NCBI GenBank assembly: GCA_003135135.1 | Contig: PLDK01000051.1 | Span: 22,002-61,908 of the forward strand | DNA: 39,907 bases | Direction: 5' to 3' | DNA from: Deltaproteobacteria bacterium | GTDB lineage: Bacteria; Desulfobacterota; Binatia; Binatales; Binataceae | Shown: piece by piece, positions 1-39,907 of the stretch | Position numbering within the stretch: position 1 is the first letter of the stretch | How the letters are laid out: every line of letters starts with the position of its first letter | Translations under genes and position numbers: made by a program | Notes under the pieces: generated by a model | The model's database searches: none | What the model was told of the DNA's origin: nothing | What the model saw: only the letters and a program-made list of their open reading frames with translations

Positions 1-185
1 CTGTTGCTGTCGCGGTGCGCGTCGAGGTCGCAGTGACAGTAGGCGTCGGAGTGACGGTCGAGGTTGCAGTTGCGGTATGCGTCGCGGTCGTCGTGGCGGT
101 CGGGGTGCGCGTCGAGGTCGCAGTGAGGGTCGGCGTTGCGGTATGCGTAGGCGTCGCGGTCGCGGTTGCGGTCGGGGTTGGAGTA
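1..185. repeat. Low-complexity repeats coding the Thr/Pro tail of the S53 protease
   Basis: The stretch is made of short imperfect units coding T-x and P-T dipeptides on the minus strand. A 23-base unit beginning GGTGCGCGTCGAGG is identical at 14-36 and 104-126, giving a 90-bp (30-residue) higher-order period. In the plus direction it reads as Val/Ala/Gly repeats, which is only a shadow. Such tails are often flexible or cell-surface linkers. Confidence 0.8.
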
Positions 186-2383
186 GCTGCCGGCGATCCA
201 AATGCCATCACCAGGTTATACGCATTGACGGTGCCGATCCCGGTCGCAAAGTCCCAGCCGACCCCGGCTGCGTACGCAGCGTCGAGCGCGGAACTGGATG
301 TTGACAGGCCTCCGTATTTGCCCGACGGCGTGTAGCAGCTATGAGTGCCCGTGCATTCGACATCCATGTCGCCGAGCGTGACGTCATAAAAAATGCACGA
401 TGGATTGGCGGCGCTCCCCGAAGTCGAATTGCAGGCCGAATTGCCGCTCGCTCCGTACTCTGCCGCAGCGAGTGAATAGTAAGTTGGATTCGGCGTTCCC
501 TGGCGGCTCCCGGTACGCTGATTGATAAGCGCCTGGACCCCCGCCATTATCGGCGAGGAAACTGACGTTCCACCGTATCCGGCCCAGGTGTCAGGCTCTC
601 CCGAGCACGAGTCGCCTCCATTTCTCGTGTCCGAATAACAGACTACGTAGTAGTGTCCCCAATAGCCGTTGGCGGCGAACATCGCGACGTCGGGAATGTC
701 TCTGACTCCATCGGCGGGATTGCCAAAAACCGATTGCCACGGGGGCTTGCTATAACCGGCGCAGGTTCCGCTCACGACATCGTTGGTGGATGGCGCTCCC
801 GTAGCGCAGCCGCTGGGTCCTCCGCTTCCCGACACGGTGGTTATAAATGACTTTCCCGCCGAGCTGTTGCAGAATCCACTGGTTCCCAACGGCGATGAAT
901 AGCCTTCAAAGGTGGAAAGCAATTCACTGGCGCACGAGTCGTTCCAGGGAATTTCCGGAACATAGGAGAGCGCCGATCCGAAGGTCGAACTGTTCGTCGA
1001 TGCCCAATAGCTACTTGTCGTGCCCGCGTAAGTATCGCCGAAATCGGTGCCGCCCACCGAGACGTTATACGGCGTCGAGGTGAATCCGCTCACTCCTATG
1101 CCGTGCGTCGCCACCGATAGGTTCGCGTCGGCGCTTGCCGCGCCCTCGTCGCCCGACGACACGAATACGGACACGCCCTCAGACACCGCCTGCTTATAGA
1201 GTGCGTTGATGAACTTGTTCGCGGTCACGCCCAGCTCCGCCTCGGCCTCTCCGTAGCTGATGCTCACAATCGCCGGCGGGGTGCTGGATTCGCTGAGCAG
1301 ATTAGCCAGCGCGATGAATCCGCCGAAGGTGCTCGTATTCGCGCACGATGCCAGCTCAATGGCCGCGTTGGGCGCCGCCGCGCTGGACCACTCCACGTCG
1401 ATTGCCGCTTCGGCTTCGGCGCCGTTGACTCCGGGATCAGTGCAGGTGCCTCCGGTGCCGGTCGGATGGACCTGCGTGAAAGAGCCGCCGGTGTAGGAAC
1501 TGAGGCCAAGCGTCGAACGGAAGGTATTCCAGTCCGTGTTGCCGGTGCAGGTCGTGGAGTTACAGCCACTCGGTGTGTTGTTGTACGTATCGCTGTCTTC
1601 GACCACCACGATCGTCTGGCCCTGGCCCGAATAACCCCCCGCAAACAGCGGATTGAAGTCGTAGATGGTGGCCAGGTCCGCAGGCACGACCAAATCACAG
1701 GGGCTGTTCAGGGGTCCGCAAACATAGCCACTAGGAGTGTAGTTGCTGCGCGGCTTGTTCATCGGATGCGGCATGAAGTTGTTCAGCGACACGACTCCGA
1801 CAACGGCTGGCGCCAGCGCGGCCGGGATGCCGGGATCGCTCATATTGGCAAAATGGCTTTGACCGTTTACCGACAGCGAATGAATCTCGGTGTGGAAAGC
1901 GTCGAGTACCGATCCCGCAGTCCCCGAAAAATCGATCAGCATTGCGCTCGGATAAACGTAATTCACCCGGAACCCGTGCGCTCGGAGCCATCCGGAAATC
2001 GTATCGATGTCCCGCGTGGTTGCGCCGAAACGCTGTCCGAACTCATCCGCGGTCAGCCAATGGTGGTAGTTTGGCGATTTTGGATCTTCGAGCTCGCCGA
2101 GCAATTGATCCAGTGCGCGCTCCCGTTGTGGCGAGCGGCGCAGCAGAAGGATCAGATGGTCAAGCGGAAAATTGTCGGGCACGCGCCCGCGATCATTGGC
2201 AGCCGTAGCCTCGGGGCGGATATTACCCGGGATCGAGATAAGGTCGTTGTCGTTAATCGGGTCGGTAATTTGAGCCGGCGCGGACGTCGCGTCGGAAAGC
2301 GCCCGCGCTGAGATCGGGATGATGCCAACAGCTATCCCACCGATCGCCAGAACGATTGCTACGACCCAAATCCGCTTGCCCAT
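1..2383 (-). CDS. S53 family (sedolisin/pro-kumamolisin) secreted protease, C-terminus cut by window edge
   Basis: A serine-carboxyl endopeptidase, secreted and probably active at acid pH as is usual for the family. About 794 codons are visible from the ATG at 2383, and the frame stays open to base 1. An N-terminal signal peptide (about residues 1-27, hydrophobic core VVAIVLAIGGIAVG) is followed by a pro-domain (about 60-200) containing SPNYHHWLT, typical of pro-kumamolisin activation domains. The catalytic domain shows E325 and D329 (EAAID), the oxyanion Asp D412 in SSGDEG, and the nucleophile S607 in GGTSVSSP. GWDFATGIGTVNAYN near the end of the domain matches the usual C-terminal region. 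A Thr/Pro/Ala-rich tail follows and is incomplete here. No strong Shine-Dalgarno precedes the start. All catalytic residues are present, so an active enzyme is expected. Confidence 0.93.
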   Translation of the reverse strand, partial: MGKRIWVVAIVLAIGGIAVGIIPISARALSDATSAPAQITDPINDNDLISIPGNIRPEATAANDRGRVPDNFPLDHLILLLRRSPQRERALDQLLGELEDPKSPNYHHWLTADEFGQRFGATTRDIDTISGWLRAHGFRVNYVYPSAMLIDFSGTAGSVLDAFHTEIHSLSVNGQSHFANMSDPGIPAALAPAVVGVVSLNNFMPHPMNKPRSNYTPSGYVCGPLNSPCDLVVPADLATIYDFNPLFAGGYSGQGQTIVVVEDSDTYNNTPSGCNSTTCTGNTDWNTFRSTLGLSSYTGGSFTQVHPTGTGGTCTDPGVNGAEAEAAIDVEWSSAAAPNAAIELASCANTSTFGGFIALANLLSESSTPPAIVSISYGEAEAELGVTANKFINALYKQAVSEGVSVFVSSGDEGAASADANLSVATHGIGVSGFTSTPYNVSVGGTDFGDTYAGTTSSYWASTNSSTFGSALSYVPEIPWNDSCASELLSTFEGYSSPLGTSGFCNSSAGKSFITTVSGSGGPSGCATGAPSTNDVVSGTCAGYSKPPWQSVFGNPADGVRDIPDVAMFAANGYWGHYYVVCYSDTRNGGDSCSGEPDTWAGYGGTSVSSPIMAGVQALINQRTGSRQGTPNPTYYSLAAAEYGASGNSACNSTSGSAANPSCIFYDVTLGDMDVECTGTHSCYTPSGKYGGLSTSSSALDAAYAAGVGWDFATGIGTVNAYNLVMAFGSPAATPTPTATATATPTHTATPTLTATSTRTPTATTTATHTATATSTVTPTPTVTATSTRTATAT

Positions 2384-2482
2384 AAATCAGATCCGCCGGT
2401 GCCTCAACAATACCAGGACAAGAGCAAGGACTGCGCCATTTTGCAGCACGCAGCATATATTCACGCGAGCTGTACGAACGGA

Positions 2483-2516
2483 TCGTTTTATGTAGCAAAA
2501 CGACACGCTAGTGTCG
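2483..2516. promoter_or_regulatory. Two overlapping inverted repeats in the divergent promoter region
   Basis: The 200-bp gap 2384-2583 separates the divergent S53 protease and methyltransferase genes. It holds TCGTTTT (2483-2489) paired with AAAACGA (2497-2503), and overlapping it CGACAC (2501-2506) paired with GTGTCG (2511-2516). Both are perfect. The placement suggests operator sites for a regulator of one or both genes, but no regulator is identified. Nothing else is seen in the gap. Confidence 0.4.
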
Positions 2517-2583
2517 ATTCGCTCGATGGGCCGGCACGACGTTGGGGCGCGTTCGTGATAGTCGGTAATGCGAGGCATCGAAG

Positions 2584-3273
2584 GTGGACCCTGCTCCCGA
2601 CGACCGCTCGCAACCATTTCAATGGCTCACGCGCTGGCTCACGCCCAACCGATCCGCCGCGCTTCGCCAATATCGCTCGCGCGCCCGCATCTATGATCTA
2701 GAGCTGGCATTGTTCGAGCCGGTGCGGCAACGCGCTATCGAGCTGCTGCATCTGAAACACGGCGACCGGGTTTTGGATGTAGGCTGCGGCACCGGGCTTA
2801 GTTTCTCGGCGCTGGAAAGTCTGATCGGCCCCAAAGGCTCGATCGTCGGAATCGAGCAAAGCCCTGAGATGCACGAGCGGGCGCGCGCGCGGGCGGCTGA
2901 GAACGGCTGGAAGAACGTCACGCTCATCTCGGCCTCGGTCGAGGAAGCCGCTATAGCGCGGGTGGCCGACGCGGCGTTGTTTCATTTCACGCACGACATA
3001 ATGCGCACGCCCAACGCGCTTGCCAACGTATGCAGCCATCTCAAGCCGGGCGCACGGATCGTGGCGGCCGGAATCAAGTGGGCGCCTATCCTGGCGATGC
3101 CGCTGAATATCCTGGTGTGGAACGCCGCGATGCGATCGACGAGCACGCTCGAGGGCCTCGCGCGTCCGTGGAGCCATCTCGAGCCGCTGGTGTCGGAGCT
3201 TAAGTTGGAGCAGATGCTGGGCGGCACCGTCTATATCGTCAGCGGCGTCGTAAAGCAGGGCGGAATTTTCTGA
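2584..3273 (+). CDS. Class I SAM-dependent methyltransferase
   Basis: A 229-residue protein with a clear Rossmann-type SAM-binding motif I (VLDVGCGTG, residues 63-71) followed by an acidic post-I loop (IVGIEQSPEM). It is close to the usual length of small-molecule or lipid methyltransferases; the substrate cannot be read from the sequence. The start is the GTG at 2584, with GAGG about 10 bases upstream. The gene is divergent from the S53 protease. A 74-base gap containing a strong inverted repeat separates it from the next gene. The fold is near certain, the substrate unknown. Confidence 0.85.
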   Translation: MDPAPDDRSQPFQWLTRWLTPNRSAALRQYRSRARIYDLELALFEPVRQRAIELLHLKHGDRVLDVGCGTGLSFSALESLIGPKGSIVGIEQSPEMHERARARAAENGWKNVTLISASVEEAAIARVADAALFHFTHDIMRTPNALANVCSHLKPGARIVAAGIKWAPILAMPLNILVWNAAMRSTSTLEGLARPWSHLEPLVSELKLEQMLGGTVYIVSGVVKQGGIF

Positions 3274-3287
3274 TACCATGGCTAAAT

Positions 3288-3339
3288 GGCGTCGCGAGGG
3301 ATCGAATCAGTGAATCCCGAGCACCCGGCTCGCGACGCC
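3288..3339. repeat. Long nested inverted repeat between methyltransferase and lipoprotein genes
   Basis: GGCGTCGCGAG (3288-3298) pairs perfectly with CTCGCGACGCC (3329-3339). Inside, GGGAT (3299-3303 region) faces ATCCC (about 3313-3317). There is no T-tract, so a standard intrinsic terminator is unlikely. It ends 8 bases before the lipoprotein ATG and could form a structured 5' leader or act as a DNA operator. Confidence 0.5.
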
Positions 3340-3347
3340 GCGATGTC

Positions 3348-3950
3348 ATGAGACATACACTTGCACTCGCGGCGTTTGCTTTTGCTGCGACCGCCGCGTT
3401 GGGATGCGGCGCTCAGCAACCGAATCAATCGCAACCGCAATCGGCGAGCGCGTCTCAACCGGATTCGCAACTTGTAATCGCGCCCAAGGTCACCGACGAG
3501 CCGGCGCATCCGTTGCCATTCAAGGGCCGGTTGGTCGCCGGCAACCCGAATGAACTTCCGCCCGCGGTTGCGATGTCCCTGTCGAGCAATTCACCCGTGA
3601 CGTTCACCTATCGCGAGGAATTAACGCATGACGACTATCACGTCCCGCTGATCATTTCCGCGCTCGACCCGGCCAACCTGGTCGGTGCTCCGCTGGGCGA
3701 TATCGGGACGACCGCGTTTGCGTCTTTGTCGATCAGCGACGGCGACCGGATTCTCGGCGACTACACCGCCAAGGAGCACGTCTCGAAATCGTACAACATG
3801 TACTCGCATCCCACCCACAAGGAGGTGGACGACGCTGCTCGCGCCGCGGTCCGCAGCAGGATCGATCAAAAGCTCTACAGCGATGAGGCCAGGCTGGCGG
3901 ACGGCGTCGCCAGAGCGGGCAAATCTCCAACTGCTCCCGTTGGCCAATGA
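3348..3950 (+). CDS. Hypothetical lipoprotein
   Basis: A 200-residue protein of no family I recognise. It begins with a lipoprotein signal peptide ending in the lipobox ALGC (Cys about residue 20), so it is predicted to be lipid-anchored in the envelope. A Gln/Ser/Pro-rich linker (QQPNQSQPQSASASQ) follows, then a folded domain rich in Asp and Tyr. The stop codon overlaps the ATG of the next lipoprotein by 4 bases (3947-3950), which implies translational coupling. The ATG at 3348 has only a weak Shine-Dalgarno and follows the 3288-3339 inverted repeat closely. Confidence 0.75.
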   Translation: MRHTLALAAFAFAATAALGCGAQQPNQSQPQSASASQPDSQLVIAPKVTDEPAHPLPFKGRLVAGNPNELPPAVAMSLSSNSPVTFTYREELTHDDYHVPLIISALDPANLVGAPLGDIGTTAFASLSISDGDRILGDYTAKEHVSKSYNMYSHPTHKEVDDAARAAVRSRIDQKLYSDEARLADGVARAGKSPTAPVGQ

Positions 3951-4381
3951 ATCGCCGACTTGCGGTACTTTTGGCCGGCGTCGCCGGCGTTTTCGCAATC
4001 GGATGCGCGGTCCAGGGCCAACCGTTTGAAAAAATCCCGTCACCTCCAGGCAGCGCGGTGATTTACGTGTACCGGCCTTACAGCTACGGGTCGTCGGCGC
4101 TTCGCCCAGCGGTTACATGCGGTGAGGATACGGCGCGGATCGGTCCGGGCGGCTATCATGCTTTCATCGTTCCCGCCGGGGACAAGGTCGTTTGCAGCAT
4201 CCAGACCGACACCGCCGACGAAGTCGAATTCCAAACCGAGCGGCGGTCCTACTACGTCAGAGAGGAACTGGGATGGGGCCTCCTGACCGCCGCGCCGCAT
4301 CTCAATCCGGTCGACACTGATGTGGCGCAGACCGAGATCCAGAGTTGCGTGCTGGAGCCTCAGATCGGGAGCGCGAAATAA
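3947..4381 (+). CDS. DUF2846-like lipoprotein
   Basis: A 144-residue protein with a lipoprotein signal ending AIGC (Cys about residue 20). The mature part begins SAVIYVYRPYSYGSSA and continues GPGGYHAFIVPAGDKVVCS. This is the pattern of DUF2846 proteins: a small beta-rich domain with a YVYRP start and a GGY...PAG turn. The function of that family is unknown. It overlaps the upstream lipoprotein by 4 bases, and its TAA shares its last base with the ATG of the downstream phosphotransferase, so the three are probably translated together. The family assignment is from memory of the motif pattern. Confidence 0.78.
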   Translation: MNRRLAVLLAGVAGVFAIGCAVQGQPFEKIPSPPGSAVIYVYRPYSYGSSALRPAVTCGEDTARIGPGGYHAFIVPAGDKVVCSIQTDTADEVEFQTERRSYYVREELGWGLLTAAPHLNPVDTDVAQTEIQSCVLEPQIGSAK

Positions 4382-5448
4382 TGCCGATCGAGGATGACGT
4401 CACCGCGGTCCGCGCGAATCATCGTTTCGATGAAGCCCGTCTCGAACACTATCTGAGCGGGCGGATGCCAAATTTTCGCGGTCCGCTGGAAGTTCGACAG
4501 TTCGTCGGCGGGCAATCCAATCCCACTTACCTGCTCGAGACCCCGGACGCGCGCTTCGTCATGCGTAAGAAACCGCCGGGGACGCTGCTCCAGTCGGCGC
4601 ATCAGGTCGAGCGCGAATTTCGAATCATCAAGGCGCTGGCGGCAACGGATGTGCCGGTGCCGGGCGTGCACATCCTGTGCGAGGACGCCGGCGTCATCGG
4701 CACCGCATTCTTCGTGATGGACTTTGTCGAGGGGCGCATCATGCGCGATCCGCTGATGCCCGACTCGAGCGCGCATGAGCGGGCGGCGTGCTACGACTCG
4801 ATGAACGAGGTGCTCGCGCGGTTGCACAAGGTTGACTTTCGCGCGGTGGGACTGGGCGACTACGGGCGGCCGGATGCGTACGTCGCGCGCCAGGTTGCGC
4901 GCTGGTCCAAGCAGTACGAAGCCTCGAAGATCGACGAGATCCCTGAGATGGATCGCCTGATCGAATGGCTTGGGCGGCATATTCCCGCGGCTGACGAGAC
5001 GACGATCGCGCACGGCGACTATCGCATGGAGAACATCGTCTTCCATCCCGCCGAGCCACGCGTGGCCGCGGTGCTGGACTGGGAGCTCTCGACGCTCGGG
5101 CATCCGCTGGGCGACCTGGCGTGGGCCTGCCGTCCGTACCATTGCCCGCCCGGCATCGAGGGCGTGTTGAGTTTTCAAGGCATGGATCTGAAGGCGGCTG
5201 GAATTCCGAGCGAGGAGGAATTTGTCGCCGCATACTGCCGGCGCGCCGGTCGGACCAGCGTCCCCAATCTGATGTTCTTTGTGGCGTTCTCGTTTTTTCG
5301 CGCCGCCGCGATCGCACAGGGAATCGCGATGCGCGCGAAACTTGGCAACGCAAGCGGCGCCAATGCGGCCGAGCGCGGCGCCAGGGCGAGACTGATGGCC
5401 GAGATTGGATGGGACGTAGCGCAGAATTGCGAAATCAAAACGATATAA
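4381..5448 (+). CDS. Phosphotransferase family protein (APH/ACAD10-11 kinase-like)
   Basis: A 355-residue aminoglycoside-phosphotransferase-fold protein, of the subgroup that accompanies or is fused to acyl-CoA dehydrogenases (ACAD10/11). In mammals that subgroup phosphorylates 4-hydroxyacyl-CoAs; the substrate here is inference. The catalytic loop is HGDYRMEN (D213, N218) and the metal-binding Asp is D233 in VLDWE. The N-terminal nucleotide-binding lobe has RFVMRKKPPG. The ATG at 4381 is chosen because it overlaps the preceding stop (TAATG) and has GGGAG about 8 bases upstream; an in-frame GTG further upstream would overlap the lipoprotein. A 59-bp gap separates it from the convergent RND operon. 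Confidence 0.88.
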   Translation: MPIEDDVTAVRANHRFDEARLEHYLSGRMPNFRGPLEVRQFVGGQSNPTYLLETPDARFVMRKKPPGTLLQSAHQVEREFRIIKALAATDVPVPGVHILCEDAGVIGTAFFVMDFVEGRIMRDPLMPDSSAHERAACYDSMNEVLARLHKVDFRAVGLGDYGRPDAYVARQVARWSKQYEASKIDEIPEMDRLIEWLGRHIPAADETTIAHGDYRMENIVFHPAEPRVAAVLDWELSTLGHPLGDLAWACRPYHCPPGIEGVLSFQGMDLKAAGIPSEEEFVAAYCRRAGRTSVPNLMFFVAFSFFRAAAIAQGIAMRAKLGNASGANAAERGARARLMAEIGWDVAQNCEIKTI

Positions 5449-5507
5449 CGCCGCCGCCATTACCAAGTAGCTAATGAAGTAGCGATTGGATCTGAATAGT
5501 CAGCCGG

Positions 5508-8500
5508 CTACGTGTCGGCGGCCGGCGCCATTGCCGGGCGGCCGATGGCCCGCCTCCACAGTTTCGACCATCCAGCGCTGAGCCGATCCATGTACAGATA
5601 GATCACCGGCGTCGTGTAGAGCGTCAGGACCTGGCTCACGAGCAGTCCGCCGACGATTGCGATACCAAGCGGGCGGCGCATCTCGGAGCCGGTGCCGGTG
5701 CCCAGCGCCAGCGGCAACCCGCCGAGCAGCGCAGCCATCGTGGTCATCATGATCGGGCGAAAGCGCAGAACGCACGCTTCGTAGATCGCGTCGTGCGGCG
5801 ACTTGCCTTCGCCGCGTTGAGCCTCGAGCGCGAAGTCGATCATCATGATTGCGTTTTTCTTGACGATGCCGATCAGCAAGATGATTCCGATCAGCGCAAT
5901 CACGCTCAGGTCGATGTGGAACAGGAGCAGCGCAAGCAGCGCGCCGACGCCGGCCGAGGGCAGCGTCGAGAGAATCGTGATCGGATGGATGTAACTTTCG
6001 TAGAGAATGCCGAGCACGATGTACACGGCGAAGAGCGCGAAGAAGATGAGGAAGCCTTCGTTCTTGAGCGAGTCCTGGAACGCCTGCGCAGTGCCCTGGA
6101 ATGTTCCGCGAATGCCGGCGGGCAGTTTAATCTCCGCCTCGGCCTGCATGATCGCATCAACCGCATCGCCAAGGGCGACGCCCGGCGCGAGATTGAACGA
6201 GATCGTAACGGAAGGGAATTGACCCTGGTGATTAACGGCGAGTGCGGTCGTGTCGGACGCGAAATGCGTGAAGGCGTTGAGCTTGACGAGCTGCCCGGTG
6301 CTGGACATCGCGTGGATCTGGTCGAGCGACTCGGGGTTCTGCCAGAACTGCGGCGCGACCTCCATCACGACATGGTACTGATTCAGCGGCGTGTACATCG
6401 TGGAGACTTGCCGCTGGCCGAACGCGTCGTAGAGCGTATCGTCGATCGCCTGCTGCGAGAGTCCCAGCCGCGAAGCGGTGTCACGGTCGACGACGACGTT
6501 GGATTCAAGCCCGCTATTCTGCTGATCGCTGCTGACGTCGGTGAGAATGTGAACGGTGCGCAATTTCTTGAGCACTTTCGGCGCCCATTGGTTGAGCTCG
6601 TCCAGGTCGTCGCTCTGCAGCGTGAACTGATATTGCGCGTTGCTCATTCTGCCGCCGATTCGCAAATCCTGAACCGCCTGCATATAGAGATTGACGCCGG
6701 GGACGTGGGCGACCTCCTTGCGGATGCGCGCGATAACCATATCGGCGTCAATCTTTCGCTCGCTCATCGGCTTGAGGCCGATGTACATGCTCGCGGTATT
6801 GGTTGCGCCGTTGCCGCCAGTGAATGCGATCACGTTGTCCACGGCCGGGTCGCTACGAATGGCGGCTATCAGTTCGGTAAGCCGATCCTTCATCGCCTGG
6901 AATGAAGTGTCCTGGTCGGCCTGCACCGCGCCCATCAGGCGTCCGGTATCCTGCTGCGGGAAGAATCCCTTAGGCACGATCCTGAACAGAAAAATGCTGA
7001 GCCCAAGCGTCGCGAGCGCGACCATCAGAGTAAACGGCTGATGGTCCAGAACCCACAACAGGCTGCTCTCGTAATAGTCAAGCATCCCCTTGAAAAATCG
7101 CTCGCTCGCCACGTACCAGCGGTTATGTTTCTCCTGGCCGTGCGGCTTGAGCAGCATCGCGCTCATCATCGGCGTCGTGGTGAGCGAAATAACCAATGAA
7201 ACGAGGACGGCAGCCGACAGAGTGACCGCGAACTCGCGGAACAGCCGGCCGACGATTCCGGCCATCAGCAAAATCGGGATAAAGACCGCGACCAGCGAGA
7301 TGCTGATCGATATCACCGTGAAGCCGATGCCGGCAGCGCCCTTGATCGCAGCCTCCAGCGGCGGCATTCCCTGTTCGCGATAGCGGGAAATGTTTTCGAT
7401 GACGACAATCGCGTCGTCAACCACAAAGCCGGTGCAAATCGTAAGCGCCATCAGCGAGAGGTTGTCGAGGCTGTACCCGAGCAGGTACATGATGCCGAAT
7501 GTTCCGACCAATGAGAGCGGAACGACGACTCCCGGAATCAGCGTGGCGCGCAGGTTACGCAGGAACAGGAACACCACCAGGATCACAAGTGCGATCGAGA
7601 TGCACATCGTGATCCCGACGTCGTGCACCGAGGCGCGGATGGTGGTCGTACGGTCCAGGACTACGGAGAGGTTGATCGCGGCCGGGATCGAGGCGCGCAA
7701 CTGGGGCAACGCCGCGTAAACTCGATCGACCGTATCGATAATGTTCGCGCCGGGCTGCCGGAAGATGACGACCAGGACGGCGGCCTTGCCGTCGACCATC
7801 CCGGCGGCGCGGACGTTCTCGACCGAGTCCCTTACCGTTGCGATATCGGAAAGCTGAACCGCGGAGCCATTGCGGTAGCGCACGATCAGCGGCTGGTAGT
7901 CCTCGGCCTTGAGCAGTTGATCGGTGGTGCTCAGCCCCCAGGTCTGGTTATCGTTGGCCAATTCGCCCTTGGGCCGGTTCGCATTGGCGGCGGCCAGAGC
8001 AGTTCGCACATCCTCGAGACCGACGCCGAGGTTGCTCATCTGCGTTGGATTCAGTTCGACGCGGACACCGGGCAGCGCGCTTCCGCCGACCATCACCTGG
8101 CCGACGCCATCTATCTGCGAGAGCTTCTGCTCGAGGATTGAATCAGCCGCGTCGTACATCATTCCCGGGCGCACGGCGTCCGAGGTCAGGCCGATAATCA
8201 TGATCGGCGCATCGGCGGGATTGACCTTTCGATAGGTCGGCTTGCTCGGCAGAGTCGTCGGCAGTTGTCCGGCCGCGGCGTTGATGGCGGCCTGCGTGTC
8301 GCGCGCGGCGGCGTCGATATTGCGGTTCAAGTCGAACTGCAAAACTATGCTGGTGGCGCCCAGGTAGCTGGTCGAAGTCAGTTCCGTCAGACCCGCGATA
8401 CGGCCGAATTGGCGCTCGAGCGGAGTCGCCACCGACGAGGCCATCGTTTCCGGACTCGCACCGGGCAACGTCGCCTGGACCTGAATGGTTGGAAACTCGA

Positions 8501-8618
8501 CCTGCGGCAACGGCGCAACCGGCAGCAGCCGGAATGCGATCCCGCCCGCGAGCGCGAGCGCGATAGTCAGCAGCGTGGTGGCGACCGGCCTGCGTATGAA
8601 GGGTTCGGAAATGCTCAT
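5508..8618 (-). CDS. mdtC: RND efflux inner-membrane transporter, MdtC-like
   Basis: A 1036-residue HAE1-type RND pump subunit of full family length, with 12 expected TM segments and two large periplasmic loops. The N-terminus [19 protein letters not shown] is typical. The proton-relay Asp pair of TM4 is D401/D402 in [15 protein letters not shown]. The C-terminal repeat shows [14 protein letters not shown]. It is the third gene of the minus-strand operon and overlaps the upstream mdtB-like stop by 4 bases (8615-8618). In the Mdt system MdtB and MdtC form a heterotrimer, and the tandem paralogs here suggest the same. No outer-membrane channel gene follows; the operon ends against the convergent phosphotransferase. 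Confidence 0.93.
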
Positions 8619-11600
8619 GACGCTTGAGCCGGAACGGTTTGCGCAACGACATTCCCCGCCCGCCAGCTGGCAAATCGCGCCGCCATGCGGTCGAAGGTCA
8701 GGAAAATCACCGGCGTCGTGTAAAGGGTGAGCACCTGGCTCACGAGCAAGCCGCCGACGATCGCGATACCCAGCGGGCGGCGCAACTCGGAGCCGACTCC
8801 GGTTCCCAACGCGAGCGGCAATGCGCCGAGCAACGCCGCCATCGTGGTCATCATGATCGGCCGGAAGCGCAGCAGGCAGGCCTGGTAAATTGCCTCGCGC
8901 GGCGGCTTGCCTTCCTTGCGCTGAGCTTCGAGGGCGAAATCGATCATCATGATCGCGTTCTTCTTCACGATACCTATCAGCAGGATGATACCGATGAGCG
9001 CGATCACGTTGAGATCTTGACCGCAGATCATCAGAGCCAGGATCGCGCCGACGCCCGCCGAGGGCAGGGTCGAGATAATCGTGATCGGGTGTATGTAACT
9101 TTCATAAAGAATTCCGAGCACGATATACACGGTGACCAGCGCCGCAAGGATTAGCAGCGGCTCGTTCTTCAACGACGCCCGGAACGCCGCGGCGGTACCC
9201 TGGAACGAAGCCTCGATGCTTACGGGCATCCCGATTTCCTCGCGCGCCTGCTCGATGGCGGAGACCGCGTCACCCAGCGAGTAGCCCGATTCGAGATCGA
9301 ACGAGATTGTAACCGCGGGAAACTGGCCCTCATGGTTGACGGCGAGCGGCGCCGAACCCGGTTCGAAGTGGGTGAAGGCGCTCAGCGGCACCTCACCGCC
9401 CCCGCTCGAGCGAATATAGATCTCGTCAAGCGCGTGCGGGCTGCGCTGCAGATCCGGCGCGACTTCGAGCACCACGTGGTACTGGTTCAGCTGTGTGAAA
9501 ATCGTCGACACCTGCCGCTGTCCGAAGGCGTCGTACAAGGTTTGGTCGATTAGATTTGGCGTGATACCCAGGCGCGAAGCCGTCTGCCGATCGATGACGA
9601 CATGCTCCTCCCAGCCCTCGTTCTGCTGGTCGGTCGCAACGTCGCGCAGCGCGGGCAGCGTCTTGAGCTTGGCGACGAGTTTCCCGGTCCACAGATTCAA
9701 TTCGTCGGCGCTCGGATCTTCGAGGCTGTACTGATACTGGGTCCGGCTCACGCGGTCTTCGACGGTCAGGTCCTGCACCGGCTGCAAGTACAGCGTTATC
9801 CCGTTGACGGCCGCCAACTTCGGCGCCAGGCGCCTGATCACCGTGGTGATGTCGACCTTGCGCACATCGAGCGGCTTCAGATTGATCAGTATTCGTCCGC
9901 TGTTGACGGTGATGTTGGTCCCATCGATCCCGACGAACGACGACAGGCTCGCCACCGCCGGGTCCTGCAAAATGACCCGCGCCAAAGCCTGCTGGCCGCG
10001 CACCATCGCGGCGAATGACACATTCTGCGGCGCTTCGGAAACGCCCTGGATAACCCCGGTGTCCTGCACCGGAAAGAAGCCCTTGGCCACGACGATGTAG
10101 AGCACGATCGTCAGGACCAGCGTGGAGATCGCGACGATGAGCGTTCCGAATTCGTGTTCAAGAACCCATTCGAGCGTGCGGCCGTAAAATGCGATGGTGT
10201 CTTCGAACACCTTTTCCGACTTGCGATAGAACCAGGTCTGCTGATCCTTGGGCGTATGCTTGAGCAGCTTCGCGCTCATCATTGGCGTCAGCGTCAGCGA
10301 GACGACCGCGGACATCAGGATCGTCACCGCCAGCGTGACCGCGAACTCGCGGAACAACCGGCCGACGATGTCGCCCATGAACAGCAGCGGAATCAGCACC
10401 GCGATCAGCGAGATGGTCAGCGATAGAATCGTGAAGCCGATCTGCGAGGCGCCTTTGAGCGCGGCCTCCAGCGGCTTGTCGCCTTCCTCAATGAAGCGCG
10501 AGATGTTTTCGATCATCACGATCGCGTCGTCGACGACGAAGCCGGTCGAAATCGTAAGCGCCATCAGCGACAGGTTGTCGAGGCTGTAGCCCAGCAGGTA
10601 CATCACGCCGAGCGTTCCGATCAGCGAGAGCGGAACTGCGATGCTGGGAATGATCGTCGCCGACAGGCTGCGCAGGAACAGAAAGATGACCATCACGACC
10701 AGCGCCACCGTCAGCATCAACTCGAACTGCACGTCCTGTACGGACGCGCGAATCGAGGTGGTGCGATCGGTAAGGATCTCGATCTTCACCGACGAGGGCA
10801 GCGAGGCCTGCAAGCGCGGCATCAGGGCCTTGATGCGGTCCACGACGGCGATGATGTTGGCGCCGGGCTGACGCTGAACGTTGAGGATCACCGCCGGCGT
10901 GAGGTTCATCCACGCCGCCGCCTTGACGTTCTCGGCGTCGTCTATCGCAACTGCAACATCGGAAAGCTTAACCGGCGCGCCGTTGTGATATGAGACGATC
11001 AGCGGCATGTAGTCCTTGGCTTTCAGCAACTGGTCGTTGGCGCCGATCGTGTACGCCTGGTGCTTGCCGTCGAAGTTGCCCTTGGCCTCGTCGACGTTGG
11101 CGTTCGCGATCGCCGTGCGCAGGTCCTCGAGCGTCAATCCATACGACGCAAGCGCGGTCGGATTGGCCTGCACGCGAACCGAAGGTTTCTGGCCGCCGCC
11201 GATGCTCACCAGGCCCACCCCTGGCAGCTGTGAGATCTTCTCGCCCAGACGCGTGTCGGCCAGATCCTCGACCTGGTCCAGCGGCAGTTCCTTCGAGGTC
11301 AGCGCCAGCGTGAGAATGGGCGTGTCGGCCGGATTGGTCTTGCTGTAAACGGGCGGGTTCGGGAGATCCGTCGGCAGGTAAGTCGCGGCCGCGTTGATCG
11401 CCGCCTGCACCTCCTGCTCGGCAACGTCGATGTTCAAGTTGAGGTCGAACTGCAGCGTGATGACCGAGCTGCCGAACGAGCTGTTCGAGGTCATCTGGGT
11501 AAGCCCCGGCACCTCTCCGAATTGCCGCTCGAGCGGCGCCGTTACCGAAGACGCCATCACGTCCGGACTTCCGCCCGGGTAGAAAGTCATGACCTGGATG

Positions 11601-11731
11601 GTCGGATAGTCCACCTGCGGCAGCGCCGACACGGGCAGCTGCTCATAGGCGACGAGGCCGGCCAGCATCAGTCCGACCATCAACAGAGAAGTCGCGACCG
11701 GCCTGAGTATGAACGGGCGCGAAAGATTCAC
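8615..11731 (-). CDS. mdtB: RND efflux inner-membrane transporter, MdtB-like
   Basis: A 1038-residue HAE1-type RND subunit and paralog of the downstream gene. It begins [20 protein letters not shown]. The TM4 Asp pair is again D401/D402, in [17 protein letters not shown]. Its ATG overlaps the stop of the membrane-fusion gene by 4 bases, and its own stop overlaps the next start by 4 bases, so the three are translationally coupled. It would use the proton gradient to export drugs, bile-salt-like or other amphipathic compounds through a TolC-like channel encoded elsewhere. The substrates are inferred from the family only. Confidence 0.93.
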
Positions 11732-12969
11732 GGAGTGGCGCTCCCGGGCGGGATAGCCGCCGTCTGCACACTCACGTGCGACCCTTGCTGCAGCTTGTCC
11801 ACGCCGTCGGTGACGACCAGGTCGCCGGCCGCAAGTCCCTTGTCTATGGCGATCACGTCGCCCTGGGTTGCGCCCACGGTCACACTGCGCATCTCGACGG
11901 TCTGGTCAGGCTTGACGACATATACAAACGAACCCTGCTGGCTGCGCTGGAGACCGGCCGCCGGGATCAGAATCGCGTTGTGGATGGTACTGACGAGCAG
12001 CTTCGCATTGACGAATTGATTTGGAAACAACACGTTGTCCTCATTGGGAAAGGACGCCTTGAGCTTGATCGTGCCGGTGGTCTGATCGATCTGGTTGTCG
12101 GTAGTGAGCAGCTTTCCAGCCGCGAGTTGGTGCTTGAAGTCACGATCGTAAGCCCCGACCGGCAACTGGGGGTCAGCCTTCATCGCGGTCTCGAGGCTCG
12201 GCAAATCGTCCTCGGGAATACTGAAATCAACCGCGATCGGCTGCAGCTGCGTGATCACCGCCAGACCGGTCGTGTCGGTCGCATGAATGATATTGCCCAC
12301 GTCCACCAACCGCAGCCCGACCCGGCCCGTGATCGGCGACGTGATGCGGCTGTAGGTCAGCTGAAGCTTGGCGTTATCCACGGCGCCCTTATCGCTCTCG
12401 ATCGAACCTGCGTACTGTCCGACCGCCGTTTCCTGGTTGTCGAGATCCTGACGCGCGAGGGCATTTTGCTTGAACAGTTCCTGGTCGCGCGCGAATGTAA
12501 CCTTGGCGTTTTGGAGCGACGCCACATCCTTCGCGAGCGTGCCCTCGGCCTGCTCGAGCTGCACCTGGTACGGACGCGGATCGATCTCAGCCAGCAGATC
12601 GCCGGCCTTTACTATTTGCCCCTCGGTAAAGTTTACCTTGTCGAGCGCGCCATCCACCCGGCTTTTGATGGTGACCGTGTTGTATGCCGTCACTGTTCCG
12701 ATCGCGGATATGTACTGGTTCAAATCGCCGACCTTCGCTGGCACCGCCGCCACCGGAACGATCGTGTGCGATACGCCTGGAGGCGCCTGTGTGGAAGAAT
12801 CAGGGCCGCTGCGGCCAATAAAAAGGTAAAGGCCAATTACCGCGACGGCCAAAACGACCAGCCACAGCCGCCATCGTTGCATAGCTTTGTCGAGCCAAGT
12901 GCGCACTTCAGCATCCTGTATGAATCGAGAGGCGTTAGGTTTTCCGGTCGCGGGGGCGTCTGAATCCAT
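11728..12969 (-). CDS. mdtA: RND periplasmic adaptor (membrane fusion protein), MdtA-like
   Basis: A 413-residue adaptor linking the RND pump to an outer-membrane channel. A cytoplasmic N-terminus and one TM anchor (about residues 34-52, [17 protein letters not shown]) are followed by the barrel-sandwich (lipoyl) half [17 protein letters not shown]. The coiled-coil hairpin and the second lipoyl half [14 protein letters not shown] come next, then beta-barrel and membrane-proximal domains. The ATG at 12969 is chosen because GGAG lies 6 bases upstream; ATG 12972 and a far-upstream start at 13011 are alternatives. It is first in the operon and divergent from a TetR gene across a 147-bp promoter region. 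Confidence 0.92.
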
Positions 12970-13034
12970 CATGTTCTCCGTGGCACTCGTTTCCAAGCAG
13001 CCAAATACCAATCCGGCGTCTATTGTTGCAATTT

Positions 13035-13050
13035 TGGACCCGCCAGTCCA
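13035..13050. promoter_or_regulatory. Candidate TetR operator
   Basis: TGGAC-CCGCCA-GTCCA is a perfect 5-bp inverted repeat with a 6-base spacer, flanked by AT-rich sequence. It lies midway in the gap between the divergent mdtA-like and tetR genes. Size and placement fit a TetR-family operator that represses the efflux operon and possibly autoregulates. Confidence 0.5.
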
Positions 13051-13116
13051 TATTTCATTTGAGGGTACTCAGCGCATCTACGAACGTACGAATTCTATGA
13101 TTGCAGGTTTCCAATC

Positions 13117-13746
13117 GTGAGCGCCAAGCGCCAACCGGTTTCGCCGCCGATTCGCCGCAAAGAAGGCCGTGGCAGGCCGTCCACGCCGTTCATCCGCGAG
13201 AGAATCCTCCTGAGTGCCGCGGAACTCTTTGCCGAAAGTGAATTCGACGTGGTCCTGATCGACGAGGTCGCTGCTCACGCCGGAGTTGGCAAGGGCAGCG
13301 TTTACCGTCAATTCAAATCGAAAGAGGAGCTCTACGCGGCCGCGGTAATCAACGGGTTCACCGAACTGCGGCGCGAAATTCGCTCGGCGCTGGCCGGATG
13401 CACGTCGATGCGCGAGCAAATCGCGACGATCGTGGGTCATTCTCTGAGATTCTTCTGGAGCCGCCGCCAGTTCTTCGCCCTGCTGCGCGATCCCAAGGCG
13501 TTGCGCCCCTCGCAGGAGCGCCAGTATCAAGCTCAGCGCAGTGACTTGTCGCGATTGATCAGCGCAGTCCTCGACGACGGCGTCAAGCGCGGTGCGATAA
13601 GGCCGGGTATCGACACTCGAATCGCGGCCGAATCGCTGCTGGGCATGATGCGCGGGATCAACCGCTACGGTCGCGAGTACACGACGCCCGAGCGCGCGGT
13701 CGAGATCGTCACGTCGATCTTCCTCGACGGATGCGCCGCGCGATAA
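13117..13746 (+). CDS. TetR/AcrR family transcriptional regulator
   Basis: A 209-residue repressor. A basic N-terminal tail (KRQPVSPPIRRKEGRGRPS) precedes the helix-turn-helix at about residues 48-67 (IDEVAAHAGVGKGSVYRQFK), which is a textbook TetR signature. The rest is the all-helical ligand-binding domain, whose ligand cannot be predicted. The start is a GTG at 13117. It is divergent from the mdtABC-type operon, the usual arrangement for a local repressor of an RND pump; that target is inferred from position and the palindrome at 13035-13050. Confidence 0.92.
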   Translation: MSAKRQPVSPPIRRKEGRGRPSTPFIRERILLSAAELFAESEFDVVLIDEVAAHAGVGKGSVYRQFKSKEELYAAAVINGFTELRREIRSALAGCTSMREQIATIVGHSLRFFWSRRQFFALLRDPKALRPSQERQYQAQRSDLSRLISAVLDDGVKRGAIRPGIDTRIAAESLLGMMRGINRYGREYTTPERAVEIVTSIFLDGCAAR

Positions 13747-13870
13747 GCTTGCACCAATTCGAAATTCGAAGCCGGCCCCGCTGGCGACGAATCGACATCG
13801 AAAGTCTGGCCATCGATCACGCCCGCGTCGTATTTTGCCATTCGCCACTCATCTCGCGTAGGCTTTCGTC

Positions 13871-15286
13871 ATGGAAAAGGCATCGATCCGAACTCACGTC
13901 GAGCGGCTTTGGGATGAATCCATCATCGCCGAACTGACCGAGTACATTCGTATCCCCAACAAGTCGGTCGCGTTCGATCGCGACTGGAAAGCGCACGGGC
14001 ACATGGACCGCGTCGTCGCGCGCTTCGAGGATTGGGCCCGCCGCCAGCCGATCCGCGCCATGAAGTTGGAGGTCGTGCGGCTCGAGGGGCGCACCCCGCT
14101 GCTGTTCATCGAAATCCCCGGCGACTCGAAGGATTGCGTGCTGCTCTATGGGCACATGGACAAGCAGCCCGAGATGTCGGGATGGCGCGAAGGGCTGGGC
14201 CCGTGGCAGCCGGTGCTCGACGGCGAGCGTTTGTACGGCCGCGGCAGCGCCGATGACGGGTACGCGATGTTTGCGTGCCTGGGCGCGATCGGCGCGCTGC
14301 AGGCGAACTCGATTCGACACGCGCGATGCGTGGTGATCATCGAGGCTTGCGAAGAAAGCGGCAGCTTCGATCTCCCGCATTACATCGAGCATCTGGCGCC
14401 CCGCATCGGCCAGCCGAGCCTGTGCATCGCGTTGGACTCGGGATGCGGCAACTACGATCAACTTTGGCTGACTACCTCGCTGCGCGGCCTGGTCGGCGGG
14501 AAACTCCAGGTCGACGTGCTCACCGAGGGCGTGCATTCGGGCGACGCTGGCGGAGTCGTGCCCGACAGCTTCCGCATCGTGCGCCAGTTGTTAAGCCGCG
14601 TCGAGGATGAAGCGACGGGCAAGGTGCTCGGCGCGGAATTTTACGCGTCGATCCCCGAGGCGCGCCTCAAGCAGGCGGCCGCCACGGCCGTGGTGCTCGG
14701 CGACGACATCCGCGCGAAGTTTCCGTTCGTCGAGCGCGCGCGTCCGGTAAGCAACGATACGACGGAGCTAATCCTCAACCGCGCGTGGCGGCCCGCTCTC
14801 TCGATCATCGGCGCGGACGGGATGCCGCCGACCGGCAACGCCGGCAACGTGCTGCGCGCGGGCACGGCGGTGAGTTTGTCGCTCAGACTGCCGCCGACGG
14901 TGGATGCAACGATCGCGTCGCAGAAGCTGAAAACCATTTTGGAGAAAGATCCGCCGTACGGATGCAAAGTGAGTTTCCAAGCGAACTGGGGCGCCAGCGG
15001 ATGGAATGCGCCCGCGCTATCATCGTGGCTCGAGCGCAGCCTCGAGGCGGCTTCGAATGACTACTTCGGCAATCCGGTTGCCTACATGGGCGAAGGCGGC
15101 ACCATTCCATTCATGGGGATGTTGGGCGAGCGATTTCCACAGGCGCAATTTATGATCACCGGGGTGCTGGGACCTCACGCCAATGCCCACGGGCCCAACG
15201 AGTTTCTCCACATCCCGACCGCGAAGAAGCTGACTTGCTGCGTGGCGAAAGTGATCGCCGATCACTTCGCCCGGATTGCGGCCTGA
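13871..15286 (+). CDS. M20 family metallopeptidase (dipeptidase-like)
   Basis: A 471-residue zinc peptidase of the carnosinase/CNDP-type M20 subfamily. Metal ligands and catalytic residues are visible in order: H95 and D97 in YGHMDKQP, D128 in GRGSADDG, the catalytic Glu pair E161/E162 in EACEESGS, D189 in ALDSG and H440 in AHGPNEF. The insertion between the Glu pair and the last His is the dimerisation (lid) domain. No signal peptide is seen, so a cytosolic role in dipeptide turnover is likely. It sits 124 bp after tetR and is followed by a strong hairpin at 15300-15326. Confidence 0.9.
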   Translation: MEKASIRTHVERLWDESIIAELTEYIRIPNKSVAFDRDWKAHGHMDRVVARFEDWARRQPIRAMKLEVVRLEGRTPLLFIEIPGDSKDCVLLYGHMDKQPEMSGWREGLGPWQPVLDGERLYGRGSADDGYAMFACLGAIGALQANSIRHARCVVIIEACEESGSFDLPHYIEHLAPRIGQPSLCIALDSGCGNYDQLWLTTSLRGLVGGKLQVDVLTEGVHSGDAGGVVPDSFRIVRQLLSRVEDEATGKVLGAEFYASIPEARLKQAAATAVVLGDDIRAKFPFVERARPVSNDTTELILNRAWRPALSIIGADGMPPTGNAGNVLRAGTAVSLSLRLPPTVDATIASQKLKTILEKDPPYGCKVSFQANWGASGWNAPALSSWLERSLEAASNDYFGNPVAYMGEGGTIPFMGMLGERFPQAQFMITGVLGPHANAHGPNEFLHIPTAKKLTCCVAKVIADHFARIAA

Positions 15287-15299
15287 GACGGAGGAAGAA

Positions 15300-15326
15300 G
15301 CGGGCTGCTCGCGCGAGCCAGCCCGC
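15300..15326 (+). terminator. Strong hairpin after the M20 peptidase gene
   Basis: GCGGGCT (15300-15306) pairs with AGCCCGC (15320-15326), enclosing the self-complementary GCTCGCGCGAGC. It starts 14 bases after the M20 stop. There is no T-tract, so it may protect the mRNA 3' end or attenuate readthrough rather than act as a classic intrinsic terminator. Confidence 0.45.
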
Positions 15327-15412
15327 GACACCGACGATCCACCGTCGCGGCGGTTGCACGCCGGGCCGAAAGGCGAGCATGTTTGGAGCCATCAGACCGG
15401 ATGGAGACCGCC

Positions 15413-16756
15413 ATGACGACAATGTCCCTGCCGAACTCGCCGCTTTCGCTTTGGCTCGATACTTACGGGCCGTACACGCCCGAGCCGCCGCTCAAGGGTG
15501 AAATCAATGCCGATGTAGCGATCATCGGCGGTGGTTTCACCGGCCTCGCCACCGCGCGCGAAATCAGGCGCGCTGACCCGGCGCTGAAGGTCGCGGTGCT
15601 CGAAGCCAAGACCGTTGGCTACGGCGCGAGCGGCCGCAACGGCTCGTTTGCGATGACGGTGGTCGGGCTTGGACTGGGCGTGACCGCGATGGTGCGCGGC
15701 AAGCAATTCCTCAAGGAAGCGCATGCCTACATGGAGCAGGCGGTTGATAACCTGGACCGGCTAATCCTCGATGAAAAGCTCGAATGCAGCCGTATTCGCC
15801 CCGGCTTTCTGCGCGTCGCTACGGCGCCGGGCTACATTCGCCGTCTCCAGCACGACGTCGAGCTCATGAAGTCGCTGGGCTTCAGCGGGATTGATTGGAT
15901 CGGGCGTGACGAAGTGCGCCGCCGGGTCAATTCGGAACGCTATCTGGGCGCGATGTGGGAACCGCGCCTGGTGCTGGTGAATCCGGCGCAACTGGTGCGC
16001 GAGGACAAGCGGATCGCGCTTAAAGCGGGCGCGTCGGTTTACGAAGAGACCCCGGTGCTCGAGATCACCTCGCGGCCCAATTTCAGGCTCAGAACTCCGG
16101 GCGGAGCAGTTAACGCCGCCAAGCTGGTGTTCGCGACCAACGCCTACTCGCACCTCTTTCCCGAACTCAAGCGCAAGCAAGTGCCCGCCTTCACCTACAT
16201 GATCGCAACTGAGCCGCTGAGCGCCAAGCAGCTCGAGCCGATCGGATGGAGCGGGTTCGAGGGAATCGAGGACGCGCGCAATCTCATCCACTATTATCGG
16301 CTGACGCCCGACCGCCGCCTGGTGATGGGCGGTGGTCCGGTTGGACTGACCTGGGCGAACAGCCTCGAAGCCGATCGCTCCGAGTCCGCGTGGCGCCATC
16401 TCGAGGAGCACATCGCCTTCCTCTTCCCGTCGCTGCGCGGCGTTCGGATCACCCATCGATGGGGCGGACCGTTTTCGGTCACGCTCAATCTTACCCCCGC
16501 AGTCGGCTACCTGGGCGACCATCGCGCAGTTTACGCACTCGGCTGTATCGGCCACGGGGTCTCGATGAGTCACCTGAACGCGCAGGTGCTGCGCGACCTG
16601 GTGCTCGAGCGCAAGAGCGACCTGCAGTGCCCGTTCGTCAATCGAAAAGTGATTCCGTGGCCGCCCGAACCGATCCGGATGGCGATCGCCGGCGCCCTCG
16701 TGACCTACCTGAGAACCGAGGACTGGGCTTACGAGCGGCGCATGGGCAGCGCCTGA
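15413..16756 (+). CDS. FAD-dependent oxidoreductase (DAO family, OrdL/PuuB-like)
   Basis: A 447-residue flavoprotein of the D-amino-acid-oxidase family. The dinucleotide-binding motif is [17 protein letters not shown] (residues 34-50), followed by the ribose-contacting Glu in [18 protein letters not shown]. The [11 protein letters not shown] stretch resembles gamma-glutamylputrescine oxidase and other OrdL-like amine oxidases. [16 protein letters not shown] near the end is the C-terminal FAD-contact region. It probably oxidises an amine or N-methyl amino acid; the substrate is unknown. The ATG at 15413 has GGAG six bases upstream and is preferred over in-frame starts at 15401 and further upstream. 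Confidence 0.88.
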
Positions 16757-16908
16757 CAGACACCCGATCCCGGCATCGACGCCAGCCGAAGCGGCCCAGC
16801 TCCACTGAGCCGGCTTAGGATGGACATCGCGTTCACTGTGAATGCCTATGGGGTCTCAATGACTACGCATAGCTTCGTGGCGGCCGGCTGTATCTGGAGG
16901 GGCACGAG

Positions 16909-17361
16909 ATGAGAAAAGTGATCATCGTCGCGGCGATCGTGATCGGCGTATGTGTGACTTACGTCCTCGCACATCTGGCCCTAATCGAAGTTGGCCGAGA
17001 GGTCGTTGTCGTTTACGAGCCAACTCCGACAGGAGTGGTGCACAAGGCGCGGCTCTGGATCGTCGACGACGGACGGTATTCGTGGATTCACCCCGGCAAC
17101 GCCAACGCCCAGTGGTGGATCCGAAATATGGACGCGCACCCGATCGTCGAGATCGAGCGCGGCGGCGAAATACGGCGATACCGCGCGTCAGCTGATCCCG
17201 AGGCGCACGCGAAGGTCCATCGGCTGCTGCGGGAGAAATACGGCGTCGCCGACAGGTGGGTGCGTTTCCTGGAAGGCAGCGATACTCAGCGCGGCCTTCT
17301 CAACCGCGAAAAGTGCAAAACGGTCCCCATTCGGCTCGAACCCGTAGCGGCTGCGCCGTAG
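16909..17361 (+). CDS. Membrane-anchored F420/deazaflavin-type nitroreductase-like protein
   Basis: A 150-residue protein with one N-terminal TM segment (about residues 4-26) and then a small split beta-barrel domain. The segments KARLWIVDDGRYSWIHPG, NAQWWIRNMDAHP and VEIERGGEIRRYRA follow the DUF385/deazaflavin-dependent nitroreductase pattern. The canonical TTGRKSG phosphate-binding loop is degraded here (TPTGVVHK), so cofactor binding is uncertain. GGAGGGG about 8 bases before the ATG is a strong ribosome site. The 152-bp gap before it holds nothing I recognise. It is convergent with the acyl-ligase cassette. Confidence 0.65.
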   Translation: MRKVIIVAAIVIGVCVTYVLAHLALIEVGREVVVVYEPTPTGVVHKARLWIVDDGRYSWIHPGNANAQWWIRNMDAHPIVEIERGGEIRRYRASADPEAHAKVHRLLREKYGVADRWVRFLEGSDTQRGLLNREKCKTVPIRLEPVAAAP

Positions 17362-17390
17362 GAGCGATCCTGCCTCGAAGCCGTGGCGGA

Positions 17391-18275
17391 TCAGCTTGCG
17401 AGCGCGTCCTTGTACAGCGGCGACGACGCTTTCATGAAGCGCAGCAGCATCCTCATCTCGGCGATACGCTTGCCGGCCGCTTCATTCAGCGCGGTCTCGA
17501 ACCACATGAATTCGGTCTTGGGGCTCTGACCCAGCGCCACAATGCTCCCGCTAAGGCGGTATGGACGTTCGACCAGGACCGGGCCGTTGATGTTGCGCAG
17601 TTCGATCGCGCCGAACAGGCCCACTGCCTGGCCGAGTTTGCCGTGCAGAGTCGCGATCGATTGCGTGTAGAGAAGATGCACCATCGCCGCCGGAGTAGCG
17701 ATTGCACCGCCCCATGGCGAGGGCTTGGTGTACCATTCCAGCGGGTCGGTGATGACGTTCATCCGTTCGGTCATCACATCTTTGGTCAGAAATGCGTCGC
17801 ATTCCTCAAAACGATCGCCGGTTTTAAGCGAGCCCAGTATCCGCAACTGACCCGCGTCGAATCGATCGAGCGGACGGCGCAGCAACGCGGTCGGCTCTTC
17901 GGGACGTCCGACCGACGCGGTGCCTTCCGCTACGCGCATGCCGTCATCGCGCTCGATCCAGGTATCGACCTGCGCGTCGGCCGCATCGTGGGGCGGTTCT
18001 TTGAGGAACGCGCGGACCGCTTCGCGGTCGGTAGTCGCGTTCAGGAAGTACATCGAGATAGTGCCGCGTTCAAACCATCGCTGGCCGAAGGCTTTCAGCA
18101 GGAGCGGCGGAAACAGTTCCAGGTGGATCGATCCGGCGACGGTGCCACCGCGAAAACCGAGCTTGGTCGCCATCGCGTCATCATGGATGCTCCCCGAAAC
18201 ATTGCGGGCGTTATTCACGGATCGGCGCAGCGGGCCGACGAACACATGGTCGCGCAGCTCGATTTCTGCATTCAT
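17391..18275 (-). CDS. Hotdog-fold (MaoC-like) hypothetical protein
   Basis: A 294-residue protein, long enough for two hotdog domains. GFRGGTVAGSIHLELFPPLL (about residues 40-59) resembles the hydratase/dehydratase motif region of MaoC-like double-hotdog enzymes, and the second half has the short strands expected of a partner domain. A catalytic Asp/His pair is not confirmed. The ATG at 18275 has GAGGA 7 bases upstream. It is the last gene of the minus-strand cassette, 148 bp after the acyl carrier protein, so it may share that transcript or have its own promoter. A role as dehydratase or thioesterase on ACP- or CoA-bound acyl groups is inference. Confidence 0.62.
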   Translation of the reverse strand: MNAEIELRDHVFVGPLRRSVNNARNVSGSIHDDAMATKLGFRGGTVAGSIHLELFPPLLLKAFGQRWFERGTISMYFLNATTDREAVRAFLKEPPHDAADAQVDTWIERDDGMRVAEGTASVGRPEEPTALLRRPLDRFDAGQLRILGSLKTGDRFEECDAFLTKDVMTERMNVITDPLEWYTKPSPWGGAIATPAAMVHLLYTQSIATLHGKLGQAVGLFGAIELRNINGPVLVERPYRLSGSIVALGQSPKTEFMWFETALNEAAGKRIAEMRMLLRFMKASSPLYKDALAS

Positions 18276-18423
18276 AGGATAGTCCTCGAGGTAAACTCAA
18301 GCAGGTCGCACGGCGACGGGCAAACTACTCGAACCTGGAGTGTGAGGGCGTCTCCCGTTCCATTTGTTCCAGTACTAGCTTCGGCGCGTGCGCTTGCCGG
18401 CCGCACCTTCACGAATCCGCGAT

Positions 18424-18678
18424 TCAGCCCGAGCGCGATTGTGCGCGCTTGATCAGGCGCGACAGGGCACGCACGCTCTCGAAATTCTCGGGGATCACTT
18501 CCTCGTCGCGAATCTCGATGCCGAAGGTCTCCTCGCAAAATGCCACCGTCCTGATGACGCCCATCGAGTCGAGCAGGCCGCGCTGGAACAGCGAGTCGCC
18601 GGTTTTCAGCTCGCGGATTTTCCTCGCAGTGGGAAGCTGGAGCAGAAACTCGCGGATGGCGCCTTCGATGCTCTTCAT
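18424..18678 (-). CDS. Acyl carrier protein
   Basis: An 84-residue carrier protein. The phosphopantetheine attachment serine is S38 in LLDSMGV, with the usual helix II sequence after it (FCEETFGIEIRDEEVIPENF). The acidic character and length fit a stand-alone ACP. It starts 5 bases after the stop of the AMP-forming ligase, the arrangement expected of a ligase that loads an acid onto this carrier. It resembles the ACP found in exosortase-A-linked gene sets more than a fatty-acid-synthesis ACP, since no fab genes adjoin it. Confidence 0.88.
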   Translation of the reverse strand: MKSIEGAIREFLLQLPTARKIRELKTGDSLFQRGLLDSMGVIRTVAFCEETFGIEIRDEEVIPENFESVRALSRLIKRAQSRSG

Positions 18679-18683
18679 CGGAG

Positions 18684-20249
18684 TCAGCTCTCGCGCAGGC
18701 TGCGGCGATCGACTTTGCCGTTACTCATCAGGGGCAGGCTCGCGCGAAATTCGATTGTCTCGGGCACCATGTAGGGCGGCAGTTCCGTGGCGCAATGATT
18801 GCGCAGCGTTTGTTCGCCGCCGTCCGAACCGTCCTTCAGCACCACCACCGCTTTGAGCCGATTGCCGGTCTCCGGATCGGGGACCGCAAGCACCACGGCC
18901 GCATGGACGGCAGGATGACGACAGAGTGCGGATTCGATCTCCGCGGTTTCAACCCGGTAGCCGCGTACTTTGATCTGCTCATCGGCGCGGCCGATCAGCT
19001 CCAGCCGTCCGCTGGCGTGCCGACGCACCAAATCTCCCGTGCGGCACGCGGGCACGCTCTCGCTCGGGCCGAGCCGGATGGTTCGTATGACCTCCGCGGT
19101 CATTTCCGGAAGTCCATAGTAGCCGAGCATCAGGCATGAACCGGTGACCCAGAGCTCCCCAATCGCGCCATCCGCGACCGGCTTCTCATCCTCGCCGAGC
19201 ACCAGCAGACCGTTATCCGCGGCAGTCTTGCCGATTGTGCGCGTGTCAATATCTTCGGGCGGAAATTTTACCTCGTGCAAGGTGCGAAGCTTCGCTTCGG
19301 TGCGGGCATACGCGATGATGAAACGAACCCGGGGCAAAAGCCGCATCATCTCGCCGAGCCGCTGCGCCGGCAAGTGTTCGCCTCCTGCCACGATGATTCG
19401 AAGCGCGGAGAAGTCGAGCGCGCCGAGATTTCCGCGGTTTAGCAGCATCTGGAGCACGCTCGGCACCACATAGAGGACTGTTATCCGCTGATCGCTCCAG
19501 CTTTTCGCGACCGCGGCCGGGAACGGCGCCAGCCGCGGCGGGACTGGATACACGGTCGCGCCCGCGAGCACACCGGCGAAGATCTCGAAGGTCGACATGG
19601 CGCCGCTGAGAGGCGTGTAGCCCGGGATGCGGTCCTCGCTCGAAAGCCCGAGCGAGGTTACAGTCCACTCCGCCTGCCCGGCGAAAGTGCGATGCGAAAT
19701 CGCCACGCCCTTGGGCGTCCCGCCGGAACCCGAAGTGTATTGCACGGCAGCGAGACCGGCATCGTCGCTGTGAAGCGGCGGCTGCTGCGCGCTCTCGGCC
19801 TCGACTTCGTTCCATCTCTGGGATGACCAACTCGCGGCGGGAGGTGGGTTAGGCCCGTCGCCGGCATAGAGAACCGTGCGCATCGGCGCGCTGGTGCCGA
19901 ATGCCTGCCGCAGATCGTCGGCGCGGTCCAACGCCGAGACCAGGGCTCGGATTTCGCAATCACGCGCGATGGTCGCCAGGCGCGCCACGGGCGCGGCCGG
20001 ATCAACTGGCACGAAAGCGGCACCAGCCTTGAGAACGCCCCAGATGGAAATGATCGCCTCGAGCGACTTCGGCATCCACAGAGCCACGCGATCTCCGCCG
20101 CGGACGCCGTGGCGAATCAACGAGTTAGCAACCCGGTTGGCGCTTGCGTCGAGTTCGGCATAAGTGAGAACCCGATCGTCCATTATCAGCGCTGGCCGCG
20201 CGCCGTGACGGGAGGCCGTCGCGGTGAGGAAGGATGGCACCGTCGGCAT
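18684..20249 (-). CDS. AMP-forming acyl-CoA/ACP ligase, exosortase-A-associated type
   Basis: A 521-residue ANL-superfamily adenylating enzyme. Visible core motifs: YTSGSGGTPKGVAISH (phosphate loop), the acceptor region IAYARTEAK, RTGDLVRRHASGRLELIGR with the ribose-binding Asp, KVRGYRVE (hinge), and NGKVDRRSL with the catalytic Lys. It is closer to NRPS adenylation domains and to the ligases of exosortase-A loci than to fatty acyl-CoA synthetases. Two core positions are unusual: the loop has SGG where SxTG is common, and the acceptor has YARTE where YGxTE is common. The ATG at 20249 has AGGAG about 10 bases upstream and starts 4 bases after the upstream hydrolase ends. It probably loads a carboxylic acid onto the adjacent ACP. 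Confidence 0.85.
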   Translation of the reverse strand: MPTVPSFLTATASRHGARPALIMDDRVLTYAELDASANRVANSLIRHGVRGGDRVALWMPKSLEAIISIWGVLKAGAAFVPVDPAAPVARLATIARDCEIRALVSALDRADDLRQAFGTSAPMRTVLYAGDGPNPPPAASWSSQRWNEVEAESAQQPPLHSDDAGLAAVQYTSGSGGTPKGVAISHRTFAGQAEWTVTSLGLSSEDRIPGYTPLSGAMSTFEIFAGVLAGATVYPVPPRLAPFPAAVAKSWSDQRITVLYVVPSVLQMLLNRGNLGALDFSALRIIVAGGEHLPAQRLGEMMRLLPRVRFIIAYARTEAKLRTLHEVKFPPEDIDTRTIGKTAADNGLLVLGEDEKPVADGAIGELWVTGSCLMLGYYGLPEMTAEVIRTIRLGPSESVPACRTGDLVRRHASGRLELIGRADEQIKVRGYRVETAEIESALCRHPAVHAAVVLAVPDPETGNRLKAVVVLKDGSDGGEQTLRNHCATELPPYMVPETIEFRASLPLMSNGKVDRRSLRES

Positions 20250-20253
20250 CGAG

Positions 20254-21111
20254 CTAGGACTCCTGAGCGATCGGCTGGCGCGGCTCGCGCCAAGCGCCGC
20301 TCTGGCTTCGCGCGGGATGAAATTCGCGCAGCCACGATATTGCGCGCTCGATGGCCGCGAACTGGCCCTCGATGGTGTGAATGCGGCCGGGCCAGATCTC
20401 GATCTCGAGCCGTTCGCGCGCTTCGCTGTCGAGCTTTGAGAACAGAACCTCCTCGGCGACGCGGAACTCCGCGCGCAGCCGGTCCTGCTCTGCGTAGAGA
20501 AAGAGCGCGCGCGCATGCGAGCGCGCCAGCGCTCTGAAGGAAATCTCGAAACTGTCCAGTATTTTCGGGGCACGCGCGCGCCTGACCATCGAGCGCAGGC
20601 GCGATGCGGCGCTGCGCGCGAGGCCGTCCGCGGGCGGCCCGTCAGGCTTCTCCTCGAGCACCGCTGCGGTGGCGAAAAAAATGCCGGAGATCGCATCGGC
20701 TTCATCCCTGAATGCATCGAGCGCGGTCACCGCGTCGAAGCAGTAGCCGGCCAGCAGAAACTGCTTCTGCCCGTGCGCTTCACGCAGGTAACGAATGGCG
20801 GCAACCACGTCTTCACCGCGCGGCTCTTGGCGGCTCGGCATCTCAACCTCGCCGGCGCTCTCGCCGCGGCCTCGCAGGTCGAATCTCAGGGCCGCGAATC
20901 CCTCGGCGGCAAGGATTCGTGCGGCGAGTACCGGAAGGCGGCGAAGCCCCGAACGCGGACGCCCCGGGAACACGACGCACGCGCTCGCCAGCGACGCATC
21001 GGGCGCCGGTGGCGTGAAGATCCCGTGCAGAGCGCCCTTCGGACCCTTGAATACAAGCGGCTGCTCGGCGCGTGCGCGGCTCAGCGTGGCGGGAGTTTCA
21101 CGCCAATTCAT
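20254..21111 (-). CDS. Alpha/beta hydrolase with cysteine nucleophile (exosortase-associated hydrolase-like)
   Basis: A 285-residue alpha/beta hydrolase. The nucleophile elbow reads AGYCFDA, placing Cys124 where most family members have Ser and an Asp where the second Gly normally sits. The acid is probably D210 (LYAEQD) and the histidine H245 (GRIHTIEG), so a Cys-Asp-His triad can be drawn. DLRGRGESAG follows strand 4. It overlaps the upstream hydrolase gene by 14 bp and precedes the ligase by 4 bp. In the hydrolase pair linked to exosortase-A loci one member also has Cys at this place (recalled, not searched). An acyltransferase or thioesterase role on ACP-bound substrate is inference. Confidence 0.75.
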   Translation of the reverse strand: MNWRETPATLSRARAEQPLVFKGPKGALHGIFTPPAPDASLASACVVFPGRPRSGLRRLPVLAARILAAEGFAALRFDLRGRGESAGEVEMPSRQEPRGEDVVAAIRYLREAHGQKQFLLAGYCFDAVTALDAFRDEADAISGIFFATAAVLEEKPDGPPADGLARSAASRLRSMVRRARAPKILDSFEISFRALARSHARALFLYAEQDRLRAEFRVAEEVLFSKLDSEARERLEIEIWPGRIHTIEGQFAAIERAISWLREFHPARSQSGAWREPRQPIAQES

Positions 21112-21937
21112 CGAGCCAGTCTCCCGTCTGTTTTGCGATACCCTCCGGGGTCCACCAGGAGTCGGCGCCGGCCGGCCCGCGATGTAGAACCGCGCGCACG
21201 CCTAGACCGCGCCGGACCAGAGCCTCACGCAACTGGTTGTGCTCGCGCGAGAGCCGGGAGTGCTTCTGAAACTGCGCGATCAGGGTCGGGCCGCGCCACG
21301 GTTGGAGCGCGTCCAGCAGGTCCGCATCCTGGGCGCTCTCCACGAAGTTGCGGTGGAGGTCGAATCCGAGCACGGAGATTTTGCCCTCGCGCTTAAGCCG
21401 CTCACTCATCTGATCGACCGTCAGCGACGGCCGTTCGCCTTTCGACATTTCGTAATACATAACGTGGCGCATCGACTTGCGGAAGTAGTCGCGCGCGCTC
21501 AGCACGGGCTCCCAGAGCGCAAGCCCGGTAGTGTCGGTAATTCTGGGGATTGCATGCGCGGCAACCAGCGCTCCGAACCGAACGCCCACCCACACGATCT
21601 GCGACGCGCCGCATCGTCTGCGCGCGTAGCTCGCGGCGTTCACCGCGTCTTCGACCAGACCCTCGAACGTTACGTCCTCCGGGTCGCCTGCCGAATCGCC
21701 ATGCGCCCGCGGATGATACAGGAAGGCGGAGTAACCGCTTGCCGCGATGATCCGCGCCGCGATCGCCTCGGCTCTCCCCTCGCAATGATTCTCGGAGAAG
21801 CTGTTGCAGAAGAGCACAATCGGCGCGCCCGGCCGCTCGGCGCGATACATCGCTCCGTACAGCGGGCGACCGTCCGATTCGAAATATCGGCGCTCCTCGG
21901 TCCACTTCTGCTTCTCGGGCGGATGGCGCGACAACAT
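21098..21937 (-). CDS. Alpha/beta hydrolase-like protein lacking the catalytic triad
   Basis: A 279-residue alpha/beta hydrolase-fold protein and first gene of the cassette. The strand 3-4 region (IVLFCNSFSENHCEG, YHPRAHGDSAG) is normal. The nucleophile elbow is WVGVRFGALVA, with Arg120 replacing Ser, and the C-terminal segment where the catalytic His is expected reads ADSWWTPEG. It therefore looks non-hydrolytic: a scaffold, carrier-binding partner or diverged transferase. The partner hydrolase starts 14 bp before its end. The gene is divergent from a small plus-strand gene; the 109-bp gap contains no obvious operator. Confidence 0.75.
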   Translation of the reverse strand: MLSRHPPEKQKWTEERRYFESDGRPLYGAMYRAERPGAPIVLFCNSFSENHCEGRAEAIAARIIAASGYSAFLYHPRAHGDSAGDPEDVTFEGLVEDAVNAASYARRRCGASQIVWVGVRFGALVAAHAIPRITDTTGLALWEPVLSARDYFRKSMRHVMYYEMSKGERPSLTVDQMSERLKREGKISVLGFDLHRNFVESAQDADLLDALQPWRGPTLIAQFQKHSRLSREHNQLREALVRRGLGVRAVLHRGPAGADSWWTPEGIAKQTGDWLDELA

Positions 21938-22046
21938 CGTCCGCGAAGACTAACATTCAAGCGGGCGATTGATCCATTCAGCTGCTATCCGGGCTTGCCT
22001 ATCCGTCCAGGTGCTGCGATCGGATAGTCAGCAGGAGACCCAGCTT

Positions 22047-22229
22047 ATGCCGGTCGGCGTAGTCAAAACTCCGGAAGACGAGATCGCGTGGGAACGCGCG
22101 AAGGCCCGCGCTCGTGAGGAATATCCCAACGCGCGCGGCAAGCAGTTCTACAGTATAGTGATGGCCATCTACAAGAAGATGACCCACTACGCGCCTGCTT
22201 CGCGACGCCGTACAGAAATCCCCAGGTAA
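22047..22229 (+). CDS. Small conserved-type protein (phage-associated small-protein pattern)
   Basis: A 60-residue protein. It contains PEDEIAWERAKARAREEY followed by QFYSIVMAIYKKM, a pattern recalled from short proteins found in phage and plasmid contexts near capsid or protease genes (typically W-x-x-AK...Y-x-x-I-x-x-IYKKM). The function is unknown. The ATG at 22047 has GGAG about 9 bases upstream, and the stop lies 23 bp before the CoA-transferase start. No other phage gene is present, so this is a chromosomal copy of the motif or a remnant. Confidence 0.62.
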   Translation: MPVGVVKTPEDEIAWERAKARAREEYPNARGKQFYSIVMAIYKKMTHYAPASRRRTEIPR

Positions 22230-22252
22230 TGGGGCGGGAGAACGGACAGTAG

Positions 22253-23563
22253 ATGTACGAAACGGAATACAAATCCAAATTGATGACGCCGGCGGCGGCG
22301 GTGGAGTTGATTCCATCGCGAGGCACGCTCTCGATGGGCATGGCGGCCAGCGAACCGCCCGCCTTGTTAGGAGCGCTCGAGAATCGAGTGAAGAGCCGCA
22401 AGATCGAGGAGCTTCGCGTTTACTATTCGCACTCAGTCGCAGCCGCCGCCCTCACGATTCTCAAGTACGAACACATGGACGTCATCAAGCCACATCCCTT
22501 CTTCCCCACAGGTGTCGAACGAGGGCTCTTCGAGCGGGGCCAACAGGACAATCGGTGCGTGGTCTTCTACATGCCGGGCAATTTCAGTGCGATGCCGCGC
22601 GTGTTGCGCGAAATAGGAATCGACACCTTCATCATGATGGTCGCGCCGATGGACAAAGGCGGATTTTTCAGTTGCGGCACCAACGCCGACTACACGATCC
22701 CGACCGCGCGAATCGCCAGGAATCTGATCGTCGAAGTCAATCCGAGGATGCCGCGCGTGTTCGGCGATTCGTCGGTGCACATATCGGAAGTCGCGGCGAT
22801 TGTCGAAAATGAAAGTGCGCTGTTCACGCTGGCGGTCCGGCCGCCGACGCCATTGGACAACGCGATCAGCAAGTACATCGTGGAGATGATCCCGGACCGC
22901 GCAACACTCCAGGTAGGAATCGGTGGAGTGCCCGGCGCCGTATGCGCCGCGCTGCACGGCCGCAAGGATTTGGGCATACACAGTGAGGTCATGATGCCGC
23001 CACTGGCGGCGCTGATTCAGTCCGGCACCGTCACCAACCGGTACAAGAACCTTAATCGATACAAGAACGTGTACACCCTGGCGATCGGCGACCAGCCTTT
23101 CTACGATTTTCTCAACGACAATTCGAGCATGGAGGCCCGCCCGGTTGACTATGTGAACGACCCCAACATCATCGGACAGAACGATTGCGTAATCTCGATC
23201 AACGCGTTTCTCGAGGTCAGCCTTGACGGCGCGGTCAATTCCGAAGCGATCATGGGCAAGCAGTACAGCGCTCCCGGCGGCCAGTTGGATTTCATCCGCG
23301 GCGCTCAGCTATCCAAGGGCGGCAAATCGATTCTCGCCGCCTACTCGACCGCGGGTGACGGCGCCATTTCGCGCATCGTCCCGAAGATCGAAGGACCCAC
23401 TACCGATCCAAGAACCGATACTCAGTATATCGCTACCGAGTATGGAGTGGCTTGCCTCACCGGCAAATCGACATCGGAAAGAGCCGAGGCGCTGATCGCA
23501 ATTGCTCATCCAAAATTTCGCGAGCAACTTCGTCTCGGCGCGCGGCAATTGGGCTACCTGTGA
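22253..23563 (+). CDS. Acetyl-CoA hydrolase/transferase family protein (4-hydroxybutyrate CoA-transferase-like)
   Basis: A 436-residue family I CoA-transferase. The catalytic Glu is probably E245 in GIHSEVM, and the oxyanion loop is VGIGGVPGAV (221-230). SAPGGQLDFIRGA and YIATEYGVACLTGK are conserved C-terminal elements. The size matches Cat2/4-hydroxybutyrate CoA-transferases (about 430-440 residues). It moves CoA between acetyl-CoA and a short hydroxy or fatty acid; the natural substrate is not determined. The ATG is 23 bp after the small upstream gene, so the two are likely co-transcribed. Confidence 0.9.
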   Translation: MYETEYKSKLMTPAAAVELIPSRGTLSMGMAASEPPALLGALENRVKSRKIEELRVYYSHSVAAAALTILKYEHMDVIKPHPFFPTGVERGLFERGQQDNRCVVFYMPGNFSAMPRVLREIGIDTFIMMVAPMDKGGFFSCGTNADYTIPTARIARNLIVEVNPRMPRVFGDSSVHISEVAAIVENESALFTLAVRPPTPLDNAISKYIVEMIPDRATLQVGIGGVPGAVCAALHGRKDLGIHSEVMMPPLAALIQSGTVTNRYKNLNRYKNVYTLAIGDQPFYDFLNDNSSMEARPVDYVNDPNIIGQNDCVISINAFLEVSLDGAVNSEAIMGKQYSAPGGQLDFIRGAQLSKGGKSILAAYSTAGDGAISRIVPKIEGPTTDPRTDTQYIATEYGVACLTGKSTSERAEALIAIAHPKFREQLRLGARQLGYL

Positions 23564-23952
23564 AGCGCTCCGGGCTTCTTTTGATGCAGCTGGAGATTCC
23601 GCGCCAATAAACAGACCGCCAGGACTCGTTTCGAGTATCAGGCCAAGTGCCCCAGGGCAGTTGAGGCGCTTACTGCCAAACGGGGAACGCTTGGCCGGGC
23701 TCTTTGACTTTCCCGCCGAGCACCGGATGCACCTGCGCACCGCCGACGTGTGTGCAACGGGCATCAAAGGAGAGCGCGTTTGGTCATCGGAAGAACAAAT
23801 AATGCAAATCGACGGGCTAAGCCTGACATCTAGTCTGCTAAAATCCAGTCGCGGAGCATTCGGGACCGGTGCGGCCAGCTATTCGCCGACTCTTAGACTC
23901 ATAACCAAGGTCAGTCGTCGCCGTATGTAAACAGTTTGGCAGGAGTTAAGAG
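23564..23952 (+). other. 389-bp intergenic stretch without a recognised gene
   Basis: This lies between the CoA-transferase and the P-type ATPase. Short open frames exist on both strands, but none matches a family I know and none has a good ribosome site. AGGAG about 7 bases before 23953 is the ribosome site of the ATPase. The length suggests a promoter and leader for that gene, or the remains of a decayed gene. Confidence 0.5.
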
Positions 23953-26682
23953 ATGGCTACCGAAAAGAGTTCCGCAGATGATGCGAAGAGCTCAGACGCT
24001 TCATCTGACTCCGCGCCAAACGGGTCCAAGGCTGTCGCTAAGTCCAAAGGATCGGAGCCCGGCGTGGACGAGATTCGCACGCGCGCCTACGAGATATTCC
24101 AAGCGCGCCACGGCGGACCGGGAAGTGCGCTCGGCGACTGGCAAAAGGCAGAGGCGTCAGCTTCCGCAGATGCGTTCAAGGCTGACACCTCCAAGGCAGA
24201 TGCGGCCAAAGGTGCGCAGACACCAGTTGATACCGGGACGATCCAGGAAGCGCTCGCCAAGTTCCATTCGAGTCTCGAACATGGACTAAGCCAGGAAGAA
24301 GCGGCGAGCCGGCTCAAGAAGGACGGTCCGAATGCTATCGAAGAAAAGCGCATCAGCCCCCTCAAGCGGTTCCTGACATTTCTTTGGGGGCCTATCCCAT
24401 GGATGATCGAAATTGCCGCGGTACTGTCCGCAGTGGTTCGGCATTGGGAAGACTTCGTCATCATCTTTTTCATGCTGGCGCTGAACGCGGTCGTCGGCTT
24501 CTGGGAGGAATTTAAGGCCGACAACGAGATCGAGGCACTCAAAAAGAATCTCGCACTACATTCCCGAGTGCTGCGCGACGGCAAGTGGAGCGACGTCGAG
24601 GCGAAGACGCTGGTGAGCGGGGATATTGTCATGGTCAAGCTCGGCAATGTCATCCCCGCCGACCTGAAGCTGGTCGATGGCGACTACCTCAGCATCGATC
24701 AGTCAGCGCTGACAGGCGAGTCACTGCCGGTCGACAAGAAGAAAAGTGACGTCGCGTATTCAGGATCGGTCGTGCGAATGGGCCAGATGAACGGGCTGGT
24801 CGTCGCCACCGGAATGAATACGCTATTCGGCCGCACGGCACGACTGGTCGAGAGCGTTAAGACCGTCTCCCACTTTCAGAAGGCGGTGATCAAGATCGGC
24901 AATTTCCTGATTCTGATCACGCTCGGCCTGGTCGCATTGATCCTGACGGTCGCGCTATATCGCGGCGACCCGTTGGTCGAAACCCTGCTGTTCGCGCTGA
25001 TTCTTACGGTAGCTGCAATCCCGGTCGCCTTGCCCGCCGTCCTGTCCGTCACGATGGCCGTCGGCGCATCCGTGCTTGCCAGAATGAAGGCTATCGTCTC
25101 CCGCCTCGTCGCGATCGAAGAGATGGCCGGCATGGACATTCTCTGCGCGGACAAGACCGGCACGCTCACCAAGAACGAGCTCAAGCTGGAAAAACCCGTT
25201 GTCTTCAAGGCGGGCAACGATCAGGACTTGATATTGGGCGCGGCTTTGGCATCGCGAAGGGAGGGCGGCGATGGCATCGACGAGGCGGTCCTCAAAGGTC
25301 TCCGCGATCAGTCGGTGTTAAAGACCTATCAAATCACTCATTTCACGCCTTTCGATCCTGTTAGTAAGCGAACCGAGGCCGAGGCCAAACACGACAACGC
25401 CGCTTTCAAAGTCTCGAAGGGCGCCCCGCAGGTGATTCTGGATCTGGTCCATCCCGATTCGGCGACCCGTGCTAAGGCTGAAGGCCAGGTGAACGAGCTT
25501 GCGGCCAAGGGCTATCGCACTCTTGGCGTCGCCCGCACCGATACTCAGGGGAAGTGGGAATTTCTTGGACTACTGTCCTTGTCCGATCCGCCCCGCGACG
25601 ATTCGGCCTCTACCATCGCGACCGCGCGAAACATGGGACTGCAGGTTCGCATGGTAACCGGCGACAACCTTGCAATTGCCCGCGAGGTATCGCTCGAACT
25701 CAAGCTGGGACCGAGCATCGCGGTTGCCGGCGATCTCTTTCCTGACGGTAAGGCCGACGACAGTGACAAGATAGACGCGGCCGACGGCTATGCGCAGGTT
25801 TTTCCTGAGCATAAGTTCAAAATCGTCAAAGCCCTTCAGGCTGGTGGGCATATCGTCGGAATGACCGGTGACGGCGTCAACGACGCCCCCGCGCTCAAAC
25901 GGGCCGATTGCGGAATCGCGGTAAGCGGCGCGACCGACGCGGCTCGTGCGGCCTCGGATCTGGTGCTCACGGCGACCGGACTCTCGGTAATCACCGCCGC
26001 CATTTCAGAAGCGCGCAAGATATTCGAACGCATGAACAGTTACGCAATCTACCGGATTTCCGAAACCATCCGCGTACTGCTTTTCATGACGCTCGCGATT
26101 GTGGTGTTTAACTTCTACCCGGTAACCGCAGTCATGATCGTGCTCATCGCGGTCCTCAATGACTTCCCGATCATGATGATCGCCTACGACAACACCATCG
26201 TAGCTCCACGCCCGGTGCGATGGGACATGGAACGCGTACTCACCGTCAGCTCGGTGCTCGGCGTGATGGGAGTTATCTCTGCGTTCGTCCTTTTCTGGAT
26301 CGGAGAGAGATACTTTCAGCTGCCCCGGCCCGTCATTCAGAGCCTCATATTCCTCAAGCTGCTGGTCGCCGGGCATCTCACCATCTACATCACCCGAAGC
26401 GTGGGAACGTTTTGGCAGCGCCCGTGGCCCAATTGGCGCCTGGTCGTTGCCTGCGAAACAACCCAGGTCATCGGAACCCTGGCCGCAGCCTACGGATGGG
26501 GCATGACGCCGCTGGGATGGAAGTACGCGCTGTTAGTGTGGGCCTATGCGCTTGTATGGTTCTTCATCAACGACATGGTGAAGGTCGAGGTTTACCGCCT
26601 GATGCATCTGGGGACCTCAAGCCATCAGCGCCACCTCGCAAGAGTCAACGCCAGCCTTCATCCGGCCCCAGCGGTGAAGTAG
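23953..26682 (+). CDS. Plasma-membrane proton-efflux P-type ATPase (P3A) with N-terminal DUF2934-like segment
   Basis: A 909-residue P-type ATPase. Residues 1-35 are Ser/Ala/Lys-rich and disordered-looking. Residues 41-67 (IRTRAYEIFQARH ... GDWQKAEA) match the DUF2934 pattern. From about residue 90 the P3A core runs: cation-ATPase N-domain, E256 in LTGES (actuator), phosphorylated D400 in DKTGTLT, MVTGDN and MTGDGVNDAPALK. TM6 carries AVLNDFPIMMIAYDN, where D737 aligns with the proton-carrying Asp of plant AHA2. It exports protons at ATP cost for pH homeostasis or acid tolerance. AGGAG lies 7 bases before the ATG. A terminator inside a MITE-like element follows. Confidence 0.92.
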   Translation: MATEKSSADDAKSSDASSDSAPNGSKAVAKSKGSEPGVDEIRTRAYEIFQARHGGPGSALGDWQKAEASASADAFKADTSKADAAKGAQTPVDTGTIQEALAKFHSSLEHGLSQEEAASRLKKDGPNAIEEKRISPLKRFLTFLWGPIPWMIEIAAVLSAVVRHWEDFVIIFFMLALNAVVGFWEEFKADNEIEALKKNLALHSRVLRDGKWSDVEAKTLVSGDIVMVKLGNVIPADLKLVDGDYLSIDQSALTGESLPVDKKKSDVAYSGSVVRMGQMNGLVVATGMNTLFGRTARLVESVKTVSHFQKAVIKIGNFLILITLGLVALILTVALYRGDPLVETLLFALILTVAAIPVALPAVLSVTMAVGASVLARMKAIVSRLVAIEEMAGMDILCADKTGTLTKNELKLEKPVVFKAGNDQDLILGAALASRREGGDGIDEAVLKGLRDQSVLKTYQITHFTPFDPVSKRTEAEAKHDNAAFKVSKGAPQVILDLVHPDSATRAKAEGQVNELAAKGYRTLGVARTDTQGKWEFLGLLSLSDPPRDDSASTIATARNMGLQVRMVTGDNLAIAREVSLELKLGPSIAVAGDLFPDGKADDSDKIDAADGYAQVFPEHKFKIVKALQAGGHIVGMTGDGVNDAPALKRADCGIAVSGATDAARAASDLVLTATGLSVITAAISEARKIFERMNSYAIYRISETIRVLLFMTLAIVVFNFYPVTAVMIVLIAVLNDFPIMMIAYDNTIVAPRPVRWDMERVLTVSSVLGVMGVISAFVLFWIGERYFQLPRPVIQSLIFLKLLVAGHLTIYITRSVGTFWQRPWPNWRLVVACETTQVIGTLAAAYGWGMTPLGWKYALLVWAYALVWFFINDMVKVEVYRLMHLGTSSHQRHLARVNASLHPAPAVK

Positions 26683-26743
26683 GCGACTGCAACCGTTAAA
26701 GAGCAGCCCCCTGAGGTTTCGGAAAATCCGTTTCTGGGGCAGA

Positions 26744-26932
26744 CTAGCAGGCTGTTGAAAAAGTAATTTTCAACGCCTGCTCCCTCTCTCTTGTCTCCCC
26801 CAAAAGGGGGTTTTTCACCGGTCTCCCACCTTTGGGGGAGATGTTGTAGGTAAGAAGACAGCTCTTACCCAGGATGTTGAAGAGCTTGAAGTCGAAAACG
26901 ACAATTGACCGAATTTTTCAACATCCTGCTAG
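26744..26932. mobile_element. MITE-like element with nested terminal inverted repeats
   Basis: The ends CTAGCAGGCTGTTGAAAAA (26744-26762) and TTTTTCAACATCCTGCTAG (26914-26932) are inverted repeats with one mismatch over 19 bases. CTAG at each extreme could be a 4-bp target duplication as made by some IS5-group elements. Each end has an inward inverted copy: TTTTCAAC-GCCTGCT at 26767-26781 folds the left end, and CAGGATGTTGAA (26870-26881) pairs perfectly with TTCAACATCCTG (26917-26928) at the right. GGTAAGA/TCTTACC (26849-26869) forms a further hairpin. At 189 bp it has no coding capacity, so it would need a transposase in trans. Confidence 0.6.
26797..26815 (+). terminator. Intrinsic terminator after the P-type ATPase
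   Basis: CCCCC-AAAA-GGGGG followed directly by TTTTT. It lies inside the MITE-like element, 115 bp after the ATPase stop, and reads in the ATPase direction. CTCCCCCAAA here also pairs with TTTGGGGGAG near 26830-26840, an alternative longer stem. Confidence 0.7.
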
Positions 26933-26959
26933 TGCAAGCGCAAAGGAGCACTTATCGCG

Positions 26960-27430
26960 ATGAAATGGCCGGCAGGATTCGAACCTGACAACTCATCGGT
27001 GTACGCGCGCAATGATATTGCGATTGCCGTGCCGCCTGAGCGTGTATGGCGATGGCTCATTCGCGCCGCCCAGTGGCCCCAATGGTACAGCAACAGCGCC
27101 AACGTGAATTTCATTCGCGGCAATCCGCCCGACCTCGCGCCCGACACCGAATTTCGATGGAAGACGTTTGGCGCCACCGTCGCCAGCCGCGTGATCGTCT
27201 TCGAACCGCCGCATGAACTCGGATGGGACGCGCATGGAGTGCTGACCGCGTATCACGGCTGGCTTATCGAACCCGATGGCGGTGGCGGATGCCGCGTCAT
27301 CACCGAGGAATGCCAGAACGGTCTCGTGCCGAAGCTCGCGTGGTGGTATCTGCGCCCGATGCTCGAGCGCGGGCATCAGAACTGGGTCGAGAGCCTCAAG
27401 CGCGTTGCCGAAGGCGGAGTTCCGTCGTAG
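26960..27430 (+). CDS. SRPBCC (START-like) family protein
   Basis: A 156-residue protein of the polyketide cyclase/START ligand-binding superfamily. The N-terminal signature AIAVPPERVWRWLIRAAQWPQWYSN is the typical first strand and helix pair, and PPHELGWDAHGV and GGCRVITEECQNG are strands of the cavity. It binds a hydrophobic ligand; the substrate is unknown. GGAG lies about 12 bases before the ATG and only about 13 bases from the edge of the MITE-like element, so transposition may have replaced its promoter. Confidence 0.82.
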   Translation: MKWPAGFEPDNSSVYARNDIAIAVPPERVWRWLIRAAQWPQWYSNSANVNFIRGNPPDLAPDTEFRWKTFGATVASRVIVFEPPHELGWDAHGVLTAYHGWLIEPDGGGGCRVITEECQNGLVPKLAWWYLRPMLERGHQNWVESLKRVAEGGVPS

Positions 27431-27448
27431 AGATCGCCAAGCGTCGCC

Positions 27449-27862
27449 CTAGTCGTCCGCGAGGATAACTTCGAAGGCGACGCTGTTGTCGCTGATGATT
27501 CCGATCGACGCGAGAAATCGTCCAAGCCGAAGCAATCGTCCCAGCCGAAGCATCGGAATCACGAACCAGTACTTGCGCTCGACCAGGCCGTTCACTTTCT
27601 CGCGTTCCTGCTTATCCGTAATCGCGCGCACGTTGCCGTTGAAGACTTCGTCGCCGACCCGAAGTGAAATGGCGGGTCGCGCCTTCACATTGCGCACCCA
27701 GTTGCGCGCGGCATTTGCCGAGACTAGGTATAGCCGGTCGTCATCGACCAGGTACCAGATAGTCACTTCGTAGGGGCGGCCGGTTTTGCGTCCATAATGA
27801 GTCAAACGCAGCGTCTGCCTGTCCCCGACCCGGCGCAGCCGTTCGAAGGATTTCGATGCCAT
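27449..27862 (-). CDS. Nitroreductase/F420-type (DUF385-like) split beta-barrel protein
   Basis: A 137-residue protein. LRLTHYGRKTGRPYEVTIWY followed by LYLVSANAARNWVRNVKARP is the deazaflavin (F420)-dependent nitroreductase signature, with the GRKTG phosphate loop intact. Such enzymes reduce or detoxify quinones and nitro compounds using F420H2; related members bind FMN or PLP. The ATG at 27862 is chosen because GAGGA lies about 8 bases upstream; ATG 27868 and 27877 are in frame. It is convergent with the SRPBCC gene (18-bp gap). F420 use would imply an F420 pathway elsewhere in the genome. Confidence 0.82.
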   Translation of the reverse strand: MASKSFERLRRVGDRQTLRLTHYGRKTGRPYEVTIWYLVDDDRLYLVSANAARNWVRNVKARPAISLRVGDEVFNGNVRAITDKQEREKVNGLVERKYWFVIPMLRLGRLLRLGRFLASIGIISDNSVAFEVILADD

Positions 27863-27947
27863 AGTCATGTTCCTCAAGTTCGACGCGCAGCCTGGCCAGT
27901 TCGCCCCGCACCTGGCTCCGTGGCGCGGTTATTATTCGCGCAGTCGG

Positions 27948-29228
27948 CTACTGAGTAACGGTTTCCATCACACGTCCGCTTGCGCCGTCCACGAAATCGA
28001 CTTCGACCGGCGATGAAATGTTGTGGTCTTTCTTGGCCTTGTGGATTTTCAACTTCAGCTCGGCCAGGAACGATTCTTTCGCATTCGGAGGCATTTCGTC
28101 CATCGGAAAGCTGTTCATCAGGACCCTGGCCTTGAGCTGGTCGGGCCATTCGACGGAGCCGACCTTCGGTCCCGCGATTGGCAGGCCTCTCACCATCGCC
28201 TCGACAGCGCCGTGAAAATCCATTTTTCCGGCCGTTGGCGCAACCGCGGGTGATCCGGGTGCTTGCTCCGCCGCCGCTCCCGCCGGGGACGACGCCGCCG
28301 CAGATGCGGCTTGCATCGGCGCGCTTGCGGCGGGCGCACCGGTGATTCTTGCGATCAGCTCCTTCGCCTGGGTGCGTGAGGCGTCGTCGGGCGCGAGCGC
28401 CAGCGCCTGCTTGAACGCGGCGGCCGCGTCATCAGGTTTATTCTCCTGCGTGTACGCGACTCCCAGGTTGAGGTACGCCTGGAAAAATCCGGGATGGGCG
28501 GCGATCACTTTCTTGTACTGCACAACCGCCTGATCGGCGTTGCCGGTGGAGAAATACATCGTGCCGAGGTCGGTGCGAACTTCCGGATCGTCCGGCTTCT
28601 TCTTCAGGTAATGCTCGTATGCGGCAATCGCTTCGTCGAAGCGCTGCTTGTCGTAGTCGATATCACCGATACCGCGGAGCGCGATGAGGTTGTCGGGCTC
28701 CAACTTCAGCACGTGGCCGAACGCTTCCTCGGCCTTGCCATAGAAGGTTTGATCGTACATCGCCGCTTGCATCGCGACTGCGCCGAATTTGCTCCATGCC
28801 GCGACGTCGCCGGGTTTCGCGCGCGCCTCTTTTTCGGTCTTGTCAACAAAGCTGCGAGCCTCTGCCGGCAATTCGAGCTTTGGATGTCCCGGCGGCAAAG
28901 TGCCGTTCTGACTTCCACCCGCCGCTGGATTCGCCGCGGCATTCTGATCCGGCGCAGCCGCGCCCGGGGCGTTGGCGACTTGTTTGCTCACCGCTTCGTG
29001 CGTGCGCATCATTATCCACGCGGCCGCCCCCAGACCCACCACGGTGATCGCAACGAACACAATCACAAACGCCGTGGTAATCGGTATATTGCGCCCGCGA
29101 GCCGCGCTGCCCTTGAGCTTGCGCGATTCGACCGCGCCCGATGCTGTACCCGCGAGCGCGCTGCCGCACTCCACACAGAACTTCGCGCCAGCCGTCAGCG
29201 ACGCGCCACATTGCGGACAAAATCTCAT
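27948..29228 (-). CDS. Zinc-ribbon, single-TM, TPR-repeat protein
   Basis: A 426-residue protein. A zinc ribbon at the N-terminus has C4, C7, C18 and C21 (CPQCG ... CVECG). One TM helix follows (about residues 50-77, TTAFVIVFVAITVVGLGAAAW), then an Ala/Pro linker. Several tetratricopeptide repeats come next (AFGHVLKLEPDNLIALRGIG, DEAIAAYEHYLKKKPDDPEV, DQAVVQYKKVIAAHPGFFQA), then a low-complexity Ala/Pro stretch and a C-terminal domain of unknown type. The TPRs would scaffold protein contacts at the membrane. The ATG at 29228 begins exactly at the zinc ribbon; the upstream in-frame extension is not protein-like. It is divergent from the second phosphotransferase. Confidence 0.78.
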   Translation of the reverse strand: MRFCPQCGASLTAGAKFCVECGSALAGTASGAVESRKLKGSAARGRNIPITTAFVIVFVAITVVGLGAAAWIMMRTHEAVSKQVANAPGAAAPDQNAAANPAAGGSQNGTLPPGHPKLELPAEARSFVDKTEKEARAKPGDVAAWSKFGAVAMQAAMYDQTFYGKAEEAFGHVLKLEPDNLIALRGIGDIDYDKQRFDEAIAAYEHYLKKKPDDPEVRTDLGTMYFSTGNADQAVVQYKKVIAAHPGFFQAYLNLGVAYTQENKPDDAAAAFKQALALAPDDASRTQAKELIARITGAPAASAPMQAASAAASSPAGAAAEQAPGSPAVAPTAGKMDFHGAVEAMVRGLPIAGPKVGSVEWPDQLKARVLMNSFPMDEMPPNAKESFLAELKLKIHKAKKDHNISSPVEVDFVDGASGRVMETVTQ

Positions 29229-29391
29229 CAGCAAATTCCTACACGACCGCTTCCTCCCAGCGCAACCCGCCACGGATTTGGGTTCCCGCTTTCCAGGCGC
29301 CTGCTGTATAGTCCCGGCGGAGTCCATTTTTGCGAGGCAGCCAGCCAAGGAACGCGCCGAGGGCCGCCAGCGACACGCGCCGAGCGCGCAT

Positions 29392-30402
29392 ATGCCCGGA
29401 AATTTCGAACAAGTAACCGCGCAGCTGACGGCCCTGGTGCGCGCGAGAACCGGTGACTCCGGCGCGCTAGTGCATTCGCGCGAATCGCTGCCGGGTCACG
29501 CCGGCTTCAGCTACAGCTTCATCCTCGAGCGCAGTGCGCCCGACGCGGCGCCGGCCGGGAAATTCGTCGTGCGCATCGCGCCTCCCGGCGTCAAAATCGC
29601 AGGCCCCGCCGACATCGTGCGGCAGGCGCGCGTGATGGCGTCGCTGGCCGACACGCCGGTCGCGGTGCCGCCGATCATCTGGTACGGCGCCGAGCCCGAG
29701 TTTTTCGATCGGCCGTACTTCGTCGCCGGCTTCGTCGATGGATTCAAACTCGGCGAATCCGCGCTGCCGCCCGCGCACTTGAAACGCCTGGCGCGCAAGG
29801 GTATCGCGACCATGGCCGCGCTGCACAACGTCCCGTGGGAGCCGCGCCGTGGCGCATGGGGCGAGCCGTTCGCGCTCAGCGAAGAGCTCAAACGCCTGGA
29901 CTACCTGCTCGACCGCCCGACTCTCGATCCCGCCGTCGTCGCGCGCGCACCCGAGCTTCGCGAGCGTCTGCGCTCGAGCCTGCCGGTAAACGCGCGCATC
30001 GGATGCGTCCACGGCGACTTCCAATGGTCGAACGTGCTGTTCAACGAAGAACGCGTCGTCGCGCTGATCGATTGGGAAATCTCGCTCGTCGGCGCAACGC
30101 TGCTCGACCTCGGATGGATTTGCTTCTTTTCCGATCCCGCAAGCTGGGTCGGCGCGGACGCGGGCCGCGGCTCGCTTCTCGACGCGGGCGAAATCGTCGA
30201 TGCGTACGCCGAAGCCGCGGGCTTTCCGGTCTCCGCGGCGGAGGTGCGATGGTTCCGCGCATTCGCGGGTTACCGGTTCGGCGTGATTACCTGTTTCAAC
30301 CTGATGCTGCATCGGCGCGGCAAACGCGACGATCCATTATGGGAAGAGACCGCGCTGTCGGCGCCAAGAATGTTCGAACACGGCCTCGAATTGCTCGGCT
30401 GA
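29392..30402 (+). CDS. Phosphotransferase family protein (APH/ACAD-type)
   Basis: A 336-residue kinase-fold protein, the second of this family in the window. The catalytic loop is HGDFQWSNVLF (D209, N214) and the metal-binding Asp is D227 in LIDWEIS. The N-lobe Lys region is KFVVRIAPPG. It has the same family architecture as the 4381-5448 protein but is clearly diverged. These proteins probably phosphorylate a hydroxyacyl-CoA or small alcohol; the substrate is unknown. The ATG at 29392 is chosen because family similarity begins there; the frame upstream overlaps the divergent zinc-ribbon gene. The ribosome site is weak. Confidence 0.85.
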   Translation: MPGNFEQVTAQLTALVRARTGDSGALVHSRESLPGHAGFSYSFILERSAPDAAPAGKFVVRIAPPGVKIAGPADIVRQARVMASLADTPVAVPPIIWYGAEPEFFDRPYFVAGFVDGFKLGESALPPAHLKRLARKGIATMAALHNVPWEPRRGAWGEPFALSEELKRLDYLLDRPTLDPAVVARAPELRERLRSSLPVNARIGCVHGDFQWSNVLFNEERVVALIDWEISLVGATLLDLGWICFFSDPASWVGADAGRGSLLDAGEIVDAYAEAAGFPVSAAEVRWFRAFAGYRFGVITCFNLMLHRRGKRDDPLWEETALSAPRMFEHGLELLG

Positions 30403-30518
30403 CCCGCGCGTACCCGCCGGCACATCTTCGGTTTGGCTTACGGATGACTTTGTGGTGGAATCGCGTCCTGCCCTTTCGTGATCGGGATTCTTCGTGACCA
30501 AAGGTTGGAGATGGCGAA

Positions 30519-32228
30519 ATGGACATTGCGGCCATGCGGCGGCCTGAAATTCAGATCCCCGAGGAAGACCATCCTGCGCTCAACGCGATCCTCGGCGCCA
30601 ATCCGTTCGTCGGCCTCGACGCCACCCAGGTTGCCGGAACTTTGACGGCTCTGCTGGCGCATCTCGCGTCGCGGCCCGCCGCCGTCGCGTCGCGCGCGCT
30701 CCAATTGTGGCTCGAGCTGGCGCAGGTCGCGGCGGGCGTTTCTGCCCTGACGCCCGAGGCTGGCGACAAGCGCTTCGCCGATCCCGCCTGGTCGCAGCAT
30801 CCGCTCTACAATCGCGTGATGCAGTCTTACCTCGCGTGGCGAGCCGCGATGCACGATCTCGTCGACCAGGATGACGGCGTCGAGTGGAAGCAAGTCGGGC
30901 AGCAGAAGTTCGCGGTCACGCTGATGACCGAGGCGCTCGCGCCCACCAACGCGCTGTGGCTCAATCCCGCCGCGCTCAAGCGCGCCTTCGACACCGCGGG
31001 GATGAGCCTGGTGTGTGGATTAAGCAACTTCATCGGCGACCTGTGGAGCAACGGCGGGATGCCGTCGACGGTGGACAAGCGGCCGTTTGAAGTCGGCAAA
31101 AACCTCGCCGTCTCGTCCGGCGCCGTCGTGTTCCGAAACCCGCTCTGCGAGGTGATCCAGTACGCGCCCGCGACCGACAAGGTTTACGAGCGCCCGCTGC
31201 TTTTCATCCCGCCGCAGATCAACAAGTTCTACGTCATGGATCTCGCGCCGGGACGCAGCTTCATCGAGTACGCGGTCAAGCACGGACTTCCGATGTTCAC
31301 GATCAGCTGGCGCAACCCGACGCCGCGCGATCGCAGCTGGGGGCTCGATGAATACGTGGCCGCGTGCAAGGACGCCATCGCAGCCGCCTGCGAGATCACG
31401 GGCAGTCCCGATTGCAACGTGCTCGGCGTATGCGCCGGCGGCATCACGACTTCGCTCATGCTCGGGCATCTCGCGGCTTGCGGTGACAAGCGCGTCAACG
31501 CGGCGACGCTGCTGGTGACGACGCTCGATACCAGCCTGCCCTCGATGACCGGGATGTTCGCGACCGAGGATGCGATCAAGGCGGCGCGCGATCGTTCGGC
31601 TAGAAAGGGCGTGCTCGACGGCGGCGACATGGCGCGCGTCTTCGCCTGGCTGCGGCCCAACGACCTGGTCTGGAACTATTGGGTCAACAACTATCTGCTC
31701 GGCAACGATCCCGCGCCGTTCGACATCCTCTATTGGAACGCCGACCCGACCAATCTTCCGGCCAAACTGCACGCGGGCTTTCTCGATCTGTTTCTCAGAA
31801 ATCCACTCACGCGCGGCGGCGGAGTCACGATTCTCGGCACACCGATCGATTTGGGCGCCGTGAAGAATGACCTCTACCTGGTTGCCGGGATGACCGACCA
31901 TATCTGCACGTGGCGCGGGTGCTATCGCACGACGCGGATGTTCGGCGGACGAATCGAATTCGTGCTCGGCTCCAGCGGCCATATCCAGAGCCTGGTTAAT
32001 CCGCCCGGCAACTTCAAAGCCCGCTACTACGTCGGCGCGCGGCTTCCCGAGAATCCCGACGAATGGCTCAAAGGAGCGGCCGAGAACAAGGGCACCTGGT
32101 GGGATCACTGGATCAAGTGGATAGGCGCGCGCTCCGGCGGCGAACGTCCCGCGCCGAAATCACTCGGCAGCGACCTATACAAAGCCGGCGAGCCCGCCCC
32201 GGGCCTATACGTCCACGAACGCCATTAG
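30519..32228 (+). CDS. phaC: Poly(3-hydroxyalkanoate) synthase
   Basis: A 569-residue class I/II-type PHA synthase that polymerises hydroxyacyl-CoA into storage granules. The catalytic Cys is C305 in LGVCAGGI, D460 lies in AGMTDHICTW and H488 in SSGHIQSLVNPP. The Asp-to-His spacing of 28 equals that of the Cupriavidus enzyme (D480, H508, with C319). The N-terminal domain (about 1-190) is normal in length. GGAG sits 8 bases before the ATG. No phasin, PhaR/PhaE or thiolase gene adjoins, so monomer supply is encoded elsewhere; the FabG-type gene at 38551 is a distant possibility. Confidence 0.93.
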   Translation: MDIAAMRRPEIQIPEEDHPALNAILGANPFVGLDATQVAGTLTALLAHLASRPAAVASRALQLWLELAQVAAGVSALTPEAGDKRFADPAWSQHPLYNRVMQSYLAWRAAMHDLVDQDDGVEWKQVGQQKFAVTLMTEALAPTNALWLNPAALKRAFDTAGMSLVCGLSNFIGDLWSNGGMPSTVDKRPFEVGKNLAVSSGAVVFRNPLCEVIQYAPATDKVYERPLLFIPPQINKFYVMDLAPGRSFIEYAVKHGLPMFTISWRNPTPRDRSWGLDEYVAACKDAIAAACEITGSPDCNVLGVCAGGITTSLMLGHLAACGDKRVNAATLLVTTLDTSLPSMTGMFATEDAIKAARDRSARKGVLDGGDMARVFAWLRPNDLVWNYWVNNYLLGNDPAPFDILYWNADPTNLPAKLHAGFLDLFLRNPLTRGGGVTILGTPIDLGAVKNDLYLVAGMTDHICTWRGCYRTTRMFGGRIEFVLGSSGHIQSLVNPPGNFKARYYVGARLPENPDEWLKGAAENKGTWWDHWIKWIGARSGGERPAPKSLGSDLYKAGEPAPGLYVHERH

Positions 32229-32315
32229 CTCTAATTCCCGGCTGAGATTCCCCCGTCTCTTTCCCCCTTAACCTTCTAACAGGCCGTCAGGCCGCATCTT
32301 TTCTCTTCTCACTGC

Positions 32316-32335
32316 GGTGCAGGGGTCACCCCTGG
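32316..32335. repeat. Palindromic repeat, copy 1 (REP-like)
   Basis: GGTGCAGGGGTCACCCCTGG has a perfect core CAGGGGT-C-ACCCCTG. It lies in the convergent gap between phaC and lutA (32229-32429), the usual place for REP elements. It differs from the copy at 32410 by a paired G-to-C and C-to-G change that keeps the stem. Confidence 0.65.
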
Positions 32336-32373
32336 CCGTGGCGACGGCAGCGCAGTATTAAGCCGTTGGCAGG

Positions 32374-32400
32374 GGCCGCGCGCGACAACGGAGCGCGGCC
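32374..32400. repeat. Hairpin inside the phaC-lutA convergent gap
   Basis: GGCCGCGC (32374-32381) pairs perfectly with GCGCGGCC (32393-32400) around an 11-base loop. It sits between the two palindromic repeats and may stop convergent transcription. No T-tract is present. Confidence 0.55.
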
Positions 32401-32409
32401 TTAACGGTG

Positions 32410-32429
32410 GGTGCAGGGCTCAGCCCTGC
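32410..32429. repeat. Palindromic repeat, copy 2 (REP-like)
   Basis: GGTGCAGGGCTCAGCCCTGC has a perfect core GCAGGGCT-C-AGCCCTGC. It is identical to the inverted copy at the right window edge (39888-39907). It abuts the lutA stop codon at 32430-32432. An outer pair, GGCAGGGG (32368-32375) with CCCCTGCC (32433-32440), reaches into the last lutA codons. Confidence 0.65.
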
Positions 32430-33158
32430 TCACCCCTGCCGCGCCGCGAGCACTTCGGCCAGATGACGCACTTCGATCTTGTCGCCCGCGCGGCTCAAGC
32501 CGCCGCCGATCTGCATGAGGCATCCGCAATCGTTGGCGACCACCACCTCGGCGCCGCTCTCCCTGATGCGCGCCAGCTTGTCCTCGAGCATCGACGCCGA
32601 GATATGCGGGAACTTCACCGAGAACATCCCGCCGAAGCCGCAGCACTCCTCGCGATCGCGCAGCTCGCGGATTCTGATTCCCGCCACCGCGCTCAGCAGC
32701 GTCATCGGTTCATCGCGCACGCCCAGCTCGCGCATCAGATGACACGACGGATGATACGCGACCGCCCGCTCGTAGCGCGCGCCGATGTACTTCACCTTCA
32801 GCACGTTGACGATGAACTGCGACAGCTCGAATACCCACGGCCGAATCGCCATCGCCTTGGCTGACAGGGCGGGATCGTCCGCGAGCAAGTCGCCGTAAAA
32901 GATCTTCAGCATGCTCGTGCATGAGCCCGACGGCACGACAATCGGAATGCCCGGCTCGACCGAGTTTAGAAAGCGGCGCGAGAGATCGAGCGCCTCATCG
33001 CGGAAGCCCTCATTGAAAGCGACCTGGCCGCAGCAAAACGCGCCGCGAACCGGCGTGACCTTGAGCCGCAGCCGTTCGAGCACCGTCGCCGCCGCGTCGT
33101 TGACTTCGGGAAAAAATTCCTCGGCGAGGCAGGTCGAGAATAGTTGGACTTCAGTCAT
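32430..33158 (-). CDS. lutA: LutA-type Fe-S oxidoreductase (L-lactate utilisation)
   Basis: A 242-residue (Fe-S)-binding protein of the LutA/YkgE family with two cysteine-rich CCG domains: GAFCCGQ in the first half and EECCGFGG in the second, plus upstream single Cys residues (STCLAEEFFP, HPSCHLMRELG). With LutB and LutC it forms an L-lactate dehydrogenase complex oxidising lactate to pyruvate. It is last in the minus-strand cluster, overlapping the LutC gene by 8 bp (33151-33158). Its final codons run into a palindromic repeat. Confidence 0.9.
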   Translation of the reverse strand: MTEVQLFSTCLAEEFFPEVNDAAATVLERLRLKVTPVRGAFCCGQVAFNEGFRDEALDLSRRFLNSVEPGIPIVVPSGSCTSMLKIFYGDLLADDPALSAKAMAIRPWVFELSQFIVNVLKVKYIGARYERAVAYHPSCHLMRELGVRDEPMTLLSAVAGIRIRELRDREECCGFGGMFSVKFPHISASMLEDKLARIRESGAEVVVANDCGCLMQIGGGLSRAGDKIEVRHLAEVLAARQG

Positions 33159-33843
33159 CGCGGGGCCACACCACGATCACATGGATCGATTTGGGGCCGT
33201 GCACGCCGAGCACGATTCGTTTCTCGATATCCGCGGTGCGGCTGGGGCCCGTGATCAACGTCAATCGGTTCGCCGCGACGCCCTCCGGGCCCAACTCGGC
33301 GAGCACCGCCGCCAGGTTTGCCATCACGCGATCGATCTGAACGATCACCAGGCTCGCCGGCGGCAGCAGCGTCAGAGAACTCGGCCGATCCCCGTTTGAA
33401 ACTACTGCCACTGTGCCGGTCGAGGCGATCGCGAAGTCCGCGTCCGCGATCCCGATGTCGGCATTGGCCACCCGCTCGCGCATCGCGGCGCGCTCGGTGT
33501 CCGCCACCGGGATGGTGCGAACGATCCTGAAATCCGCACGCTCGAGCGCCTCGCCGATTGCGTCCATGTCGCTCACGGCGCCTTGTCCAAGCGCGACCGT
33601 CTTCGCGCCGATCTCGCCGGCGAGAGTGACTATTCGATTAGTCACTTCATCCGGAGTGAGTATTCCGAGGAACTTGCCGCCGACCGCTTCGAGCTCGCGC
33701 GCGAACGTCGATGCGAGCGCGGCGCGATGCGCCGACTGTGCCACGGGCACTGGCGCGCTCGCCGCCGCGTCGTGCGAGTTGCTGCGCGCGCCGACGCCGA
33801 GCGCGTCCTTTACGCTCGCGATTATTTTGTGAAGCTCGGCCAC
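33151..33843 (-). CDS. lutC: LutC-type LUD-domain protein (L-lactate utilisation)
   Basis: A 230-residue LUD-domain protein. The pattern IADADFAIASTGTVAVVSNGDRP followed by LLPPASLVIVQIDRV and ITGPSRTADIEKRIVLGVHGP is characteristic of LutC/YkgG. It starts with a GTG at 33843, 2 bases after the lutB stop, and overlaps lutA by 8 bp, so the three are tightly coupled. About 40 residues (33-75) form an Ala-rich linker. It is a subunit of the lactate-oxidising complex. Confidence 0.9.
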   Translation of the reverse strand: MAELHKIIASVKDALGVGARSNSHDAAASAPVPVAQSAHRAALASTFARELEAVGGKFLGILTPDEVTNRIVTLAGEIGAKTVALGQGAVSDMDAIGEALERADFRIVRTIPVADTERAAMRERVANADIGIADADFAIASTGTVAVVSNGDRPSSLTLLPPASLVIVQIDRVMANLAAVLAELGPEGVAANRLTLITGPSRTADIEKRIVLGVHGPKSIHVIVVWPRDD

Positions 33844-33845
33844 GT

Positions 33846-35276
33846 TCAGCCTGGCGGGCGCTCCGGCCCGGGCGCGGGGCGCTGATGAGGCCGCGGACGC
33901 GGGAAGTCGCGATACTTCGTCCAGTTGCCGAATGGTCCCGGAATCCGGCGCAGATAACCATTATGCGCGAATGGTTTCAGCACCATCGCGGCGAGTTTTC
34001 CAAGCGCTCGAACCGTCCGCGGATGCCGCGCCATCTTCGCAAACCGCCGCGCGCCGCGGCGCGCCCGCTCTATCGCGCGCGGCCATTTGAGCCGATGCTC
34101 TCCGGCGCTCTCTTTCCAGCGCAGATGGAGCAGGATTCGCGGGATGTCGATCTTGACGGGACAGATATCCTTGCACGCGCCGCACAGCGTCGACGCGAAC
34201 GGCAGGTATCCCGCGGCGCTGCCGAAAAGATTGGGGCTGATGATCGATCCGATCGGTCCCGGATACACCGAGCGATACGCGTGGCCGCCGATGCGCCTGT
34301 AGATCGGGCATACGTTCAGGCACGCGCCGCATCGGATGCAATTCAACGCCTCGCGGATAACCGGGTCCGCAATCATCGCGCTGCGTCCGTTGTCCAGGAT
34401 CACCACGTGCATCTCGCGTGGTCCGTCGAGATCGCCCTCGCGCCTCGGCCCGGTGATGAAACTGGTGTAGGTCGTGAGCTTCTGCCCGGTCGCCGTGCGC
34501 GCGAGGATTTCCAGGAAGTGACTCAGGTCCTCGAGCCGCGGAATGACCTTCTCGATTCCCATCACGGCGACGAACGTTTCCGGCATCGTGCTCGACAGTC
34601 GCCCGTTGCCTTCGTTCTCGACGATGACGAGCGTGCCGGTCTCCGCGATCGCAAAATTGACGCCGGTGACTCCGAAATCCGCGTTCAGAAAAATCGTGCG
34701 CAATCGCGAGCGCGCTTCGGCCGTGAGTTTTTCAGGCTCCGCCGTGTACTCGATGCCGAACTTGTCGGTGAAGAGTTGCCCGATGTCTTCCTTGGACAGA
34801 TGAATCGCGGGCGTGATGATGTGCGACGGGCGCTCGCCGCGAAGCTGCACGATGTACTCGCCAAGATCCGTCTCGACCGCGTCGATCCCCGCGCGCTCGA
34901 GCGCGCCATTGAGCTCGATCTCCTCCGTCGTCATCGACTTGCCCTTGACGACGTTCTTCGCGCCGCGCCCTTTTGCAAGTTCGACTATATAGCCGCGCGC
35001 CTCGGCCGCATCCTCGGCGAAAAACACCTTGCATCCGCGCGCTTCGAGCTTCGACTTGAGTTCGATGAGCAATTCGTCGAGATGCGCAATCGCGCCGGTC
35101 TTGATTCGATGCGCCGCGTCGCGCTCGTCGTCGTACGCTGGGAACTCCGCCTTCACTTCGGCGAAGTGATCGAGATGCCGCGCGCTGGCGCTCTCGAGCT
35201 TGCGCCGCAGCTCATGGTCGCTGACGGCGGCGCGGCTCGACTCGAAGAAATCGCGGGCTTTGGGAATTTCAGCCAT
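33846..35276 (-). CDS. lutB: LutB-type iron-sulfur LUD protein (L-lactate utilisation)
   Basis: A 476-residue protein. The N-terminal LUD domain (about 60-300) contains NFAIAETGTLVIVENEGNGR and FITGPRREGDLDGP. Two ferredoxin-like 4Fe-4S motifs follow: C313, C316, C319 and C323 in CIRCGACLNVCP, and C365, C368 and C372 in CGACKDICP. A basic C-terminal tail ends in Pro/Arg-rich sequence. The ATG at 35276 (MAEIPKARDFF) is chosen as the family start; the frame upstream is not protein-like and overlaps the sirB1-like gene. The gene order here is B-C-A, unlike lutABC of Bacillus. Confidence 0.91.
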   Translation of the reverse strand: MAEIPKARDFFESSRAAVSDHELRRKLESASARHLDHFAEVKAEFPAYDDERDAAHRIKTGAIAHLDELLIELKSKLEARGCKVFFAEDAAEARGYIVELAKGRGAKNVVKGKSMTTEEIELNGALERAGIDAVETDLGEYIVQLRGERPSHIITPAIHLSKEDIGQLFTDKFGIEYTAEPEKLTAEARSRLRTIFLNADFGVTGVNFAIAETGTLVIVENEGNGRLSSTMPETFVAVMGIEKVIPRLEDLSHFLEILARTATGQKLTTYTSFITGPRREGDLDGPREMHVVILDNGRSAMIADPVIREALNCIRCGACLNVCPIYRRIGGHAYRSVYPGPIGSIISPNLFGSAAGYLPFASTLCGACKDICPVKIDIPRILLHLRWKESAGEHRLKWPRAIERARRGARRFAKMARHPRTVRALGKLAAMVLKPFAHNGYLRRIPGPFGNWTKYRDFPRPRPHQRPAPGPERPPG

Positions 35277-35317
35277 CTGGGATGTCGCGCGCCGGTTGTC
35301 AGTCGAGCCGGGCGGCG

Positions 35318-36142
35318 TCAGTTTATCAGCGCGACTTGGCGAATCAGCCGCAGCACCGCTTCGCGCGCCGACTCGGCCGCGGGATGCTCGGGAGCCTGCG
35401 AAAGAAAACTCTGGAAGTCTTCGAGCGCCGGCTTGAAGCATTCCAGCCGCTCGAACAGACCGCCGCGTTCCACCAGCTCTTCGAGCGCGCGCGGTTCCAG
35501 CATGATAATCCTGTCCAGCGCCGCCAGCGCGCGCGTCCAGTCCGACGCCTCCATATAAATGATCTTCAGGTTGCGAAGTATCCGCGCCAGAATATGGCGT
35601 GCGCCGCGCTGCTTCAGCATCGCGGGATTCAATTCCACCGGCTGTCCGTAAATTTGCGTCTGGCGCGCGCGAATCTCGTCGAGCGCGAGAATCTTTCCGC
35701 CGACGAATGGATCGATGATCAGCTCGCCGCGCTCGTCAACCGCCTTGACCAGGAAATGCGTCGGGAACGAGACCCCGTAGAGGTTCATGCCGAGCCGGCG
35801 GCCCACTTCCAGATACACCACCGAAAGCGTGATCGGGATTCCCAGCCGCCGATCGATCACGTCGTTCAGAAATGAATTGCGCGGATCGTTGTAGTTCTCG
35901 GCGTTGCCCTCGAATCCCTTCAGCTCGAACAGAAAATGCGAGAGCAACTGGACGCGTTCCACCGTGTCCTCGCCCGCGCGGACGATTGGTTCGGCTTCAC
36001 GCGCCAGCGTCGCAATCTTGTCCAGGTACTCTTCGATGTCGAGGCCGGGATACTCTTCTTTCGCGATCAGCAGCGCGCCGCGCGCCAGTGGCACCGGCTC
36101 TTTCGCCGCAAGCATCGCAAATTCTCGCCGTGCATCGTTCAT
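35318..36142 (-). CDS. SirB1 family protein (transglutaminase-like core plus TPR)
   Basis: A 274-residue protein. The SirB1 core reads NSFLNDVIDRRLGIPITLSV, followed by VYLEVGRRLGMNLYGVSFPTHFLVK, the family hallmark. The C-terminal third has TPR-like helices (ALAALDRIIMLEPRALEELV). The biochemical role of SirB1 proteins is poorly known; the fold is related to transglutaminases. The ATG at 36142 is preferred over an in-frame TTG at 36181. It lies 78 bp after queG and 41 bp before lutB on the same strand, so the five genes could be one transcript. Confidence 0.85.
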   Translation of the reverse strand: MNDARREFAMLAAKEPVPLARGALLIAKEEYPGLDIEEYLDKIATLAREAEPIVRAGEDTVERVQLLSHFLFELKGFEGNAENYNDPRNSFLNDVIDRRLGIPITLSVVYLEVGRRLGMNLYGVSFPTHFLVKAVDERGELIIDPFVGGKILALDEIRARQTQIYGQPVELNPAMLKQRGARHILARILRNLKIIYMEASDWTRALAALDRIIMLEPRALEELVERGGLFERLECFKPALEDFQSFLSQAPEHPAAESAREAVLRLIRQVALIN

Positions 36143-36220
36143 CGGGCGGCCACCGTTCGTAACAGTCTCGCCTTGCGCCAATGCTTTGACAAGCGCCCGC
36201 CATCAATTTGTTCAATTTGA

Positions 36221-37327
36221 TCAGTTTGTTTCGAGCGCCGCCGCGGCCTCATCGCAAACCGCCGCGTCGCAGTCGCCAAGCGCATGCTCGAGTGCGCGGC
36301 GCGCGGCGCGTCCTCCGATCTGTCCGAGCGCCCATGCGGCGTGCGAGCGGATCAATGGCTCCGGCTCGCCCTCCAGCGCGCGCGCCAGCGGCGCCCCCGC
36401 GTCGGGATTTCGCGTGTTGCCAAGCGCGACCGCCACGTTGCGCAGCAGCCCACGCCGCTTGGCGCGCTTCACCGCGCTCTTCGTAAAGCGCCGCCCGAAC
36501 TCCTCGTCGTTGAGCGCCAACAACTCGGGCAAACGCGGGACGAGATCGTTCGAGCCATCGTCAGCCGCCAAATCGTTCCATGGACAAACGTCGTTGCAAA
36601 TGTCGCAGCCGAAGATCCAGTTGCCGAGCTTCGATCGCAACTCGCGAGCAATCGCGCCGCGATTTTCTATCGTCTGATACGAGATGCACAGCTCCGAGCG
36701 CATCACGTAGCCATCGGCGAGCGCCCCGGTCGGACACAGATCGAGGCATCGCCGGCACGTCCCGCAATGTTCGCGGTAAGGCTCCGTCGTCGCCTCGAAT
36801 TCCGCGTCGGTGAAAATCTCGGCGAGAAAAAAATACGAACCGTGGTCGCGATTCAGGATCATCGTGTTCTTGCCGAACCATCCCAGCCGCGCATCCGCCG
36901 CCCATTCCCGCTCGAAGACCGGACCGGTGTCCACGTACGCGCGCGCGATCGAGCCGGGACGAATTTGCGAAATCACTTTGGCTACCGCGCGCGCTTGCCG
37001 GCCCACAACGTCGTGATAGTCGCGGCCAAGCGCGTACGCCGCGATTCTGCCGCGCAGCTCGCCGCGCCAGTCAACGTTGGGAATCGCGGGCGCCGCATAC
37101 GGATAGCCGAGGCTCACGACGGACTTGTAGCGCGCATCGAGACGGCGAGGATCGAACCTGCGCTCGGGCTCTCGCGCCAGGTAAGCCATCGTCGCGTGAC
37201 CGCCGTCGTCGAGCCATCGGCGATAAAAGTTCTCGCGCTCCTTGAGTTCACGGAGCTGCGCAAATCCAACCAGAACGAATCCCAGTTCGTTGGCGGCGCG
37301 CGTCAGTGTTTCACGTGAAACAACCAT
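36221..37327 (-). CDS. queG: Epoxyqueuosine reductase QueG
   Basis: A 368-residue enzyme for the last step of queuosine tRNA modification, reducing epoxyqueuosine to queuosine with a cobalamin cofactor. The probable catalytic Asp is D133 in AYVDTGPVFER. The two 4Fe-4S clusters are bound by CGTCRRCLDLCPTGA and CDICNDVCPWN. Two HEAT-like repeats at the C-terminus (RGLLRNVAVALGNTRNPDAG, LIRSHAAWALGQIGG) are usual for the family and help hold tRNA. Codons 2-7 (VVSRET) contain a perfect parS sequence. The ATG at 37327 is the only good start. Confidence 0.93.
   Translation of the reverse strand: MVVSRETLTRAANELGFVLVGFAQLRELKERENFYRRWLDDGGHATMAYLAREPERRFDPRRLDARYKSVVSLGYPYAAPAIPNVDWRGELRGRIAAYALGRDYHDVVGRQARAVAKVISQIRPGSIARAYVDTGPVFEREWAADARLGWFGKNTMILNRDHGSYFFLAEIFTDAEFEATTEPYREHCGTCRRCLDLCPTGALADGYVMRSELCISYQTIENRGAIARELRSKLGNWIFGCDICNDVCPWNDLAADDGSNDLVPRLPELLALNDEEFGRRFTKSAVKRAKRRGLLRNVAVALGNTRNPDAGAPLARALEGEPEPLIRSHAAWALGQIGGRAARRALEHALGDCDAAVCDEAAAALETN
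37307..37322. other. parS centromere-like site (ParB binding)
   Basis: TGTTTCACGTGAAACA is a perfect 16-bp palindrome and matches the bacterial parS consensus (TGTTNCACGTGAAACA). It lies inside codons 2-7 of queG. Chromosomal parS sites cluster near the replication origin and bind ParB, which is loaded with CTP and recruits ParA and SMC. No second parS was noticed in the window and parAB is not here. Confidence 0.85.
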
Positions 37328-37385
37328 GGCGATGCTAAAACGCTAGCATTTGGCTGGACTTTTCGCGCTGATAATGGTGGACGCA

Positions 37386-37414
37386 TTTACTCCACTATTG
37401 CCCTGCGCTATGAT
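37386..37414 (+). promoter_or_regulatory. Candidate sigma-70 promoter of the IscA/ErpA-type gene
   Basis: TTTACT (37386-37391) and TATGAT (37409-37414) are separated by exactly 17 bases. The predicted leader then contains the hairpin CCCGC/GCGGG (about 37429-37445) before the ribosome site GGAGG at 37461-37465. Further upstream ATGCTA/TAGCAT (37332-37349) forms another inverted repeat that could be an operator. Confidence 0.55.
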
Positions 37415-37476
37415 TATTTTATTGGTAGCCCGCATCATGAGCGGGTAAGCTCTCCTTGCCGGAGGTTCGTAGCAAA

Positions 37477-37881
37477 ATGGCCGAAGGACTTCATATCGAG
37501 CATCACGGGCACGCTGAACAGGCGCCGGTCGAGCAAATCGACGCCGCGTCGCTGCCCGACGTGAAGCTCACGCCTACCGCAATCGAGATGGTTCGCAAGA
37601 TGTACGCGAAGGAAGGTCTTGGCGCCGGCTATGGAATGCGAATCGGCGTGGTCGGTGGCGGATGCTCCGGGTTTCAGTATTCACTGAAGTTCGACACGTT
37701 GAAAGAAGGCGACCGGGTGACGGATTTCGGCGGTGTGCTGGTGTACGTGGACGAAATTTCGCTGCCGTATATCGCGGGCACGACGCTCGACTACGTCGAA
37801 GGGCTGCATGGCGCGGGATTCCGCTTCGACAATCCGCGCGCGAGCCGCACCTGTGGATGCGGGTCGTCCTTCAGCGCGTAA
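37477..37881 (+). CDS. erpA: Iron-sulfur cluster A-type carrier (IscA/ErpA family)
   Basis: A 134-residue A-type carrier that receives Fe-S clusters and passes them to apoproteins. The three ligand cysteines are C63 in GGGCSGFQY and C126/C128 in TCGCGSSF, all in the canonical places. The N-terminus carries an extra 28-residue His/Glu-rich segment (HIEHHGHAEQAPVEQ) before the usual start near VKLTPTAIEMV. The ATG at 37477 has GGAGG 11 bases upstream. It is divergent from queG, itself an Fe-S enzyme. An intrinsic terminator follows. Assignment to ErpA rather than IscA or SufA is by overall look only. Confidence 0.88.
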   Translation: MAEGLHIEHHGHAEQAPVEQIDAASLPDVKLTPTAIEMVRKMYAKEGLGAGYGMRIGVVGGGCSGFQYSLKFDTLKEGDRVTDFGGVLVYVDEISLPYIAGTTLDYVEGLHGAGFRFDNPRASRTCGCGSSFSA

Positions 37882-37905
37882 GATTAACGACGGTTTGATT
37901 TGCCG

Positions 37906-37933
37906 GGCCGCTCCGATTGGGGCGGCCTTTTTT
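37906..37933 (+). terminator. Intrinsic terminator after the A-type carrier gene
   Basis: GGCCGC (37906-37911) pairs with GCGGCC (37922-37927), followed at once by six T residues (37928-37933). This is a textbook rho-independent terminator 24 bp after the stop. It implies that the next gene has its own promoter or depends on readthrough. Confidence 0.85.
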
Positions 37934-37967
37934 ATTCAAGCCCGCGCTGTGTTAAACCCAACCCGCG

Positions 37968-38525
37968 ATGCTCGCGGGATTGATCTACTGGCTGTCTCCG
38001 GCGCGCCGGCGCTTCATGCGGCGGCTGGCGAAGCCGGGACTCGACGCGATGCGCGCGCGGTTGGCCCAGGCTGGATCGCCGCGCGCGATTCGGTTCATCG
38101 CGACGATTCTCGGCGCCAACGCCGACTTCCTCGCCTACGCGCTTTCGCCGCAGGGGCCGCTTAAGATGTATTGCGATCGCGCAACGCCCGAGCGGGTGTC
38201 GGCGTGTATCAGCACGATGCTGATCTACTCGGTAAATCTGTTTGCGCGCGACGAGATGACGAACAACAAGAGCGAGATGATCGCGCTGCTCGCGCATCTT
38301 GCGGGCGTCAAGCCGACGCAAGTGATGCTCCGGCGCGACGCGCTGCGCAAGGCGCCGCGCTCCGAGGAGTGGATGGTGCTGACGTGGCTCGCGAAGGATC
38401 TTGGCGCCGAAGCGCCGAAGTACGACGCCGAGCTTGAGCGCCTCTTCGGATACAATTATCTGTCGTACATCGCCCAGTACCGGCCGGCGCTGGAGCGCGC
38501 AATGGCCGCGGCGGACACGGCCTGA
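37968..38525 (+). CDS. Hypothetical protein, unrecognised family
   Basis: A 185-residue, mostly helical protein I do not recognise. It has no signal peptide; the N-terminal hydrophobic stretch MLAGLIYWLSPARRR is followed by a basic segment. Visible features are FIATILGANADFLAYALSP and CISTMLIYSVNLFARDEMTNNK, suggesting a helical bundle, and an aromatic C-terminus (FGYNYLSYIAQYRP). The ATG lies inside a 7-bp hairpin, CCCGCGA-TGC-TCGCGGG (37962-37978), with no clear ribosome site. An in-frame ATG at residue 17 is an alternative start. Codon use looks like its neighbours. Confidence 0.65.
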   Translation: MLAGLIYWLSPARRRFMRRLAKPGLDAMRARLAQAGSPRAIRFIATILGANADFLAYALSPQGPLKMYCDRATPERVSACISTMLIYSVNLFARDEMTNNKSEMIALLAHLAGVKPTQVMLRRDALRKAPRSEEWMVLTWLAKDLGAEAPKYDAELERLFGYNYLSYIAQYRPALERAMAAADTA

Positions 38526-38550
38526 GCTTCGTTCGGATGGGGAGAAAGCT

Positions 38551-39327
38551 GTGCAAGATCTCAAGATTCAAGATCTCAAGATGAAAGATCTCGACGGGCG
38601 CGGAATCATTGTCACCGGCGCGACGCGCGGAATCGGCCGGGCGATCGCGCTGGAAGCCGCACGGCGCGGCGCCAACGTGTCGTTCAACTACCTCAAGAGC
38701 GATCAGAATGCGGCCGAGCTCAAGGCCGAAATCGAGAAACTCGGCGTGAAGGCGCTCGCCTGCAAGGTCGATGTCGGCGATCTGAAGAACGTGCGCGAGA
38801 TGGTCAACGCGACCAAAAAGGAATTCGGGCGAATCGACGGGCTGGTCAACAACGCGGGCATGACGCGCGACAAAGTATTCGTGATGATGTCGGAAGAGGA
38901 TTGGAGCGAGGTCATCCGGGTCAATTTGACGGGTGCGTTTAATTTCGCGCGCGCGTCGGCGTTCATGATGATGAAGGCGAAGCGCGGATCGATCCTCAAT
39001 ATCACCTCGGTCAGCGGGCTTATCGGAATCCCGGGCCAGGCGAACTATTCGGCGGCGAAGGCCGGACTGATTGGACTTACAAAATCAATCGCGAAAGAAG
39101 TAGGGCGGCTCGGCGTTCGCGTCAACGCGCTCGCGCTGGGATTTATCGAGACCGACATGACGGCTGCCATGCCCGAGGAGAATCGCGCGCAGGCGCTCGC
39201 GATGATTCCGCTTGGCCGCTTCGGCAAAGTAGAGGACGTGGTGCCGATGGCAGTGTTTCTGCTGTCGGATGCGGCGTCATATATCACCGGCGCGGTGATC
39301 CAGGTGGACGGCGGCCTCGCAATGTAA
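38551..39327 (+). CDS. fabG: 3-oxoacyl-ACP/acetoacetyl-CoA reductase, FabG-type SDR
   Basis: A 258-residue short-chain dehydrogenase. The NADPH-binding motif is VTGATRGIGR (21-30), followed by LVNNAGMTRD. The catalytic residues are S153, Y166 and K170 (ITSVSG ... NYSAAK), and AGVIQVDGGLAM-type C-terminal residues close the fold. It reduces 3-oxoacyl-ACP, or acetoacetyl-CoA if it serves PHA synthesis; the sequence does not decide. The GTG at 38551 is chosen because GGGGAG lies six bases upstream. Most family members would start near the ATG at 38581, so residues 1-10 are an extra repetitive segment (QDLKIQDLKMKDL). Confidence 0.88.
   Translation: MQDLKIQDLKMKDLDGRGIIVTGATRGIGRAIALEAARRGANVSFNYLKSDQNAAELKAEIEKLGVKALACKVDVGDLKNVREMVNATKKEFGRIDGLVNNAGMTRDKVFVMMSEEDWSEVIRVNLTGAFNFARASAFMMMKAKRGSILNITSVSGLIGIPGQANYSAAKAGLIGLTKSIAKEVGRLGVRVNALALGFIETDMTAAMPEENRAQALAMIPLGRFGKVEDVVPMAVFLLSDAASYITGAVIQVDGGLAM
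38554..38583 (+). repeat. 15-bp tandem duplication at the start of the FabG-type gene
   Basis: CAAGATCTCAAGATT (38554-38568) is followed directly by CAAGATCTCAAGATG (38569-38583), then a partial third unit AAAGATCTC. It codes QDLKI-QDLKM-KDL and places the ATG of the likely ancestral start in the second unit. Confidence 0.75.
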
Positions 39328-39349
39328 TCGCGCCGCGTACGAGTGCGCG

Positions 39350-39802
39350 TTACGCGCCCATCTTGATGCCCGGCGGGAGCTTCCATTCGGTGGAATCGAG
39401 TTCGCGATCGCGCTCGGAAAATTCCCAGTAATGGCCCTCGATATCCTTGGCCTCGTAAATGCGCCCGCCCCAGAATTTGTTGTCGGGCTCGGAGATGATA
39501 GTGGCGCCGGCCGCCTTGGCCCGCGCGAAATGGCGATCGATGCCGTCAACGTACACCTTCACCGACTGAGTTATCGTGCCTGCTATCCGCGGGCTCTGGC
39601 GTCCGTGTCCGCCTGAGGTGCCAAGCGAGATAAGGCCGTCGCCCACTTCCATCCAGGCCAGCACGAACCCATCGCCGGTTAGACGCGCGCCGGCGCGCTC
39701 GCGAAAGCCGAATGCGCGAGTAAGGAATTCGACGGCCGCGGGTACATCTTGGTACGCAAGGGCGGGAACGATGGTCGGTGTGCGCCAGAGTTTCGATGCC
39801 AT
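39350..39802 (-). CDS. VOC family (glyoxalase/bleomycin-resistance-like) protein
   Basis: A 150-residue vicinal-oxygen-chelate fold protein with two beta-alpha-beta3 modules. Module 1 begins IVPALAYQDVPAAVEFLTRA, with FGFRERAGARL and MEVGDGLISLG. Module 2 has SVKVYVDGIDRHFARAKAAG and ends ARIYEAKDIEGHYWEFSER-like, with the expected C-terminal Glu of GHYWEF. It probably belongs to the PhnB/YdeA-like group; the substrate is unknown. The ATG at 39802 has GGAG about 11 bases upstream. It is convergent with the FabG-type gene (22-bp gap). Confidence 0.83.
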   Translation of the reverse strand: MASKLWRTPTIVPALAYQDVPAAVEFLTRAFGFRERAGARLTGDGFVLAWMEVGDGLISLGTSGGHGRQSPRIAGTITQSVKVYVDGIDRHFARAKAAGATIISEPDNKFWGGRIYEAKDIEGHYWEFSERDRELDSTEWKLPPGIKMGA

Positions 39803-39887
39803 CAGCGTGCTAGCTCCTCTGGATGAGAGTGCTAACAGTTTAAACCGTGGCGCGCACGAAAGGCTACCGGACCCCGGACCCTGCACC

Positions 39888-39907
39888 GCAGGGCTGAGCC
39901 CTGCACC
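39888..39907. repeat. Palindromic repeat, copy 3 (inverted), at window edge
   Basis: GCAGGGCTGAGCCCTGCACC is the exact reverse complement of the copy at 32410-32429. It lies about 85 bp upstream of the VOC gene and may continue past the window. Confidence 0.65.

What the first reader, a model, noticed from the sequence alone, without database searches (positions are those of the whole stretch)
23953..26682. Proton P-type ATPase fused to an N-terminal DUF2934-like segment
Residues 41-67 (IRTRAYEIF ... DWQKAEA) match the short helical DUF2934 motif, normally found as small separate proteins. It precedes a complete P3A ATPase core after a Ser/Ala/Lys-rich linker. Plant and fungal proton ATPases are regulated by terminal extensions, so this could be an autoregulatory or partner-docking module.
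Basis: partly seen in the sequence, partly recalled or inferred. Interest (0 to 1): 0.62.

Follow-up and report, generated by a model that had tools for sequence, protein, structure and literature searches.

The report
Proton pump with portable DUF2934 module
A bacterial proton pump carries at its front end a small helical module of unknown function that has been shared between two only distantly related pumps, and that also occurs at the tail end of similar pumps in other bacteria, which suggests a plug-in control or docking piece.

Summary
The fusion is real. ORF 23953-26682 (909 aa) is a complete P3A-type ATPase (TIGR01647, 971 bits, cut-off 615.5). Residues 39-68 match Pfam DUF2934 over the curated cut-off (25.9 bits whole protein, 30.8 for the N-terminus alone; cut-off 22).

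(1) The only other DUF2934 match in this genome is on a second, distant P3A-like pump (cores 37% identical). The first 79 residues are 60/79 identical, and the DNA match (86%) runs only from 18 nt upstream of the ATG to about codon 80. Relatives show the same roughly 0.3-kb leader with both pump cores and several upstream contexts: a portable 5' cassette. (2) Pumps in genomes from three phylum samples, one of them the window's own, carry DUF2934 at the C-terminus instead; one P1B-like ATPase carries it at the N-terminus. (3) The 30 DUF2934 codons are more constrained than the flanking linkers, and AlphaFold2 gives a confident helical hairpin.

The module is not universal: the nearest A-type pumps outside the genus lack it. 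Best reading: a plug-in docking/regulatory tag. Docking versus autoinhibition is undecided. Passages of a 2023 review contrast prokaryotic P3A pumps with fungal and plant ones, which have extended regulatory termini.

The parts
23953..26682 (+). P3A-type (proton-efflux) ATPase with N-terminal DUF2934, 909 aa
   Evidence: open frame, Pfam and NCBIfam matches over curated cut-offs
23935..24194 (+). Leader cassette shared with the second pump gene of this genome: ribosome-binding site plus about 80 codons (-18 to +241 relative to the ATG; up to -49 in comparisons with relatives)
   Evidence: 225/263 nt identical to the C46 pump gene; the alignment stops at both ends
23941..23945 (+). Shine-Dalgarno-like AGGAG inside the shared cassette
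   Evidence: read; of five aligned leaders three read AGGAG, one GGGAG (G006B), one AGGGG (G001A)
23953..24066 (+). Residues 1-38: Ser/Ala/Lys-rich, probably flexible stretch
   Evidence: composition; weaker constraint outside the DUF2934 segment
24067..24156 (+). Residues 39-68: DUF2934 (PF11154) helical hairpin
   Evidence: profile match; AlphaFold2 hairpin (block means 92-94 in residues 11-40 of the 54-residue model); constraint
24157..24228 (+). Residues 69-92: Ala/Ser/Lys/Asp linker; the A-to-B DNA homology ends inside it
24232..24429 (+). Cation_ATPase_N, residues 94-159
24559..25083 (+). E1-E2_ATPase (actuator) domain, residues 203-377; TGES at 254
25135..25908 (+). HAD hydrolase (P/N domains), residues 395-652; DKTGT at 400
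26071..26073 (+). Arg707, aligned with chain residue 644 of 5ksd (Arg655 of AHA2 if the chain numbering is offset by 11)
   Evidence: alignment, offset inferred; role of Arg655 from passages of PMC10654040
26161..26163 (+). Asp737, aligned with chain residue 673 of 5ksd (Asp684 of AHA2 by the same offset), the proton acceptor/donor
   Evidence: alignment, offset inferred; role

Best explanation
The gene encodes a P3A proton-exporting ATPase (by family; transport not tested) to which a DUF2934 helical hairpin is joined through flexible linkers. Shown: the fusion; the sharing of a roughly 0.3-kb leader (ribosome-binding site plus about 80 codons) between two distant pump genes of this genome and their relatives; DUF2934 at the opposite end of similar pumps elsewhere; stronger constraint on the hairpin than on the linkers. 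Inferred: the hairpin is a cytoplasmic plug-in module. Tethered next to the actuator domain, it binds a partner (another DUF2934 protein, a cytosolic enzyme or a regulator) and so places or switches the pump, perhaps when the cell lives on substrate-level phosphorylation (phosphoketolase-acetate kinase, PPK2) and needs an ATP-driven proton pump. Docking is preferred to a built-in autoinhibitor because the linkers vary in length, the module occurs at either terminus, and the same domain family is attached to unrelated proteins.
For: Profile matches over cut-off. Both DUF2934 matches in this genome are on P3A-like pumps; residues 1-79 are 60/79 identical against 287/771 for the rest, and DNA 225/263 over 263 nt only. 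All nine A-type versus B-type gene pairs align only from -18..-61 to +230..+253. G006A and the pump of YP4.bin102 share upstream DNA with the phosphoketolase end (88.5% over 712 nt) and the module (80.5%), but have different pump cores. The module DNA tree mixes A and B, AU p 0.034; dN/dS of the DUF2934 codons is 0.05-0.39 and that of the rest of the module 0.32-1.04, lower for DUF2934 in 15 of 15 (non-independent) pairs, nearly equal in two. C-terminal DUF2934 on four P3A pumps in two clades; N-terminal on one P1B-like pump. Phosphoketolase, acetate kinase or PPK2 genes lie within the DNA held (up to 10 kb each side) of 6 of the 10 fused P3A genes and of the P1B-like one. The Arg and Asp of the plant proton pump are kept in the window pump. 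Hairpin model, mean pLDDT 82.7.
Against: No experiment and no partner. Most P3A pumps examined lack the module (29 of 39 ingroup rows, one of them truncated), so it is not needed for pumping. Neither the window gene nor its G001 orthologue has any of seven tested island genes near it, and pumps without DUF2934 also lie in such islands; no control frequency of the neighbourhood was measured. One orthologue (G001) has a degraded DUF2934 without Asp62. The full-length model failed (mean pLDDT 33.5), so no contact between module and pump can be read. The B-type pump keeps the Asp but not the Arg in the alignment, so the two hosts may not move the same ion. dS of the 30 codons exceeds 1 in 7 of 15 pairs. 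The p-AU is modest.
Confidence: 0.5

Rival explanations
1. Autoinhibitory regulatory (R) domain: the hairpin folds back on the pump's cytoplasmic domains and holds it inactive until a signal (pH, phosphorylation, ligand) releases it, by analogy with fungal and plant P3A pumps.
For: Fungal and plant P3A pumps have regulatory N- and C-termini, and P2B pumps have R domains at opposite ends in animals and plants (passages of PMC10654040). Small fused 'plug and play' domains regulate bacterial transporters (passages of PMC10710835). DUF2934 occurs at either end of P3A pumps.
Against: No PDB sequence match for the module, no significant Foldseek match. Linkers are less constrained and vary in length. 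The same domain sits on Hsp20-like proteins and a glucanotransferase.
Confidence: 0.25
2. The shared segment is kept mainly as an expression leader (ribosome-binding site and start of the message) or is a neutral recombination scar; DUF2934 adds nothing to the pump.
For: The shared DNA includes the ribosome-binding site and starts just upstream of it. Parts of the module outside DUF2934 have dN/dS up to 1.04. One orthologue has a degraded hairpin.
Against: dN/dS of the hairpin codons is 0.05-0.39 and below that of the rest of the module in 15 of 15 pairs, though nearly equal in two (0.33 versus 0.34; 0.39 versus 0.40). C-terminal fusions elsewhere cannot act as 5' leaders.
Confidence: 0.2
3. 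Assembly or binning artefact: the fusion joins separate genes only in these assemblies.
For: The sources are draft or metagenome-assembled genomes.
Against: The N-terminal fusion is seen in four genomes and six genes with continuous frames and, within each type, cores 90-96% identical; C-terminal fusions in four further genomes.
Confidence: 0.02

Closest known systems
P3A plasma-membrane H+-ATPases (AHA2, Pma1; TIGR01647)
   Same: Whole catalytic core; 614 bits to AHA2 (5ksd), 587 bits to plasma membrane ATPase 1mhs; TM5 Arg and TM6 Asp kept.
   Different: N-terminal DUF2934 module. The review passages seen contrast prokaryotic P3A pumps with fungal and plant ones, which have extended termini.
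DUF2934 (PF11154) small proteins
   Same: Helical hairpin with conserved A, R, G, D-W and A-E positions; a small protein of the same bacterial family (G016/FK5.bin86, L077) is 66% identical over residues 39-67.
   Different: Here fused to a large membrane pump instead of a frame of 77-197 aa, as in the other 29 genomes of the family (21 with a match).
Regulatory (R) domains of P2B/P3A ATPases
   Same: Terminal cytoplasmic extension, at either end in different lineages.
   Different: No sequence or fold relation detected; autoinhibition not tested.
Plug-and-play domains fused to bacterial transporters (CBS, cyclic-nucleotide-binding, PAS, UspA; PMC10710835)
   Same: Small soluble domain recruited by different transporters.
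   Different: DUF2934 is not named in the passages seen; its ligand or partner is unknown.

Membership tests
P3A proton-efflux ATPase (TIGR01647) | Profile score over curated cut-off | tested here: met
   971 bits against 615.5; the second pump of the genome scores 596.1, just under it
P3A proton-efflux ATPase (TIGR01647) | P-type motifs TGES, DKTGT, GDGVNDAP | tested here: met
   residues 254, 400, 639
P3A proton-efflux ATPase (TIGR01647) | TM6 Asp and TM5 Arg of the plant proton pump | tested here: met
   Asp737 and Arg707 aligned with 5ksd residues 673 and 644; the second pump keeps only the Asp
P3A proton-efflux ATPase (TIGR01647) | ATP-driven proton export | not testable with these tools
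   needs purified protein or vesicles
DUF2934 (PF11154) | Profile score over gathering cut-off | tested here: met
   25.9 and 30.8 bits against 22
DUF2934 (PF11154) | Conserved residues of the family | tested here: met
   A45, R52, G57, D62, W63, A66, E67 invariant in 16 aligned sequences; the G001 orthologue, not in that alignment, lacks D62
Plant/fungal P3A R domain | Sequence or fold relation to a known regulatory terminus | tested here: not met
   no PDB sequence match at E 10; Foldseek best E 5.2. No R domain was compared directly
Plant/fungal P3A R domain | Truncation activates the pump | not testable with these tools
   needs an assay

The most novel reading that the evidence does not exclude
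DUF2934 is a shared plug for a mobile energy-conservation island: it links ATP-driven pumps (P3A, once P1B-like), physically or by regulation, to the phosphoketolase/acetate kinase/PPK2 enzymes encoded beside many of them. Bacteria swap pump cores behind, or in front of, the same plug, which gives prokaryotic P-type pumps a terminal control module gained repeatedly and at both ends.
Probability: 0.15. Interest if true: 0.8.

Novelty: new variant of a known kind. Interest (0 to 1): 0.6.

Why it matters
Passages of a 2023 review (PMC10654040) contrast fungal and plant P3A pumps, which have regulatory termini, with prokaryotic ones, whose transport function is called undetermined, and ask for P2B pumps whether R domains were swapped between ancestral forms. 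Here a prokaryotic P3A pump has a defined terminal module, shared by two distant pumps, and the same domain family occurs at the other end of related pumps. That makes the question of how terminal control modules arise and move testable in bacteria, and gives a molecular context for a domain of unknown function.

Tried and rejected
Full-length AlphaFold2 model from four sequences: mean pLDDT 33.5, discarded. PDB sequence search with the module: no match at E 10. Foldseek of the hairpin: 5 matches, best E 5.2, nothing usable. Long DUF2934 frames in G638 (792 aa), G1128 (673 aa) and G746 (396 aa): Pfam found only DUF2934; I judged the first two to be mechanical frames over small proteins. G292 (415 aa), G1255 (332 aa) and G1213 (523 aa) were judged so by eye. 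Several other frames of 300-500 aa were not looked at. Plasmid-borne pumps like that of G140: 62 records matched, 40 listed, four regions read. Three (Rhodococcus, Caballeronia, Acidiphilium) show no DUF2934 at either end by eye; the Sphingomonas frame was broken and its tail was not read. Query coverage stops before the DUF2934 tail in the other listed rows, which were not read. A tblastn of the G140 tail against plasmids gave 10 records, all under 60% identity; features named there are DUF2934 proteins or unannotated. That the module is general for the pump clade was rejected. Rfam: no match in the window. The nucleotide identity of the G140 and G709 tails (101/129) is about what 32/43 identical residues would give (my estimate), so it is not used as evidence of recent transfer. 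A binomial sum (P of 4 or more of 6: 2e-6 to 9e-5 if 2-5% of large proteins were P-type ATPases) rests on assumed fractions and is not used.

Full report
OBSERVATION. The ORF at 23953-26682 (+) is 909 aa. Pfam gives DUF2934 at residues 39-68 (25.9 bits in the whole protein, 30.8 bits for residues 1-93, cut-off 22), then Cation_ATPase_N, E1-E2_ATPase and HAD hydrolase. NCBIfam TIGR01647 scores 971 bits, cut-off 615.5. TGES, DKTGT and GDGVNDAP are present. The alignment to Arabidopsis AHA2 (5ksd) pairs Arg707 and Asp737 with chain residues 644 and 673, which I take to be Arg655 and Asp684 (offset of 11, inferred). Passages of the review PMC10654040 name these two as the residues that handle the proton.

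ORGANISM. G006 is listed as the same genus as the window genome G000. The window genome is therefore a Binatus-like bacterium; this is inferred.

TWO PUMPS, ONE LEADER. G000 has two DUF2934 matches. Both lie in P3A-like pump genes: the window gene (A) and one on contig C46 (B, L003:5830-8391; TIGR01647 596 bits, just under its cut-off). A and B share 60/79 identical residues at the N-terminus and 287/771 in the rest; the DNA match is 225/263 from -18 to about codon 80. In six genes (A in G000, G006, G001; B in G000, G006 and YP4.bin102, which is G438 and, by equal contig number and coordinates, G1195) all nine A-B pairs align only between -18..-61 and +230..+253. Upstream contexts differ: G000A and G001A share 4.2 kb of upstream DNA (91%), with about 1.2 kb extra in G001; G006A and YP4B share a stretch with the end of a phosphoketolase gene (88.5% over 712 nt), yet carry different pump cores; between phosphoketolase and pump both have a small His-rich ORF (read by eye). 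Cores are 93-96% (A) and 90-94% (B) identical within type, A to B 36-37%. The DNA of the G000A module is 86% identical to G000B's and to G001A's, but 77% to that of its orthologue G006A, whose core DNA is 92.2% identical. A tree of the module DNA mixes A and B; holding the A modules together is rejected at p-AU 0.034, which is modest. The synonymous distance of the module between the G000 paralogues (0.22) is below that of orthologous cores (0.25-0.37). The leader has therefore been exchanged between the two kinds of pump gene; direction and mechanism are not known.

SELECTION. Over 15 pairs, not independent, the 30 DUF2934 codons have dN/dS 0.05-0.39 and the rest of the module 0.32-1.04; DUF2934 is lower in all 15, nearly equal in two. 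The cores have 0.09-0.15 in six orthologous pairs. The codons are few and dS exceeds 1 in 7 pairs, so this is support, not proof. In G001A the hairpin has drifted (no profile match; sequence).

DISTRIBUTION. Family scan: 24 of 41 genomes have a pump match at E 1e-120 or better, 31 matches in all. I read the N-terminus of 27 of the 31 (window); the module is on six (G000 two, G006 two, G001 one, G1195 one). L107, L113, L114 and the third match of G029 were not printed. The nearest A-type pumps outside the genus (G017 66%, G029 65% and 62%, G032 57%, G034 51%) lack it. Of 29 other genomes of the family, 21 have a DUF2934 match, all in frames of 77-197 aa. DUF2934 scans of samples of four phyla: 46 of 395 genomes (own phylum), 75 of 347 (phylum of G443, titled Terriglobia bacterium), 88 of 398 (phylum of G441, titled Betaproteobacteria bacterium, match list truncated) and 60 of 392 (phylum of G440, titled Phycisphaeraceae bacterium). 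The tool scored only part of the candidates in many genomes. Among the listed matches the frames over 600 aa with another recognised domain are: the four pumps of G000 and G006, G140, G709 and G1292 (P3A-like, C-terminal DUF2934 at 47.7, 41.5 and 30.4 bits), G1369 (P-type pump, N-terminal, 38.3 bits; called P1B-like from a CPH motif read, subtype recalled) and a 4-alpha-glucanotransferase of G1292 (C-terminal, 43.0 bits). A further C-terminal case, G1609 (38.7 bits), is 87% identical to G709. A 615-aa frame of G1235 has no other domain at its cut-off; two more frames over 600 aa (G638, G1128) were judged mechanical. Smaller hosts: Hsp20-like proteins in three loci and an SRPBCC-like protein in one (recognised by eye). 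So DUF2934 is a promiscuous terminal module.

C-TERMINAL CASES. G140 and G1292 fall on the A-type side of the core tree (the pair itself has support 87, unstarred), G709 and G1609 elsewhere; N and C labels each need two changes, four in all, on a tree of 41 rows with one row (G1611, truncated) unlabelled (quick method; the G1292 row is partly masked). The tails of G140 and G709 are 32/43 identical with cores 41% identical. G1292 and G1609 each end in a second, degenerate DUF2934-like stretch that looks alike in both (by eye). Of 37 genomes of the order of G709, six have a match to its pump at E 1e-150 or better; besides G709 itself one (G1609) has the tail, one (G1611) is cut short, and the five pumps in the other genomes lack it where read (four of four printed).

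NEIGHBOURS. Seven island proteins were sought by tblastn in up to 10 kb each side of the eleven fused genes, less where the contig or fetched stretch ends; several queries come from these same loci. Phosphoketolase, acetate kinase or PPK2 is found beside 6 of 10 fused P3A genes (G006A, G000B, YP4B, G709, G1609, G1292) and beside the P1B-like gene; G006B and G140 have phosphoglucose isomerase; G000A (the window) and G001A have none of the seven. Pfam confirms the families. The window gene has an acetyl-CoA hydrolase/transferase gene upstream and a polyketide-cyclase-like gene downstream. Plasmid pumps without DUF2934 also sit with phosphoketolase or with acetate kinase and PPK2 (Rhodococcus, Caballeronia), so the island does not need the module, and no control frequency was measured.

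STRUCTURE. AlphaFold2 of 54 residues with 16 sequences gives two helices (8-21, 29-52) at mean pLDDT 82.7. Nothing can be said about contacts with the pump.

MECHANISM. The step from anatomy to function is inference. A short, constrained hairpin on less constrained linkers, at either end, on pumps and on unrelated proteins, fits a docking or plug-in role best (0.5); a pump-specific autoinhibitor is the main rival (0.25); leader or passenger is next (0.2).

LITERATURE. 'DUF2934' occurs in 4 papers of the library; I saw passages of two, where it is a table entry, and the listing of the other two. 'proton-efflux P-type ATPase' with 'phosphoketolase' occurs in none. Passages only were seen of PMC10654040, PMC10710835 and PMC8262859. 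Other papers appeared only in search listings.

Noticed in passing
26745-26931: Inverted-repeat element of about 187 bp (18-bp ends TAGCAGGMTGTTGAAAAA; no match in 100 shuffles) starting 62 nt after the pump's stop codon; one end is found again on contig C32 (L092). It looks like a small non-autonomous mobile element.
   Followed up: partly
about 26966-26990 (-): The ORF at 26960 starts MKWPAGFEP; the reverse strand resembles the 3' end of a tRNA (by eye). It may be a remnant of an integration site; ARAGORN and Rfam report no tRNA there.
   Followed up: no
33320-33401 (-): ARAGORN reports a tRNA-Ser (gct) that Rfam does not report at its gathering score.
   Followed up: no
L132 3660-5957 (genome G1369; L152 7750-9957): P1B-like ATPase with N-terminal DUF2934 and a His-containing stretch, in a cluster with acetate kinase, phosphoketolase and class I aldolase.
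   Followed up: partly
L131 1948-3807 (-) (genome G1292): 4-alpha-glucanotransferase with C-terminal DUF2934, next to an isoamylase-like gene; the same genome has a P3A-like pump with C-terminal DUF2934.
   Followed up: partly
L078, L081, L084: DUF2934 at the N-terminus of Hsp20-like small heat-shock proteins in genomes titled Bryobacterales and Terriglobia (by eye).
   Followed up: no
L090 5713-6063, and L138 upstream of the pump gene: Small His-rich ORF with a hydrophobic stretch between phosphoketolase and the pump gene in YP4.bin102 and UBA7539; the L090 one has no Pfam match. Possibly a small pump-associated membrane protein.
   Followed up: partly
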